Shown: one piece after another, positions 1-64,000 of the stretch | How positions within the stretch are numbered: the stretch's first letter is position 1 | Layout of the letters: each line of letters opens with the position of its first letter | From: Bathymodiolus thermophilus thioautotrophic gill symbiont | GTDB taxonomy: Bacteria > Pseudomonadota > Gammaproteobacteria > PS1 > Pseudothioglobaceae | Assembly: GCF_003711265.1 (NCBI RefSeq) | Contig: NZ_CP024634.1 | Location: 1,736,001-1,800,000 of the forward strand | Direction of reading: 5' to 3' | DNA length: 64,000 bases | Program-made: the position numbers and the translations under genes | The notes under the pieces: model-generated | The model's input: only the letters and a program-made list of their open reading frames with translations | The model's database searches: none | What the model was told of the DNA's origin: nothing

Positions 1-113
1 TATGAGAGTGAGGCAAGAGGATGGGTTACAAACCCATCCCTACCTAAAACGGCGTAGGGATAAAGTAAAGGGGTGAGTTATAGAATTTTCAAAAATAAAA
101 TAAATAATACAGT

Positions 114-274
114 GAGACCTTTGCGTAAATATGGATGATTGGCAAGATTCAATTTTTGCCCACTTGGTGATTTTCTTAAACCTTGTTCTAGCGGGGCTAA
201 GGCTGGGTTTAAAAAATTACCAAGTGGGTAAAACGAGGATTCTTGATGATTATTCATATTTATGCAAAGGTCTC
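114..274. repeat. Palindromic MITE-like element, copy 1
   Basis: This is a 161-bp imperfect inverted repeat with ends GAGACCTTTGC and GCAAAGGTCTC and inner arms around CCCACTTGGT and ACCAAGTGGG. It is flanked on both sides by ACAGT, which could be a 5-bp target duplication. It has no coding capacity. Confidence 0.8.
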
Positions 275-520
275 ACAGTGTTTGTAATCGCCTAAATGTT
301 ACTAGTAAAAACATCTGCTAATTATTGATAGCATAGATATTTTTACCTATATTTAAAATGAGAATACACGCCAGATTGTTCGTTTATTTTTGAAAAAAGT
401 ATAACGAATCACCTGCAAGAACAAATAAAAAAATCAAAATTACCCATCCACCCACAATTAAAAACTCACACAAATATTATTTTTTATGGAATAATTCAGA
501 GCATTACTTAATTTTAGACT
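275..520 (+). other. Type-A leader of unit 1
   Basis: This AT-rich non-coding stretch lies between the palindrome and the short ORF. It is almost identical to 13964-14218 before unit 5 and unrelated to the leader of units 2-4. It should carry the promoter of the unit, but no convincing -35/-10 pair was identified. Confidence 0.5.
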
Positions 521-921
521 ATGAATATATTGCATTACAATAGCACCGCAATTTTAGCAACATCTGGGCTTAATCCAAACCAAACGACCTCTTATTTCTC
601 CACCCTAATTATTCGCCTCGTTGCTTTTATTACCTGCATTGCAATCGTTGAAAAAAAATATTCTATATTTAAAACCATTTCCTCCACGCCTCTCCCCATC
701 GCTCCGCTACACCATAAAACTAGTAACACCTGCGCCAAAAAAAATTCAAACATTTCTCTCTTACCACTAAAGCATTTTTATTTTTTCAAACAACAGAAAT
801 GATTCCGATAGATAACAAAAAATACAACAACTTTAGCAACGAATTAGAGATTGTCAATCAATACCTTGCCACCAAGTTTATTCGTCACTACTTAAAAATA
901 ACACGGAAAAATAACCATTAA
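521..921 (+). pseudogene. Frameshifted copy of the unit-leader short ORF (unit 1)
   Basis: The open frame from 521 stops at 802 after 93 codons, while the sequence homologous to the rest of the intact 147-codon copies (3942, 7397, 10849) continues in another frame to a TAA at 919-921. Against unit 2 there is a 15-bp in-frame loss, a loss of about 20 bp between short direct repeats (ACCGCAAAA in unit 2) and one extra T after the A8 tract near 745. Function is unknown; the frame may never have been a real protein. Confidence 0.5.
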
Positions 922-943
922 TTACCAACCTAGGAATTTTATT

Positions 944-3247
944 ATGAATACATTTAATCGCTTTATTGTTACCACTTTATTGGTTTTGTTTGCTTCTCAG
1001 GTGTTTGCCACCCAACCAACGGTTACAAAAATTGAAAGAACAGATAGCAAGACGATTCTTGTTACCTTTGATCAGAGAATTAAGCCAATTGCAGATATCC
1101 TTAGTCAACCAATTGAAGGTATATTTTATATAAAACTATATGCTGACACTACTTTTTATCTAGGATCATCTACTACCAGTGAAGCACGCAAGCCAACCCC
1201 AGTTAATCCTAATGACAATGGTTTTGCTATGCAATGGCAATGGGAAGAATCAACATTAACTGCTATAGATAACGATAGGCTAAGTGAAATTACTATCTAT
1301 CTCTATTTTTCTGATTTTAAGAATAGTGCCGAGGCATCTCTTTTTAGCTATACAAAAAATTTTAACCTAGTGTGGCAGAATGGACTCACCATTACCTCCA
1401 CCAACACATTCCCCGCCAATGAAAAAGCAGCAAGCACCACCCACACCCTCGTCGCCAACGACACCGCCGCCACTTTCAGCATCACCGAAGACACCAGTGG
1501 CTTCTTTAGCCTTAGCGGCACCCACAACAACACCCTAACCTTCAACGGCACTACCACCAATTACGAAAGCACCACAAAATCCTACACCGTCAAAATCAAA
1601 GCCACCACTGGAGATGGCGACGATAAAAACACCACCCAAACCATCACCGTTACCCTTAATGACCTCAACGACGAAACCCCCACCGCTATCACTCTCACAG
1701 GCGACCGCACCATTGCTGAAAACACAAGCACTGGCGCTGAATTAGGCACACTCTCCACCACCGATGCCGATGCCAACGACACTTTTACCTACACCAGTAG
1801 CAACACCAAATTTACCATTAGCAATGACAAACTCAAACTCAACACCACCCTAGACTACGAGAACGCCACCAGTCTTAGCACCACCATTGCCGTAACCGAT
1901 GGCAACAATCACACATTCGACAAAATCTTTAATTTCACAGTTAGCGACATAGACGACACCGCCCCAACTAACATTCTACTTAGTAATGTAAACTTGATCA
2001 AAGGCCAACCCGCCAATACCTTAGTCGGCACCCTCAGTGCCAGTGATGTAGATACCAACACTCCCCTTACCTTTACCGTCAACGACACCACCAACTTCAA
2101 AATCGTCAACGGCAATGAACTCAGAACCAACAGATCCACCACTGCCCTCGGAAACACGATCAACATTAACATCACTGCCAGTGACAATACTAACGACTCC
2201 GCTCCACAACCCTTTACCATTGCCATTACTACCACTTACATCGCTGCCCCAGTAATCGCCCAATTTAGTGTAACTCAAGGTGAAAACAAAGGTCCTTTAA
2301 TCAGCAAAGATGGTGGAGAAGTTACTGTCAGTGCCTCAGCGGGCACAGGAACTTACACTTGGAGTAGTGCCGATTTTTCTAACACAAGCACCAGTAAGAC
2401 TTTTGTTTTCAATCCCCAAAGTGCCAACATCGGCACCCGAACAATCACACTAAAAGTAACGGCTGGCGATTTTTCATCAGAAAGAGTATTGAAGCTTAAA
2501 TTAGTTGACACCTACCCCAATGGACGAATAGACACAAACGGCAACGGCATTTCCGACAGCAAAGAATCAGGAAATAGCGACAATGAATTACCCGCAGGCA
2601 CAAACAAAAAAATCACCAGTCCAGGAAGTACTAGAATATTACCCGGTATCATGGGCGAAGATTCTGGGCAACTAACCCTTGATCAACTAAAACAATACAG
2701 AGTGGCCAACCACCTATCTGACTACACCAAAGACACCTTAGCCACTGGCGATATCTACGACTATATAATCGAAGGCCTAAGCGCCACTGGTGACTCCACC
2801 CAAGTAATCATTCAACTCGCCACCCCAATCCCTGCAAATGCAGTATTGCGTCAATACTCACTAGCGACTGGTTGGCGTAATTTTGTGGTTAATAATAATA
2901 ACAGCATACAATCTAAAATCAACGCAAGCAATGTCTGCACCGATGGCACTTGGCAAACTGGATTAGTCACCGGCGCAACTTGCCTTAAACTAACCCTTAA
3001 AGATGGTGGTGAAAATGATGCGGATGACAATCATGCTAATGGCGTGGTTGAAAGCACTATTTCAATAGCAACGCCTGTTGTTGTCGGTGGCAATGATGAT
3101 AGTGATGATAATGGTGGTAGTAGTAGCAGTGGCGGTGGTTGTGTTTACAATCCTAATGCACCTGCTAGATTTGATACAGTTTTTATTCTGTTAATGACAT
3201 TAAGTGCTTATTATTTAATCAGAAGAAGGCGTCGATTTTCTCATTAA
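944..3247 (+). CDS. Cadherin-like secreted surface protein, array unit 1 (N-domain type I)
   Basis: This 767-aa protein is probably an exported, cell-surface-anchored adhesin. Residues 1-22 are a signal peptide ending VFA. Residues 23-149 are a variable N-terminal domain (type I, shared with unit 2). Three cadherin-like repeats follow at about 150-247, 248-341 and 342-435, each ending near a DxND or DIDD motif. Then come an Ig-like segment (about 436-515), a Ca-loop-like motif DTNGNGISD at 530, and a region resembling the 'choice-of-anchor U' domain (about 548-705) with two Cys. The C-terminus has a Gly/Ser linker, GGGCVYNPNAPARFD with Cys733, a hydrophobic helix and RRRRR: a tripartite sorting signal. 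CCTAGGA lies just upstream of the ATG. Adhesion is inferred; the layout is seen. Confidence 0.85.
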   Translation: MNTFNRFIVTTLLVLFASQVFATQPTVTKIERTDSKTILVTFDQRIKPIADILSQPIEGIFYIKLYADTTFYLGSSTTSEARKPTPVNPNDNGFAMQWQWEESTLTAIDNDRLSEITIYLYFSDFKNSAEASLFSYTKNFNLVWQNGLTITSTNTFPANEKAASTTHTLVANDTAATFSITEDTSGFFSLSGTHNNTLTFNGTTTNYESTTKSYTVKIKATTGDGDDKNTTQTITVTLNDLNDETPTAITLTGDRTIAENTSTGAELGTLSTTDADANDTFTYTSSNTKFTISNDKLKLNTTLDYENATSLSTTIAVTDGNNHTFDKIFNFTVSDIDDTAPTNILLSNVNLIKGQPANTLVGTLSASDVDTNTPLTFTVNDTTNFKIVNGNELRTNRSTTALGNTININITASDNTNDSAPQPFTIAITTTYIAAPVIAQFSVTQGENKGPLISKDGGEVTVSASAGTGTYTWSSADFSNTSTSKTFVFNPQSANIGTRTITLKVTAGDFSSERVLKLKLVDTYPNGRIDTNGNGISDSKESGNSDNELPAGTNKKITSPGSTRILPGIMGEDSGQLTLDQLKQYRVANHLSDYTKDTLATGDIYDYIIEGLSATGDSTQVIIQLATPIPANAVLRQYSLATGWRNFVVNNNNSIQSKINASNVCTDGTWQTGLVTGATCLKLTLKDGGENDADDNHANGVVESTISIATPVVVGGNDDSDDNGGSSSSGGGCVYNPNAPARFDTVFILLMTLSAYYLIRRRRRFSH

Positions 3248-3278
3248 GCAAACAAGTCAAGTAAAATACTGACAACAA

Positions 3279-3306
3279 AAGTCCCGTGAAAATGGGGCTT
3301 TTTTTT
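3279..3306 (+). terminator. Terminator of array unit 1
   Basis: The stem AAGTCCC pairs with GGGGCTT around an 8-nt loop and is followed by a T run. The same hairpin closes every unit of the array. Confidence 0.85.
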
Positions 3307-3461
3307 GTGTCTGATTTATGGTAATAATTTTTTTTCACTCTCACGCAGAGTATGAGAGAAGCAAGAGGATGGGTTACAAACCCATCCCTACCTAAAACAG
3401 CTTGAGGATAAAGTAAAGAGATGGGTTGTAGAATTTTCAAGAATAAAATGAATAATACAGT

Positions 3462-3622
3462 GAGACCTTTGCATAAATATGGATGATTAGCGAAATTCAA
3501 TTTTTGCCCACTTGGTAATTTTATTAAACCTTGTCCTAGCAGGGCTAAGGCTGGGTTTAAAAAATTACCAAGTGGGTAAAACGAGGATTCTTGATGATTA
3601 TTCATATTTATGCAAAGGTCTC
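3462..3622. repeat. Palindromic MITE-like element, copy 2
   Basis: This is a 161-bp copy with perfect 20-bp outer arms, nearly identical to copies 3 and 4. It is flanked by ACAGT on the left and ATTGT on the right, so no clear target duplication remains. Confidence 0.8.
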
Positions 3623-3941
3623 ATTGTATTAGAGTTTCTGGAGGTGTCCTTAAATAAGACGACCAAGAAAAGGGTGTTATTTCCACCTTCATTCCCAAGT
3701 CCTGCTTGGAAATACATGTGCCAACAATTAACAACATTTTTATCTTTATTCAAGTGCCCTGCCCAATCTTTTTGTCATATTTTTATCTTCAAAACCAACT
3801 ACATATTCCCAAGGAGAACTTGGGAACGAAGCGCAAAACCCACACAAACAAGCCTTCATTCTCACACAGCGAACAACAAAGATTCAATTCAACAATAAAA
3901 CCCACACGATTATTCATTTGTATGGAATAATTTAGTCACTT
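3623..3941 (+). other. Type-B leader of unit 2
   Basis: This non-coding leader is shared with units 3 and 4. At 3631-3650 it has the sequence TTTCTGGAGGTGTCCT, which matches one end of the second palindromic element at 45421-45582. Two small inverted repeats with arms TTCCCAAG and CTTGG(G/A)AA lie at 3692-3712 and 3806-3826. ORFs crossing it recur only because the DNA is repeated. Confidence 0.5.
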
Positions 3942-4385
3942 ATGAATACATTGCATTACATTACGACAGCATCGCACCGCAATTTAGCGACACCTAGGCT
4001 TAATTCAAGCCAACCGGTCTCTTATTTCTCTACCCTAATTACTTGCCTCGTCAACCGAGGTTTTTTGGCTTTTATCGCCTTTATTACAATCGTTGAAAAA
4101 AAATATTCTATATTTAAAACCATTTCTTCCACACTTCCTTCTATCACTCCGCTATACCGCAAAATCTTCCCATACACCGCAAAACTAGCAACGCTTACAC
4201 CAAAAAAAATCAAACATTTGCCCCTTATCATTAAAGCATTTTTATCTTTTCAAGCAACAAAAGTAATCTCGGTGGGTAACAAAAAATACAACAACTTTAG
4301 TAGCGAATTAGAGGCTATAAACCAATATCTTGCTATTACTCTCATTCGCCATTACTTAGAAACAACACAGAAGAATAACCATTAA
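3942..4385 (+). CDS. Conserved 147-aa short protein preceding unit 2
   Basis: The product is not recognised. It is a basic protein with one hydrophobic stretch (about residues 29-50, containing FLAFIAFITIV) and a Lys-rich middle. It ends 22 bp before the ATG of the cadherin-like gene and would be co-transcribed with it. Intact copies recur before units 3 and 4. Against the unit-3 copy I count about six amino-acid-changing and four silent differences, which suggests weak constraint. It may be a small membrane partner of the surface protein or simply a chance frame in repeated leader DNA. Confidence 0.4.
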   Translation: MNTLHYITTASHRNLATPRLNSSQPVSYFSTLITCLVNRGFLAFIAFITIVEKKYSIFKTISSTLPSITPLYRKIFPYTAKLATLTPKKIKHLPLIIKAFLSFQATKVISVGNKKYNNFSSELEAINQYLAITLIRHYLETTQKNNH

Positions 4386-4407
4386 TTATCAGCCTAGGAG
4401 TTTTATT

Positions 4408-6714
4408 ATGAATACATTTAATCGCTTTATTACCACTTTATTGGTTTTGTTTGCTTCTCAGGCGTTTGCCACCTCGCCAACAATTACAAAAATTGAAAGA
4501 ATAAATGTAAACACTATCCTTGTTACCCTTGATCAAGGCATTAAGCCAGTTTCACACTTTGATGTGCCAATTGAAGGTAGGTTTTATATACTACTATATA
4601 CTAGTGCCTCTTATTATTTAGGCTCGTCTAGCATCAGTATAGCGCGTACTCCAACCGCAGTTAATCCTAATGACAATGGTTTCGCCACACAATGGCAATG
4701 GGAAGAGCCAGCATTAACTGCTACAGATAACGACGGACTAAGTGAAATTACTATCAATTTGAATGCTTATAGTTCTGATTTTGAAAATGATATTGGCCAC
4801 TCTTCTCGAGATTACACAAGCACCCTCAACCTCATTTGGCAACATGATCTTTCCATAACTTCTATCAACACCCCTGACACCAACGAAGGCACCAACCTCG
4901 AACACACTCTCGTTGCCAGCGACCCCGCCGCCACTTTCAGCATCACCGAAGACACCAGCCGCTTATTCAGTCTCAGTGGCACCAACAACAACACCCTAAC
5001 CTTCAACGGCACCAACACCGACTACGAAAGCACCACAAAATCCTACACCGTCAAAGTCAAAGCCACCACTGGAGATGGCGACGATAAAAACACCACCCAA
5101 ACCATCACCGTTACCCTTAATGACCTCAACGACGAAACCCCCACCGCTATCACCCTCACAGGCAACCGCACCATTGCTGAAAACACAAACACTGGCACTG
5201 AATTAGGCACACTCTCCACCACCGACGCCGATGCCAACGACACTTTCACTTACACCAGTAGCAACACCAAATTTACCATTGACAACAACAAACTCAAACT
5301 CAACGCCACCCTAGACTACGAGAACGCCACCAGTCTTAGCACCACCATTACCGTAACCGATGGCAACAATCACACATTCGACAAAATCTTTAATTTCACA
5401 GTTAGCGACATAGACGACACTGCCCCAACTAACATTCTACTTAGTAATGTAAACTTGATCAAAGACCAACCCGCCAATACCCTAGTCGGTACCCTCAGTG
5501 CCAGTGATGTAGATACCAGCACTCCCCTTACCTTTACCGTCAACGACACCACCAACTTCAAAATCGTCAACGGCAATGAACTTAGAACCAATAAATCCAT
5601 CACCGCCGCCCTCGGAAACACGATCAACATTAACATCACCGCCAGCGACAATACTAACGACTCCGCTCCACAACCCTTTACCATTGCCATTACTACCACT
5701 TACATCGCTGCCCCAGTAATCTCCCAATTTAGTGTAGCTCAAGGTGAAAACAAAGGTCCTTTAATCAGCAAAGACGGTGGAGAAGTTACCGTCAGAGCCT
5801 CAGCAGGCACAGGAACTTATACTTGGAGTAGTGCCGATTTTTCTAACACAAGCACCAGTAAGACTTTTGTTTTTAATCCCCAAAGTGCTAACATCGGCAC
5901 CCGAACAATCACACTAAAAGTAACAGCCGGAAATTTTTCATCAGAAAGAGTATTGAAACTTAAATTAGTTGACACCTACCCCAATGGACGAACAGACACA
6001 AACGGCAATGGCATTTCCGACAGCAAAGAATCAGGAAATAGCGACAATGAATTACCCGCAGGCACAAACAAAAAAATCACCAGTCCAGGAAGTACTAGAA
6101 TATTACCCGGCATCATGGGCGAAGATTCTGGGCAGCTAACCCTTGATCAACTAAAACAATACAGAGTAGCCAACCACCTATCCGACTACACTAAAGACAC
6201 CTTAGCCACTGGCGATATCTACGACTATATAATCGAAGGCCTAAGCGCCACTGGTGACTCCACCCAAGTAATCATTCAACTCGCCACCCCAATCCCTGCA
6301 AATGCAGTATTGCGTCAATACTCACTAGCGACTGGCTGGCGTAATTTTGTGGTTGATAATAATAACAGCATACAATCTAAAATCAACGCAAGCAATGTCT
6401 GCACCGACACCGATGGCACTTGGCAAACTGGATTAATCACCGGCGCAACTTGCCTTAAACTAACCCTTAAAGATGGTGGTGAAAATGATGCGGATGACAA
6501 TCATACTAATGGCGTGGTTGAAAGCACTATTTCAATAGCAACGCCTGTTGTTGTCGGTGGCAATGATTATAGTAATGATAATGGTGATAGTAGCAGTGGT
6601 GGTGGTTGTGTTTACAATCCCAATGCACCTGCTAGATTTGATATAGTTTTTATTTTGTTAATGACATTGAGTGCTTATTATTTAATCAGAAGAAGGCGTC
6701 GATTTTCTTATTAA
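4408..6714 (+). CDS. Cadherin-like secreted surface protein, array unit 2 (N-domain type I)
   Basis: This 768-aa protein has the same architecture as unit 1. The signal peptide is 21 aa (ending QAFA), one codon shorter than in unit 1. The type I N-domain (about 22-150) aligns with unit 1 but with many replacements. The first cadherin repeat has a different block (TPDTNEGTNLEHTL) from the one shared by units 1 and 5. The second and third repeats and the anchor region are nearly identical to units 1 and 3. The anchor has CTDTDGTWQTG, two codons longer than unit 1, and the linker before GGGC is NDYSNDNGDSSS. AGGAG lies 8 bp before the ATG. It is preceded by leader type B although its N-domain matches unit 1, whose leader is type A. 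Confidence 0.85.
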   Translation: MNTFNRFITTLLVLFASQAFATSPTITKIERINVNTILVTLDQGIKPVSHFDVPIEGRFYILLYTSASYYLGSSSISIARTPTAVNPNDNGFATQWQWEEPALTATDNDGLSEITINLNAYSSDFENDIGHSSRDYTSTLNLIWQHDLSITSINTPDTNEGTNLEHTLVASDPAATFSITEDTSRLFSLSGTNNNTLTFNGTNTDYESTTKSYTVKVKATTGDGDDKNTTQTITVTLNDLNDETPTAITLTGNRTIAENTNTGTELGTLSTTDADANDTFTYTSSNTKFTIDNNKLKLNATLDYENATSLSTTITVTDGNNHTFDKIFNFTVSDIDDTAPTNILLSNVNLIKDQPANTLVGTLSASDVDTSTPLTFTVNDTTNFKIVNGNELRTNKSITAALGNTININITASDNTNDSAPQPFTIAITTTYIAAPVISQFSVAQGENKGPLISKDGGEVTVRASAGTGTYTWSSADFSNTSTSKTFVFNPQSANIGTRTITLKVTAGNFSSERVLKLKLVDTYPNGRTDTNGNGISDSKESGNSDNELPAGTNKKITSPGSTRILPGIMGEDSGQLTLDQLKQYRVANHLSDYTKDTLATGDIYDYIIEGLSATGDSTQVIIQLATPIPANAVLRQYSLATGWRNFVVDNNNSIQSKINASNVCTDTDGTWQTGLITGATCLKLTLKDGGENDADDNHTNGVVESTISIATPVVVGGNDYSNDNGDSSSGGGCVYNPNAPARFDIVFILLMTLSAYYLIRRRRRFSY

Positions 6715-6746
6715 ACAAACAAATCGAGTAAAAATACTGACAACAA

Positions 6747-6774
6747 AAGTCCCGTGAAAATGGGGCTTTTTTTT
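6747..6774 (+). terminator. Terminator of array unit 2
   Basis: The same AAGTCCC/GGGGCTT hairpin is followed by eight T residues. Confidence 0.85.
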
Positions 6775-6929
6775 GCGCCTGATTTATTGTAATAATTTTT
6801 TTTCACTCTCACGCAGAGTATGAGAGAAGTAAGAGGATGGGTTACAAACCCATCCCTACCTAAAACAGCTTGAGGATAAAGTAAAGAGATGGGTTGTAGA
6901 ATTTTCAAGAATAAAATGAATAATACAGT

Positions 6930-7090
6930 GAGACCTTTGCATAAATATGGATGATTAGCGAAATTCAATTTTTGCCCACTTGGTAATTTTATTAAACCTT
7001 GTCCTAGCAGGGCTAAGGCTGGGTTTAAAAAATTACCAAGTGGGTAAAACGAGGATTCTTGATGATTATTCATATTTATGCAAAGGTCTC
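6930..7090. repeat. Palindromic MITE-like element, copy 3
   Basis: This 161-bp imperfect palindrome is nearly identical to copies 2 and 4 and sits between the unit-2 tail hairpin and the unit-3 leader. Confidence 0.8.
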
Positions 7091-7396
7091 ATTGTATTAG
7101 AGTTTCTGGAGGTGTTCTTAAATAAGACGACCAAGAAAAGGGTGTTATTTCCACCTTCATTCCCAAGTCCTGCTTGGAAATACATGTGCCAACAATTAAC
7201 AACATTTTTATCTTTATTCAAGTGCCCTGCCCAATCTTTTTGTCATATTTTTATCTTCAAAACCAACTACACACTTGGGAACGAAGCGCAAAACCCACAC
7301 AAACAAGCCTTCATTCTCACACAACGAACAACAAAGATTCAATTCAACAATAAAACCTACACAATTATTCATTTGTATGGAATAATTTAGTCACTT
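7091..7396 (+). other. Type-B leader of unit 3
   Basis: It matches the unit-2 leader but has lost about 16 bp of the second TTCCCAAG inverted repeat. No promoter was convincingly recognised. Confidence 0.45.
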
Positions 7397-7840
7397 ATGG
7401 ATACATTGCATTACATTACGACAGCATCGCACCGCAATTTAGCGACACCTAGGCTTAACTCAAGCCAACCAGCCTCTTATTTCTCTACCCTAATTACTTG
7501 CCTCGTCAACCGAGGTTTTTTGGCTTTTATCGCCTTTATTACAATCGTTGAAAAAAAATATTCTACATTTAAAACCATTTCTTCCACACTTCCTTCTATC
7601 ACTCCGCTATACCGCAAAATCTTCCCATACACTGCAAAACTAGCAACGCTTACACCAAAAAAAATCAAACATTTGTCCCTTATCATTAAAGCATTTTTAT
7701 CTTTTCAAGCAACAAAAGTAATCTCGGTGGGTAACAAAAAATACAACAACTTTAGTAGCGAATTAGAGACTATAAACCAATATCTTGCCACTACTCTCAT
7801 TCGCCATTACTTAGAAACAACACAGAAGAATAACCATTAA
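7397..7840 (+). CDS. Conserved 147-aa short protein preceding unit 3
   Basis: This second intact copy of the leader ORF has the same length and stop position as the one before unit 2. It differs by replacements such as N2D, V to A, I to T and P to S. The stop is 22 bp from the next ATG. Function is unknown, and whether it is translated is uncertain. Confidence 0.4.
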   Translation: MDTLHYITTASHRNLATPRLNSSQPASYFSTLITCLVNRGFLAFIAFITIVEKKYSTFKTISSTLPSITPLYRKIFPYTAKLATLTPKKIKHLSLIIKAFLSFQATKVISVGNKKYNNFSSELETINQYLATTLIRHYLETTQKNNH

Positions 7841-7862
7841 TTATCAGCCTAGGAGTTTTATT

Positions 7863-10154
7863 ATGAATACATTTAATCGCTTTATTGTTACCACTTTATT
7901 GGTTTTGTTTACCTCACAGGTATTTGCCGTCAAACCAACAATTACAGATATTAAGAGAATAGGCAACAAGACGCTTCTTGCTACCATCGATCAATCTGTT
8001 ACGCTTTTTTACAATAAAATAGCACAAGTAGCACTCTATTCTGGCACTACATACTATTTAGGCGCTCATAATATCGTTATTTATTCTCCTGCAGAACTCG
8101 TAAATCCTGTTGATAATTACAGTCAACAGGTAAAAATTACACTTGGGGGTAAAGGCTTTGAGTTAGCCGATGCTAGCAGCAAAACTTCAGTAACTTTAAG
8201 CTTGGCCTTCAGGTACTTGGAAAATGCAGCGGGTGAATTAAGCAACCCCTACAACCAAAATCTTATTCTTGCTATTAATAACAACCTCGCCATCACCTCC
8301 AACAACACCCTCAGCGCTAACGAAGGCAGCAGCCCCACCCACACCCTTATTGCCAACGACTCCGCTGCCACCTTCAGCATCACCGAAGACACCAGCCGCT
8401 TATTCAGCCTCAGTGGCACCAACAACAGCACCCTAACCTTCAACGGCACCAGCACCGACTACGAAAGCGCCACAAAATCCTACACCGTCAAAATCAAAGC
8501 CAGCACAGGAGATGGCGACGATAAAAACACCGAGCAAACCATCACCGTCAACCTAGTCGACCTTAACGACGAAACCCCCACCGCCATCACCCTCACAGGC
8601 GACCGAACCATTGCTGAAAACACAAGAACTGGCACTGAATTAGGCACACTCTCCGCCACCGATGCCGATGCCAACGACACTTTCACTTACACCAGTAGCA
8701 ACACCAAATTTACCATTGACAACAACAAACTCAAACTCAACACCACCCTAGACTACGAGAACGCCACCAGTCTTAGCACCACCATTACCGTAACCGATGG
8801 CAACAATCACACATTCGACAAAATCTTTAATTTCACAGTTAGCGACATAGACGACACTGCCCCAACTAACATTCTACTTAGTAATGTAAACTTGATCAAA
8901 GACCAACCCGCCAATACCCTAGTCGGTACCCTCAGTGCCAGTGATGTAGATACCAGCACTCCCCTTACCTTTACCGTCAACGACACCACCAACTTCAAAA
9001 TCGTCAACGGCAATGAACTTAGAACCAATAAATCCATCACCACTGCCCTCGGAAACACGATCAATATTAACATCACCGCCAGCGACAATACTAACGACTC
9101 CGCTCCACAACCCTTTACCATTGCCATTACTACCACTTACATCGCTGCCCCAGTGATCTCCCAATTTAGTGTAACCCAAGGTGAAAACAAAGGTCCTTTA
9201 ATCAGCAAAGATGGTGGAGAAGTTACTGTCAGTGCTTCAGCAGGCACAGGAACTTATACTTGGAGTAGTAACGATTTTTCTAACACAAGCACCAACAAGA
9301 CTTTTGTTTTCAATCCCCAAAGTGTCAACATCGGCACCCGAACAATCACATTAAAAGTAACGGCTGGCGATTTTTCATCAGAAAGAGTATTGAGGCTTAA
9401 ATTAGTTGACACCTACCCCAATGGACGAACAGACACAAACGGCAATGGCATTTCCGACAGCAAAGAATCAGGAAATAGCGACAATGAATTACCCGCAGGC
9501 ACAAACAAAAAAATCACCAGTCCAGGAAGTACTAGAATATTACCCGGCATCATGGGCGAAGATTCTGGGCAGCTAACCCTTGATCAACTAAAACAATACA
9601 GAGTAGCCAACCACCTATCCGACTACACTAAAGACACCTTAGCCACTGGCGATATCTACGACTATATAATCGAAGGCCTAAGCGCCACTGGTGACTCCAC
9701 CCAAGTAATCATTCAACTCGCCACCCCAATCCCTGCAAATGCAGTATTGCGTCAATACTCACTAGCGACTGGCTGGCGTAATTTTGTGGTTGATAATAAT
9801 AACAGCATACAATCTAAAATCAACGCAAGCAATGTCTGCACCGACACCGATGGCACTTGGCAAACTGGATTAATCACCGGCGCAACTTGCCTTAAACTAA
9901 CCCTTAAAGATGGTGGTGAAAATGATGCGGATGACAATCATGCTAATGGAGTGGTTGAAAGCACTATTTCAATAGCAACGCCTGTTGTTGTCGGTGGCAA
10001 TGATGATAGTGATGATAATGGTGGTGGTAGTAGCAGTGGCGGTGGTTGTGTTTACAATCCTAATGCACCTGCTAGATTTGATACAGTTTTTATTCTGTTA
10101 ATGACATTGAGTGCTTATTATTTAATCAGAAGAAGGCGTCGATTTTCTCATTAA
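7863..10154 (+). CDS. Cadherin-like secreted surface protein, array unit 3 (N-domain type II)
   Basis: This 763-aa protein has a 22-aa signal peptide ending QVFA. Its N-domain (about 23-145, beginning VKPTITDIKRIG) is type II, shared with unit 4. It looks distantly alignable with type I through PTIT, the TxDQ stretch, YYLG and VNP. The remainder repeats the array plan: three cadherin-like repeats, Ig-like segment, DTNGNGISD loop, anchor domain with two Cys, Gly/Ser linker, GGGC, hydrophobic helix and five Arg. Repeats 2 and 3 group with units 1 and 2, not with unit 4, although unit 4 has the same N-domain type. Between units 3 and 4 the N-domain differs almost only by replacement substitutions. 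Confidence 0.85.
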   Translation: MNTFNRFIVTTLLVLFTSQVFAVKPTITDIKRIGNKTLLATIDQSVTLFYNKIAQVALYSGTTYYLGAHNIVIYSPAELVNPVDNYSQQVKITLGGKGFELADASSKTSVTLSLAFRYLENAAGELSNPYNQNLILAINNNLAITSNNTLSANEGSSPTHTLIANDSAATFSITEDTSRLFSLSGTNNSTLTFNGTSTDYESATKSYTVKIKASTGDGDDKNTEQTITVNLVDLNDETPTAITLTGDRTIAENTRTGTELGTLSATDADANDTFTYTSSNTKFTIDNNKLKLNTTLDYENATSLSTTITVTDGNNHTFDKIFNFTVSDIDDTAPTNILLSNVNLIKDQPANTLVGTLSASDVDTSTPLTFTVNDTTNFKIVNGNELRTNKSITTALGNTININITASDNTNDSAPQPFTIAITTTYIAAPVISQFSVTQGENKGPLISKDGGEVTVSASAGTGTYTWSSNDFSNTSTNKTFVFNPQSVNIGTRTITLKVTAGDFSSERVLRLKLVDTYPNGRTDTNGNGISDSKESGNSDNELPAGTNKKITSPGSTRILPGIMGEDSGQLTLDQLKQYRVANHLSDYTKDTLATGDIYDYIIEGLSATGDSTQVIIQLATPIPANAVLRQYSLATGWRNFVVDNNNSIQSKINASNVCTDTDGTWQTGLITGATCLKLTLKDGGENDADDNHANGVVESTISIATPVVVGGNDDSDDNGGGSSSGGGCVYNPNAPARFDTVFILLMTLSAYYLIRRRRRFSH

Positions 10155-10185
10155 GCAAACAAGTCAAGTAAAATACTGACAACAA

Positions 10186-10213
10186 AAGTCCCGTGAAAAT
10201 GGGGCTTTTTTTT
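10186..10213 (+). terminator. Terminator of array unit 3
   Basis: The AAGTCCC/GGGGCTT hairpin is followed by a T run, as in the other units. Confidence 0.85.
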
Positions 10214-10368
10214 GTGTCTGATTTATTGTAATAATTTTTTTTCACTCTCACGCAGAGTATGAGAGAAGCAAGAGGATGGGTTACAAACCCATCCCTACCT
10301 AAAACAGCTTGAGGATAAAGTAAAGAGATGGGTTGTAGAATTTTCAAGAATAAAATGAATAATACAGT

Positions 10369-10529
10369 GAGACCTTTGCATAAATATGGATGATTAGCGA
10401 AATTCAATTTTTGCCCACTTGGTAATTTTATTAAACCTTGTCCTAGCAGGGCTAAGGCTGGGTTTAAAAAATTACCAAGTGGGTAAAACGAGGATTCTTG
10501 ATGATTATTCATATTTATGCAAAGGTCTC
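10369..10529. repeat. Palindromic MITE-like element, copy 4
   Basis: This 161-bp imperfect palindrome is nearly identical to copies 2 and 3. Confidence 0.8.
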
Positions 10530-10848
10530 ATTGTATTAGAGTTTCTGGAGGTGTTCTTAAATAAGACGACCAAGAAAAGGGTGTTATTTCCACCTTCATT
10601 CCCAAGTCCTGCTTGGAAATACATGTGCCAACAATTAACAACATTTTTATCTTTATTCAAGTGCCCTGCCCAATCTTTTTGTCATATTTTTATCTTCAAA
10701 ACCAACTACATATTCCCAAGGAGAACTTGGGAACGAAGCGCAAAACCCACACAAACAAGCCTTCATTCTCACACAGCGAACAACAAAGATTCAATTCAAC
10801 AATAAAACCCACACGATTATTCATTTGTATGGAATAATTTAGTCACTT
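10530..10848 (+). other. Type-B leader of unit 4
   Basis: It is practically the same as the unit-2 leader, including both TTCCCAAG inverted repeats. No gene or clear promoter was seen. Confidence 0.45.
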
Positions 10849-11292
10849 ATGAATACATTGCATTACATTACGACAGCATCGCACCGCAATTTAGCGACAC
10901 CTAGGCTTAATTCAAGCCAACTGGTCTCTTATTTCTCTACCCTAATTACTTGCCTCGTCAACCGAGGTTTTTTGGCTTTTATCGCCTTTATTACAATCGT
11001 TGAAAAAAAATATTCTATATTTAAAACCATTTCTTCCACACTTCCTTCTATTACTCCGCTATACCGCAAAATCTTCCCATACACCGCAAAACTAGTAACG
11101 CTTACACCAAAAAAAATCAAACATTTGTCCCTTATCATTAAAGCATTTTTATCTTTTCAAGCAACAAAAGTAATCTCGGTGGGTAACAAAAAATACAACA
11201 ACTTCAGCAACAAATTAGAGACTATAAACCAATATCTTGCCATTACTCTCATTCACCATTACTTAGAAACAACGCAGAAGAATAACCATTAA
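10849..11292 (+). CDS. Conserved 147-aa short protein preceding unit 4
   Basis: This is the third intact copy of the leader ORF. Against the unit-2 copy I count about seven replacement and four silent differences, with the frame kept throughout. It ends 22 bp before the surface-protein ATG. Function is unknown. Confidence 0.4.
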   Translation: MNTLHYITTASHRNLATPRLNSSQLVSYFSTLITCLVNRGFLAFIAFITIVEKKYSIFKTISSTLPSITPLYRKIFPYTAKLVTLTPKKIKHLSLIIKAFLSFQATKVISVGNKKYNNFSNKLETINQYLAITLIHHYLETTQKNNH

Positions 11293-11314
11293 TTATCAGC
11301 CTAGGAGTTTTATT

Positions 11315-13597
11315 ATGAATACATTTAATCGCTTTATTATTACCACTTTATTGGTTTTATTTACCTCACAGGTATTTGCCGTCAAACCAACAATTACAGA
11401 TGTTAAGAGAATAGGTAACAAGACGATTCTTGCTACCATCGATCAACCTGTTAGGCTTGTTTTCAATAAAACAGCACAAATAAAACTCTATTCTGGCACT
11501 ACATACTATTTAGGCACTCATAATCTCGTTATTTCTTCTCCTGCAGAACTCGTAAATCCTGTTGATAATTACAGTCAACAGGTAAAAATTACACTTGGGG
11601 ATAAAGGCTTTGAGTTAGCCGATGCTAGTAGCAAAACTTCAGTAACTTTAAGATTGACCTTCAGGTACTTGGAAAATGCAGCGAGTGAATTAATCAACCC
11701 CTACAACCAAAATCTTATTCTTGCTATTAATAACAACCTCACCATAACCTCCAGCAACACCCTCAGCGCTAACGAAGGCAGCAGCCCCACTCACACCCTC
11801 ATTGCCAACGACTCCGCTGCCACCTTCAGCATCACCGAAGACACCAGCCACTTATTCAGCCTCAGTGGCACCAACAACAGCACCCTAACCTTCAACGGCA
11901 CCAACACCGACTACGAAAGCGCCACAAAATCCTACACCGTCAAAATCAAAGCCAGCACAGGAGATGGCGACGATAAAAATACCGAACAAACCATTACCGT
12001 CAACCTGGCCGACCTCAATGACGAAACCCCCACTGCCATCACCCTCACGGGCGACCGCACCATCGCCGAAAACACCATCACTGACGCTGAATTAGGCACA
12101 CTCTCCACCACCGACGCCGATGCCAACGACACTTTCACTTACACCAGTAGCAACACCAAATTTACCATTGACAACAACAAACTCAAACTCAACACCACCC
12201 TAGACTACGAGAACGCCACCAGTCTTAACACTACCATTACCGTAACCGATGCCAACAGCCACACATTTGACAAAACCTTTAATTTCACAGTTAGCGACAT
12301 AGACGACACCGCCCCAATTAACATTCTACTTAGCAATGTAAACTTGATCAAAGACCAGCCCGCCAATACCCTAGTCGGCACCCTCAGCGCCACCGATGTA
12401 GATACCAACACCGCTCTTACTTTTAGCGTTGATGACACCACCAACTTTAAAATCGTCAACGGCAATGAACTCAGAACCAATAAATCCATCACCACCGCCC
12501 TCGGAAATACTATCAATATTAACATCACCGCCAGCGACAATACTAACGACTCCGCTCCACAACCCTTTACCATTGCCATTACTACCACTTACATCGCTGC
12601 CCCAGTAATCGCCCAATTTAGTGTAACCCAAGGTGAAAACAAAGGTCCTTTAATCAGCAAAGATGGTGGAGAAGTTACTGTCAGTGCCTCAGCAGGCACA
12701 GGAACTTATACTTGGAGTAGTAACGATTTTTCTAACACAAGCACCAGTAAGACTTTTGTTTTCAATCCCCAAAGTAGCAACATCGGCACCCGAACAATCG
12801 CATTAAAAGTAACGGCTGGCGATTTTTCATCAGAAAGGGTGTTAAAACTTAAATTAGTTGACACCTACCCCAATGGACGAACAGACACAAATGGCAATGG
12901 CATTTCCGACAGCAAAGAATCAGGAAATAGCAACAACGAGTTACCCGCAGGCACAAACAAAAAAATCACCAGTCCAGGAAGTACTAGAATATTACCCGGC
13001 ATCATCGGCGAAGATTCTGGACAACTAACCCTCGATCAACTAAAACAATACAGAGTAGCCAACCACCTATCCGACTACACCAAAGACACCTTAGCCACTG
13101 GCGATATCTACGACTATATAATCGAAGGCCTAAGCGCCACTGGTGCCTCTACCCAAGTAATCATTGAACTCGCCACCCCAATCCCTACAAATGCAGTATT
13201 GCGTCAATACTCACTAGCGACTGGTTGGCGTAATTTTGTGGTTGATAATAATAACAGCATACAATCTAAAATCAACGCAAGCAATGTCTGCACCGATGGC
13301 ACTTGGCAAACTGGATTAATCACCGGCGCAACTTGCCTTAAACTAACCCTTAAAGATGGTGGTGAAAATGATGCTGATAGCAATCAAGCTAATGGTGTGG
13401 TTGAAAGCACTATTTCAATAGCAACGCCTGTTGTTGTCGGTGGCAATGATGATAGTAATGATAATGGTGATAGTAGCAGTGGCGGTGGTTGTGTTTACAA
13501 TCCTAATGCACCTGCTAGATTTGATATAGTTTTTATTCTGTTAATGACATTGAGTGCTTATTATTTAATCAGAAGAAGGCGTCGATTTTCTCATTAA
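11315..13597 (+). CDS. Cadherin-like secreted surface protein, array unit 4 (N-domain type II)
   Basis: This 760-aa protein has a 22-aa signal peptide and a type II N-domain. Compared with unit 3 the N-domain carries about 18 replaced codons and only 3 silent ones. The second/third repeat boundary (NTTITVTDANSHTF, then SATDVDTNTALTFSVDD) matches unit 5 rather than unit 3, so the gene is a mosaic. The anchor region has CTDGTWQTG as in unit 1, without the two extra codons of units 2 and 3, and IIGEDSG instead of IMGEDSG. The C-terminal linker, GGGC, helix and five Arg are intact. Confidence 0.85.
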   Translation: MNTFNRFIITTLLVLFTSQVFAVKPTITDVKRIGNKTILATIDQPVRLVFNKTAQIKLYSGTTYYLGTHNLVISSPAELVNPVDNYSQQVKITLGDKGFELADASSKTSVTLRLTFRYLENAASELINPYNQNLILAINNNLTITSSNTLSANEGSSPTHTLIANDSAATFSITEDTSHLFSLSGTNNSTLTFNGTNTDYESATKSYTVKIKASTGDGDDKNTEQTITVNLADLNDETPTAITLTGDRTIAENTITDAELGTLSTTDADANDTFTYTSSNTKFTIDNNKLKLNTTLDYENATSLNTTITVTDANSHTFDKTFNFTVSDIDDTAPINILLSNVNLIKDQPANTLVGTLSATDVDTNTALTFSVDDTTNFKIVNGNELRTNKSITTALGNTININITASDNTNDSAPQPFTIAITTTYIAAPVIAQFSVTQGENKGPLISKDGGEVTVSASAGTGTYTWSSNDFSNTSTSKTFVFNPQSSNIGTRTIALKVTAGDFSSERVLKLKLVDTYPNGRTDTNGNGISDSKESGNSNNELPAGTNKKITSPGSTRILPGIIGEDSGQLTLDQLKQYRVANHLSDYTKDTLATGDIYDYIIEGLSATGASTQVIIELATPIPTNAVLRQYSLATGWRNFVVDNNNSIQSKINASNVCTDGTWQTGLITGATCLKLTLKDGGENDADSNQANGVVESTISIATPVVVGGNDDSNDNGDSSSGGGCVYNPNAPARFDIVFILLMTLSAYYLIRRRRRFSH

Positions 13598-13629
13598 GCA
13601 AACAAATCAAGTAAGAATACTGACAACAA

Positions 13630-13656
13630 AAGTCCCGTGAAAATGGGGCTTTTTTT
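13630..13656 (+). terminator. Terminator of array unit 4
   Basis: The AAGTCCC/GGGGCTT hairpin is followed by seven T residues. Confidence 0.85.
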
Positions 13657-13802
13657 GTGTCTGATTTATGGTAATAATTTTTTTTCACTCTCACGCAGAG
13701 TATGAAAGAAGCAAGAGGATGGGTTACAAACCCATCCCTACCTAAAACAGCTTGAGGATAAAGTAAAGAGATGGGTTGTAGAATTTTCAAGAATAATGCA
13801 GT

Positions 13803-13963
13803 GAGACCTTTGTATAAATATGGATGATTAGCAAAATTCAATTTTTGCCCACTTGGTAATTTTCTTAAACCTTATCCTAGCAGGGCTAAGGCTGGGTTTA
13901 AAAAATTACCAAGTGGGTAAAACGAGGATTCTTGATGATTATTCATATTTATGCAAAGGTCTC
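13803..13963. repeat. Palindromic MITE-like element, copy 5
   Basis: This 161-bp copy is flanked by GCAGT on the left and ACAGT on the right, one mismatch from a direct repeat. The sequence to its right is leader type A, as after copy 1. Confidence 0.8.
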
Positions 13964-14218
13964 ACAGTGTTTGTAATCGCCTAAGTGTTACCAGTAAAAA
14001 CATCTGCTAATTATTGATAGCATAGATATTTTTACCTATATTTAAAATGAGAATACACGCCAGATTGTTCGTTTATTTTTGAAAAAAGTATAACGAATCA
14101 TCTGCAAGAACAAATAAAAAAATCAAAATTACCCATCCACCCACAATTAAAAACTCACACAAATATTATTTTTTATGGAATAATTCAGGGTTCATGTTGC
14201 ATTACTTAATTTTAGACT
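13964..14218 (+). other. Type-A leader of unit 5
   Basis: It is almost identical to the leader of unit 1 (275-520) apart from a short insertion near 14190. No gene was seen. Confidence 0.5.
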
Positions 14219-14633
14219 ATGAATACATTGCATTACAATAGCACCGCAATTTTAGCAACATTTGAGCTTAATCTAAACCAAACGACCGCTTGTTTCTCCA
14301 CCCTAATTATTCGCCTCGTTAATCAAGGTTTTTTTGCTTTTATCACCTACATTGCAATCGTTGAAAAAAAATATTCTATATTTAAAACCATTTCTCCCAC
14401 ACCTCTCTCTATCGCTCCGCTACACCATAAAACTAGTAACACCTGTGCCAAAAAAATTTAAACATTTGTCTCTTGCCACTAAAGCATTTTTATTTTTTCA
14501 AACAACAGAAGTGATCCCAGTGGGCAACAAAAAATACAACAACTTTAGCAACGAATTAGAGATTGTCAATCAATACCTCGCCACCACGCTCATTCGTTAC
14601 TACTTAAAAATAACACAGAAAAATAACCATTAA
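14219..14633 (+). pseudogene. Frameshifted copy of the unit-leader short ORF (unit 5)
   Basis: Homology to the 147-codon leader ORF continues from 14219 to the TAA at 14631-14633, but it is split between two frames (14219-14461 and 14334-14633). The cause is the same 20-bp loss between short direct repeats seen in unit 1. The unit-1 and unit-5 copies therefore descend from one already broken, type-A version. Confidence 0.5.
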
Positions 14634-14655
14634 TTACCAACCTAGGAATTTTATT

Positions 14656-17031
14656 ATGAATATATTTAATCGCTTTATTTTCACCTTGTTTTGTCTATTA
14701 GCTCTATCAACACAAACACTAGCCCTTGACTTTACCCAAGCAACTAAGGATACAACCTACATTCTTAGCGACACGCAACACACTATACGAGTTACACTTG
14801 ATGATTATGCAGTTGCTTTTGGTGGAGGGAATCTTTTCTTTGATGAAAATAATAATCAAATTGATTCTCGTAACTTTGGTAATAATTCTGGCGTTGACAC
14901 AGGTGTCGCCTTGCCTCTCAATGTAGCTGGTATGAGATTAACGGAAACCTCTCACAAAATTTGGGATTTAACACTTGATTCTGCAACCATTGCAGCAATA
15001 AAAAACCAAGGTGGCAAAAGATTCACCATAAAAACTTATTACAACAGTGCTAACAGGATTAAATCTTTATTTTATGGCGCAAATATCAATGACGCACCAA
15101 GCCCCTTCATGCCCCAAAGAACCATTAACTTCTGCTGGGAGTCTTGCCCAGTTTCAGCCACCCTCACCATTACCTCCATCAATACATTCCCCGCCAATGA
15201 AAAAGCAGCAAGCACCACCCACACCCTCGTCGCCAACGACACCGCCGCCACTTTCAGCATCACCGAAGACACCAGTGGCTTCTTTAGCCTCAGCGGCACC
15301 CACAACAACACCCTAACCTTCAACGGCACTACCACCAATTACGAAAGCACCACAAAATCCTACACCGTCAAAGTCAAAGCCACCACTGGAGATGGCGACG
15401 ATAAAAACACCATCCAAACCATCACCGTTACCCTTGTTGATCTCAACGATGAAACCCCTACCGCCATCACCCTCACAGGCGACCGCACCATCGCTGAAAA
15501 CACAAACACTGGCACTGAATTAGGCACACTCTCCACCACCGATACCGATGCCAACGACACTTTCACTTACACCAGTAGCAACACCAAATTTACCATTGAC
15601 AACAACAAACTCAAACTCAACACCACCCTAGACTACGAGAACGCCACCAGTCTTAACACTACCATTACCGTAACCGATGCCAACAGCCACACATTCGACA
15701 AAACCTTTAACTTCACAGTTAGCGACATAGACGACACCGCCCCAATTAACATTCTACTTAGCAATGTAAACTTGATCAAAGACCAACCCGCCAATACCCT
15801 AGTCGGTACCCTCAGTGCCAGTGATGTAGATACCAACACCGCTCTTACTTTTAGCGTTGATGACGCCACCAACTTCAAAATCGTCAACGGCAATGAACTC
15901 AGAACCAATAAATCCATCACCACCGCCCTCGGAAATACTATCAATATTAACATCACCGCCAGCGACAATACTAACGACTCCGCTCCACAACCCTTTACCA
16001 TTGCCATTACTACCACTTACATCGCTGCCCCAGTAATCGCCCAATTTAGTGTAACCCAAGGCGAAAACAAAGGCCCTTTAATCAGCAAAGATGGTGGAGA
16101 AGTTACTGTCAGTGCCTCAGCAGGCACAGGAACTTATACTTGGAGTAGTAACGATTTTTCTAACACAAGCACCAGTAAGACTTTTGTTTTCAATCCCCAA
16201 AGTGCCAACATCGGCACCCGAACAATCACACTAAAAGTAACAGCTGGCGATTTTTCATCAGAAAGAGTGCTAAAACTTAAATTAGTTGACACCTACCCCA
16301 ATGGACGAACAGACACAAACGGCAACGGCATTTCCGACAGCAAAGAATCAGGAAATAGCAACAACGAGTTACCCGCAGGCACAAACAAAAAAATTACCAG
16401 TCCAGGAAGTACTAGAATATTACCCGGCATCATGGGCGAAGATTCTGGACAACTAACCCTCGATCAACTAAAACAATACAGAGTAGCCAACCACTTATCC
16501 GACTACACCAAAGACACCTTAGCCACTGGCGATATCTACGACTATATAATCGAAGGCCTAAGCGCCACTGGTGCCTCCACCCAAGTAATCATTCAACTCG
16601 CCACCCCAATCCCTGCAAATGCAGTATTGCGTCAATACTCACTAGCGACTGGTTGGCGTAATTTTGTGGTTGATAATAATAACAGCATACAATCCAAAAC
16701 CAACACAAGTAATATCTGCACCGACACCAGTGGCACTTGGCAAACTGGATTAATCACAGGCGCAACTTGCCTAAAACTAACCCTTAAAGATGGTGGTGAA
16801 AATGATGCGGATGACAATCATGCTAATGGCGTGGTTGAAAGCACTATTTCAATAGCAACGCCTGTTGTTGTCGGTGGCAATGATGATAGTGATGATAATG
16901 GTGATAGTGGCAGTGGTGGTGGTTGTGTTTACAATCCCAATGCACCTGCTAGATTTGATACAGTTTTTATTCTGTTAATGACATTGAGTGCTTATTATTT
17001 AATCAGAAGAAGGCGTCGATTTTCTCATTAA
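14656..17031 (+). CDS. Cadherin-like secreted surface protein, array unit 5 (N-domain type III)
   Basis: This 791-aa protein is the longest of the array. The signal peptide is about 23 aa (ending TLA). Its N-domain (about 24-173, beginning LDFTQATKDTTYI and ending with CWESC) is unrelated to types I and II but homologous to the N-domain of the giant protein at 56967-62228. The first cadherin repeat is the NTFPANEKAAS block of unit 1, almost identical in DNA, and the second/third repeat boundary is that of unit 4. The anchor region has CTDTSGTWQTG and the linker DDNGDSGS. This gene combines a third N-domain with modules from both ends of the array. Confidence 0.85.
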   Translation: MNIFNRFIFTLFCLLALSTQTLALDFTQATKDTTYILSDTQHTIRVTLDDYAVAFGGGNLFFDENNNQIDSRNFGNNSGVDTGVALPLNVAGMRLTETSHKIWDLTLDSATIAAIKNQGGKRFTIKTYYNSANRIKSLFYGANINDAPSPFMPQRTINFCWESCPVSATLTITSINTFPANEKAASTTHTLVANDTAATFSITEDTSGFFSLSGTHNNTLTFNGTTTNYESTTKSYTVKVKATTGDGDDKNTIQTITVTLVDLNDETPTAITLTGDRTIAENTNTGTELGTLSTTDTDANDTFTYTSSNTKFTIDNNKLKLNTTLDYENATSLNTTITVTDANSHTFDKTFNFTVSDIDDTAPINILLSNVNLIKDQPANTLVGTLSASDVDTNTALTFSVDDATNFKIVNGNELRTNKSITTALGNTININITASDNTNDSAPQPFTIAITTTYIAAPVIAQFSVTQGENKGPLISKDGGEVTVSASAGTGTYTWSSNDFSNTSTSKTFVFNPQSANIGTRTITLKVTAGDFSSERVLKLKLVDTYPNGRTDTNGNGISDSKESGNSNNELPAGTNKKITSPGSTRILPGIMGEDSGQLTLDQLKQYRVANHLSDYTKDTLATGDIYDYIIEGLSATGASTQVIIQLATPIPANAVLRQYSLATGWRNFVVDNNNSIQSKTNTSNICTDTSGTWQTGLITGATCLKLTLKDGGENDADDNHANGVVESTISIATPVVVGGNDDSDDNGDSGSGGGCVYNPNAPARFDTVFILLMTLSAYYLIRRRRRFSH

Positions 17032-17062
17032 GCAAACAAGTCAAGTAAAATACTGACAACAA

Positions 17063-17089
17063 AAGTCCCGTGAAAATGGGGCTTTTTTT
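17063..17089 (+). terminator. Terminator of array unit 5
   Basis: The AAGTCCC/GGGGCTT hairpin with a T run ends the array. Confidence 0.85.
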
Positions 17090-17244
17090 GTGTCTGATTT
17101 ATGGTAATAATTTTTTTTCACTCTCACGCAGAGTATGAGAGAAGCAAGAGGATGGGTTACAAACCCATCCCTACCTAAAACAGCTTGGGGATAAAGTAAA
17201 GGGATGGGTTGTAGAATTTTCAAGAATAAAATGAATAATGCAGT

Positions 17245-17404
17245 GAGACCTTTGCGTAAATATGGATGATTAGCGAAATTCAATTTTTGCCCACTTGGTA
17301 ATTTTCTTAAACCTTGTCCTAGCAGAGCTAAGGCTGGGTTTAAAAATTACCAAGGGGGTGAAAAGTGGATTCTTGATGATTATTTATATTTATACAAAGG
17401 TCTC
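17245..17404. repeat. Palindromic MITE-like element, copy 6
   Basis: This 160-bp diverged copy (the right arm reads TATACAAAGGTCTC) lies between the array and the 3' end of trmJ. It marks the right edge of the accessory island. Confidence 0.75.
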
Positions 17405-17433
17405 TTTCAATATAAAAACCTCACATTAAATCA

Positions 17434-18171
17434 CTACCCTTTAAAAGGCTTGATATTTCTAAGAATGCCACGAAAAATCGCAACCTCTTCTTTCTCGGGT
17501 GTTGCCCTGCCAAAAAAACGCCTTAAGCGACGCATTAATAAAGCTTTGGGGCGCTTTTCTTCAAAATAATCAATGTGCTCCAATACTTGGGCAAGGTGCT
17601 CGTAGAAATTTTCCAGTTCATTAAAACTGGCAAGTTCGTTGTTGCTGGCTTCAAATTTGGTGGTGGTGGCATAAACATAATTTTGATAGGCAAATACCTG
17701 AATGGCAGAAGCAACATTAAGGGAGAAGTAATCAGGATTACCGGGGATAGTCATAAGGATTTGACATAAATCTAATTCCTCGTTGGTTAGGCCTGATTTT
17801 TCTGTGCCAAATACCACGGCAACGGTTTGATTTTCAATGGCAATGGTTTTTTGAATTTCACCACATGTGCCGACGACATCCATTTGACGCCATTTGATAT
17901 TACGCTGTCTGGCACTGGCACCAACCACCAAATGCACACCTTGTAATGCCTGCTCAAGTGATTCACACACCACGGCACTGGATAGCACATCGTCTGCACC
18001 ACTGGCTCTAGCGGTTGCTACAGCGGAGGGGTAGCCTCTTGGGTTGACCAAATACAATTTTGATAAATTCATATTTTTCATTGCACGAGCCGCTGCGCCA
18101 ATATTACCTGGTTCGGTGGTATTAACCATGACTATACGAACCTTATCAAAGGTATAATTCTTATCTTTCAT
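17434..18171 (-). CDS. trmJ: tRNA (cytidine/uridine-2'-O-)-methyltransferase TrmJ
   Basis: This 245-aa SpoU-family (SPOUT) methyltransferase modifies position 32 of the anticodon loop in several tRNAs, using S-adenosylmethionine. The family motifs are present: NTTEPGNIGAAARAMKNM near residue 17, VFGTEKSGLTNEEL near 118, and the knotted C-terminal motif IPGNPDYFSLNVASAIQ near 142. Length is normal. It is divergent from suhB with only 19 bp between start codons, the same pairing as in Escherichia coli. The start is the ATG at 18171. Confidence 0.92.
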   Translation of the reverse strand: MKDKNYTFDKVRIVMVNTTEPGNIGAAARAMKNMNLSKLYLVNPRGYPSAVATARASGADDVLSSAVVCESLEQALQGVHLVVGASARQRNIKWRQMDVVGTCGEIQKTIAIENQTVAVVFGTEKSGLTNEELDLCQILMTIPGNPDYFSLNVASAIQVFAYQNYVYATTTKFEASNNELASFNELENFYEHLAQVLEHIDYFEEKRPKALLMRRLRRFFGRATPEKEEVAIFRGILRNIKPFKG

Positions 18172-18190
18172 TTATCATCCTCAAAAAAAT

Positions 18191-18991
18191 ATGCATCCTA
18201 CGCTTAATATTGCCGTTAAAGCTGCCAGAAAAGCTGGCGACATCATCCTTAGATACCACAATCAGATTGATATTTTAACGATTGAAAACAAAGCCGCCAA
18301 TGACTTCGTTTCTGAAGTGGACAAAGCGGCTGAGGATGCTATTATAGACGAGTTGAAATATGCCTTCCCTACTCATTCAATCTTAGGAGAGGAAAATGGA
18401 GAGATTTTAGGCGATGCAAATTTTCAATGGATTATTGACCCCCTAGATGGCACTACTAACTACCTACACGGCTTCCCTCAATATGCGGTATCTATTGCCT
18501 TACATGAGAACAATGAAGTTACACATGCGGTGGTATATGACCCTTTTAAAGAAGAAATGTTTACCGCTTCCAAGGGCGAAGGTGCTTATTTAAATGAGCA
18601 GAGAATGCGCACAACCAACACCGATGGCTTTAAAAACACGCTTATCGGCACTGGTTTTCCAGTTAAATCGCCACAACACTTAGAGGCTTATCTTGAAATG
18701 TTTAAGGAAATTCATCCAAAAGTGTCAGGGATTCGCCGTGCGGGATCTGCTGCACTGGATTTGGCGTATTTGGCTGCGGGTAGAATAGATGGATTTTGGG
18801 AAATTGAGTTGAATATTTGGGACATTGCTGCTGGCGTGCTTTTGATTAAAGAAGCAGGTGGCTTTGTGGGGGATTTTTCAGGTCGGGATAAATATTTAGA
18901 AACTGGCAATGTAGTGGCTGGCAATGAAAAAGTTTTTAAAGAAATTTTAAAAACCATTCACCCGCATTTAACAGCGGATTTACAACGCTAA
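18191..18991 (+). CDS. suhB: Inositol-1-monophosphatase family protein SuhB
   Basis: This 266-aa Mg-dependent phosphatase dephosphorylates inositol monophosphate. In enterobacteria SuhB also joins the rRNA antitermination complex; whether this one does is unknown. The metal-site motifs are GEENGE, DPLDGTTNYLHGF and WDIAAGVLLIKEAGG. It is divergent from trmJ, and its promoter must lie in or next to the 19-bp gap or inside trmJ. The next gene starts 6 bp after its stop. Confidence 0.92.
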   Translation: MHPTLNIAVKAARKAGDIILRYHNQIDILTIENKAANDFVSEVDKAAEDAIIDELKYAFPTHSILGEENGEILGDANFQWIIDPLDGTTNYLHGFPQYAVSIALHENNEVTHAVVYDPFKEEMFTASKGEGAYLNEQRMRTTNTDGFKNTLIGTGFPVKSPQHLEAYLEMFKEIHPKVSGIRRAGSAALDLAYLAAGRIDGFWEIELNIWDIAAGVLLIKEAGGFVGDFSGRDKYLETGNVVAGNEKVFKEILKTIHPHLTADLQR

Positions 18992-18997
18992 AATTCT

Positions 18998-19237
18998 ATG
19001 CAAAAGTCTTTCAAAAACACAATTTTAAAAATTTCTTTATTTTTTCTCTTCTTAGCTATTATTTCTATGCTGGCTCAACAGACTTTGTATCCACAATATA
19101 CGGATGCCCAAGGTATCCTGCATGAAACTTTGTGGGTGCCAATTGGTGCTTTTTCTTTCGTGCTAAGTCTATTTATCTTTGTAATTTATTTGCTTTTTTC
19201 TGTTATAAATTTCATTATTAAGCGTCGCTCAAAGTAA
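18998..19237 (+). CDS. Small two-helix membrane protein (DUF3955-like)
   Basis: This 79-aa protein has two hydrophobic helices (about residues 9-27 and 47-72) separated by a short polar loop with TDAQGILHETLWVPIG, and a basic C-terminus KRRSK. The loop resembles the small DUF3955 family as I recall it; that match is not certain. It starts 6 bp after suhB, so it is probably co-transcribed. Its 3' end overlaps the convergent SDR gene by 20 bp. Function is unknown. Confidence 0.6.
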   Translation: MQKSFKNTILKISLFFLFLAIISMLAQQTLYPQYTDAQGILHETLWVPIGAFSFVLSLFIFVIYLLFSVINFIIKRRSK

Positions 19238-19970
19238 GTTGCTTACCATTTAAATCAGCACTTTCTTTACTCATTAAATACACAATCGCTGGGCTTTTAT
19301 CTTCAGGCAAAGGGTTTTTATCAGCATTTTCAGCAGGATATGCTGTGCGTCTCATTTCAGTTTTCATTCTCCCTGGGTCTAGCGAATTCACGCGAATATT
19401 GGTCTCTTCTAATTCTTCAAACAAAGTTTTGCTCATTCCTTCAATAGCAAATTTACTCACTCCATACGCTCCCCAATAAGCACGAGCCTCTCGCCCTACC
19501 GAAGACGATAAAAACAGTATGCGTGCATCAGTGGATTTATTCAAAGCAGGGATTAAAAATTGTGTCAACATAAAGGGGGCATTGACATTAATTTGCATTG
19601 TTGAATACCACAATTTGACATCGTATTGCTCAATTGGCATCATTGTACCAAGGATTCCAGCGTTATGAATCAGTCCATCCAGTTGCCCAAAATTCGCAAA
19701 AACATCTGCTTGTAGTTGCTCATAATGCTCAGGTGTCGCCCCTTCTAAATCGAATGGATAAAGAATGGGTTCTTGATAGCCTGCCTCTACTACTTCATCA
19801 TACGCCATCTCCAATGCGCTTAAATCACGCCCAATCATAATCACTGTTGCACCTGCTTTTGCCAAATCCAGCGTCATTGCCTTGCCAAAACCACGGTTTG
19901 CTCCTGTGACTAAAATAACTTTGTTTTGTAATTCTCCAGCGCTAATTTGATAATTTGTTTTAATATTCAT
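19218..19970 (-). CDS. yciK: YciK-like short-chain dehydrogenase/reductase
   Basis: This 250-aa classical SDR has a Rossmann motif VTGANRGFGKA near residue 20, the HNAGILG strand motif, a Ser in FLSSSVG and the YGVSK active site. LDPGRMKTEMR near the C-terminus is typical of the YciK group. The substrate is unknown. The ATG overlaps the TGA of rmuC (ATGA), so the two are translationally coupled and probably form one minus-strand operon with the phosphatase gene upstream. Confidence 0.8.
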   Translation of the reverse strand: MNIKTNYQISAGELQNKVILVTGANRGFGKAMTLDLAKAGATVIMIGRDLSALEMAYDEVVEAGYQEPILYPFDLEGATPEHYEQLQADVFANFGQLDGLIHNAGILGTMMPIEQYDVKLWYSTMQINVNAPFMLTQFLIPALNKSTDARILFLSSSVGREARAYWGAYGVSKFAIEGMSKTLFEELEETNIRVNSLDPGRMKTEMRRTAYPAENADKNPLPEDKSPAIVYLMSKESADLNGKQLTLSDA

Positions 19971-21280
19971 AATTCGTCTATAGGTAAATTGGATTGCTTG
20001 TTGTCTAATAATTCAACTTTTTTAAGTTTTCTTTCCAATACATTGCTGCGTGTTGTTCTGAGTTTTTCCAAGGTGCCTGAAGCGGTGTTAAGTTGCTTTT
20101 GCACTTGTTCAAACACACCGGAAAATGTAGCAAACTCGGTTTTTACTTCAGTCAAAACATGCCACACTTCAGCACTTCTTTTTTGTATTGCCAAGGTTTT
20201 AAAGCCCATTTGCAAACTGTTTAAAAAAGCCGCCAGCGTCGTGGGGCCAGTAATGGTAATTTTATATTGTCTTTGTAGTTTTTCAAACAATTTTACATGT
20301 CTTAATACTTCAGCATACAGACCCTCATCAGGCAAATACATCACCGCAAAATCAGTGGTATGTGGCGGGTCAATGTATTTGCTGGCAATGTCTTTGGCAA
20401 ACAATTCAATGGATTTTAATACTTTTTTCTGGAACGCTTCTATTTTTATTTTATCGCCCAATTCATAAGCATCAATCAGCCTTTCATAGTCTTCTCTTGG
20501 GTACTTAGCATCTATCGGTATCCATACTTCACCGTCCTCTTTACCTGGCAATTTAATGGCAAATTCAACATTAGCCTGAGAGCCTTTTTTAGTTGCAACA
20601 TTACAAGCGTATTGCTCTGGAGAGAGCATTTGCTCTAAAATAGCACCCAATTGATACTCCCCTAAAGTGCCTCTAGTTTTAACATTTGATAACACTTTTT
20701 TCAAATCACCCACATCGTTGGCAACACTTTTCATCTCCCCTAAGCCTATATGCACTTGCTCCAATCGTTCACTAACTTGTTTAAAAGATTCGCCTAAGCG
20801 CTTCTCCAAAGTGCTTTGTAATTTTTCATCAACGGTTTGACGCATTTGCTCTAATTTTTTGCTATTTTCTTCTCTAATATTGGTTAATTGAGTGCTAACT
20901 GTTTTTTCAATATGCTTAATATTGTCCGTTGCCTGTTGATTAAATTGTGTTTGTTGCTGATTAAAATCGCTAAACTTTTCTTTGATAATAATGCCAGCTT
21001 CTTGGTTAAGTTGCCTTTGTTTTTCCTGTTGTTGGTTGAATTTTTTATCAACTGTTTCTGTTAATGATTTTTCTAATACTTGAATTGAGTCGTTCAATTC
21101 TTTTCTATTTTCTTTGGCAATCGTATTAATTTCTTCACGATTTATTTTTAACTCATTTTTAAACGCTTCTTCTAAGGCCTTAATAGGTGCATCAATATCG
21201 GTTGTCGCCTCTTTTTTACGCAATAAAAATACCACCAAAACCACCAAAATGACTAACAATATCGATATTACAATATCCAT
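19967..21280 (-). CDS. rmuC: DNA recombination protein RmuC
   Basis: This 437-aa protein has an N-terminal membrane helix (residues 3-20), a long coiled coil rich in Glu, Lys and Gln (about 30-200) and the conserved RmuC nuclease-like domain (about 215-390), with IPIDAKYPREDYERL and VMYLPDEGLYAEVL. RmuC limits inversions and rearrangements at inverted repeats in E. coli, which is notable in a genome this rich in palindromes; that link is only a suggestion. Its start overlaps the upstream phosphatase gene by 13 bp. Confidence 0.9.
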   Translation of the reverse strand: MDIVISILLVILVVLVVFLLRKKEATTDIDAPIKALEEAFKNELKINREEINTIAKENRKELNDSIQVLEKSLTETVDKKFNQQQEKQRQLNQEAGIIIKEKFSDFNQQQTQFNQQATDNIKHIEKTVSTQLTNIREENSKKLEQMRQTVDEKLQSTLEKRLGESFKQVSERLEQVHIGLGEMKSVANDVGDLKKVLSNVKTRGTLGEYQLGAILEQMLSPEQYACNVATKKGSQANVEFAIKLPGKEDGEVWIPIDAKYPREDYERLIDAYELGDKIKIEAFQKKVLKSIELFAKDIASKYIDPPHTTDFAVMYLPDEGLYAEVLRHVKLFEKLQRQYKITITGPTTLAAFLNSLQMGFKTLAIQKRSAEVWHVLTEVKTEFATFSGVFEQVQKQLNTASGTLEKLRTTRSNVLERKLKKVELLDNKQSNLPIDEL

Positions 21281-21900
21281 TTTTCCAACTCCTTAACGGT
21301 GTTAATCAAATAATCATAACCCCAATTCTGCTCAACCTTACCATAGCCATAAGTTACTGCTACAGTTTTAATACCTGCATTTTTACCTGCAATCATATCG
21401 TTTTTATCGTCACCAATAAACAAACACGACTTTGGCTCCACCGCTAATTGCGCACAAGCATAAAGTAGCGGTGCAGGATGTGGCTTATTATATTCTAAGG
21501 TGTTGCCGCATACCACAACATCTGGTTGAATATTTAATTTGTTTAGTAACAACTGGGTTAAATTCTCAGGCTTGTTGGTCACAATCCCCCAAAGCAATCC
21601 TTGCTTTTTAAGTAACACTATTAAGGCGTCAATACCAGGAAAAGTTGCTGAATATTTGTCAATATTATTGGTATAAATTTCTAACAATCTTTGGTGTCTT
21701 TCGCTGAATTTAGGATGTGATTCATCGCAATCAAACCCCATACTTACCAAGGCTTTGCCGCCAAAGGACACCAAAGGCTCAATGTCTGCATATGGCTTTT
21801 TCTCTAAGTTATGCTCTAACAACAATGTATTTAATGCATACGCCAAATCTGGCGCTGTATTAACCAAAGTACCATCTAAATCAAATAAAATAGTGTTCAT
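21268..21900 (-). CDS. gph: HAD-family phosphoglycolate phosphatase-like protein
   Basis: This 210-aa haloacid-dehalogenase phosphatase has motif I FDLDGTLVNT at residues 6-15, motif II VTNKPEN, a Lys in YNKPHPAPL and motif IV FIGDDKNDM. Family members remove phosphoglycolate or, as MupP, dephosphorylate MurNAc-6-phosphate; the sequence alone does not decide. It heads a three-gene minus-strand operon with rmuC and the SDR. Confidence 0.8.
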   Translation of the reverse strand: MNTILFDLDGTLVNTAPDLAYALNTLLLEHNLEKKPYADIEPLVSFGGKALVSMGFDCDESHPKFSERHQRLLEIYTNNIDKYSATFPGIDALIVLLKKQGLLWGIVTNKPENLTQLLLNKLNIQPDVVVCGNTLEYNKPHPAPLLYACAQLAVEPKSCLFIGDDKNDMIAGKNAGIKTVAVTYGYGKVEQNWGYDYLINTVKELEKWIL

Positions 21901-21967
21901 AACTTCCTCTTCTCTTTACAGGTTTGCTTAATATTCTAGGCATTTTACCTGTCGCCCTTATCCCACA

Positions 21968-22058
21968 GAGACCTTTGCGTTAATAGTAAACCATCTGCTT
22001 TTTATTCGCTTGGCAAAACATTGATTTTGCCAATCATTCAGATTTATGCAAAGGTCTC
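21968..22058. repeat. Short palindromic element, copy 7
   Basis: This 91-bp variant keeps the terminal GAGACCTTTGC and GCAAAGGTCTC arms but has a different, shorter centre with its own hairpin (TTGGCAAAA and TTTTGCCAA). It lies in the 230-bp gap between the divergent gph and plsC genes. Confidence 0.7.
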
Positions 22059-22130
22059 ATATAAAATAAAACCTTTGTATGAATATGAACAATCAAAGGC
22101 GATTTTAATGTGTCCACTAAAAAATAAACT

Positions 22131-22835
22131 ATGTTACTAATTCGCTCACTTGCCTATTTCCTTGGTATGCTTATCTTTGCTTTTATTGTATTTTTCATTG
22201 CTATGATGGGCGCTTTATTGCCTTTCAACATTCGCTATAAAATAATATCACAATGGGCTATTTTTAATATTTGGTGGTTACGCATCACTTGCAATATTAC
22301 AACTCAAGTCATTGGTGAAGAAAACATTCCGACATCGACTTGTGTCATCGTTTCCAACCATCAATCCACTTGGGAGACATTTGCTTTTCAAAAAATATTT
22401 GCACAACAAACTTGGGTGCTAAAACAAGAATTGTTATGGATACCTGTTTTTGGCTGGGGTTTGGCGTTACTCAGACCCATTATTATCAACCGTGGCGAAA
22501 AACTTAAGGCGCTTAAAAAAGTTATCAAACAAGGTGTTACCCGCATTCAAGAAGGTATTTTTGTCGTCATATATCCTGAAGGCACACGCCAACCTTATGG
22601 GCAACTTGGCAACTATCAAAAAGGCGGTGTTGCCATTGCTAAAAAGGCGGGTTGCGATATTTGCCCTGTGTGTCATAATGCAGGTAAATTATGGCCCAAA
22701 GGCAGTTTTATCAAATATCCCGGTACGATTACCGTGGTGATTGGTAAGCCTATTAATATTACAGAGAAATCAGCCACAATGCTGACCCAAGAAATTAAAG
22801 ATTGGACTGAAAAAAATCAAGCAAAACTTACTTAG
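22131..22835 (+). CDS. plsC: 1-acyl-sn-glycerol-3-phosphate acyltransferase
   Basis: This 234-aa membrane acyltransferase makes phosphatidic acid from lysophosphatidic acid. An N-terminal helix (about residues 6-30) precedes the catalytic NHQSTWE motif near residue 77, the HX4E form common in this subfamily rather than HX4D. The substrate motif YPEGTRQPYG follows near 148. The TAG stop directly abuts palindromic copy 8. Confidence 0.9.
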   Translation: MLLIRSLAYFLGMLIFAFIVFFIAMMGALLPFNIRYKIISQWAIFNIWWLRITCNITTQVIGEENIPTSTCVIVSNHQSTWETFAFQKIFAQQTWVLKQELLWIPVFGWGLALLRPIIINRGEKLKALKKVIKQGVTRIQEGIFVVIYPEGTRQPYGQLGNYQKGGVAIAKKAGCDICPVCHNAGKLWPKGSFIKYPGTITVVIGKPINITEKSATMLTQEIKDWTEKNQAKLT

Positions 22836-22915
22836 GGACTTTTGCGTAAATATAATAATGAGCAAAATTCAATTTTTGCTGAATGGGTGGTTATTCATAT
22901 TTGTGCAAAGGTCTC
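22835..22915. repeat. Short palindromic element, copy 8, between plsC and rnt
   Basis: This degenerate 81-bp copy fills the whole gap between two convergent genes. Its left end begins at the plsC stop codon. On the minus strand its other end, TGAGACC, supplies the TGA stop of rnt. Confidence 0.7.
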
Positions 22916-23504
22916 AATTATACGATTGAGCATTGAAAATTTGACAAAAAAGTTCAGCAGTTTTTTGCGTGTCATAAAGTGCAGAATGAGCACTGGCATC
23001 ATTCCACTCAATATTAGCCACACGCATTGCCTTAGCCAGAACAGTTTCGCCATAATATAACGCTGAAAGGCTAACCGTATCAATGGTTGAAAATTGATGA
23101 AAAGGACTTTTAAGTTTGCTTCTTTCAGTGGCAGCACGCAAAAAACCTAAATCAAAAAAAGCATTGTGCCCAACTAAAATAGCACGAGTGCATACTTCGT
23201 TTTTCATTTCCGCATGAACAGATTGAAAAATCTCATTAAGCGCCTGTTTTTCAGTAACTGCCATACGCAATGGATTGTACACATCAATGCCGTTAAATTT
23301 GAGGGCTGCCGATTCAAGATTGGCACCTTTAAAGGGCTCTATATGAAAATGCTGCGGGTCTTTTGGGTAAAAAATACCGTCATCATTAATGCCAATTATA
23401 ATGGCACAAATCTCAAGCATAGCATCGGTTTTCTCATTAAAACCACCCGTTTCTATGTCAATTACAACGGGTAAATAGCCCCGAATGCGTTCTTTAATTT
23501 TCAT
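22914..23504 (-). CDS. rnt: Ribonuclease T
   Basis: This DEDD-family 3'-5' exonuclease (196 aa from the chosen start) trims tRNA CCA ends and stable RNA precursors. Motifs are VVIDIETGGFN (Exo I), LVGHNAFFDLGFL (Exo II) and HSALYDTQKTAELF (Exo III). I chose the ATG at 23504 because AAGGA lies 8 bp upstream and because RNase T proteins begin shortly before the RGYLPVVID strand. The longer frame to 23549 would overlap the upstream gene heavily. The start overlaps that gene by 11 bp. The stop codon comes from the end of a palindromic element. Confidence 0.9.
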   Translation of the reverse strand: MKIKERIRGYLPVVIDIETGGFNEKTDAMLEICAIIIGINDDGIFYPKDPQHFHIEPFKGANLESAALKFNGIDVYNPLRMAVTEKQALNEIFQSVHAEMKNEVCTRAILVGHNAFFDLGFLRAATERSKLKSPFHQFSTIDTVSLSALYYGETVLAKAMRVANIEWNDASAHSALYDTQKTAELFCQIFNAQSYN

Positions 23505-23928
23505 GACGAATGTCCTTAAAAAAGATAGATGAATTACGCTGATAGTCAAATAAGTCTTGGCGTTTTTTTGGCAATTCGCTAATTTCCATTTCTACAAAAC
23601 CTTGCTTTAAAAACCAATCGGCGTTATGTTTAGACAAGGCAAATACTTTGGAAAGATTACCAGCAAATGCTTTTTGTATGACTTTATTTAATAAGCCAAC
23701 TGAAACCCCTTGATTTTGCACTTGTTCCGATACTGCCAAAGCATAAATTTCACCCATGCCGCCTTCTTGACAATTTTTTAACCCCACACAAGCAACCAAT
23801 TTTCCAGACCGCTCAATCCATACAAAATCTGTAATATTACTGTTAATTTGTGCATAAGTTCTGGGCAAAATCTTACCCTCCTTAACAAAAGGGGTGATTA
23901 AGTTCAATATTTGTTGCGCTATATCCAA
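23494..23928 (-). CDS. ArgA-like GNAT acetyltransferase (stand-alone N-acetylglutamate synthase domain)
   Basis: This 144-aa protein corresponds to the C-terminal acetyltransferase domain of ArgA, with GEIYALAVSEQVQNQGVSVGLL as the acetyl-CoA region, WFLKQGF and FDYQRNSS near the end. The amino-acid-kinase domain of classical ArgA is absent. The start is uncertain: a TTG at 23928 is the best codon, and the open frame runs only a few codons further without an ATG. It is coupled to rnt and divergent from ilvD. A role in arginine synthesis is inferred from family resemblance. Confidence 0.7.
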   Translation of the reverse strand: MDIAQQILNLITPFVKEGKILPRTYAQINSNITDFVWIERSGKLVACVGLKNCQEGGMGEIYALAVSEQVQNQGVSVGLLNKVIQKAFAGNLSKVFALSKHNADWFLKQGFVEMEISELPKKRQDLFDYQRNSSIFFKDIRHEN

Positions 23929-23947
23929 TTGGGTTTTAAAAAAGGCG

Positions 23948-23976
23948 TTGAGAAAGGTTTTATTTTAGTCTAAAAT
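23948..23976 (+). promoter_or_regulatory. Putative sigma-70 promoter of ilvD
   Basis: TTGAGA (23948-23953) and TAAAAT (23971-23976) are separated by 17 bp, and transcription would begin about 17 nt before the ilvD ATG. No Shine-Dalgarno sequence is obvious in that short leader. Confidence 0.45.
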
Positions 23977-23999
23977 TCAGTGCTTTATATCTAATACAA

Positions 24000-25673
24000 A
24001 TGATTATGTCTTCAAATTCAAGAAAATATTCCTCTCAAGTGGTTGATGGCTATGAACGAGCACCCAGTCGCGCCATGTTATATCCTGTTGGTTTTAAAAA
24101 AGAGGATTTTAACAAACCTCAAGTGGGCATAGCAAGCACATGGTCAATGGTAACGCCGTGCAATATGCACATTAACAAACTGGCTGATGAAGCAGAAAAA
24201 GGCGTTAATACTGCGGGTGGCAAAGGTGTTATTTTTAATACTATTACTATTTCAGATGGCATTTCTATGGGGTCTGAGGGGATGAAATACTCTCTAGTTT
24301 CTCGTGAAGTGATTGCCGATTCCATTGAAACTGTGGTTGGCTGCCAAGGTTTTGATGGCGTGGTTGCGATTGGGGGATGTGATAAAAATATGCCCGGTTG
24401 TATTATTGGTCTAGCGCGCCTTAATCGCCCAAGTATTTTCGTTTACGGTGGCACGATTCAACCGGGTGAAAATCATACTGATGTGGTGAGTGTATTTGAA
24501 GCGGTGGGTCAATACGCCAATAATGCAATTGATGCAATTGAATTGGAAAACATTGAAAAAACAGCCATCCCGGGTGCAGGATCTTGTGGCGGTATGTACA
24601 CAGCAAATACCATGGCAAGTGCAATTGAAGCATTGGGCATGAGTTTGCCAAATTCTTCTGCCCAAGATGCCATTTCAGCGGACAAAAATAACGATTGTAT
24701 TCGTGCGGGTGAGGCGGTACTTCATTTATTAGAAAAAGACATTAAGCCAAATGACATTATGACAATGAATGCATTCGAAAATGCAATTACTGTGATTATT
24801 GCCCTAGGTGGCTCTACCAATGCAGTTTTGCACTTGATTGCCATGGCCAATGCCGCTGGTGTTAATTTAACCATTGACGACTTTACTCGTATTGGTAAAA
24901 ATGTACCTGTGATTGCCGACCTTAAGCCATCGGGAAAATATATGATGAGTGAGTTGGTGGAAATTGGTGGCACGCTACCCCTGATGAAAATGTTATTAAA
25001 AGCGGGATTGTTACACGGCGATTGCATGACAGTTACCGGTCAAACTATGGCGCAAAACTTAGAAAATGTTAAGCCCTATGCCGATTCTCAAGACATCATC
25101 AGGGCGCTAGATAATCCCATTAAAAAAGATTCACATCTTAGAATTTTGCGTGGCAATCTTGCTGCTGATGGTGCAGTGGCAAAAATCACTGGCAAAGAAG
25201 GCTTGAGTTTTAGAGGGGTGGCAAAATGTTTTGGCCGCGAAGAAGAGGCGCTAGCAGCAATTTTAGACGATGATATTCAGGCGGGTGATGTTATTGTTAT
25301 TCGCTACGAAGGCCCTGCTGGTGGCCCTGGTATGCGTGAAATGCTTGCCCCTACTTCTGCCGTTATGGGTAAAGGTTTGGGGGGTAAAGTTGCTCTTATT
25401 ACCGATGGTCGTTTCTCTGGTGGCACTCATGGTTTTGTGGTAGGTCACATTACTCCAGAAGCCTTTAAAGGTGGCGTGCTGGCTGTGGTTGAAGATGGCG
25501 ATGAAATTTTAATCGATGCCGAAAATAACAGCTTGGAACTCTTGGTTGAGCAATCTGTTATTGATAAACGCCTGTCTCATTGGATACAGCCCAAACCAAA
25601 CTACACCAAAGGTGTATTGGCTAAGTTTGCCAAATTGGCCCAATCTGCTTCCAAAGGTGCAGTAACTGATTAA
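24000..25673 (+). CDS. ilvD: Dihydroxy-acid dehydratase
   Basis: This 557-aa Fe-S enzyme catalyses the third step of valine and isoleucine synthesis. The cluster-binding Cys are seen in [10 protein letters not shown] and [14 protein letters not shown], and the active-site region [11 protein letters not shown] lies near residue 440. Length is normal. ATG codons lie at 24000 and 24006 and either could be used. It stands alone, with a probable promoter just upstream. Confidence 0.95.
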
Positions 25674-25718
25674 TATTCAAATTCAATCGAATACTATTTT
25701 TCAAAAAATAAACAACAT

Positions 25719-25776
25719 GAGACCTTTGTGTAAATACAACGATTGGTAAAATGCAATTTTTGTTTTAAACCTTATG
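25719..25776. repeat. Half palindromic element, copy 9
   Basis: Only the left arm remains (GAGACCTTTGTGTAAAT up to TTTTAAACC). It directly abuts the FG-GAP pseudogene, so the deletion may have involved both. Confidence 0.55.
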
Positions 25777-26243
25777 AAATTTCTGTATTAGATATGGCTG
25801 TCGAACAAAGGACAAATTTTATTAGAATATCATTGTCTGTGCTAGTAACAAAAATTTCATCGTTGTGGCTACCTGTAAGTGTATTAGCATTTTTGTCGCC
25901 TAAATAGCCAATGTCGTATTTTGAATTGCTACTAAGTTTTGTTAAATGAAGTCCTTGGTGTCGGTTTTTTTTGAAGATAATATAAGATTTAACTGTGCTG
26001 AATTTTCCATCTGAGTCAGCCTGATAAGCACCGACAAGCAAACCATCCAAACCATCGCCCTTCAGATCGCTGCACTGAAAACTGAGTAACCACTTTCATC
26101 GATTTGCTCCTCTCCATTGACAACAAAACCGTTTGTGTTTGTATTGTATGTTGCCCCTTTAACGACAATAACAATTTCTTGGTTAAGTTGCTCGATGGCT
26201 TTTTGTACTTTGCCTTATTAGAACTCTGATTTTTTTGTGACAA
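25772..26243 (-). pseudogene. Frameshifted remnant of an FG-GAP/RTX-type surface protein
   Basis: Read on the minus strand, one frame gives GATYNTNTNGFVVNGEEQ and then IDESGYSVFSAA. After a lost base the sequence continues in the next frame as DLKGDGLDGLLVGAYQADSDG, followed by SYIIFKK and later SNSKYDIGYLG and NTLTGSHNDEIFV. The GDGLDGLLVGA and SYxIF motifs are typical of FG-GAP (integrin-like) repeats, and the tail resembles haemolysin-type Ca-binding repeats. Both ends are missing. A fragment of a palindromic arm lies just beyond it near 26286-26324. It is a relic of a much larger protein. Confidence 0.7.
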
Positions 26244-26371
26244 TCATCTACCCAGTTGCTAAAAACAAATTTATTACATCAAATAAAGACTTTTATAATA
26301 AATATAGATAATTAACAAAACTCAATAAGATCAACAGCACTTACTAATGACAGGCGACTCTATTTTTGAAT

Positions 26372-28489
26372 TCAGGTAGAAGGTATAAACACCATTTGCC
26401 TATCATCTAAATTAACAGAAGCCACTTGAACCTTTATAGTGTCGCCAAGTTGAAAAGTTTTACCTGTGCGCTCACCTTTAAGTTTGTGGTGAATATCATC
26501 AAAAGCATAGTAATCATCTTTCATATCACGAATAGAAATCATGCCTTCGGTATAAACATCGGTAAGTTCAATAAAGATACCAAAACCCATTACACCAGAA
26601 ATAATGCCATTGAAAGTTTCACCAACTTTATCACGCATATATTCGCATTTCAGCCATTTTTCCACATCACGAGTGGCTTCGTCTGCTCTGCGCTCTGTTA
26701 CGGACAATTCGGCACCGAGCTCAACCATTCTCTTGCTTGGTTTTCTGGTTTTTTTAGCCAAAACACGCTTAATGGCACGATGCACCAATAAGTCGGGATA
26801 GCGTCTGATTGGGGATGTGAAATGCGTGTAATCTTCAAAGGCTAAACCAAAGTGCCCTTCATTAGCAGGCGTATAAACTGCTTGCTTCATTGTGCGTAAC
26901 ACAACAGTTTTAATGATATTTTCATCGTCTCGCCCTTTGGCATTTTCTAATACTTTGGCAAAGTGCTTGGTTTCTGGTTGTTCGCCACCTTCTAAGGTTA
27001 AGCCGACAGCAGTCAAAAATTGACGAGTAACCTCGACCTTTTCTGCGGTTGGCTTAGGGTGAATACGATACAAGAAATCTTCATCATTTTTAGCCAAATA
27101 CTTTGCTGTGGCTTGGTTTGCCATAAGCATACATTCTTCAATAAGTTTGTGTGCATCGTTACGAGAAGTGGCAACGATGTTGCTAATTTTGCCTTTATCA
27201 TCAAACAGAATTTGTGTTTCAATGCGGTCAAAATCCATGACGCCTCGTCGAGTTCTGGCATCTTTTAAGGCTTTATATAAATCATACAAGGCATTTAAAT
27301 TACCCATAACACTCGCATACTCTTGTGTTAATGCTGGGTCGTGGTCTTCTAAAATCTTACCCACTTTGGTGTAAGTTAGGCGTGCGTGTGAGAACATCAC
27401 TGCTGAATAAAATTTATAATCAATCAAATTACCTTCTGAATCAATGTTCATTTCGCAAGTCATACACAAGCGCTCTACATCAGGATTAATTGAACACAGC
27501 CCATTGGAAATCGCTTCAGGAAGCATCGGCACTACGCGTCTTGGAAAATAAACCGAATTTCCACGCTCAATTGCATCCATATCAAGCGCCGTTCCCTCTT
27601 CAACATAATGAGAAACATCAGCAATAGCAACCACTAATTTCCAACCATTAGAGGTAGGTTCGGCATAAACAGCATCATCAAAATCACGAGAATCTTCGCC
27701 ATCAATGGTAACCAGTTTCATATCAGTAATATCAACACGGTCTTGCTTATCTTGTGCGGTTACTTCGGTTGGCAAGTGTTCGGTTTGTGCTAAGGCTTCT
27801 TCTGAAAAATCCACAGGAATGCCATTACGATAAAGCGCAGCTTCGGTTTCAACACCTTCATCCATATAATCGCCAAGAATTTGAATAATTTTGCCCTTGG
27901 CAAGTTCTTTAAGTGTTGGTGCTTCAACGATTTCAACAATAACAATTTGTTCATTTTTATTGTCATCACTAATTTCAGAAATAATAATATTGTTGCAAAT
28001 GCGTCTATCGTCAACCACTATCCAAGATTTTTCAGAATTAATATGTAAGCGCCCTACTACAGTTTTAAGGCTTTTAAGCACTTCAATAATTTCAGAATCA
28101 CCACGCTGATCAAGCATTCTTACCTTCACTCTATCGCCATGGAAAACTTGCTTCATTTGATAGGCAGAGAGGCGTAAATCTTTCCCGCCTTCATCCAACA
28201 CTACAAAACCAAAGCCTTTGGGGTTGGCATTAATAGTGCCAACAACAATGTCTCTTTCCGTATCAAAAATATCATACATACCTTCACGGTTCATGTTTAA
28301 TTGTCGATCACGAACCATTGCTTTAAGGCGATGTGTTAAAGGTTTTTTTTGCTTACCCGTTACTTCAAGTGCATCGCACAAATCGTAAAATGAATGGGGC
28401 TGTTTGGCAATATATTCAAGAATATATTCTCTTGAAGGAATTGGGTTGTCGTACTTGTCTGATTCTCTTTTTTGGTGCGGGTCATTCAT
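26372..28489 (-). CDS. rnr: Ribonuclease R
   Basis: This 705-aa RNB-family processive 3'-5' exoribonuclease degrades structured RNA. An N-terminal winged helix and two cold-shock domains precede the catalytic RNB domain with DGEDSRDFDDAVYAE near residue 258 and SNGLCSINPDVERLCM. One S1 domain closes the protein. The Lys-rich C-terminal tail of E. coli RNase R is missing, which explains the shorter length. It is the last gene of the hflK-hflC-hisZ-purA-rnr operon, 7 bp after purA. Confidence 0.93.
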   Translation of the reverse strand: MNDPHQKRESDKYDNPIPSREYILEYIAKQPHSFYDLCDALEVTGKQKKPLTHRLKAMVRDRQLNMNREGMYDIFDTERDIVVGTINANPKGFGFVVLDEGGKDLRLSAYQMKQVFHGDRVKVRMLDQRGDSEIIEVLKSLKTVVGRLHINSEKSWIVVDDRRICNNIIISEISDDNKNEQIVIVEIVEAPTLKELAKGKIIQILGDYMDEGVETEAALYRNGIPVDFSEEALAQTEHLPTEVTAQDKQDRVDITDMKLVTIDGEDSRDFDDAVYAEPTSNGWKLVVAIADVSHYVEEGTALDMDAIERGNSVYFPRRVVPMLPEAISNGLCSINPDVERLCMTCEMNIDSEGNLIDYKFYSAVMFSHARLTYTKVGKILEDHDPALTQEYASVMGNLNALYDLYKALKDARTRRGVMDFDRIETQILFDDKGKISNIVATSRNDAHKLIEECMLMANQATAKYLAKNDEDFLYRIHPKPTAEKVEVTRQFLTAVGLTLEGGEQPETKHFAKVLENAKGRDDENIIKTVVLRTMKQAVYTPANEGHFGLAFEDYTHFTSPIRRYPDLLVHRAIKRVLAKKTRKPSKRMVELGAELSVTERRADEATRDVEKWLKCEYMRDKVGETFNGIISGVMGFGIFIELTDVYTEGMISIRDMKDDYYAFDDIHHKLKGERTGKTFQLGDTIKVQVASVNLDDRQMVFIPST

Positions 28490-28496
28490 AATTTAT

Positions 28497-29825
<1,329 letters not shown>

Positions 29826-30785
29826 CTAATTATTTTGTTTTTTTGATAAAAACTTCAAATCAAATGAAAATCCTGTTGCTGCCCTTGATTGCCCAAACGA
29901 CGCACTCAGTCCATTGTAACGACCCCCTTGTGCCAATGCCTTTGAATAATGCTCGTTATAAGCAGAAAATATAACACCTGTATGATACTCATAAGTTTTA
30001 AGTTCGCCAAGATCGAGCACCACTTGAACATTTGCATTACTTAGTTGAGCATTAATGCGAACCAAATCTTCAATTGCTGTCTTCGCTTGCGGAAAATCTT
30101 CAAATAAAATCAACGCTTCCTCCAGCACACTCGCATCACCCTCTAAAGTAATCAATGCGCTAAATTTTTCAGGATTTTTTAAAGCATTGTCACTTAAAAA
30201 TACCGACAAATCTGGCACAGAGCGCTTAACAAAGATTTGCCGAAGTGTCATCGCTTGCTCATCGTCCAACGATTCACTTTCAATTAAAGCGTCAAAAATA
30301 GCAACATTCCCTAGACTTAAGGCAATTGGACTGATGGTAAGCAACTTTAAACTCTCAAGCATCAGTTCAATCACCTCAACATCTGCGTCAATGTCATCAG
30401 ATCCATATAATTCCGCACCTGCTTGAATTGGCGAGCGTGACGCATAAAAATCATCAGCTTTGGTTTGTAAAATAGCATTAATATAACAATACTTTTCTAC
30501 TTTTCCACTGTCTTTTTTAGCGTCAATGCGTGCAATTTGTGGGGTAATATCAGCGTGTACACCCAGCATTTTACCACTAACAGGATCTAGAAACTTAAAG
30601 GTTTTTTCATTCACTGAATCGCTAGTAAGTAACAACGACTCAACATTTTCCACCATCGGTGGAATAACCAGATTAAAACCTTTTTCAACATACAAATCAA
30701 TTAACTGCCTGCGTATAGATTCAAACACCAGTGCTTTATCGCCGGTCAACTCATCGATGCCTTCAGGTAATTGCCAAGTGCTCAC
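29826..30785 (-). CDS. hisZ: ATP phosphoribosyltransferase regulatory subunit HisZ
   Basis: This 319-aa class-II HisRS-like protein lacks aminoacylation function and works with short-form HisG in the first step of histidine synthesis. It shows the HisRS-like pieces PPMVENVE, HADITPQIARID, and a C-terminal AQGGRYNGLSASFG. Its presence predicts a short HisG elsewhere. It is 5 bp from hflC and 9 bp from purA, within one operon. Confidence 0.9.
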   Translation of the reverse strand: MSTWQLPEGIDELTGDKALVFESIRRQLIDLYVEKGFNLVIPPMVENVESLLLTSDSVNEKTFKFLDPVSGKMLGVHADITPQIARIDAKKDSGKVEKYCYINAILQTKADDFYASRSPIQAGAELYGSDDIDADVEVIELMLESLKLLTISPIALSLGNVAIFDALIESESLDDEQAMTLRQIFVKRSVPDLSVFLSDNALKNPEKFSALITLEGDASVLEEALILFEDFPQAKTAIEDLVRINAQLSNANVQVVLDLGELKTYEYHTGVIFSAYNEHYSKALAQGGRYNGLSASFGQSRAATGFSFDLKFLSKKQNN

Positions 30786-30790
30786 AATAA

Positions 30791-31636
30791 TTATTTAAAG
30801 TAACGAAAGAATTCTGTGTTTGGATTTAACACCATAATGTCGTTTCGTCCAGTAAATGATTTTTTGTAAGATTCTAATGCCCGATAGAACGAATAAAACT
30901 CTGCATCCTTATTGTAAGCTTCAGCATAGTTACTGGCAGAAGCTGCATCTCCTTCACCTCGAATCTTTTCAGAATCACGATAAGCATTTGCCAAGATAAT
31001 GGTGCGCTCTTTATCAGCTGCCGCACGAATAATTTCCGCTTCCTCTGCACCTTTTGATCTAAACTCTTTAGCAACACGATGACGCTCTGCTTGCATACGA
31101 CGATACACCGAATTTAGCACTTCTTGAGACAAGTCAATACGCTTGATACGCACATCAATAATTTCGATACCGAACTTACTAATGTCTTTTTTTGCTAACT
31201 GCTTGATGTTTGTCATAATTTCACTACGCTCACCAAAAACCACATCGGCAATGCTGCGCTTAGAAAATTCACTCTTAAGTCCAGTTTTGATGATTTGCGC
31301 TAAACGATTATTGGTTCTCACCATATTGCCACCCGTTGACTTGTAAAACTGTTCAGCATCAATAATGCGCCACTTTACATAATAATCAACATTAACATTC
31401 TTCTTTTCACCGGTTAAAAAACGCTCTGCAGGGGCATCTAATGTCTGAATGCGATTGTCAAACTTTACCACATTATTAACAAAAGGAGTTTTGAATTTAA
31501 GCCCCGGCTTTTGATCAACGGTAATAATTTCACCTAAACGCAACTTAACTGCTATTTGTGTTTCACTCACTGTATATAACGCCGAACTAACAACAAACAG
31601 TAAAATCACCAAAATAATTAATATCATTTTTTTCAT
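30791..31636 (-). CDS. hflC: Membrane protease regulator HflC
   Basis: This 281-aa SPFH/prohibitin-domain protein is anchored by an N-terminal helix (residues 4-22) and faces the periplasm. With HflK it forms the large cage around FtsH and modulates its proteolysis. SQEVLNSVYRRMQAERHRVAKEFRSKG marks the conserved helical region; this spans about residues 170-196. Its ATG overlaps the hflK stop by 1 bp (TAATG). Confidence 0.93.
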   Translation of the reverse strand: MKKMILIILVILLFVVSSALYTVSETQIAVKLRLGEIITVDQKPGLKFKTPFVNNVVKFDNRIQTLDAPAERFLTGEKKNVNVDYYVKWRIIDAEQFYKSTGGNMVRTNNRLAQIIKTGLKSEFSKRSIADVVFGERSEIMTNIKQLAKKDISKFGIEIIDVRIKRIDLSQEVLNSVYRRMQAERHRVAKEFRSKGAEEAEIIRAAADKERTIILANAYRDSEKIRGEGDAASASNYAEAYNKDAEFYSFYRALESYKKSFTGRNDIMVLNPNTEFFRYFK

Positions 31637-32799
31637 TATCTAACCTCTCTATTGCGGAAAACATTTCTAATGCTGTTACCCTGTCTAACTTGATCTGACT
31701 GTGAATCTTGAACAACAATCTTGTTAGGTTGTGCATTATTATTCAACAACTTGTCAATCGGCAAATACATCATGCTATTTGCCTTTGAATCAACCACCAC
31801 CTTACTGGTATTCGCCAACACATTTTCCATGGTTTCACGATACAAACGCTCTTTAGTCACCTTGGGCGCCTTTGTGTATTCCGCTAAAATCTGTTTAAAG
31901 CGTGATGCCTCACCTTCAGACTTGGAGACTACCTTTGACTTATAGGCTTTGGATTCTTCTAATATGCGTGCTGCTTTACCACGAGATTTTGGCAAAATAT
32001 CGTTTGCATAAGTTTGTGCTTCATTAATCAAGCGTTGTTTGTCTTCACGCGCTTTTACCGCATCAGAAAACGCCGCTTGCACTGGCTCTGGCGGTTGTGC
32101 ATCTTGCATATTAACGGTTGTGATCCTTAAACCTACCTGATAAACATCAAGCAATTCTTGTGATTTTTCCTTAATACTGTCTGCAATTGCCACACGACCT
32201 TCGGTTAAGACATAGTCCATAGAATTTTTACCAACCACTTGACGGATAGCGCTTTCAACCACTTGGCGCAAAGTCATCTTAGGATTAGCAACATTAAATA
32301 AATACGCTTGAGCATCATTAATTCTATATTGTACGGCAAACTTAGCGTTAATCATATTTTCACCTTTGGTTAACATTAGTGATTCAGACGACACATTGCC
32401 ACCACGACGATTTCTAACAGCATCTCTATAGCCAATTTGCATGTCTTGAATTTCTTCAACATTAACACGACTTAAGCTCTCAATTGGATACGGAAAATGC
32501 CAATGTGGACCTTGTCCAGTTTCCTCTTGAAACGCACCAAAACGCAATACCACACCTTTTTCAGCAGGGTCAATAATATAAACACCGGACGCAAGCCATA
32601 ACAACAAGCCAATAATAAAGATATATTTGGCGCCTCCTGCTGATGGTGTGATAGATTTTTCAGAATTTGAATTTGAGCGTGGTTTGCCACCAAAAATACC
32701 ACTAAATTTATCTTTAAAATCTCTAATTACTTCATCTAACTCAGGTGGCGTCTGACCATTGCCGCCCCAAGGATTCTTTTTATCATCATTCCAAGCCAT
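31636..32799 (-). CDS. hflK: Membrane protease regulator HflK
   Basis: This 387-aa partner of HflC has a Gly/Pro/Asn-rich cytoplasmic N-terminus (AWNDDKKNPWGGNGQTPPEL), one membrane helix (about residues 58-76), then the SPFH domain with GVVLRFGAF and QDAQPPEPVQAAFSDAVKAR. It is the first gene of the five-gene operon; its promoter should lie in the 376-bp gap upstream, but none was clear to me. Confidence 0.93.
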   Translation of the reverse strand: MAWNDDKKNPWGGNGQTPPELDEVIRDFKDKFSGIFGGKPRSNSNSEKSITPSAGGAKYIFIIGLLLWLASGVYIIDPAEKGVVLRFGAFQEETGQGPHWHFPYPIESLSRVNVEEIQDMQIGYRDAVRNRRGGNVSSESLMLTKGENMINAKFAVQYRINDAQAYLFNVANPKMTLRQVVESAIRQVVGKNSMDYVLTEGRVAIADSIKEKSQELLDVYQVGLRITTVNMQDAQPPEPVQAAFSDAVKAREDKQRLINEAQTYANDILPKSRGKAARILEESKAYKSKVVSKSEGEASRFKQILAEYTKAPKVTKERLYRETMENVLANTSKVVVDSKANSMMYLPIDKLLNNNAQPNKIVVQDSQSDQVRQGNSIRNVFRNREVR

Positions 32800-32894
32800 A
32801 TGCTTTATCCATTTATTAAATTACAAAATTCCCAACCATTTTACCCAAAGCATTTTCACTAATGACCCTTTTATTTATTATATTTTTTAGAAAA

Positions 32895-32960
32895 ATTTGC
32901 ATAATTAATGGATGATTAGAAAAATTCAATTTTTGCCAAATTGATGATTTTCTTAAACAT
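32895..32960. repeat. Left-arm fragment of the palindromic element, copy 10
   Basis: TTTGCATAATTAATGGATGATTAG and the following ATTCAATTTTTGCC match the left arm only. It lies directly beside a terminator and a full copy of the element. Confidence 0.45.
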
Positions 32961-32966
32961 TGAATA

Positions 32967-32994
32967 ATAAAAAGCCCCAAATTAATGGGGCCAT
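32967..32994 (-). terminator. Terminator for the secreted nuclease-like gene
   Basis: On the minus strand GGCCCC pairs with GGGGC across ATTAATTT and is followed by TTTTTATTATT. It lies downstream of the minus-strand gene ending at 33176 and upstream of hflK. Confidence 0.7.
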
Positions 32995-33003
32995 TATTAT
33001 TTA

Positions 33004-33164
33004 GAGACCTTTGCATAAACATGGATGATTAACAAAATTCAATTTTTGCCCACTTGGTAATTTTCTTAAATATTGTCCTAGCAGGGCTAAGGCTGGGTTT
33101 AAAAAATTACCAAGTGGGTGAAACGAGAATTCTTGATGATTATTCATATTTATGCAAAGGTCTC
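33004..33164. repeat. Palindromic MITE-like element, copy 11
   Basis: This is a full 161-bp copy, closely similar to the array copies, placed between the nuclease-like gene and its terminator. Confidence 0.8.
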
Positions 33165-33175
33165 ACTTATGGTGC

Positions 33176-33913
33176 TTATTGCGTATTTGTTTCTGGCGGG
33201 GCTATGCTTCTTATATTCTGTTTAGCGTTATCTATTATTGCATTAAGATCGTCAACACTCCACACAGGTCTTCTACTACCAACCTTAAACTGATTGTGCC
33301 ATTCTTTACCATAACCAACACTTATTAATAAATCACGCAAACTATAGCCTGTTTTGTAACTTTGTACTTCTAAATCAACAATGAATCTACCCCACCTATC
33401 TTTAACAACAGGGTCTGACATATACACCATTCTATTTAATAGAATATATTCTACATACTCCTTAACAACAGCGCCTGCTTTAACATGTAGATCTTTATAC
33501 GCCTCTGTCATATTTTCATAATCAGCATCAAACCTACAGCAAATGTGTCTTTTAACGACTTCTGGCGTGTCTATACCTTTAAGCATAACTTTAATTTCAG
33601 CCCCGTCATACTCAACTAAGAAATAGCCATCGCCGCTCTGTACTTTTTTTACCAAGGTATTTACTTTTTTTACTGCAGCCTCATCATGAGGTTCTTCTCT
33701 TTGCTCACTTGCTATATATGCAGCACTTCCTTCATCTACCCAATCCAAAAAAACATCTCTGTCTTCAACATCCTTAGCCTTGTCATAAACAGGAGTCCAG
33801 CGAGCAGATTTCTTTGACTCAGTATAGGTAGTCCATTCTGCCTGAACAGATAACCCAAATACCATAAATAACAACCCAGCGAGAATTAAAACGCTACTAT
33901 AACTTTTTTTCAT
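33176..33913 (-). CDS. Exported SNase-like (thermonuclease-fold) protein
   Basis: This 245-aa protein has a signal peptide (about residues 1-25, ending VQA). The SNase-like core (about 85-210) has SGDGYFLVEYDG, KVMLKGIDTPE, KDRWGRFIVDLEV and LRDLLISVGYG. By alignment to staphylococcal nuclease the Glu (of DTPE) and the second Arg (of WGR) are kept, but the first catalytic Arg, eight residues before that Glu, is Met. Activity is therefore doubtful. Two adjacent Cys (HICC) follow. It is transcribed alone toward the terminator at 32967-32994. Confidence 0.75.
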   Translation of the reverse strand: MKKSYSSVLILAGLLFMVFGLSVQAEWTTYTESKKSARWTPVYDKAKDVEDRDVFLDWVDEGSAAYIASEQREEPHDEAAVKKVNTLVKKVQSGDGYFLVEYDGAEIKVMLKGIDTPEVVKRHICCRFDADYENMTEAYKDLHVKAGAVVKEYVEYILLNRMVYMSDPVVKDRWGRFIVDLEVQSYKTGYSLRDLLISVGYGKEWHNQFKVGSRRPVWSVDDLNAIIDNAKQNIRSIAPPETNTQ

Positions 33914-33947
33914 CTTTTATCCTTATTTTTAAGCATTATTGCACCGA

Positions 33948-33970
33948 AAACCCCCAATTAAGGGGGGTAA
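33948..33970 (-). terminator. Hairpin terminator upstream of the nuclease-like gene
   Basis: On the minus strand CCCCCCTTAATTGGGGG is followed by TTTT. It would end the small remnant gene at 33987-34127. Confidence 0.65.
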
Positions 33971-33986
33971 ATATATTATATAGATA

Positions 33987-34127
33987 CTATGCACTTGGTA
34001 CTGTATCAGCAGTTTTTTCTACTACTTCATCGTTTGCAACATCTTGAATTACTTGCTTATCTAACAGTTCATCCTTGACTTCTAACCCCTCAACTTTAAT
34101 TATAATAACAGATTTTTTCAGCAGCAT
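33987..34127 (-). pseudogene. Possible 46-aa gene remnant with acidic tail
   Basis: A short frame from an ATG at 34127 encodes a Val/Lys/Glu/Asp-rich peptide with VEGLEVKDELLDK in the middle and ADTVPSA at the end, followed at once by a good terminator. Upstream coding-like sequence in another frame (AEIVAKTKEVECC) runs into a half palindromic element. It looks like the surviving 3' end of a lost gene; no family was recognised. Confidence 0.3.
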
Positions 34128-34164
34128 TCCACTTCTTTAGTTTTAGCAACAATCTCAGCCTCTT

Positions 34165-34263
34165 CAAGTCTTGCCCCAGTAGGACTAAGACTGGGTTTGA
34201 AAAATGACTAAGTGGGTAAAAAGTGGCTTCTTGATAATTACTCATATTTATGCAAAGGTTTCT
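34165..34263. repeat. Right half of the palindromic element, copy 12
   Basis: The centre and right arm (CTAAGACTGGG through ATGCAAAGGTTTC) are present; the left arm is absent. It lies between the gene remnant and lptD. The rest of the 33914-34335 gap shows nothing else. Confidence 0.6.
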
Positions 34264-34335
34264 AATAGTTAAAAAATAAACGCAGATAATGTTAAAATTT
34301 GCAATTATTTTATTACACTAATTTGGGGTTATTTA

Positions 34336-36501
34336 ATGAGAAGGCAACTTGCTCTTTTTATATTTGTTTGGTTGCCGAGCGTGGTCAGCGCACAAGAAAT
34401 AGAGCATGCTATTAGTTGCAACAACACGCCATTGCTTTTCCCCAAACAAGTTCTTACCACAGACGCTAAAAATATTAAGGTAGTTGCAGATTACAGTGAG
34501 GGCAACAAGGGTAACTATTTGCTAACTGGCAACGCCTCTTTAAATTCAGCCGAATTTTATCTATCAGCAGATAAAATCATGGTAGAAAAAACCACCGAAG
34601 CTTCAAGCGCCAGTGGCAATGTTAAATTCCAAGGCAAGCAAATTATGCTTACTGCTGACAACATTCTTATTAAAAAGCAAGGTGCGGTAACGCAGTCTAT
34701 TTTTGAGCAAGCTCAATACCATTATATAGGTACTAAAATTAATGGACAGGCAAAAAAAATTACCAACGATGGCAGTAAGCAAACCTTTGATTCAATGACT
34801 TATAGTTTATGTCCAATAGGCAACACAGACTGGCAAGTAAAAGCAAATAAAGTTACAATCAACCCAAAAACTAACCGTGGCATTGCTGAAAATGTGACCA
34901 TTGAATTTATGGGTGTGCCAATCTTTTATACGCCACATCATGAATGGATACTAAAAGGCAGAGATTCTGGTTTTTTAATACCAAGCATCAGCCGTTATAC
35001 CGAATCAGATTCTAGTGAAAATAAAGGTTATCAGTTTCGTATTCCTTACTATTTTAATCTTGCCCCTGAGCGAGATTTTTTATTAACACTTAATCAACTC
35101 ACTACTCGAGGTAGTGTCATCGAAGGCACATACCGTCAATTATTAAACAAAGGTCGTGTTGAAATTCAAGGCCATTATCTCAATCAAGACAAAATAAAAA
35201 AGAGCAACCGATGGTTACTCAATACACAATTAGATCTTTCTTTAAACGATAAAACTGAATTAACCCTTATCACTAATCGCGTGTCTGACCGTGAATACTT
35301 TAAAGAAATTACCCATGAAAATACAGATAAAACCACACTAATGTCCTCCATCAATGTGGCCTATGAAAACAAAAAAAACAATCTGAGCGCATCAATATTT
35401 GCTGAGAACGAACAATTACTCTCTGGCAATGCAGAATACACCCGTATGCCCGAAATTTCCCTTAGTAAAAAAATCACAAATCCAGACAATAGGGAAATTA
35501 ATCTTTCGATAATAGGCACCAAGTTTAAACATACAGATGCCACCAAAGAAACAGGTACTCGTATTCATACGCAAGCAGTTTTTGCCCGTAACATTAAAAC
35601 TGACACTTATTCAATGCGACCTAAATTTGTTGCCTCTAAAACCAAATATTTAATGGATAACAGAGCAAACGAAGGTCGCTCCATATACAGCCTTAACATT
35701 GACTCTACATTATTCCTTGAAAGAGACACTCATTTATTTGCTAAAAACTTAACACAAACACTAAACCCAAGATTGGCTTACAACTACACACCAGAAAGAG
35801 ACCAAAGTGCCTTGGCTAATTTCGATTCTGAAAAAATAAATGCGTCGTATGAAAATCTCTTTTCAGGTAAAAAGTTTACCGGTCTTGACAGAATTAGCAA
35901 AACCAACGATATTGTTATTGGTCTAGAATCTGATCTCATTAATAAAAAAACAGGAGCAACCTATTTGGCACTAAAAATTGCACAAGCACGCCACTTAGAT
36001 GACACAACTTTGGACACAGATGGCAATTTAGTCCCTCAAGACAAATACTCAAATATTGCCACCGATATTGCACTAACTTTAAATAAATTTACATTGGGCA
36101 ATGCCTTGCAATACGATCCAGATACCAGTAAAATAGCCAAAAGTAGTAGCATGCTTGGCTATGTTGTAAACCCTAAAAAATTCATTAATTTTACACATGA
36201 AGATGATGGCGAACAAAGGTCAGCAGGTATATATGGCGCTTACCCAATTACCCAAAAAGTCCATTTATTTGCAGGTATTAACCGCTCGTTAACGGATTCA
36301 ATTAACAACAAAAAGACCTTTGGTATTGCCTATGAATCTTGTTGTTGGGCAGTGCGTATTGCACATTTTAACGAATACACAAGTACCGGGATTTATGACG
36401 AAATAACCAAATTTGAATTAATACTTAAAGGTCTTGCCTCAAGTGACTCTACTTTAGTTGAGCGCCTAAGAAAAGAAATACCAAATTATTTAACCGATTA
36501 A
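34336..36501 (+). CDS. lptD: LPS-assembly outer-membrane protein LptD
   Basis: This 721-aa protein inserts lipopolysaccharide into the outer leaflet together with LptE. It has a signal peptide (1-19, ending VSA), an N-terminal OstA/LptA-like jellyroll (about 45-170) and a C-terminal beta-barrel. The disulfide Cys of the family are visible: ISCN near residue 28, SLCPIG near 157, and the adjacent pair in YESCCWAVRI near 677. It is the first gene of an lptD-surA operon with 22 bp to the next start. Confidence 0.93.
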   Translation: MRRQLALFIFVWLPSVVSAQEIEHAISCNNTPLLFPKQVLTTDAKNIKVVADYSEGNKGNYLLTGNASLNSAEFYLSADKIMVEKTTEASSASGNVKFQGKQIMLTADNILIKKQGAVTQSIFEQAQYHYIGTKINGQAKKITNDGSKQTFDSMTYSLCPIGNTDWQVKANKVTINPKTNRGIAENVTIEFMGVPIFYTPHHEWILKGRDSGFLIPSISRYTESDSSENKGYQFRIPYYFNLAPERDFLLTLNQLTTRGSVIEGTYRQLLNKGRVEIQGHYLNQDKIKKSNRWLLNTQLDLSLNDKTELTLITNRVSDREYFKEITHENTDKTTLMSSINVAYENKKNNLSASIFAENEQLLSGNAEYTRMPEISLSKKITNPDNREINLSIIGTKFKHTDATKETGTRIHTQAVFARNIKTDTYSMRPKFVASKTKYLMDNRANEGRSIYSLNIDSTLFLERDTHLFAKNLTQTLNPRLAYNYTPERDQSALANFDSEKINASYENLFSGKKFTGLDRISKTNDIVIGLESDLINKKTGATYLALKIAQARHLDDTTLDTDGNLVPQDKYSNIATDIALTLNKFTLGNALQYDPDTSKIAKSSSMLGYVVNPKKFINFTHEDDGEQRSAGIYGAYPITQKVHLFAGINRSLTDSINNKKTFGIAYESCCWAVRIAHFNEYTSTGIYDEITKFELILKGLASSDSTLVERLRKEIPNYLTD

Positions 36502-36523
36502 ACAACTAAAATATGGGGCTCCA

Positions 36524-37096
36524 TTGAAAAATCTATTGACACTTTTACTAACATTTTCGTTGACCACATTCGCTGTGCCAAACAGTATTGTTGCAGTTAT
36601 CAATGACACCATTATCACCATGGATAATATCAATGATTTAATCGATAAAGACGCCACAACAGAGCAAAAAATAGCGCTAATTGAGCAAAAAATTGACATT
36701 GAACTACAACAAGAAAAGATACAAACGCTGGGCATCAAACCCAAACTAGAAATTATTAATGCCGCCCTAGAAAATATTGCCACACGAAACGGCTTAACTT
36801 TAGCGCAACTGCGTGCCAACAATCAATTTGCTCAAATTGTTGAAACCGTCACTCAAGACCTTGCGCTTAAAGGGCTGAAACAAATTGTGTTACAACAAAA
36901 CAACATCACCATAACGCCAGAAGAAATTGACGATGAAATACTCAACAATCCCAAGAAAGACAATATAACAACAGAAGAGCACTGGAATAACATTAAAGCT
37001 CAACTTATTTACAACAAGCAAAATGCTTTTTTTCAAAGTTGGGTGAAAAACTTACGCAAAAATGCTTATATAGAAATTTTTAAACACAAGCTATAA
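36524..37096 (+). CDS. surA: SurA-type periplasmic chaperone without parvulin domains
   Basis: This 190-aa protein has a signal peptide (about 1-17) and then the SurA N-terminal chaperone domain (SIVAVINDTIITMDNI, NAALENIATRNGLTLAQLR, ITPEEIDDEI). It passes directly into a SurA-like C-terminal helix (FFQSWVKNLRKNAYIEI). Both peptidyl-prolyl isomerase domains of the 428-aa E. coli protein are missing. The start is TTG at 36524 with GGGG upstream. Position after lptD supports the identity. Outer-membrane protein folding as its role is inferred. Confidence 0.8.
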   Translation: MKNLLTLLLTFSLTTFAVPNSIVAVINDTIITMDNINDLIDKDATTEQKIALIEQKIDIELQQEKIQTLGIKPKLEIINAALENIATRNGLTLAQLRANNQFAQIVETVTQDLALKGLKQIVLQQNNITITPEEIDDEILNNPKKDNITTEEHWNNIKAQLIYNKQNAFFQSWVKNLRKNAYIEIFKHKL

Positions 37097-37108
37097 CCCC
37101 TCTTATTT

Positions 37109-37852
37109 ATGTCTAAATCTATCATCATTTTTGGGTTCCACTCAATCCAAGCACAATTAGAAAGCAATCCAGAGTGCTTACTCAAAATCTACACACTGGA
37201 CAATCGTCACGACAAACGCTTAAATATAATAACCACACAGCTTAATCAGCTCGGCTTTAACACCTTCCCGACCAGTAAACAACAACTGAATAAACTCACC
37301 AAGAATCAAGTACACCAAGGTATTGCTGCAGAAATATTGCTACCTACTTTACCCAATCAAGATGGATTGATGAGCCACATTAGCAAACTGGAAAAAACCG
37401 CTTTAATACTAATTTTAGACTCCATTCAAGACCCAAGAAATTTAGGTGCTTGCTTGCGTAGTGCCAATGCTGCCGGTGTGGACTGTGTCATAATTAACAA
37501 GGATGGGTCGGCACCCATTAGTGCACTTGTGCATAAAACTTCAGCCGGCGCACTCAATCAACTCAAAATATTCTCAGTAACAAATCTTGCACGCACAATT
37601 AAAGCGCTGAAAGAAAACAATATCTGGGTAATTGGCTTAGATGGTTCAACAGAAACCTCACTCTATCAAGTAGATTTAACCACACCCAGTGCCATTATTA
37701 TGGGATCTGAAGGCTCAGGGTTGCGCTCATTGACTAAGAAATCTTGCGATCAACTGGCTATGATCCCAATGCAAGGTAACATAGAAAGCCTCAATGTTTC
37801 AGTGGCAACGGGGATCGCTCTATTTGAAGCCAGCAGACAGCGATTAAATTAA
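37109..37852 (+). CDS. rlmB: 23S rRNA (guanosine-2251-2'-O)-methyltransferase RlmB
   Basis: This 247-aa SpoU-family enzyme methylates G2251 in the peptidyl-transferase loop. It has an N-terminal L30e-like substrate-binding domain (VHQGIAAE near residue 70), then the SPOUT motifs DSIQDPRNLGACLRSANAAG near 109, MGSEGSGLRSL near 197 and NIESLNVSVATGIALFEASR near 225. It starts 12 bp after surA, so it is probably in the same transcript. Confidence 0.92.
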   Translation: MSKSIIIFGFHSIQAQLESNPECLLKIYTLDNRHDKRLNIITTQLNQLGFNTFPTSKQQLNKLTKNQVHQGIAAEILLPTLPNQDGLMSHISKLEKTALILILDSIQDPRNLGACLRSANAAGVDCVIINKDGSAPISALVHKTSAGALNQLKIFSVTNLARTIKALKENNIWVIGLDGSTETSLYQVDLTTPSAIIMGSEGSGLRSLTKKSCDQLAMIPMQGNIESLNVSVATGIALFEASRQRLN

Positions 37853-37894
37853 ATGCATAACACTCTTTATTTTTGGTAAAATTATCAGGTTTTT

Positions 37895-38401
37895 ATGATG
37901 AAGCAAGGAATACCGGAACAAATTAAACTTTTTAAGTTCGCCACCAAGGCGTTAATCTTCTCACAAGTCTATCAAGTGAGAGATTTCCCTAGGATTAGCG
38001 CACTTGCTAGCAATCAAGATGCAGCGGTTAATGTTGCTCTTAATTTTAGCCTTGAAGAAGGTAGGATTCCTTGTGTTAAAGGTGAAATAAAGTTAGATTT
38101 GGCACTTACCTGTCAACGGTGCTTAGATGAAGTCAGTGTTCATTTAGAACCCAAGTTTCAGCTTGCTTTCTTAAAAAACGAACAACAAGGGGAGGCGTTA
38201 AGTGCAAACTTTGAGACAATTCTGAATACTGACGAGGAATTTTCGACAATAGAATTTATAACGGATGAGGTGTTAATATCTGTGCCGATGACACCTATGC
38301 ATAAGCATGAGTGCGCATCGTATCAAGACACACAACCAATAAATAAGCAAAAGCGTGAAAATCCTTTTGCAATATTACAACAGTTAAAAAATAAGGAGTA
38401 A
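37895..38401 (+). CDS. yceD: YceD/DUF177 family protein
   Basis: This 168-aa protein has the DUF177 core (LALTCQRCLDEVSVHLEP near residue 68, and an acidic segment ending in SVPMTPMH). Members are linked to 23S rRNA accumulation in plants and bacteria. It is fixed in position before rpmF (3-bp gap) and opens the yceD-rpmF-plsX-fabH cluster. Two ATG codons in tandem begin the frame. Confidence 0.88.
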   Translation: MMKQGIPEQIKLFKFATKALIFSQVYQVRDFPRISALASNQDAAVNVALNFSLEEGRIPCVKGEIKLDLALTCQRCLDEVSVHLEPKFQLAFLKNEQQGEALSANFETILNTDEEFSTIEFITDEVLISVPMTPMHKHECASYQDTQPINKQKRENPFAILQQLKNKE

Positions 38402-38404
38402 GAA

Positions 38405-38602
38405 ATGGCCGTACAAAAAAGTAGAAAAACCCCTTCAAAGAGAGGCATGCGTCGCTCACACAATGCATTAAAAAATCCAGCTTTATCTGAAGATCAAGAA
38501 ACAGGTGAAACACACTTGCGTCACCACATTACCGCTGACGGCTATTACCGTGGCAAACAAGTAATCAACAAAGCAGACGAAATTCCAGAAGTAGAAGCCT
38601 AA
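38405..38602 (+). CDS. rpmF: 50S ribosomal protein L32
   Basis: The protein is 65 aa. [18 protein letters not shown] at the N-terminus is diagnostic, and [13 protein letters not shown] follows. It lacks the Cys pairs of zinc-binding L32 forms, as usual in gammaproteobacteria. AAGGAG precedes the ATG. Confidence 0.96.
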
Positions 38603-38610
38603 ACACCAAA

Positions 38611-39636
38611 ATGTCAATCAAGGTATCGATTGATGCCTCAGGGGGTGATTACGGTATACCTACTACTATTGTAGCGGGTATTAAGGCCTTGGGCGCATTT
38701 TTAGACTTACATTTGGTTTTTGTAGGTGATCAGTCTAGTATTCAAGCAGAACTTGATAAGCATCCTCACGCCAAAAAATACGCCAAGCGCTTTAGCGTTA
38801 CACATGCCAGCGAAACGATTGCTATGCATGAATCGCCCTCAATAGCGTTGCGAAAAAAGAAAGATTCCTCCATGCGTGTTGCCATTAATTTAGTCAAAGA
38901 TGGGGCGACTGATGCCTGCGTCAGTGCGGGTAATACTGGTGCTTTAATGGCAATTTCCCGCTTTGTCCTTAAAACCATTAAAGGTATTGATCGTCCTGCG
39001 ATTATGGGGCGTATGCCAACCGTGGGCGGACATATACATATGCTGGATTTAGGGGCAAATGTTGATTCTAAGCCCGAGGCACTGCTTGAGTTTGCAATCA
39101 TGGGGGCTATTGCAGTAAAATATACTGAAAATATCACCTCCCCTACTGTTGGATTACTTAACATTGGCGAAGAAGAAATGAAAGGTAACGATAAGATTAA
39201 AAAAACTTCAGAGTTGCTAAAGGCATCAAACCTAAATTATGTCGGCTTCATTGAAGGCAATGATATCTACAAAGGCACCGTTGATTTGGTGGTTTGCGAT
39301 GGCTTTGAGGGTAATATTGCACTCAAAGCCAGCGAAGGCGTGGCATCAATGATGGGGCATTATCTCAAACGAGCTTTTACCAAAAATATCTTTACCAAGT
39401 TAATCGCCCTGATTGCCACGCCAGTTTTAAAAGACTTTAAATCCAGTCTTGATCCTGGAAAGTATAATGGCGCTAGTTTGTTGGGATTACGAGGTATTGT
39501 GGTTAAAAGCCATGGTAGCGCTAATGCCGATTCATTTTTTCAAGCAATTAAAGAAGCGTATCTTGAAGTGCAAGTTAAAATTACCGAAAAAATAGCCACG
39601 CAAGTTTCACTAGAATTAAAACAAAACCATGAATAA
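38611..39636 (+). CDS. plsX: Phosphate acyltransferase PlsX
   Basis: This 341-aa peripheral membrane enzyme converts acyl-ACP to acyl-phosphate for phospholipid synthesis. It shows VSIDASGGDYGI near the start, SAGNTGALMA near residue 108, and DLVVCDGFEGNIALKASEG near 225. It overlaps fabH by 8 bp. Confidence 0.95.
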   Translation: MSIKVSIDASGGDYGIPTTIVAGIKALGAFLDLHLVFVGDQSSIQAELDKHPHAKKYAKRFSVTHASETIAMHESPSIALRKKKDSSMRVAINLVKDGATDACVSAGNTGALMAISRFVLKTIKGIDRPAIMGRMPTVGGHIHMLDLGANVDSKPEALLEFAIMGAIAVKYTENITSPTVGLLNIGEEEMKGNDKIKKTSELLKASNLNYVGFIEGNDIYKGTVDLVVCDGFEGNIALKASEGVASMMGHYLKRAFTKNIFTKLIALIATPVLKDFKSSLDPGKYNGASLLGLRGIVVKSHGSANADSFFQAIKEAYLEVQVKITEKIATQVSLELKQNHE

Positions 39637-40573
39637 ATTTGCAAGAATTATTGGCACAGGTTCTTATTTACCACCAATGGTTGTCACCAACGATGACCTG
39701 TCTAAAACTATTGACACATCAGATGAATGGATTACCAGTAGAACAGGTATTAAAGAAAGGCGCAGAGTAACCGATGAAAGCACTTGCGACTTGGCGGTAA
39801 TTGCTGCCAATAATGCACTTGATATGGCAGGCATTGCACCCAGTGAATTGGATTTAATTATTTTAGCCACTACCACACCCGATAAAATTTTTCCTGCCAC
39901 CGCTACCATGTTGCAAAATGCCATTGGTGCCAACTGCCCTGCTTTTGATTTGCAATCAGTTTGCGCAGGTTTTGTTTTTGCATTAACCACTGCCGAGCAG
40001 TACATTAAAACAGGTGCTGCCAATAAAGTATTGGTCGTTGGTAGTGAAACCCTATCTCGTATTGTTGATTGGAACGATCGAGCTACCGCTATTTTATTTG
40101 GTGATGGTGCTGGCGCTGTTGTGCTGAGTGGTAGCGAAGAAACAGGGATTTTACATTCAAAACTTTTTAGTGATGGCAGTTATCTGTCTTCTTTGCAGGT
40201 GAACAACACCCGTATTAATGAAACAGGTTTTATTGAAATGGCAGGCAATGAAGTCTTTAAAATTGCTGTCAGCCGATTGTCGTCTTTGGCACAAGACACT
40301 TTGACAGCCTGCAATATGACGGCAGAAGAGTTGGATTGGATGGTGCCACATCAAGCCAATATCCGTATTATTTCAGCCGTTGCTAAACGCATTAATACGC
40401 CCATGGACAAAGTCATTGTTACGCTGGACAAGCATGGCAATACTTCTGCTGCCTCAATTCCTTTGGCACTTGATATAGCCGTGCGTGATGGCCGCATTCA
40501 AAAAGGGCAAAGTTTATTGCTTGAAGGCATTGGTGGTGGCTTTAGTTGGGGCAGTATTTTAGCTAAGTTTTAA
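39629..40573 (+). CDS. fabH: 3-oxoacyl-[acyl-carrier-protein] synthase III
   Basis: This 314-aa condensing enzyme starts fatty-acid synthesis from acetyl-CoA and malonyl-ACP. The catalytic triad is visible: Cys112 in SVCAGF, His in VPHQANIR and Asn in KHGNTSAAS. It is the last gene of the rpmF-plsX-fabH group and converges with ispA, the stop codons overlapping by 4 bp. Confidence 0.95.
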   Translation: MNKFARIIGTGSYLPPMVVTNDDLSKTIDTSDEWITSRTGIKERRRVTDESTCDLAVIAANNALDMAGIAPSELDLIILATTTPDKIFPATATMLQNAIGANCPAFDLQSVCAGFVFALTTAEQYIKTGAANKVLVVGSETLSRIVDWNDRATAILFGDGAGAVVLSGSEETGILHSKLFSDGSYLSSLQVNNTRINETGFIEMAGNEVFKIAVSRLSSLAQDTLTACNMTAEELDWMVPHQANIRIISAVAKRINTPMDKVIVTLDKHGNTSAASIPLALDIAVRDGRIQKGQSLLLEGIGGGFSWGSILAKF

Positions 40574-41412
40574 AATCTTCTGCTTTGTAATTTTTGTGTA
40601 AGCGCTTGTAACTTTTCAGTATCCACGCTCAATGCTTGTAAATTATTGCGTGCTTGTTGATAAAGGTTTTCATACTCAACTTTTGAAGCCTCCAAGCCCA
40701 ACAAGGCAGGATAAGTGGGTTTGTTTTTTTCTGCATCGGAATTTTGTTTTTTGCCCAAAACTTCTTCAGGTGTCAGCACATCTAATACATCATCTTGAAT
40801 TTGATAAGCCAAACCAATGTTTTTAGCAAAATGCATTAATGCTTGGCTGTCCTTAGCATTACAATCAGAAATTAAAGCACCCATTTTTACCGCACAACTA
40901 AGCAGAGCACCTGTTTTCTTCTGGTGCATATCTTTTAAAGTGTTCACATCAATTATTTTTGAAACCACACCTAAATCAATGGATTGCCCTTCTGCCATTT
41001 CAAAAGCCGCCTGAGTTAACGCTTGCAACATATCAATTCGAACAACAGCTGACAACTGATTGTCACTGGCCAATACCTCAAAAGCCAAAGCCTGCAAGCC
41101 ATCCCCCGTTAAAATAGCTTGCGCTTCACCAAATCGCTTGTGACAAGCCGGTTGATTATGGCGAATATCGTCATCATCCATTGCAGGCAAATCGTCATGA
41201 ATTAAAGAATAAGCGTGAATTAATTCCACTGCACAAGCACTAGAATCCACCTGATCAAGATTGGCACCAAAAGTATCAGCCACAGTATAGGTTAAAATCG
41301 GTCGAAAACGCTTGCCACCACACAAAACACTATAACGCATCGCCTCAGTTAAACTGCCTTGATTGGACAAAACTTTGTCTAAACATTGGTTAATGCGTTG
41401 TGTGTAATCCAT
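40570..41412 (-). CDS. ispA: Polyprenyl synthetase (farnesyl/geranyl diphosphate synthase)
   Basis: This 280-aa enzyme condenses IPP with allylic diphosphates. The two Asp-rich motifs are SLIHDDLPAMDDDD and YQIQDDVLD, and GGKRFRP is the substrate-binding element. I chose the ATG at 41412 (MDYTQRIN), 1 bp after the xseB stop; the longer frame to 41475 would lie inside xseB. The xseB-ispA pair is a conserved order; dxs is not next to it here. Confidence 0.92.
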   Translation of the reverse strand: MDYTQRINQCLDKVLSNQGSLTEAMRYSVLCGGKRFRPILTYTVADTFGANLDQVDSSACAVELIHAYSLIHDDLPAMDDDDIRHNQPACHKRFGEAQAILTGDGLQALAFEVLASDNQLSAVVRIDMLQALTQAAFEMAEGQSIDLGVVSKIIDVNTLKDMHQKKTGALLSCAVKMGALISDCNAKDSQALMHFAKNIGLAYQIQDDVLDVLTPEEVLGKKQNSDAEKNKPTYPALLGLEASKVEYENLYQQARNNLQALSVDTEKLQALTQKLQSRRF

Positions 41413-41413
41413 T

Positions 41414-41653
41414 TTATGATTCTTTATTTGAATCTTGAATGAGAGGCTGTTGGGTATGGTAATTGTCATCTGCACTAAGTATGGCTATTTTTTGCTCCGC
41501 TTCACTGAGTGCTGTTTGGCATTGGCGTGTTAAGACAACACCTCGTTCAAAATGTTTTAAAGAATCCTCCAGGTTGAGGTCGCCACTCTCCATAGTTTGT
41601 ACAATAACTTCTAAATCTTTCAGGCCTTTATTAAAATCAAATTTTTTCGCCAT
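41414..41653 (-). CDS. xseB: Exodeoxyribonuclease VII small subunit
   Basis: This 79-aa protein has the family pattern FDFNKGLKDLEVIVQTMESGDLNLEDSLK (residues 4-32) and FERGVVLTRQCQTAL. It forms ExoVII with XseA. Its ATG overlaps the stop of the upstream SDR (TAATG). Confidence 0.93.
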   Translation of the reverse strand: MAKKFDFNKGLKDLEVIVQTMESGDLNLEDSLKHFERGVVLTRQCQTALSEAEQKIAILSADDNYHTQQPLIQDSNKES

Positions 41654-42525
41654 TATCTGCCTCCGCCACCACCGGCTTTATATAAAATTTTATCCATTAG
41701 CCAAGTGGGCAATATCCTAATCAAAAATGCAAATAATTTGGTCGGAAAAGTTACTAGGTAATGAATTTTTGCGTGCTTTGCACTGAGTGCATGCACACAG
41801 CATTTTAGCACCGCTTCTGCGGGTAAAGTAAAATCTGCCAAATCTTTTGATTGCAAGCGCACAATCATTTTTTCATAATTGACTCGGTAATCGCTATTTT
41901 GTTTGTCAATATGCTTGCTAAATGCTTTATAGGCATTGAGTCTAAAATCAGATTCAATCGGTCCAGGTTGAATCAGCGATAATTGCACCTTGGTGTGCGC
42001 CAATTCCAATCTCAAAGTATTAACCAGACCTTCAATCGCAAATTTAGAGGCATTATAAGGTCCACGAAATGGCATTGCCACAAAGCCCAATACCGAGCTC
42101 AAATAAATAATCCGTCCAGCATTTTGACGCTTCATCTTTGGTAACACTAAATTAGTCAGCTCATGCCAACCAAACACATTGGTCTGAAATTGTTCCTCAA
42201 GCGCCTCACGAGAAATATCCTCCAATGCCCCCACTTGCCCATAAGCACCGTTGTGAATTAGACCGTATAACGACTCAGTTTGTCCAAAAATAGCATGCAT
42301 TGCCGCTTTAATAGATGCGGATGATGCCAAATCCAATTGATAACTCTCAAAGCCTTGAGTTTTAAGATTTTCTACATCCTTGGACTGTCTGGCAGTGGCA
42401 AAAACTCGATAACCCGCTTGCTTCAACCCTTGGGCAACACAAAGACCAATGCCACTAGAGCAACCTGTGATTAAAATAGACCGTGTCAAAAATGCCTGCG
42501 TTGCCTCAGGTGTCTTAAACTTCAT
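41653..42525 (-). CDS. Short-chain dehydrogenase/reductase
   Basis: This 290-aa classical SDR has ITGCSSGIGLCVAQGL at residue 19, HNGAYGQ, YLSSVLG and the active site YNASKFAIEGL. A hydrophobic C-terminal segment and GGGGGR end suggest membrane association. The substrate is unknown. It lies between pcnB (11-bp overlap) and xseB (1-bp overlap), so it is coupled to both. Confidence 0.82.
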   Translation of the reverse strand: MKFKTPEATQAFLTRSILITGCSSGIGLCVAQGLKQAGYRVFATARQSKDVENLKTQGFESYQLDLASSASIKAAMHAIFGQTESLYGLIHNGAYGQVGALEDISREALEEQFQTNVFGWHELTNLVLPKMKRQNAGRIIYLSSVLGFVAMPFRGPYNASKFAIEGLVNTLRLELAHTKVQLSLIQPGPIESDFRLNAYKAFSKHIDKQNSDYRVNYEKMIVRLQSKDLADFTLPAEAVLKCCVHALSAKHAKIHYLVTFPTKLFAFLIRILPTWLMDKILYKAGGGGGR

Positions 42526-43720
42526 TATTATATTGTGCTTCAGTCCAAAAATTTGCCGCTTCTTTAAGTTCTGGATTAATACTTTGCGAACGCAATACTA
42601 AAAAATCATAAGCAATTCTAAATCCTCGGTGCGCTAACAAGGGTTGCACTTTTTTAGGATGCATCTTTTCTAATTTTGACTGCATTATCCAAATATCTTT
42701 CATTCTAGCAGTTAAATATCGTGGCATTGACACTTGCTTAATTTGACTGATAATTGCTTCATCACAGGCTTGTATTTGTGCCAAATTAAAAGAACGCTGT
42801 TTCTTTTTAATCAGTACAAAGCGTTCATTTTGCGCTTGCCATAAGAATACTGCAAACAAAAAGGCAGGGGTTACTGGCTTGCCGCTTTTAATGCGATCAG
42901 AAGTATTGTTACATGCTTTTTTGATAAAATCATTTTTATGCGTTTGCTTAAATAAATGTTTGAGCAAACCATATCGCTCTAACTGCTCATACACCTTAAA
43001 CGAATATTCATTCTGAAACAACTTAATACACTCTTCATACAAGCGTGCTGCCGAAACATTGGCAAGTAAAGGGGCCTGCTCTAAAATAGCAGCCTTGATT
43101 TCTTCGCTCATCTCTGCCTTAAGTTTTTCACCAAAACGAACTGCGCGTATCATACGCACAGGATCTTCCTTAAAGCGTTTTGTAGCATCACCAATCACAT
43201 GAATTTCACCTGCTTCAAGATCTGCTAAACCACCAACATAATCAATCACTTCCTTCTTATGAATATCGTAATACAAAGCATTAATATTAAAATCTCTACG
43301 CACCACATCATCTTCTAATTTGCCATAATGATTATCGCGCACAATCACGCCGTTTTTGGCAGTTTGCACTTTTCCAGAACGGAAAGTAGCCACTTCAATA
43401 AAATCACGCGCACCAAATAACACATGCACCAAACGAAAACGCCTACCAATTAAGCGTGAGCGTTTAAAAAGTTTATTGACTTGCTCGGGTTTGGCATTGG
43501 TGGCAATGTCAAAATCTTTAGGCTTCAAACCTAACAACAAATCTCGCACACAACCACCAACCAAATAGACTTCAAAGCCGGCTTTGTGAATAGTATTTAC
43601 AACCTTTAATGCATTTTTATCTAACAGTTTTTCGTTAAACTTAACAGATTGACGAACAGGCTTGGCATTGGACTTGATGCCTAAAAATATTTTTTTAAAA
43701 ACGCTACGAATTCTTTGCAT
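42515..43720 (-). CDS. pcnB: Poly(A) polymerase I
   Basis: This 401-aa nucleotidyltransferase adds 3' poly(A) tails that promote RNA decay. Motifs are GGCVRDLLLG near residue 56, KPKDFDIATNAKPEQV with the catalytic Asp pair, and RRFRLVHVLFG, which favours PcnB over CCA-transferase. RRDFNINALYYDI and DPVRMIRAVRFGEK follow. It is slightly shorter than E. coli PcnB at the C-terminus. Confidence 0.88.
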   Translation of the reverse strand: MQRIRSVFKKIFLGIKSNAKPVRQSVKFNEKLLDKNALKVVNTIHKAGFEVYLVGGCVRDLLLGLKPKDFDIATNAKPEQVNKLFKRSRLIGRRFRLVHVLFGARDFIEVATFRSGKVQTAKNGVIVRDNHYGKLEDDVVRRDFNINALYYDIHKKEVIDYVGGLADLEAGEIHVIGDATKRFKEDPVRMIRAVRFGEKLKAEMSEEIKAAILEQAPLLANVSAARLYEECIKLFQNEYSFKVYEQLERYGLLKHLFKQTHKNDFIKKACNNTSDRIKSGKPVTPAFLFAVFLWQAQNERFVLIKKKQRSFNLAQIQACDEAIISQIKQVSMPRYLTARMKDIWIMQSKLEKMHPKKVQPLLAHRGFRIAYDFLVLRSQSINPELKEAANFWTEAQYNNEV

Positions 43721-43744
43721 AATTACTTACAAGCATAAATGCGG

Positions 43745-44131
43745 TTACAAATTAACAACAGTTTTAGGCGTCCAGCCTTGTTGTTGATGTTCGGCAATCA
43801 CTGTGGTATAAACACCACCACGCACATTGAAAACAGCTTTAAGGCGCATAAACCGTGGATCGGTTGCCACTATCAAATCTTCTAAAATTTGATTGGTAAC
43901 TGCCTCATGAAAAGCGCCTTCGTCACGAAACGACCAAATGTACATTTTCAAAGATTTCAACTCAACGCAGGCTTTATCTGCAATATATTCTAAATGTAGC
44001 GTGGCAAAATCAGGCTGTCCTGTCTTTGGACACAGGCAGGTAAATTCTGGTAATTCTATTTGAATAACATAATCGCGCTCAGGGTTTGGATTATCAAAAA
44101 CCTCTAAAATTTTACTGGGTTGGGATGACAT
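43745..44131 (-). CDS. queF: NADPH-dependent 7-cyano-7-deazaguanine reductase
   Basis: This 128-aa short-form (YkvM-like) QueF reduces preQ0 to preQ1 in queuosine synthesis. [19 protein letters not shown] contains the nucleophilic Cys and the Asp, and [21 protein letters not shown] is the QueF motif with the NADPH-binding stretch (this spans about residues 56-76). It stands between lptF and pcnB with 30- and 24-bp gaps. Confidence 0.93.
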
Positions 44132-44161
44132 GGTATTATAAGTTCCTTTAAAAATGTGAAG

Positions 44162-45334
44162 TCATTTTACACGCCTTACGAAAAAACGCGTCAGTGTTCT
44201 GAATTTTTCGTATCGATAGCCATACAGGATGAAAATAAAGCCAAACATCAACAGATGCACCCACCACAATCCGCCCCATATAGAATTCCCCCCATGTTCT
44301 AACGCTGATTTGGCAATCATCAAAGCATTGTTATACAAAATAAAAATAGCAACACCAAACAACACACCTAAGTTTTTCCCACCCCTAGGAGATGCCTTAC
44401 CCAGCAAAACCCCTAAAAACGACAAAATAAAAATACTGAGTGGCTGTGACAACCTCCATTGAAATTCTGCCACCTCTTTGGCGCCATCTGCATAGAATAA
44501 ATCAATTGTGCTACGGGATTCTATTTGCGTGTTACTCATCTCAGATTGTTGCTTTTTACCATCCATAATCTGCAAATCATACCCATCAAAGTTTAAAATT
44601 CTTTTGCTGTCATTACCTAAAAAACCATGATAACGAACGCCATCTTTGAGGCGTAAATAAATATTATTGGTACTTGGGTCTGTGTATTTTTGCGCTTTTT
44701 TTGCCAAAGTGATAACAGGCTCACCCCCTACCAAAGCATAAATAAACACTTCTTCCATAATTTTGCGTGTGTCTTTAACACCATCCGTTACTTTGGTGGC
44801 ATAAAAAATAATATCGCCCCCTTGAAATTCTTGAAATTCTTTTTGTTTGATAAAAGCAAACTCTGGTGTGTGTTCACTACGGCTCATAACAAGGTTTTTT
44901 TGTTGCTTTGTCCAAGGTACCACCAAAGTAGTCAGCAATAAAACAAAGATAAAAATAGGCAACACTACCGGCTGAATAAACACCATAAAGTGTTTGTCAC
45001 CAACACCAAGTGAGTTCATGACAATGGCTTCTGAGCTTTGATAGAGTTTACTAATGGCAAGAATAATTGCCAAAAATAAAGACAAGGATAAAATTAAAGA
45101 CATATCACCAATCATATTAAAGACAATCAATGGCAATAAATCAGCAGTAGGAATACCATATTCCAAACTTTTTTGTATCATTAGCACCACTTGATTACCA
45201 AGAATTACCAAACTAATAATCAGGAAAATAGCACCCGATACCACCCACACATTGCGCATTAAATATTTCGCAATAATCGTATCAATTAGATAACAGGCAT
45301 GCTTAAAACCAGGTATTTTGCTAAATCTCCTCAT
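44162..45334 (-). CDS. lptF: LPS export permease LptF (YjgP/YjgQ family)
   Basis: This 390-aa inner-membrane protein has three helices at the N-terminus (about residues 30-50, 65-85, 105-125), a periplasmic jellyroll (about 135-280) and three more helices at the C-terminus. Family features are VLGNQVVLMI, a Ser-rich cytosolic loop (YQSSEAIVMNSLGVG) and SIFILSFLGVLLGKASPRGG. It should pair with LptB and LptG; no lptG lies beside it in this window. LptF is favoured over LptG but not proven. Confidence 0.82.
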   Translation of the reverse strand: MRRFSKIPGFKHACYLIDTIIAKYLMRNVWVVSGAIFLIISLVILGNQVVLMIQKSLEYGIPTADLLPLIVFNMIGDMSLILSLSLFLAIILAISKLYQSSEAIVMNSLGVGDKHFMVFIQPVVLPIFIFVLLLTTLVVPWTKQQKNLVMSRSEHTPEFAFIKQKEFQEFQGGDIIFYATKVTDGVKDTRKIMEEVFIYALVGGEPVITLAKKAQKYTDPSTNNIYLRLKDGVRYHGFLGNDSKRILNFDGYDLQIMDGKKQQSEMSNTQIESRSTIDLFYADGAKEVAEFQWRLSQPLSIFILSFLGVLLGKASPRGGKNLGVLFGVAIFILYNNALMIAKSALEHGGNSIWGGLWWVHLLMFGFIFILYGYRYEKFRTLTRFFVRRVK

Positions 45335-45420
45335 ACCCTAAGTATAAAGAGATTTTTTAATCATAAGAAACCTTTGCATAAAGTGCGCCATTTTTAAGTA
45401 AAAAATAATACCATTACTCC

Positions 45421-45582
45421 AGGGCACCTCTAGAACCCCCAGTGTGATTTAGGGAAATTAGAAAATAGTGCATTTTTTAGCCAAAAATTAGGAGAATAAC
45501 CCGCTATTTGATGAATTTTTGGATGAAAAAGGTGCTGTTTTATACTTTTCATAAATTGTATTGGGGTTTTTGGAGGTGTCCT
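45421..45582. repeat. Second type of palindromic MITE-like element
   Basis: Imperfect terminal repeats AGGGCACCTCTAGAACCCC and GGGGTTTTTGGAGGTGTCCT bound a 162-bp element, whose inner parts also pair (CCAAAAATTA against TGAATTTTTGG). It fills most of the gap between rho and lptF. A GAAACCTTTGCATAA fragment of the first family lies just to its left at 45367. Confidence 0.65.
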
Positions 45583-45632
45583 CCATTTAAATAGCATTTG
45601 AGTTGTGCAAAAATCTCCCCATAAGTGCGCGT

Positions 45633-46895
45633 TTATTTTTTTTGTGACATTGAGGCGAAAAATTCATCATTGGTTTTGCTTAACTTAAGGCGATCAATCA
45701 AAAATTCTGCCGCTTCCACCGTGTCCATTGGGTGCAAAATCTTACGCAAAATCCACATCTTTTGCAATTCCTTCTCATCAGTAATCAATTCTTCACGGCG
45801 TGTTCCAGAGGCATTAATATTAATAGCTGGGAATATACGCTTTTCACTCAAACGACGCTCAAGGTGTAATTCCATATTACCCGTGCCTTTAAATTCTTGA
45901 TAAATAACCTCGTCCATTTTAGAACCTGTATCAATCAAAGCAGTTGCAATAATGGTAATACTACCCCCATTTTCAATATTTCTTGCTGCGCCAAAGAAAC
46001 GCTTTGGACGCTGGAGTGCATTTGCATCTACACCACCCGTCAATACCTTACCCGAAGACGGTGCAACCGTATTGTAAGCACGGGCTAAACGAGTAATGGA
46101 GTCTAATAAAATAATAACATCTTTGCCTTGTTCTGCACGGCGTTTGGCTTTTTCAATAACGATTTCAGCCACTTGCACATGGCGCTTTGCTGGCTCATCA
46201 AAAGTAGAAGCAACCACTTCGCCACGAACAGTGCGTGCCATTTCAGTTACCTCTTCAGGGCGTTCATCAATCAACAAAACAATCAATTCGCATTCTGGAT
46301 GATTGCGGGAAATAGAAGAGGCAATATTTTGCATAATCATCGTTTTTCCAGCCTTAGGTGGCGCCACTAACAAACCCCTTTGCCCTTTACCAAAAGGAGC
46401 AACAAGGTCAATCACGCGTGCAGTAATGTCCTCGGTGCCACCATTACCAATTTCTAATTTGATGCGTTCATCGGGATGTAATGGCGTAAGTGAGGCAAAC
46501 GGGATTCTGTTTCTAACATTATCTGGATCCTCGTCATTCACTTCATAGACTTTCACTAAGGCAAAATATTTTTCACCTTTCTTGGGAGCACGAATCTTGC
46601 CGGCAACCACATCGCCAGTTGAAAGATTGAAGCGACGAATTTGATTGGGTGATACATAAATATCATCTGGCCCAGAAACATAAGAGTCGTCTGCAGACCT
46701 TAAAAATCCATACCCCTCTTGCAATATATCCAAAACACCGTCGCCAATAACTTCTTCATCGTTAGTGGCCTTGTGTTTTAGAATAGAAAAAATAAGGGCT
46801 TGCTTTTTGGCACGAGAAATATTTTCAATACCAAGAGATTGTGCTAATTCTAATAATTCAGCAGCTGTGGAACGCTTTAATTCAGATAATTTCAT
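45633..46895 (-). CDS. rho: Transcription termination factor Rho
   Basis: This 420-aa hexameric RNA helicase has an N-terminal helix bundle ([18 protein letters not shown]), an RNA-binding cold-shock domain with EGYGFLRS near residue 60, and the ATPase domain with Walker A PPKAGKT near 180 and Walker [18 protein letters not shown] chose the ATG at 46895 because Rho proteins begin MxLxEL; the frame to 46961 adds an unsupported 22 aa. It follows trxA, a conserved neighbour, but is separated from it by two palindromic elements. Confidence 0.96.
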
Positions 46896-47022
46896 ATTTT
46901 TTTTGTAAAGTGTAAGGAAAAATGCCAATTGAGACGATTGGCGTAAATACTGCTTGCGCAATAACGAGTAAAAACTAACTCATAAGAGTTTGTATTTTTT
47001 TATAAATTGGAACTTTTATATA

Positions 47023-47177
47023 AAGACCTTTGTGTAAATATGGATGATTAACAAAATTCAATTTTTGTCCAATTGACAACCTCTTTAAACCTTGTCCTAG
47101 CAAGATTGAGTTTAAAGAATTACCAAATGAATAAAAAATGAATTCCTGTTAATCATCCATATTTATGCAAAGGTCTC
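47023..47177. repeat. Palindromic element, copy 13 (first of a tandem pair)
   Basis: This diverged copy has AAAGACCTTTGTGTAAATATGG at the left and CCATATTTATGCAAAGGTCTC at the right; the outer 20 bp pair well. It shares its right end with the start of copy 14. Confidence 0.7.
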
Positions 47178-47326
47178 AAATATAGATGGCTAACAAAATT
47201 CAATTTTTATCAACTTGGTGAATTTTCCAAATCCTTTCTTGGCAAATTTAAGCCTAAGGTTTGAAAAAATTCCAAGTTGATAAGAAATGGATTCTTGGTG
47301 ATTATTCATATTTATGCGAAAGTTTC
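47174..47326. repeat. Palindromic element, copy 14 (second of a tandem pair)
   Basis: It runs from TCTCAAATATAGATGG to ATTTATGCGAAAGTTTC. The two abutting copies occupy about 300 bp between rho and the 3' end of trxA; nothing else was seen there. Confidence 0.65.
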
Positions 47327-47328
47327 AG

Positions 47329-47655
47329 CTAAATATTAGCATCAATAAAAGTGCTAAGTTCTGCCTTAGATAAAGCGCCCATTTTAGTAGCGGCAACCTC
47401 ACCCTCTTTAAATAGCAATATTGTTGGGATGCCACGCACACCATATTTTGGTGGCATCTGGTCATTTTCATCTACATTTATTTTGGCAATGACAACCTTG
47501 CCATCATATTCTTCGGCAATTTCGTCCAAAATTGGCGCTAACGCCTTACAAGGGCCACACCACGGTGCCCAAAAATCTACTAATACTACTTGTGATGCGT
47601 TAATGACATCTGATTCAAAAGAATCATCTGTTACTGTTTTAATTTTATCATTCAT
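47329..47655 (-). CDS. trxA: Thioredoxin 1
   Basis: This 108-aa cytosolic disulfide reductase has WAPWCGPCK with redox Cys33 and Cys36, and the cis-Pro motif RGIPTILLF near residue 73. Length is normal. Its promoter may lie in the 92-bp gap after glnD. Confidence 0.97.
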
Positions 47656-47713
47656 AATTTGACTTGTACTGCTTATAAAACCTTATTGCTAGAAATAAAC
47701 GATGCTGTGGCAA

Positions 47714-47719
47714 ATTATA
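47714..47719 (-). promoter_or_regulatory. Candidate -10 element for trxA
   Basis: A perfect TATAAT (plus-strand ATTATA) lies about 60 bp before the trxA ATG in the glnD-trxA gap. No good -35 hexamer is present at 16-18 bp. Confidence 0.3.
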
Positions 47720-47747
47720 CCGTTATTTATATACTTGATATATTATT

Positions 47748-50270
47748 TTACAATTTTTCTTGTAAATACTGACTTAATGTTTGTTGCTCTAATTTGCTAA
47801 GAGGCTTGTTATCAGCATTACTGATAAAAAAAACATCTTCTACTCGTTCACCCATGGTTGAGATTCTCGCATTGACCAAATGAAAATCTAACTGGTAAAA
47901 AATATAGGCAATATTCGACAACAACCCCTGTTTGTCAATCACATTTACTTCCACTTCGGTCAAGTTCCAAGTGTCGTTATGTGAGAATGTAATTTCCATT
48001 TTATGGTCAAAGTGATAATGTGCATATTTGTCACTCATTTGCTTCACATCAGCACCAGATTGCACAAGTTGCGTTAATTCTTCTTCTATCACTTTATTGA
48101 TATTAGTGTGCTCTAGGATTTCATCTTGCAAGACGCTAATTGTATTATAAGTTTTGTTGTCTTTACTGGTTAAAATCTTGGCATCAACAATATCCAAGCC
48201 TAATTTTTCAATAATACTCACTAACTTAAAAAACAAGCCCTTGGAATCCTCACTGTGTACAAAAATATCCACCACATTATGTTCTGATAAACGACTCAAA
48301 ACTTTAATCGCCTTACCACTTTGCCTAGTGAGGCACTGTAAATGCCACAAAATATCATCTACCTGATAGCGTAAAAAATAATCTTTTGGCAAGGTGTCTA
48401 ACATTACATCTGCTTTTTGTCTATCGTATCCTTGCTGTATCACCGCCTTTGCCAGTGCTTGTTTGACCACTTTCACTTGGGCAGTAATACTCGGTGCTTT
48501 TGGGGTTTTTTGCAGGTGTTCTTTGGTTTTGTAAAACAATTTCTTGAGCAAAGAATCCTTCCAACTGTTCCACAAGTCTTCTTTGGTAGCACGAATATCT
48601 GCTACCGTCAGTAAGTATAAAAATTCCAAAAATTCAACCGACTTCACGGTTTTGGCAAACTGCTCAATCACATCAAAATCGTCTAAATCTTGCTTTTGTG
48701 CCACTTGTGTCATTAATAAATGCTGCTCTACCAAACTTGAGACCAAAGCAACATCTTTGGCTTTAAGGCTATGATGTTTAAGAAAATCTTGTGCATCTTT
48801 TGCACCCAAAGTTGCATGATCGCCCCCTCGTCCTTTGGCGATATCGTGAAACAAACCTGCTAAAAATAACAACTCAGGCTTGACAATATCTGTCGCAATC
48901 TCACTACATAACGCAAACTCTTGAGCAAACTCACCAATGAAAAAACGCCTAAGATTACGAATCACAAACAAAGTGTGCTGATCCACTGTATAGGCATGAA
49001 ATAAATCATATTGCATCAGCCCTGTTATCTTGCCAAAAGCAGGTATATAACGCTCTAACACGCCATAACGATTCATTAATTTGAGTGCCTTATTAACCCC
49101 CTGCTTTTGTTGCAACAACTCAATAAATAGACGATTATTTTGGCGTTTTTTATAATAGTTTTCACCTATTAAATCTATATCTTTTTGCATTTGTCTCAGT
49201 GTATCTGCACTAATACCACTTACATAATTATGCTTAGCGACCAGCAAAAAAATCTCAATAAAAGCAGAAGGCTGTTCGGTAAAAACTTTACTATCAGTCA
49301 TATAAATATAACCATGACTAATGACAAAGCGCGCATTCAAATGCTGCACATGCAACACACTCTCTTCAAATAATTGCAACAAAATATCATTCAAACGCGC
49401 CACTTTTGTTGCTGTTTGATAATAATCACGCATAAATTGCTCAACCGCAATACTATCGCCCTCTTCATACCCCAATACACTTGCCACTTTGCGTTGATAC
49501 TGAAACGCCACTCGGTCTTCCCGACGCTGAGCAATAATGTGCAAGGCAAAACGCACTTTCCATAAAAATGACTGCGCTTCTATTAGTAAATCATATTCAC
49601 CTTGAGTTAAATATTCTTTTTCCACCAAATCAGACAATAAATCAACATCAAAATACCACTTTGCCACCCACGCTACCGTCTGAATATCTCGCAACCCTCC
49701 AGGGCTTTCTTTAAGATTAGGCTCTAAATTATAAGCAGTATTAGAATAATTTAAATGGCGCTCATACTGTTCTTTTTGCTTGCCAACAAAAAACGACCGA
49801 GATGACCAGTCATTTGACTTAATTACCACTTTCATCCTTAAGAACAACGATTCTTTGCCAATCAAAATACGGGATTCCAACAAATTCGTTGCCACGCTCA
49901 AATCGTGAATATTCGCCACACAATCTGCTATATCACGAGTTGCATGTCCAACTTCCAACCCGACATCCCATAAGAAAGTTAAAAATTTAGATAAGTTTTC
50001 CTGATGCACATTATGTGAACCACTCGGAATCAAAATCAGTAAATCAATATCAGAATACAAATGTAACTCCCGACGACCATACCCACCCACTGCCGCCAAA
50101 CACAACTGATTACTTACCTCAAACCCACGCCAAATATCACACAACAAACTGTCTATCTCATCACTACGCCTCTGTACCAACGCCTTTACCGCATCAGGTT
50201 TTTTTAAAAAATCCACTTCTAAAGAGGATTGTAATGCCTGATATTTCTCTTTAAAAACCTCTAACTGCAT
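47748..50270 (-). CDS. glnD: [Protein-PII] uridylyltransferase/uridylyl-removing enzyme
   Basis: This 840-aa nitrogen sensor modifies PII according to glutamine level. The nucleotidyltransferase domain has AAVGGYGRRELHLYSDIDLLIL near residue 60 (positions about 58-79), followed by the linker with KESPGGLRDIQ, the HD domain with LFHDIAKGRGGDHATLGA near 450, and two C-terminal ACT domains (about 675-750 and 780-840). Length is normal. Its ATG overlaps the stop of the upstream monooxygenase by 1 bp. Confidence 0.94.
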   Translation of the reverse strand: MQLEVFKEKYQALQSSLEVDFLKKPDAVKALVQRRSDEIDSLLCDIWRGFEVSNQLCLAAVGGYGRRELHLYSDIDLLILIPSGSHNVHQENLSKFLTFLWDVGLEVGHATRDIADCVANIHDLSVATNLLESRILIGKESLFLRMKVVIKSNDWSSRSFFVGKQKEQYERHLNYSNTAYNLEPNLKESPGGLRDIQTVAWVAKWYFDVDLLSDLVEKEYLTQGEYDLLIEAQSFLWKVRFALHIIAQRREDRVAFQYQRKVASVLGYEEGDSIAVEQFMRDYYQTATKVARLNDILLQLFEESVLHVQHLNARFVISHGYIYMTDSKVFTEQPSAFIEIFLLVAKHNYVSGISADTLRQMQKDIDLIGENYYKKRQNNRLFIELLQQKQGVNKALKLMNRYGVLERYIPAFGKITGLMQYDLFHAYTVDQHTLFVIRNLRRFFIGEFAQEFALCSEIATDIVKPELLFLAGLFHDIAKGRGGDHATLGAKDAQDFLKHHSLKAKDVALVSSLVEQHLLMTQVAQKQDLDDFDVIEQFAKTVKSVEFLEFLYLLTVADIRATKEDLWNSWKDSLLKKLFYKTKEHLQKTPKAPSITAQVKVVKQALAKAVIQQGYDRQKADVMLDTLPKDYFLRYQVDDILWHLQCLTRQSGKAIKVLSRLSEHNVVDIFVHSEDSKGLFFKLVSIIEKLGLDIVDAKILTSKDNKTYNTISVLQDEILEHTNINKVIEEELTQLVQSGADVKQMSDKYAHYHFDHKMEITFSHNDTWNLTEVEVNVIDKQGLLSNIAYIFYQLDFHLVNARISTMGERVEDVFFISNADNKPLSKLEQQTLSQYLQEKL

Positions 50271-51487
50271 TATTTCCCCAACCGCTTTTTTAAAGCAGGG
50301 AAAGCGCCTTTGCTAGATTCAGTCAAATGCTGGGTGATCAAATGCTTAATTGGCGGAAAACGCTCAGCAAGATTCAGCACAAAGCGTCTAATTTGCTTCA
50401 CCATCGGTGCATCATTGGTAAATAATGCCACAATACCATTGGTACCAAAAAACATTATTTTAGTAAGATGAATATGCTTTCTTTCAAACAAATTCAGCAA
50501 AGGCTGTGCGCCAATATCCTGCCCCTGCATCAACGCCTCCTGCACCAAAGTCGCTAAAATATCCTGCCCTCTCAACCCTAAATTAAAACCATGTGCAGTC
50601 ACCGGATGCATACCCACAGCCGCATCACCAATCAATGCAAAACGATTGGCAATAAAAGTCTGCGCATGCACACCCACCAATGGATAAAAATGACGCTCAC
50701 CCACTTGCGTTAACTGCCCTAATTCCCCTCTAAAATCTTTTGTCATTTTGGCGTTAAAGTCCTCTTCACTCATTTCTATTAGCGCCTGAGACTTATTTGC
50801 TGCCACAGTCAACACCACAGAAGACTCATTTCCTATCATTGGCAATAGCGCCAAAGTTTGCCCATAATCAAAACATTCTAAAGCCGTGTTTTGATGACTT
50901 TTCTCATGCTTCATCTTCGTTACAATCATTACCTTGGAAAAATCTTTCATAATAGACGGAATACCCACCTTACGACGAATATTAGAGAAACGACTGTCTG
51001 CAGCAATCACCAATTTAGCCTCAACCGTGGTCTCATCTGCAAAAATAACCTTTGAATGTACCCCACAATAATCCACATTCTCTACCGAAGTATCAGTAAT
51101 CACCGTAATATTATCCGCTTGCAACACACGCTGATATAACGCTTGTCGCAACTGGTAATTTGGCACCAAATAACCCAACGCCTCAACACCAGAACCCTCA
51201 GATTTAAAATTCAACAACGAAGTCGAATCGCCATCAAAAACCTTTGCCTCTTTAAGTAAAGACACCTCATTCTGATCTATCAACGCCCAAACACCTAACT
51301 TCTTCAAAATACGAAGAGACAAATGCGTTAACGCAATCTCCCTACCGTCATAAGTTGGCTTAGAAATCGCTTCCAAATTGGATTTTTCCACCACCAAAAC
51401 CCGCACATTAGTACCCATCATCGAGCAAGCAAAGCTTAGTCCTGCTGGCCCACCGCCAATAATAACAATGTCATAGTTAGTTTGCAT
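50270..51487 (-). CDS. UbiH/UbiF/VisC-family FAD-dependent hydroxylase
   Basis: This 405-aa flavoprotein monooxygenase probably hydroxylates the ubiquinone ring. The FAD-binding GGGPAGLSFA lies at residue 10, and the second FAD motif FALIGDAAVGMHPVTAHGFNLGLRG at about 265-295. Which ring position it acts on (UbiH, UbiF or UbiI) is not clear. I chose the ATG at 51487 (MQTNYDIVIIGGG); the frame to 51535 adds a hydrophobic stretch before the Rossmann fold that the family lacks. It is coupled to glnD. Confidence 0.85.
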   Translation of the reverse strand: MQTNYDIVIIGGGPAGLSFACSMMGTNVRVLVVEKSNLEAISKPTYDGREIALTHLSLRILKKLGVWALIDQNEVSLLKEAKVFDGDSTSLLNFKSEGSGVEALGYLVPNYQLRQALYQRVLQADNITVITDTSVENVDYCGVHSKVIFADETTVEAKLVIAADSRFSNIRRKVGIPSIMKDFSKVMIVTKMKHEKSHQNTALECFDYGQTLALLPMIGNESSVVLTVAANKSQALIEMSEEDFNAKMTKDFRGELGQLTQVGERHFYPLVGVHAQTFIANRFALIGDAAVGMHPVTAHGFNLGLRGQDILATLVQEALMQGQDIGAQPLLNLFERKHIHLTKIMFFGTNGIVALFTNDAPMVKQIRRFVLNLAERFPPIKHLITQHLTESSKGAFPALKKRLGK

Positions 51488-51551
51488 TTTTAGTTTATAA
51501 ATTAGTGATATAATAATGTGTATTATAACTACCAAGCACCCATCCTATATT

Positions 51552-51968
51552 ATGATTTATGTCATCATTCAATTCAGTTGTATCTTTTATCTTATTTTTA
51601 ACACACGCCTTGATTCTTTCAATGCATTCAACTACGCCCTACTCGGCATCGGTTTTATCATCGGACTCAGTGCCATCATGGCAATGAAATTAGATAATTT
51701 CAACATGCAACCCACCCTAAAAAGTCAACATAAATTAATCACGAACGGCATCTATCGCTGGGTACGCCACCCAATGTACACCAGCGCACTTACCCTATGC
51801 CTAGCACTCGCCCTAAGCAACAACCATCTATTCTCACAACTTGCCCTTTTGGCATTAACCGTCATTTTGATACTAAAGTCCAATTTAGAAGAAAAATTCC
51901 TTACCCAGCGCTTTTCTAATTATCAAGATTACAGAAAGAAAACTGGTTACTTCGTTCCTTTTTTATAA
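51552..51968 (+). CDS. Isoprenylcysteine/phospholipid methyltransferase-like membrane protein
   Basis: This 138-aa protein (from the ATG at 51552) has four hydrophobic helices and the signature GIYRWVRHPMYTSAL followed by EEKFLTQRFSNYQDYRKKT, as in the ICMT/PEMT-type S-adenosylmethionine-dependent membrane methyltransferases. The substrate is unknown. It is divergent from the hydroxylase gene, whose start is 64 bp away. An upstream ATG at 51516 would add 12 residues and is less likely. Confidence 0.75.
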   Translation: MIYVIIQFSCIFYLIFNTRLDSFNAFNYALLGIGFIIGLSAIMAMKLDNFNMQPTLKSQHKLITNGIYRWVRHPMYTSALTLCLALALSNNHLFSQLALLALTVILILKSNLEEKFLTQRFSNYQDYRKKTGYFVPFL

Positions 51969-52002
51969 GCCACTCCTTATCAAGCAAGGCTTTATTTTCT
52001 CG

Positions 52003-52116
52003 TTCCCAAGTTCTGCTTAGGGATGTATGCCTGAGTTTGAAGGCAAAGATACAATAAAAAAACAACTGCTAATATTTTCTTTAATAAAGTTAATATTGTT
52101 GCTTGGCAGTGTATGC
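52003..52116. repeat. Repeat block left of the 76-aa gene
   Basis: A small inverted repeat (TTCCCAAG and CTTAGGGA) is followed by a block from TGAGTTTGAAGGCAAAGAT to GCTTGGCAGTGTATGC. The block recurs at 52460-52527; this copy has about 18 bp inserted near 52080. Confidence 0.6.
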
Positions 52117-52148
52117 AGGGTAGTAAATGATCTTTAAAAAAACAAAAC

Positions 52149-52379
52149 ATGAAGATAAAAATGCCTACCATGACTGAATGTATCATGAATGGAAACACAA
52201 TAAGTATAAACAAAGCGCTAACATTAAGAGATCAGGCGGACAATAGAGGTGTAAATAGAGAGGATTATTTATGCACTAAATGCCGTCAACTGGTTCGTGC
52301 TCACAAAAGTGGTGGTTCTGTAGGTGCACATTTTGAACATCATAAACGAAATCCAGATTGCCCATTCTTTAAGTCGTAA
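52149..52379 (+). CDS. Small Cys/His protein, possibly zinc-binding
   Basis: This 76-aa protein has CTKCRQLVRAHKSGGSVGAHFEH and DCPFF in its C-terminal half (residues about 42-74): a CxxC pair, several His and a last Cys that could bind zinc. Similar short proteins with CxxC and HFEHxxRNPxC occur in many proteobacteria, mostly uncharacterised. The frame may begin at 52149 or at an internal ATG near residue 8 or 13. It lies alone between two copies of a repeat block and ends before a strong bidirectional terminator. Confidence 0.6.
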   Translation: MKIKMPTMTECIMNGNTISINKALTLRDQADNRGVNREDYLCTKCRQLVRAHKSGGSVGAHFEHHKRNPDCPFFKS

Positions 52380-52459
52380 ACAAAATACAAAAAAAATAGG
52401 ACAAATCTTTGATGCTGACTGGCTTTACACGCCAAGTTACTCTGTATGAAAACGCATAC

Positions 52460-52549
52460 TTGAGTTTAGAAGCAAAGATATAACAATAAAAAGCAACTGC
52501 CAATATTGTTGCTTGGCGGTGTTATGCATTCCCAAGCAGAACTTGGGGG
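52460..52549. repeat. Repeat block right of the 76-aa gene
   Basis: TGAGTTTAGAAGCAAAGAT to GCTTGGCGGTGTTATGC matches the block at 52031-52116. It is followed by an inverted repeat TTCCCAAG and CTTGGGGG, so the two flanks have mirrored order. Confidence 0.6.
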
Positions 52550-52621
52550 CAGAACGGGATTTAACTACTTTTGCAAGGTTTGTTTTTAATATCGTCATAC
52601 AGGGATAAACTAAAGCACAAA

Positions 52622-52661
52622 TAATAAGGGCCGCTAAAATAGCGACCCTTATTGTTTTTTT
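52622..52661. terminator. Bidirectional terminator between converging genes
   Basis: AATAAGGG and CGCTA pair with TAGCG and CCCTTATT and are followed on the plus strand by TTGTTTTTTT. It sits just downstream of the minus-strand giant gene ending at 52676 and can end transcripts from both sides. Confidence 0.8.
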
Positions 52662-52675
52662 ATAGGCTAAAAAAA

Positions 52676-55600
52676 TTAACGAATAAATCGGCGTCTCCTT
52701 CTAATTAAATAATAAGTGCCTAATGTCATCAATAGGATAAAGCCCATATCAAATCTAGCAGGGGCATTAGGATTATAAACACAACCACCGCCACTACTGC
52801 TACTGCTATCATCGTTATTACCGCCATTGTCATCAATGACAATAGGCGTTGCTATTGAAACGGTACTTTCAACCACGCCGTTGGCCTGATCGCTATCGGT
52901 ATCGTTTGCACCGCCGTCTTTGATGGTTAATTTAAGACAAGTTGCATTTGTGATCAATCCAGTTTGCCAAGTAGCGCTATCATCGGTACAAGCATTGCCT
53001 GTGCTTATTTTAGATTGCACATTGTTGCCATTAACCACAAAATTACTCCAACCACTTGTTAATGAATATTTACGCAACTCTGCATCCTTAGGGATTGCGG
53101 TAGTGAGTTCGATAGTTACTTGAGTGGAGTCGCCAACGGCGCTTAAGCCTTCAACTACATAGTCATAGATATCGCCAGTGGTCAATGTATCGTTGGCGTT
53201 ATTAGTCAAATTATTGGCTACTAGATATTGCCTTATTTGATCAGGGGTTAATTGCCCGGAATCTTCACCCATGGTACCTAGCAATATTTTAGTGTCTGCT
53301 GAACTGGTGATGGTTTTACCCTCACCTGCTCGGATTTTATTACTTTCAGCATTGGTGTCTTTGTTGTCGGGAATGCCATCACTGTCATTGTCATTGTTCT
53401 CGCTGTTGATATTTCCAGCAATCAGTTTAAGTTTTAAAACTCTTTCTGATAAATGGTTGTTGGTCTCAGCCTTTAATTTAATTGTCAGAATACCGGTGTC
53501 TATGCTACTGGGGTCAAAAGAGAAAATTGTATCGTTACTTGTGTCAGCGATATCAGAACTACTCCAATTATAAGTTTCTGCTGTTACTAAGGCATTAATG
53601 GCAACTGTTCCACCGGCTTTACTAATTATCCGACCGTTATTTTCACCTTGGGTTACGATGAATTGATTAATCACTGGAACAATGTCAGACTCAATGGTGG
53701 TTTTGGTAATGGTAAAGTCTTTTGTAGGGGGAAAGGCGTTGTCGCTGACGGTAATAGTAATGGTGGCTGGGAATGTGATTGCAGTAGCATCAACTTTGAT
53801 TTTTAGCTGATTGCCCATAATTTCAAAATTGGTGGCATCATCCACATAGTAGGTCAAACTGTTATCGTCTGTATCTGTATCAGTTGCAGACAAGGTGCCT
53901 ACGATTGCACCAGCAGTTGCATTGGATGCGATGTTTTTCCTGGTTAGGTCAATATTAGTGGGAGCGACATCATTAATGTCATTAATGGTGATGGTGATTT
54001 TGGCGGTTTTATATTCTGCGCTACTATTGCTAATTTTGACTGTAAGGAGGTAGGATTTTTTAGTTTCATAGTCTAGACCTATCTTTGCTACTTGGATTTG
54101 CCCTGTGTTGTTGATTGTGAAGAAGCCATCACTATTACCAGCGTCAATGGTAAAGGTTGTTACTTCTCCTGTGGTTACCAGGGGAGTGCCGACTGCGACA
54201 TTGACAGATGAGTTTTCTTTAACAGCTCGGCTTTGGTCAGCAATAGTTAAATCGCCTTTTATGACATTTTCCACAGTAATGGTAATAGCCTTCAAGGTGG
54301 TAGAAACTGTGTCGTTGACTTTTAACACAAGATCGTAGATGTTGTTACTGTCATTGTCACTTGGTGCCTCGTAGTCGGGAGCAGTTTTAAAGGTAACGAT
54401 GTTGCCATTTAGATTAAAAAGTCCTGCGTCTGTGCCTGAGATTTCATAAGTCAAGGTTTGATCGTTAGGCTCATTGGTGGCAGTGATAGTGAGGGCGGTA
54501 AGGGCGCTACCTTCATCACGCACCACATTGGTATTGGTAATGTTAGCGGGGTTTAAGTTAGCGGCAGCAACATTAAGGGTGAACGCTGTAACGGCAGAAG
54601 TATTTATGCCATCGTTAGCCGTTATGTTAATGCTGTAATTAGATTTAGTGGAATAAGTAACATCTTGTGCCATTTTTAATTGATTGCCGTTAATGCTGAA
54701 ACTAGATGCATCATCGCCACTGAGAGTGTAAGTCAATGTACCAACGGTATCTACATCGGTGGCAGAAAGCAAAGCAATTATAGTGCCGCTTTTTGTGCCG
54801 TTATTGATAATAGTAGCGCTTAGGACTATGTTGTTAGGGGCAGTGTCATTGACATCGGTAATGGCAATGGTGAATGCCTTGTCAAAAAATAAGTTACCGT
54901 CTGTGGCTCGCACTTTAATACTGTATGAGGTTTTGCTTTCATAATCTGCTACTGCGTTTAAAGACAGTGTTGCGCCAGTAATGCTGAAACTGGCATTATC
55001 ACCAAAACCTGAAATTAATGAATAAGTCTCTGTGCCTAGTGCGTCATCAGTATTGGTTAGTGTACCGACGGTGGTAGTGTTTTCTATCACGGTAACACTG
55101 GAAAGTGCGATATCGGTAGGGGCTTCGTTGACATCGGAGAGGCTAAAGGTGATGGTTTGTTCGGTGTTTCTAGTGCCAGCGCTGGCTTTAACCTTGACGG
55201 TATAAGAATTAGTGTTATTTTCAAAACTAAGGTTAGTGGCGTTAAAACTTAGGATTTGGTTATGGGAGCCACTAAGACTGAATAAGCCACTGCTATCGTC
55301 TTCAATACTGAAAGTGGCAGCAATGTCATTAGCAGTTAAAGTGTAATTAGTGCTTACACCTTCGTCAGCAGTAAAAATGTTACTGGATGTAATAGAAAGA
55401 TAAGATATCACAGGTAATCTGAGATACTCAAATTGCTCATGAATTCCATCCTTTACAACTATAATCACTTTGTATATTTTAGGATTTTCTGGATCGCCAC
55501 TAGAAATAGCGTCTTCCGTGATGCTGAATTTACCGTCTTTGGTCATTGCAAAGCTCGCAAAATCATCATTACGACCGTTTCCCTCTATGCCGGTTATTAT

Positions 55601-56410
55601 GTAGTATTCTAGTATTTCGCTATCTGGATCGTAGGCACTGGCTGTGGCAATTTGTGTATTGGCAAGCGTGCCAGCCATGATAGTGTAAGTGTTAAGCACA
55701 AGGTTTGTTGGAGGGGTGTCGTTATCATTAATAATGTCAATGATAAATTCTTTTGAAAAAGTATGTCCAGCGCCATCTGTTACTTTAACCACAATTTTTA
55801 TGTTTTTACTCTCAGAAGTTTCATAATCAATAAGGCTAACAGCTCTCAACTCTGTCCCATAAATTAAAAATACACCTGCGTCTTCTGTTAAAGAATAATG
55901 AAAAGTATCATTCGCATCAGCATCAATTGCACCGAAGTTTCCCACTAAGAAATGGTCAATGTCATGTACAGATTTTTCGGGATCAATGGAAACAATCCAA
56001 TAATCAGATTCTTTGACCTTATTATCCGAAATGGTGATGTCGGTAGGCGTTTCGTCATTGACATCAATAATGGTAATGGTAATGGTCTGCTCGGCATTTC
56101 TGGCGATGGTAGTGCCAGTACTGGCTTTAACTTTGACAACATAAGACTTAATACCCTTATCAAAGTCAGTTTCAACACCTCTGAAATTTAGGGTTGCATT
56201 GTTATTGCCACTGAGACTGAACAAGTGATTACTTTCAATAATACTGAAAGTAGCATTGGCATTATTGGCGGTTAGAGTGTGGTATATATTTGTAGCTTCG
56301 TTTACAACCAAGGTGCTGGCAGAGGTAATGACAAGGGCTGGAGTTGAGAAAGCTTGAGCACTAAGCATTAGTAAACAAGTACTAACGATAAATCGATTAA
56401 AAACAGTCAC
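52676..56410 (-). CDS. Giant cadherin-like secreted surface protein, 1244 aa
   Basis: This is a dispersed relative of the array proteins. A signal peptide (about 1-22, MTVFNRFIVST and following) leads straight into cadherin-like repeats; the variable N-terminal domain is absent. About nine repeats of roughly 95 aa can be traced by DVNDETPTDI, VNDTAPNNI and INDVAPTNI boundaries. Then come an Ig-like segment (near 960-1040), a Ca-loop motif NDNDSDGIPDNKD, the anchor region with CTDDSATWQTG, the linker, GGGCVYNPNAPARFD, a helix and five Arg. The start is GTG at 56410 with CCAGGAG 6 bp upstream. Cell-surface adhesion is inferred. Confidence 0.85.
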   Translation of the reverse strand: MTVFNRFIVSTCLLMLSAQAFSTPALVITSASTLVVNEATNIYHTLTANNANATFSIIESNHLFSLSGNNNATLNFRGVETDFDKGIKSYVVKVKASTGTTIARNAEQTITITIIDVNDETPTDITISDNKVKESDYWIVSIDPEKSVHDIDHFLVGNFGAIDADANDTFHYSLTEDAGVFLIYGTELRAVSLIDYETSESKNIKIVVKVTDGAGHTFSKEFIIDIINDNDTPPTNLVLNTYTIMAGTLANTQIATASAYDPDSEILEYYIITGIEGNGRNDDFASFAMTKDGKFSITEDAISSGDPENPKIYKVIIVVKDGIHEQFEYLRLPVISYLSITSSNIFTADEGVSTNYTLTANDIAATFSIEDDSSGLFSLSGSHNQILSFNATNLSFENNTNSYTVKVKASAGTRNTEQTITFSLSDVNEAPTDIALSSVTVIENTTTVGTLTNTDDALGTETYSLISGFGDNASFSITGATLSLNAVADYESKTSYSIKVRATDGNLFFDKAFTIAITDVNDTAPNNIVLSATIINNGTKSGTIIALLSATDVDTVGTLTYTLSGDDASSFSINGNQLKMAQDVTYSTKSNYSINITANDGINTSAVTAFTLNVAAANLNPANITNTNVVRDEGSALTALTITATNEPNDQTLTYEISGTDAGLFNLNGNIVTFKTAPDYEAPSDNDSNNIYDLVLKVNDTVSTTLKAITITVENVIKGDLTIADQSRAVKENSSVNVAVGTPLVTTGEVTTFTIDAGNSDGFFTINNTGQIQVAKIGLDYETKKSYLLTVKISNSSAEYKTAKITITINDINDVAPTNIDLTRKNIASNATAGAIVGTLSATDTDTDDNSLTYYVDDATNFEIMGNQLKIKVDATAITFPATITITVSDNAFPPTKDFTITKTTIESDIVPVINQFIVTQGENNGRIISKAGGTVAINALVTAETYNWSSSDIADTSNDTIFSFDPSSIDTGILTIKLKAETNNHLSERVLKLKLIAGNINSENNDNDSDGIPDNKDTNAESNKIRAGEGKTITSSADTKILLGTMGEDSGQLTPDQIRQYLVANNLTNNANDTLTTGDIYDYVVEGLSAVGDSTQVTIELTTAIPKDAELRKYSLTSGWSNFVVNGNNVQSKISTGNACTDDSATWQTGLITNATCLKLTIKDGGANDTDSDQANGVVESTVSIATPIVIDDNGGNNDDSSSSSGGGCVYNPNAPARFDMGFILLMTLGTYYLIRRRRRFIR

Positions 56411-56966
56411 AAGGAACTCCTGGCTAAGAAAATAAAATATTTTTCGATCTTAAACTCTGCTTGAAAACGAGTGTAAAAACCACAGATAAAACGGCTAAGC
56501 GTTTGCTGAATAAAAGTAAGGGTTATTTGATTTAGTTCAGTCATAATATATTATGATGACTTTTACATAAATATGAACGATGAGAAAAATTCAACTTTTG
56601 CCCACTTGGTGATTTTTTAAAACTTGTTCCAGTAGAGAATAAACGGTTAAAAATTGTTCCTTACGGCTGGAATTTACTCGCCTAAAGAACTGCTGGATGT
56701 CGCTAGAAGAATTGTCAAATGGGTAAAAATGGGTTCTTGATGATTATTCATATTTATGATAGAAATCTTATTACAATACTCACTTCTACAAAAATTAACA
56801 TTATCCATAAAAAATAAGGTTCATGGGGACTAAATGGCAAAGATAATACTAAAGCCTAAAAAGATTAGAGGTAAGCCCTTTTTTATTACCTTTTTTCCTT
56901 GTTTTTTGGGCTGCTTAATCCATTTAGCACTGACAATAAACTATATGAGACCTTTCGGTTAAAAGC
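56411..56966. other. Intergenic region between the two giant genes
   Basis: It holds palindromic copy 15 and, at 56819-56962, a possible 42-codon frame (MAKIILKPKKIRGKP) that I do not consider a gene. GAGACCTTT at 56947 is another end fragment of the palindromic family, touching the 3' end of the larger giant gene. No promoter was clearly seen. Confidence 0.5.
56555..56768. repeat. Palindromic element with enlarged centre, copy 15
   Basis: The left arm (TTACATAAATATGAACGATG, CCCACTTGGTGATT) and right arm (AAATGGGTAAAAATGGG, TTGATGATTATTCATATTTATG) flank a 70-bp centre containing another small hairpin around GTTCCTTACGGCTGGAA. It is about 50 bp longer than the standard copy. Confidence 0.6.
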
Positions 56967-59900
56967 TTAACGAATAAGTCGGCGTTTTCTTCTGAGCAAA
57001 TAATAAGCGCCTAATACCATTAACAGAATAAAGCCCATATCAAATCTAGCGGGTGCATTGGGGTTGTAAACACAACCACCGCCACCACTGCCGCTATCTC
57101 CACTGCCACCAATGTCACTGGGAGTCGGAATTACTATTGAAACGGTACTTTCAACTACGCCATTAACTTGGCCTTTGTTATTAACTTGGTTGCCATCGGT
57201 GTCGTTTTCGCCACCGTCTTTAATGGTGAGTTTAAGGCAAGTTGCACCTGTGAATAATCCAATTTCCCATGGACTATTATCGGTGCAAGTTTCACTTGTT
57301 TTGGATTTGATTGTATTGTCATCATTAGTCACAAAACCAGACCAACCATTTACCAGCGAATATTTGTATAACTCTGCCGCCGCAGGGATTGCAGTGCTGA
57401 GTTCGATAATCACTTCAGCGAAAGTAGTAGCGCCCAAACCTTCAACTACATAGTCATAAATATCACCAATAGTTGATGCGTTGTTGGCGTTATTAGTCAA
57501 ATTGTTGGCTGCCAGGTAACCCTTTACTTGGTCAAGGGTTAATTGTCCAGAATATTCGCCCATGACGCCTAGCAATATTTTAGCGTCTGTTATTGTACTA
57601 ATAATGGCTTTACCCTCGCCTGCTTGGATTTTATTATTGGCGTTACTGGTGTCTTTGTCATCGGGAATACCGTCACCATCGCTGTCGTTACTGGTGATGC
57701 TTTCTGCAATCAATTTAAGTTTCAGGATTCTTTCTGAGTAGTTACTGCTGGCCTCTACTTTTAATTTGATTGCATGGGTGCCACTATTTATATTTGTGGG
57801 GTCAAAAACAAAAGTTGTGCTGTCGCTACTATTTTTATTAGTAAGGCTACTAGAGTCCCAAGTGTAAGATAATGCACTCACGACGGCTTGCACAGTAACA
57901 TCACCGCCATTTTTACTAATGAGGCGACCATTGTTACCATCTTGAGTTACGATGAATTGTTTGATTATCGGTGTACTGTTGTCGACTACGGCAATGGTAA
58001 AGGCTTGTGGGGTGGAAGTGTTAGTACCGTCACTGGCGGTAATGTTGAGGTTGAGTGTGGCTACTGTGCTGGGTGTGGTTTTGACTTTTAGTTGGTTGCC
58101 AGTAATTTCAAAATTAGTATTGTTGACGACGCTATAGGTTAAATCTTTAGTGTCTATATCAGTGTCTATATCAGTTGCGGACAAGGTGCCTATGATTGTG
58201 CCAATGGGTGCATTGAGTGTGATGTTATTGTGAGTTAGGATGATGTTGGTGGGGGCGATGTCGTCAACATCGGTGATTTCGATGTTGATTTGGGCGGTTT
58301 TATCTTCGGCGTCGGCGTCTTCAATTTTGACTGTGAGAGTGTAACTTTGTTTGGTTTCGTAGTCTAAGCCTGTTTTTGCGACTTGGATTTGCCCTATATT
58401 GTCAATTTTAAAGAAGTTTTTGTCGTTGCCAGCAGTAATGCTGAAGGTTGTTATTGTACCTGTAGTAATGAGGGGGGCGCCGATGTTGGTGTCAGTGATT
58501 GCGCTTTCTTCAACACTTCGGGTTTGATCAGCGATGGCAAGGGTGTTTTCTAGTAGGTTGTTAATGGTGATAGTGATTTGGGCGGTTTCATCTTTAGCAT
58601 CATCGCCTTCAATTTTTACTGTGAGGGTGTAGCTTTGTTTGGTTTCGTAATCCAAGTCTGTTCTTGCAACTTGGATTCTCCCTGTATTGTTGATTTTAAA
58701 GAAGCCGTCGTCATTACCAGTGCTAATGGTGAAAGCTGTTACTGTGCCTGTGGTGACTAAGGTGCCGATGTTGTCATCTATGGATGCATTTTCGTCGACA
58801 GATAGGGCTTGGTCGTTAATGGCAATGGTGTTTTCAAATATATTGTTAAGGGTAACGATGATGGTTTGAATAGCGTTATCTTCGCCTGTTTTGCTGGCAG
58901 TAATTTCCACTTCATAAGTGTTGTCATCGGCTCTGGCTTCAAAGTCGGTAGCGACAAAGGTGAGTGTTGCGCCATTTAGAGTGAATTTGGCTTTATCTGC
59001 ACCGCCTATGATGTTAAAAGTTGCGCCTATTCTATTGGCGGTAAGGTTAATGATTTTGTCGGTTTCTTCGGTGGCAGTGGCAGTGGCTGATGAGGTAATG
59101 GCAAAGTCTTGATTTACGCTAAGGGTAAAGTTCATAGCAACAGAAGTGTTCACACCATCAGAAGCAGTAATGCTAATGCTGTAATTGGATTTGGTGGCAA
59201 AAACAACATTCTGTGCCATTTTTAATTGACTGCCATTAATGCTGAAACTGTTTGCGTCAGTACCGCCGAGGGTGTAAACCATAGTCTCGCCTGTGGTATC
59301 TGTGTCAGTGGCTGTGATGATGGCAATGGTAGTGCCAGTTGTTGTGCTGTCGGCGATAGTGGTGGCGCTGAGTTGAATGTTACTGGGGGCAATGTCGTTA
59401 GCATCGGTAATGGCGAAGTCAAAGGTTTTGCTAAGTGAATGATTATTACCATCGGTTACTTTAACTGTGATATTGAGGGTTTTGGTGCTTTCGTAGTCTA
59501 CTGTTTTGGCGAGTTTTAGTTTGTTGCCATCGATGGCAAAATAAGCTGCACTGTTGTTTTCTAGGGTGTAGGTAAAGGTATCCCCTGTATCGGCATCGGT
59601 GGTAGAGAGAGTGCCTAATTCGGCACCAGTAGCAGTGTTTTCAGTGATATTACTAGAGCCAGCGAAGTCAATATTGCTGGGGGTTTCATCGTTGAGGTCG
59701 GTTACAGTAACTATTAGTGTTTGAGTGGTGTCATTTTCGCCTATTTTGCTAGCGGTGATTTCAACTTCATAAGTGTTGTCGGCTCTGGCTTCAAAGTCGG
59801 TGGCGGCAAAGGTGAGTGTTGTGCCATTTAGGGTAAATTTGGCTTTATCTGCACCGTCTGTAATGGCAAAACTTGTGCCTATTCTATTGGCAACAAGGTT

Positions 59901-62228
59901 AATGGTTTTATCGGTATTTTCAATGGCAGTAGCAGTGGCTGATGAGGTGATAGCAAAATCTTGTTTTACGCTAAGGGTAAAGTTCGCAGCAACAGAAGTG
60001 TTCACACCATCAGAAGCAGTAATGCTAATGCTGTAATTGGATTTGGTGGCAAAAACAACATTCTGTGCCATTTTTAATTGACTGCCATTAATGCTGAAAC
60101 TGTTTGCGTCAGTACCGCCGAGGGTGTAAACGATAGTCTCGCCTGTGGTATCTGTGTCGGTGGCTGTAATGGTGGCAATGGTGGTGCCAGTTGTTGTGTT
60201 GTCGGCGATAATGGTGGTGCTGAGTTGAATGTTACTGGGGGCAATGTCGTTAGCATCGGTAATGGCGAAGTCAAAGGTTTTGCTAAATGAATGATTATTG
60301 CCATCGGTTACTTTAACTGTGATATTGAGGGTTTTGGTGCTTTCGTAGTCTACTGTTTTGGCGAGTTTTAGTTTATTGCCATCGATGGCAAAATAAGCCG
60401 CACTGTTGTTTTCTAGGGTGTAGGTAAAGGTATCCCCTGTATCAGCATCGGTGGTAGAGAGAGTGCCTAATTCGGCACCAGTGGCAGTGTCTTCAGTGAT
60501 ATTACTAGAGCCAACGAAGTCAATATTGCTGGGGGTTTCATCGTTGAGGTCGGTTACAGTAACTATTAGTGTTTGAGCGGCATTGGTTTCACCTGTTTTA
60601 CTGGCAGTGATTTCAACTTCATAGGTGTTGTCATCAGCTCTGGCTTCAAAGTCGGTGGCTGTAAAGGTGAGTTGTGTGCCGTTAAGGGTGAATTTGGTTT
60701 GATCTGTGCCGCCTGTGATGGCGAAAGTTGTGTTACTTTTATTGCTAGTAAGCGTAATAACTTTGTCGGTGTTTTCAATTACGGTGGCAATGGCTGGCGA
60801 GGTAATAGCAAGTCCTTTAATAACATTCAAAGTAAAATTTCTTGTTACTCTGCCAATTCCATCCTCAACAGAAATAGAAAGTTTATATTGTGCTTGAGTG
60901 GCAAAATTAACGGTTTCTTTAATGCTTAATTTACCGTCTGTGCTTAGGGTGAATTTGTTGTTATCAGCGTCAGCGCCATCATTGTCATTAAGATCATAAA
61001 GGGTAAAGATATGCGTGCCAACTGTATCTACATCTACGGCAGAAAAATAAGCAACTTGCATACCAGCAGAGGTGTTATTGGCAATATCAGTGGTATTGAT
61101 GAGGATATTTGAGGGGGAATTGTCATCCATATCTTTAATTTCAAGTTTAAAGCTTTGGATAAATTCATGATTACCATCGTTGACTTTAATACTAAAAGAG
61201 AGTGATTTGTCAATATTAGTTTCATAGTCAACATCTACCCCATTAAGTTCTAATTTTGTACCATCCTCTGAAATTTTAAAAGTGTTTTTTTCATTATCAA
61301 TCAATGTGTAAGTAAAGGTGTTGTTAGTATCAACATCAGCGGTAGTTAATGTGGCAACTGTGCCGGAGGAGGCTTTGTCATATACTTTTCTTTTGTTATC
61401 TTCAATAATACCTGTGTATAGATAGATATCGCCTGTTAGAGAAATTTCGGTAGGGGCGTTGTCGTTTACATCAACTAGGTTGACGGTAATGATTTGTTCT
61501 GCGTTTTCTGCGTTTCCATTTCCTGTGGTGGCTTTGATTTTGACAGCGTAGGATTTTGTAACTTCATAATCGGTGGTGGTGCCGTTGAAGGTTAGGGTTG
61601 CGTTGTTGGTACCGCTGAGGCTGAAAAAGCCGCTGGTGTTTTCGATAATGCTGAAAGTAGCAGCGGTATCGCTAGCGATGAGGGTGTGAGTGGTATTTCC
61701 CACCCCTTCATTGATAGAAAGTGTGTTGGTGGAGGTAATAGCGAGTACTCCACAGTCTTCCCAGCAGAGGTTAAGGGTTCTTTGGGGCATGTCATCGCTT
61801 AGTGCACCATTGATGCTTGCACCAGCAACTGCACCACCATCATATGTTTGGAGGGTGAATCTCTTGCCACCGTGTTCTCTCATTTTTTTAAGAGTCCAAT
61901 AATCAATTATCAAATCCCAAACTTTATGCGTAGCAGTGGTATACTCAAAATTTTCGAATTTCATAGTTGAAATAACAGCAGCGTCAACACCAGTTTGATC
62001 AAGAACACTCGTGATAAGTATATTATTATTTTCGTCAAAGTATACTGTATCGGAAATGTCTAAATAAGAGAGTGCATAACCATCAAATGTAACTCGTATG
62101 GTGTCCTGCGTGTCACTAATAATGTAGTTTGTATCCTTAGTGGCCTGGGTGAAGTCAATGGCTAGCGCTTGTATTGATAAGACTAATAGGCAAAATGGGG
62201 TGACAATAAAGCGATTAAATGTGTTCAT
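56967..62228 (-). CDS. Giant cadherin-like secreted surface protein, 1753 aa (N-domain type III)
   Basis: A signal peptide (about 1-23, MNTFNRFIVTPFC and following) precedes a type III N-domain (about 24-165, IDFTQATKDTNYI to CWEDC) homologous to that of array unit 5. About 13 cadherin-like repeats follow. Two adjacent blocks of 284 aa are nearly identical, mirrored by an 852-bp DNA repeat at about 59108-60811. Next are an Ig-like segment, the Ca-loop NDSDGDGIPDDKD, the anchor region with two Cys, a linker of Gly and Ser, GGGGCVYNPNAPARFD, a helix and a basic end. I chose the ATG at 62228 since it gives the family signal peptide with TTAGGA upstream; the frame to 62276 adds 16 unsupported residues. 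Confidence 0.85.
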   Translation of the reverse strand: MNTFNRFIVTPFCLLVLSIQALAIDFTQATKDTNYIISDTQDTIRVTFDGYALSYLDISDTVYFDENNNILITSVLDQTGVDAAVISTMKFENFEYTTATHKVWDLIIDYWTLKKMREHGGKRFTLQTYDGGAVAGASINGALSDDMPQRTLNLCWEDCGVLAITSTNTLSINEGVGNTTHTLIASDTAATFSIIENTSGFFSLSGTNNATLTFNGTTTDYEVTKSYAVKIKATTGNGNAENAEQIITVNLVDVNDNAPTEISLTGDIYLYTGIIEDNKRKVYDKASSGTVATLTTADVDTNNTFTYTLIDNEKNTFKISEDGTKLELNGVDVDYETNIDKSLSFSIKVNDGNHEFIQSFKLEIKDMDDNSPSNILINTTDIANNTSAGMQVAYFSAVDVDTVGTHIFTLYDLNDNDGADADNNKFTLSTDGKLSIKETVNFATQAQYKLSISVEDGIGRVTRNFTLNVIKGLAITSPAIATVIENTDKVITLTSNKSNTTFAITGGTDQTKFTLNGTQLTFTATDFEARADDNTYEVEITASKTGETNAAQTLIVTVTDLNDETPSNIDFVGSSNITEDTATGAELGTLSTTDADTGDTFTYTLENNSAAYFAIDGNKLKLAKTVDYESTKTLNITVKVTDGNNHSFSKTFDFAITDANDIAPSNIQLSTTIIADNTTTGTTIATITATDTDTTGETIVYTLGGTDANSFSINGSQLKMAQNVVFATKSNYSISITASDGVNTSVAANFTLSVKQDFAITSSATATAIENTDKTINLVANRIGTSFAITDGADKAKFTLNGTTLTFAATDFEARADNTYEVEITASKIGENDTTQTLIVTVTDLNDETPSNIDFAGSSNITENTATGAELGTLSTTDADTGDTFTYTLENNSAAYFAIDGNKLKLAKTVDYESTKTLNITVKVTDGNNHSLSKTFDFAITDANDIAPSNIQLSATTIADSTTTGTTIAIITATDTDTTGETMVYTLGGTDANSFSINGSQLKMAQNVVFATKSNYSISITASDGVNTSVAMNFTLSVNQDFAITSSATATATEETDKIINLTANRIGATFNIIGGADKAKFTLNGATLTFVATDFEARADDNTYEVEITASKTGEDNAIQTIIVTLNNIFENTIAINDQALSVDENASIDDNIGTLVTTGTVTAFTISTGNDDGFFKINNTGRIQVARTDLDYETKQSYTLTVKIEGDDAKDETAQITITINNLLENTLAIADQTRSVEESAITDTNIGAPLITTGTITTFSITAGNDKNFFKIDNIGQIQVAKTGLDYETKQSYTLTVKIEDADAEDKTAQINIEITDVDDIAPTNIILTHNNITLNAPIGTIIGTLSATDIDTDIDTKDLTYSVVNNTNFEITGNQLKVKTTPSTVATLNLNITASDGTNTSTPQAFTIAVVDNSTPIIKQFIVTQDGNNGRLISKNGGDVTVQAVVSALSYTWDSSSLTNKNSSDSTTFVFDPTNINSGTHAIKLKVEASSNYSERILKLKLIAESITSNDSDGDGIPDDKDTSNANNKIQAGEGKAIISTITDAKILLGVMGEYSGQLTLDQVKGYLAANNLTNNANNASTIGDIYDYVVEGLGATTFAEVIIELSTAIPAAAELYKYSLVNGWSGFVTNDDNTIKSKTSETCTDNSPWEIGLFTGATCLKLTIKDGGENDTDGNQVNNKGQVNGVVESTVSIVIPTPSDIGGSGDSGSGGGGCVYNPNAPARFDMGFILLMVLGAYYLLRRKRRLIR
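59108..60811 (-). repeat. Internal 852-bp tandem duplication in the giant gene
   Basis: Matching landmarks recur exactly 852 bp apart: CTTGATTTACGCTAAGG at 59108 and CTTGTTTTACGCTAAGG at 59960; TTCTGTGCCATTTTTAATTG at 59209 and 60061. The unit equals 284 codons, three cadherin-like repeats. A third, partial block continues to about 58860. Confidence 0.85.
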
Positions 62229-62523
62229 AATAAATCCTAAGTTGATATTAATGGTTATATTTCTGTGTATTTCCAAATAATGGCGAATGAAGGTAATATA
62301 CAGGTGCCAACTGTATCATTGAGGACGGTGATGTTGCTAGATTTTTCTGTTTATTGATATTTTTTCGTAATTTCAATAAGAGGTGAATTATCCCATAAAA
62401 ACGCATGTTTGTGTTTTTTTTGCATATCTGACTTTAAATACAAAAAATATTTGGCTGGTTACAATAGATTTTTTTTACTGTCAATACTTGTGAGAATGGG
62501 GGTTAAATTGCCACTTACTTAGA
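62229..62523 (-). promoter_or_regulatory. Upstream region of the 1753-aa gene
   Basis: This AT-rich, non-coding stretch contains, on the minus strand, TTGACA (plus-strand TGTCAA at 62479-62484) about 250 bp before the ATG. The sequence 17 bp beyond it is a poor -10, so the promoter is only a candidate. Confidence 0.25.
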
Positions 62524-62556
62524 AAAAAACCCCGTAAAAACGAGGCTTTTTTATAA
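62524..62556 (-). terminator. Terminator after tRNA-Val
   Basis: On the minus strand GCCTCG pairs with CGGGG(T) around a TTTTTA loop and is followed by seven T residues, directly after the tRNA 3' end. Confidence 0.7.
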
Positions 62557-62558
62557 TT

Positions 62559-62635
62559 TGGTAGTCGCGAGTGAATTCGAATCACCGACCCCTACCATGT
62601 CAAGGTAGTGCTCTAACCAACTGAGCTACGCGACT
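62559..62635 (-). tRNA. tRNA-Val (anticodon GAC)
   Basis: This 77-nt tRNA includes an encoded CCA. Acceptor arms AGTCGCG and CGCGACT pair fully, the D stem is GCTC/GAGC, the anticodon stem is CTACC/GGTAG with loop TTGACAT, and the T loop is TTCGAAT. It lies 33 bp downstream of pyrF on the same strand and may be co-transcribed with it. Confidence 0.95.
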
Positions 62636-62668
62636 ATTGGAGAATGGGGAATTATACCGAAAAGCTTG

Positions 62669-63364
62669 TTAGAAACAAGTTTTAATAATATTTTGAATTT
62701 CACTGGCAGCTTGATAAGGATTGTTGGCATTTTTAATGGGGCGGCCGACAACAATATAATCCGATCCAGATTTAAATGCTGTTGCCACATCAACGACGCG
62801 TTTTTGGTCATCATCATTGGCTACGGGACGAATGCCGGGGGTTACGGCAATCAGTTTGTTGTCAACATATTCACGCAAAAATGGGACTTCCAAACCTGAG
62901 GACACGACGCCATCACATCCTGCCTCAAAGGCGCGTTTAGCACGAGAAATAACCAAATCTTGCACATCGCATTTAAAGCCTAAATCATCCAAATCTCCTC
63001 TGTCTAGGCTAGTGAGTGCAGTTACTGCTAGGATTTTAAGGTCGCCTTTGTTTTCGGCGGCTTTTTCCATTAGCGCTTGATTGCCGTGGATGGTGGCAAA
63101 AGTGGCGCCATATTGGCTTAGTCGTTTAATCGTTCTGCCGACTGTTTCTGGCACATCAAAAAACTTTAAATCAACAAATACTTTTTTGTCTTTGGCGATT
63201 AGCCAGTCCATTAGTTGAAAATATTGCCCTGTCATTAACATTTCCATGCCGATTTTATAAAAGGTAACACTATCGTCAAGTTGGTTAACCAAATCTTTGG
63301 CTTGCCCTACTTCTGGCACATCTAAGGCAAAAATTAACCGGTCTTCAATCTTAATATTTTTCAT
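62669..63364 (-). CDS. pyrF: Orotidine 5'-phosphate decarboxylase
   Basis: This 231-aa TIM-barrel enzyme makes UMP in the last step of pyrimidine synthesis. RLIFALDVPE is at the start, the catalytic DLKFFDVPETV lies near residue 65, and TPGIRP and GSDYIVVGRPI form the phosphate-binding end. Length is normal. Confidence 0.96.
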   Translation of the reverse strand: MKNIKIEDRLIFALDVPEVGQAKDLVNQLDDSVTFYKIGMEMLMTGQYFQLMDWLIAKDKKVFVDLKFFDVPETVGRTIKRLSQYGATFATIHGNQALMEKAAENKGDLKILAVTALTSLDRGDLDDLGFKCDVQDLVISRAKRAFEAGCDGVVSSGLEVPFLREYVDNKLIAVTPGIRPVANDDDQKRVVDVATAFKSGSDYIVVGRPIKNANNPYQAASEIQNIIKTCF

Positions 63365-63402
63365 GATATTTTTCTTATCTAATAAAATGCTTAAATTATA
63401 CT

Positions 63403-63431
63403 GTGAGACTTTTGTGTAAATATTGTAAAAT
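63403..63431 (+). promoter_or_regulatory. Candidate promoter of tRNA-Arg
   Basis: GTGAGA (63403-63408) and TAAAAT (63426-63431) are 17 bp apart, which would start transcription about 6 nt before the tRNA. The -35 lies within GTGAGACTTTTGTGTAAAT, an end fragment of the palindromic element family. Confidence 0.3.
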
Positions 63432-63443
63432 ACGGATAATTTT

Positions 63444-63520
63444 GTCCTTGTGGCTCAGCTGGATAGAGCAGCCGCCTCCTAAGCGGCAGGTCAGTGGTTC
63501 GAATCCACTCAAGGACGCCA
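63444..63520 (+). tRNA. tRNA-Arg (anticodon CCT)
   Basis: This 77-nt tRNA includes an encoded CCA. Acceptor arms GTCCTTG and CAAGGAC pair fully, the D stem is GCTC/GAGC, the anticodon stem is GCCGC/GCGGC with loop CTCCTAA, and the T arm is AGTGG TTCGAAT CCACT. The next coding region begins only 15 bp after it. Confidence 0.95.
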
Positions 63521-63535
63521 ATTAAAGGAGTTAGA

Positions 63536-63928
63536 ATGCACCAAGGTGAATGTTTATGTGGGAAGGTTAAATTCCAAATTACGCAAAAAATTACAGATAT
63601 CATTATGTGTCATTGTAGCGAATGTCGCCGTGTACAGGGCACGGCATTTGCCACGAATGGCAATGTGGAGAGTAAGAATTTTAAGTTTTTAAGTGGGGAA
63701 AATAATTTGACTGAATTTAGAGAGAATGACAATAAGAGTCGCTTTTTTTGTCAATCTTGCGGTTCGCCGATTATGGCACAACTTAAAAACAATCCAGATT
63801 ACACAAGGATTAGATTAGGTTTGATTACCAATGAGATTGAAGAAGCAATTGAGAAGCATATTTTTGTTGATTCAAAAGCGAATTGGGATGTGATTTGTGA
63901 TGACATTCCCCAACACAAGGAGTGGTAA
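63536..63928 (+). CDS. GFA/CENP-V-family zinc protein
   Basis: This 130-aa protein of the glutathione-dependent formaldehyde-activating (GFA) fold has zinc ligands in GECLCGKVKF, CHCSECRRVQGTAF and FCQSCGSPI. Function in most members is unknown. I chose the ATG at 63536, with AAAGGAG 5 bp upstream; the frame from 63494 would start inside the tRNA. The gene is wedged between tRNA-Arg and aroC, directly abutting the aroC ATG. Confidence 0.85.
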   Translation: MHQGECLCGKVKFQITQKITDIIMCHCSECRRVQGTAFATNGNVESKNFKFLSGENNLTEFRENDNKSRFFCQSCGSPIMAQLKNNPDYTRIRLGLITNEIEEAIEKHIFVDSKANWDVICDDIPQHKEW

Positions 63929-64000
63929 ATGAGTGGTAATAGTATCGGTAAATTATTCACAATGACCACTGCTGGCGAATCGCATGGGGAGGCATTGGTT
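63929..64000 (+). CDS. aroC: Chorismate synthase, N-terminal part (cut by window end)
   Basis: The 24 visible codons, MSGNSIGKLFTMTTAGESHG and then EALV, are the diagnostic start of AroC, the last enzyme of the shikimate pathway (EPSP to chorismate, FMN-dependent). The ATG follows the GFA gene stop with no gap, and AAGGAG lies inside that gene's end. Confidence 0.9.
   Translation, partial: MSGNSIGKLFTMTTAGESHGEALV

Follow-up and report, generated by a model that had tools for sequence, protein, structure and literature searches.

A SurA ortholog reduced to its predicted chaperone core in a Bathymodiolus gill symbiont and its relatives

The gene that follows lptD in the Bathymodiolus thermophilus thioautotrophic gill symbiont encodes a protein of 190 aa, and it raises the questions of whether this protein is a SurA, how its parvulin domains were lost, and whether it could still escort OMPs. 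We analyzed a 64,000-nucleotide stretch of the genome (referred to here as the window; contig NZ_CP024634.1, positions 1,736,001 to 1,800,000); the genome carrying this core-only surA consists of one contig of 2,832,685 bases. An earlier note, made from the sequence alone, had read the protein as a SurA N-terminal domain joined to the SurA C-terminal helix, without the parvulin domains, and coordinates, homology, and predicted fold all agree with this reading.

The gene lies on the plus strand at 36524..37096 (TTG start; stop codon at 37094-37096), as given by the ORF and its translation. Its first residues (approximately 1 to 17; 36524..36574) are hydrophobic and form, by eye, a likely Sec signal peptide ending in TTFA, and residues 1 to 17 were the sole stretch of the AlphaFold model with a pLDDT of <50. 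The predicted SurA N-terminal domain (residues 18 to 141; 36575..36946), which comprises two short strands and helices, was delimited on the basis of the AlphaFold elements, the structure alignment, and a weak SurA_N match. It is followed by a short linker (36947..36988), which in the alignment occupies the site of the approximately 100-residue parvulin of one-parvulin relatives, and by the long C-terminal helix (residues 150 to 179) and final strand (residues 183 to 185) that complete the core in the model (36971..37093). The upstream neighbor is lptD (34336..36501, plus strand), and the downstream neighbor (37109..37852, plus strand) is a gene that we take to be rlmB, encoding a 23S rRNA methyltransferase. 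Across 20 fetched surA loci, lptD was present in 19 and rlmB in all 20; several of the lptD matches were partial, mostly at contig ends, and the only locus without lptD (G058) is a 3.9-kb contig. In G005, only approximately 248 aa of lptD (L042, approximately positions 8693 to 9440) could be read in one frame between the best match and the stop codon, despite a long contig, possibly owing to an assembly frameshift or a weakly matching first half. The TTG start of surA is common to the B. thermophilus symbiont (36490-36530) and the B. brooksi symbiont (L007:1477-1510), which are sister genomes; the remaining four core-only genomes use ATG. Between hflK and lptD, the minus strand of the window (33176-33913) encodes a probably exported protein with, by eye, a staphylococcal-nuclease-type domain.

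Considered on its own, the ORF offers weak sequence evidence for SurA. The Pfam SurA_N profile matched residues 21 to 99 (E value, 0.003; 18.1 bits) below its gathering cutoff of 30.8, which is a detection threshold and not a biological trait. Four other core-only proteins scored 17.6 to 21.2 bits, and the sixth (L011) had no match at an E value of 0.05, placing all six under the cutoff (30.8). The four one-parvulin relatives that were scanned also fell under it, yet they had clear Rotamase matches. A phmmer search of the ORF against the PDB returned SurA at E values of 0.39 to 0.9, ranked behind two unrelated chains. These two RNA-processing chains (E values, 0.15 to 0.18), slightly ahead of SurA and absent from the fold search, were regarded as chance matches, as was the uracil-DNA glycosylase inhibitor, which was the best Pfam match by E value but scored 18.7 bits (cutoff, 25), had a solved chain at an E value of 0.62, and was likewise absent from the fold search.

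It is the relatives of the ORF that make its SurA identity firm, because they link it to SurA both through a two-piece match and through direct matches to two-parvulin SurAs. The comparison set consisted of 95 genomes, 60 from the family of the window, which we take to be Thioglobaceae (also from the names of relatives), and 35 from outside it. The protein had matches in 63 of these genomes (53 of 60 within the family and 10 of 35 outside). One-parvulin proteins of the family matched in two pieces (approximately residues 1 to 148 and 150 to 190) with the parvulin in between, a pattern seen in 41 of the 44 family SurAs read as one-parvulin. Two-parvulin SurAs of other families matched directly (G089, E value of 3.9e-8; G087, 1.1e-6; G070, 1.8e-6), and these three proteins are SurA by blastp to Escherichia coli SurA. 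The ORF is thus an ortholog of surA. Pfam detected no Rotamase match inside it, and the parvulin domain that belongs to the definition of SurA and of a parvulin-type PPIase is missing; we treat the protein as a variant whose membership in SurA stands because core-only homologs are counted as SurA in a published survey (PMC11401910).

The predicted structure points in the same direction. AlphaFold was run on the six core-only proteins, and the model of the 190-aa protein (mean pLDDT, 85.9; pTM, 0.74) retrieved SurA in BAM complexes first in a Foldseek search against the PDB (8pzv_F; E value, 5.8e-7). VIA-align gave Z scores of 13.9 for 1m5y_B (154 aligned residues; rmsd, 3.3), 13.8 for 2pv3_A (165 aligned), and 13.2 for 9hg9_F (165 aligned; rmsd, 3.5). 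Unrelated helical proteins can reach Z scores near 13 by chance, but the top 16 rows consisted of SurA, PEB4-type, LIC12922, PpiD, or other PPIase entries, and the sequence evidence does not depend on the fold match. Model residues 16 to 187 span SurA residues 25 to 427 with the parvulins skipped, residue 187 of the model pairing with residue 427 of SurA. The fold predicted is thus that of the SurA core, with the N domain and the C-terminal helix in one fold. A point against a self-sufficient core is that in crystallized E. coli SurA the core is completed by a strand from domain I (PMC2556385). The protein resembles E. coli SurA (L036) in core fold, in the order of the N domain and C-terminal helix, and in the position of its gene beside lptD, but it lacks both the P1 and P2 parvulins, has three fewer mature N-terminal residues, and shares 27% identity with it when the two are aligned. 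The structure prediction and the alignment to E. coli SurA, both proposed as checks in the earlier note, upheld its suggestion of a natural SurA core, which is supported by the relatives, the predicted fold, and the intact gene in six genomes.

The same note had allowed that a full-length SurA might be encoded elsewhere, with this gene better matching another family. A SurA_N search of the genome at E values of up to 10 found no full-length SurA and recovered only the core surA gene, a 613-aa frame, and a 440-aa frame. The 440-aa frame also carries an FKBP match, and we take it to be trigger factor; the sole Rotamase match of the genome sits in the 613-aa PpiD-like frame. Within the genus, core-only genomes had one Rotamase match each (6/6; frames of 612 to 618 aa) and one-parvulin genomes had two each (5/5); G011 (86% complete) had one Rotamase match and no SurA match.

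Frame length divided the 53 family matches into 44 one-parvulin proteins (269 to 328 aa), 6 core-only proteins (182 to 192 aa from the start codon), and 3 proteins that are cut by contig ends and were left out of the classes. Among the last, G039 and G047, whose frames begin a contig and measure 61 and 87 aa, were left unclassified, and G058 was dropped as a further core-only case because its 186-aa frame is cut off by the edge of a contig of 3,904 bases. The homology search found no SurA match in seven genomes of the family (G011, G015, G017, G025, G049, G053, and G055). The core-only gene is intact in six assemblies (the window genome, G001, G002, G004, G005, and G007); a search for the same architecture in related genomes, as had been suggested, thus yielded five others, or 6 of the 12 genomes of the genus in total. 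Of the relatives that bear a name, the thiotrophic gill symbiont of B. brooksi is the nearest (77% protein identity). Linker length is equal in five of the six proteins, while that of G002 lacks 9 further residues.

Two trees were prepared from neighbor genes of the surA locus only, with G058 dropped from the 20 loci in both and the long row G013 also dropped in the second. The six core-only genomes formed one clade in the first tree (nine genes, 19 genomes, 3074 columns; SH-aLRT, 99) and in the second (18 genomes; bootstrap, 100; SH-aLRT, 99), for which 100% of 200 bootstrap trees required one change. The branching order among the three lineages of the genus was weakly supported (26, and 50/20). 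Because the six core-only genomes form one clade, a single parvulin deletion within the genus is the simplest account of the core-only surA; several independent losses are disfavored, since both trees need one change only. The statement that both parvulins are gone therefore holds for the protein itself, whereas its history needs refinement: one domain was lost in this lineage, and the other must have gone earlier, given that the SurA of the family was already single-parvulin.

What remained in the relatives resembles the second parvulin. With 21 two-parvulin SurAs as references, the single parvulin scored higher to a P2 profile than to a P1 profile in all 19 proteins tested (of 44), by 12 to 27 bits. 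By eye, both active-site histidines are replaced in 19 of 19 family parvulins (Q at one place; R or L at the other), and they are present in 20 of the 21 two-parvulin references. This loss suggests that the single parvulin may be inactive. However, it is weak proof of inactivity, because a Pin1 double mutant without both histidines retains high activity (PMC2678132) and because P1, which is enzymatically inactive in E. coli SurA (PMC11401910), keeps histidines at both places in the two-parvulin references (19/21 and 21/21). One of the lineages in the genus (G006, G009, and G010; L014, L012, and L019, respectively) has also lost the glycine loop of the active site, and the parvulin there is an apparent intermediate in parvulin decay. 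The sole pair tested from this lineage had a dN/dS of 0.46 for the parvulin versus 0.27 for the N domain; the corresponding values in the G003/G008 pair were 0.22 versus 0.16.

Profiles of potential partners were searched at an E value of 0.001 in the 12 genomes of the genus, two of which are only 86 to 87% complete. Skp was not found in any of the 12 (control matches in 6 of 14 genomes, including E. coli), nor was BamB (control matches in 10 of 14, over the cutoff only in E. coli) or a complete DegP (control matches in 14 of 14), all 24 DegP matches being confined to the PDZ region (profile positions 237 to 345). With none of the three found in the 12 genomes, the core may work largely alone; these absences do not explain the parvulin loss, because they are common to the one-parvulin members too. 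In the window genome (L114, G000:C1:1309000-1318500), bamA is followed directly by lpxD, fabZ, and lpxA, by eye, and no frame occupies the place that skp has in E. coli. A 337-aa frame (L108:518-1528; G000:C1:2329517-2330527) carries cyclophilin and FKBP domains behind a signal-like N terminus and is likely a periplasmic two-type prolyl isomerase, so that periplasmic prolyl isomerase activity need not be missing. Frames of 324 to 342 aa that match both domains occur in 8 of the 12 genomes (G000, G001, G002, G004, G006, G007, G009, and G010). A further cyclophilin, on the minus strand (L107:741-1580; G000:C1:460640-461479), has a long lysine/alanine-rich, histone H1-like C-terminal tail; its cyclophilin matches in 5 of the 12 genomes are only 166 to 184 aa, so the tail looks variable.

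By analogy with E. coli, we infer a chaperone function for the protein. It would be exported to the periplasm, where its N-terminal helices and C-terminal helix would form the SurA client groove; the groove would hold unfolded OMPs (LptD and others) in an extended state, and the protein would dock on BamA via its N-terminal strand and core and hand over its clients without prolyl isomerase activity. The E. coli core alone has an affinity for BAM similar to that of full SurA and, in a strain deleted for surA, complements the membrane sensitivity (PMC11366764). When isolated, the core acts as a chaperone, and it expands bound clients, an expansion that the PPIase domains limit (PMC11401910), and the folding of LptD in E. 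coli is strictly SurA dependent (PMC9820271). Other findings speak against a fully sufficient core: aggregation of OmpT is not prevented by E. coli SurA without one or both PPIase domains (PMC9820271), and uropathogenic E. coli needs the PPIase domains to be fully resistant to novobiocin in broth (PMC2556385). In all 17 family members aligned, the mature N terminus has three residues fewer than in E. coli SurA, and BamA docking may differ because the shortening falls at residues 23 to 28, the stretch that in E. coli pairs with POTRA-1 of BamA (PMC11366764). If BamB is truly absent, SurA has no BamB to contact. We consider it very probable that this surA ortholog has been reduced to its chaperone core by a single loss of the last parvulin, with the predicted groove, BamA docking, and client handover operating without an isomerase.

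In the closest core-only pair (G000, the window genome, and G004), the dN/dS of surA was 0.23, and it was 0.13 to 0.23 in four other core-only pairs, for which dS is above 1.2 and the values are rough; two one-parvulin pairs gave 0.19 and 0.29. As yardsticks in the G000-G004 pair, lptD had a dN/dS of 0.17, and rlmB, duf177, plsX, and fabH had values of 0.03 to 0.10. Given this dN/dS in the closest pair and the intact frame in six separate assemblies, the ORF is neither a chance frame nor an assembly fragment. Across the six core-only proteins, 50 of 190 columns are invariant. The core-only surA is maintained under purifying selection and evolves faster than its housekeeping neighbors. This faster rate relative to rlmB, duf177, plsX, and fabH could be taken to mean that the gene is a decaying remnant on its way to loss and that OMPs are now escorted by PpiD or some other protein, and both the further linker residues missing from G002 and the presence of a PpiD-like protein would fit. 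We regard this as very unlikely: the gene is intact in all six genomes, its dN/dS is well below 1, near that of lptD and similar to those of the one-parvulin pairs, the alignment retains its invariant columns, and a backup is not evident because the searches found neither Skp nor a complete DegP.

It is very unlikely that the protein was repurposed, whether to serve LptD exclusively as its chaperone, to act as a partner of PpiD/Sec, or in some other way, and is no longer a general OMP chaperone. The adjacency of lptD in 19 of 20 loci could hint at such a role, and the shortened N-terminal strand, together with the undetected BamB, suggests changed docking on BAM; however, the lptD-surA adjacency is common to E. 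coli and the one-parvulin relatives and hence indicates nothing specific, and the short N terminus, occurring in 17 of 17 family members aligned, is not peculiar to the core-only proteins. The earlier note had suggested that the parvulin loss could reflect economy of the genome in a lineage of symbionts, and of the three core-only clade members that bear a name, two are indeed mussel symbionts (that of B. brooksi and "Candidatus Thiodubiliella endoseptemdiera" of B. septemdierum). The comparison does not support this explanation, which is very unlikely, because the window genome, at 2.83 Mb, is the largest of the 12 genus genomes searched, while the vesicomyid clam symbionts ("Ca. Ruthia" and "Ca. 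Vesicomyosocius"), with genomes of 1.0 to 1.2 Mb, have not lost the parvulin. The B. azoricus and B. heckerae symbionts have it as well. Reduction to a chaperone core by one loss of the last parvulin is the reading that we retain.

The core-only SurA architecture is already known and rare; new here is its occurrence in this family. The InterPro entry IPR015391 presumably rests on SurA_N. Among the 14,244 SurA homologs in this entry, a survey reports 73 core-only proteins, 49 of them from Halomonas, with at least one parvulin domain in 99.5% of SurA homologs and the PPIase-less SurAs largely from extreme environments (PMC11401910). The core-only proteins reported there have the same architecture and differ in lineage from the mussel-symbiont/SUP05 relatives described here. 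The survey probably missed this family, because the family's proteins score under the SurA_N cutoff. In an even sample of the class, SurA_N was over the cutoff in 118 of 124 genomes (12 with frames of 307 to 347 aa and the rest with 416 aa or more), and no core-only SurA was found among these 118. The six genomes without a SurA_N match at an E value of 0.001 included both family members sampled (G000 and G012) and four others. Curated SurA_N searches thus miss family members, and core-only SurA may be undercounted.

One-parvulin SurAs of five genus genomes are 52 to 57% identical to the core-only protein in the core and 59 to 74% identical in the C-terminal piece; those of "Ca. Ruthia" and "Ca. 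Vesicomyosocius" are 41 to 43% identical in the core. Where checked, the one-parvulin SurAs of the family lie at the same locus as the core-only surA. The one-parvulin SurAs, including those of the B. azoricus, B. heckerae, "Ca. Ruthia," and "Ca. Vesicomyosocius" symbionts, differ in retaining a parvulin, which is P2-like and without both active-site histidines in the 19 examined. According to a review, SurA of the Alphaproteobacteria carries a single PPIase domain or none, and Brucella SurA, by the description given there, is likewise diminished, without PPIase domains and with a BAM without BamB (PMC2635482). The N+C construct of E. coli SurA (Behrens et al. 2001, as described in PMC2556385 and PMC9820271) has the same domain content and is functional in vivo, but it is a laboratory deletion and not a natural protein. 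Among the titles listed in our literature searches, we found no published description of SurA in Bathymodiolus symbionts or Thioglobus.

The evolutionary series around this core-only SurA is unusually clear. The role of the SurA parvulin domains is still debated, and here they are affected by a natural deletion within one genus, in genomes in which the usual backup chaperones were not found. Together with close relatives that have one intact or eroded parvulin, they form a natural series in which the clients or conditions that depend on the parvulins could be sought. As a tentative proposal, about which we have more doubt than confidence, the bare SurA core would run OMP delivery without Skp, DegP, BamB, or a SurA parvulin, at the end of a natural series leading from two domains through a P2 without active-site histidines and an eroded P2 in a related lineage to none, parvulin loss being the last step. 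If this is true, the symbiont and its core-only relatives would have one of the smallest natural OMP-delivery pathways.
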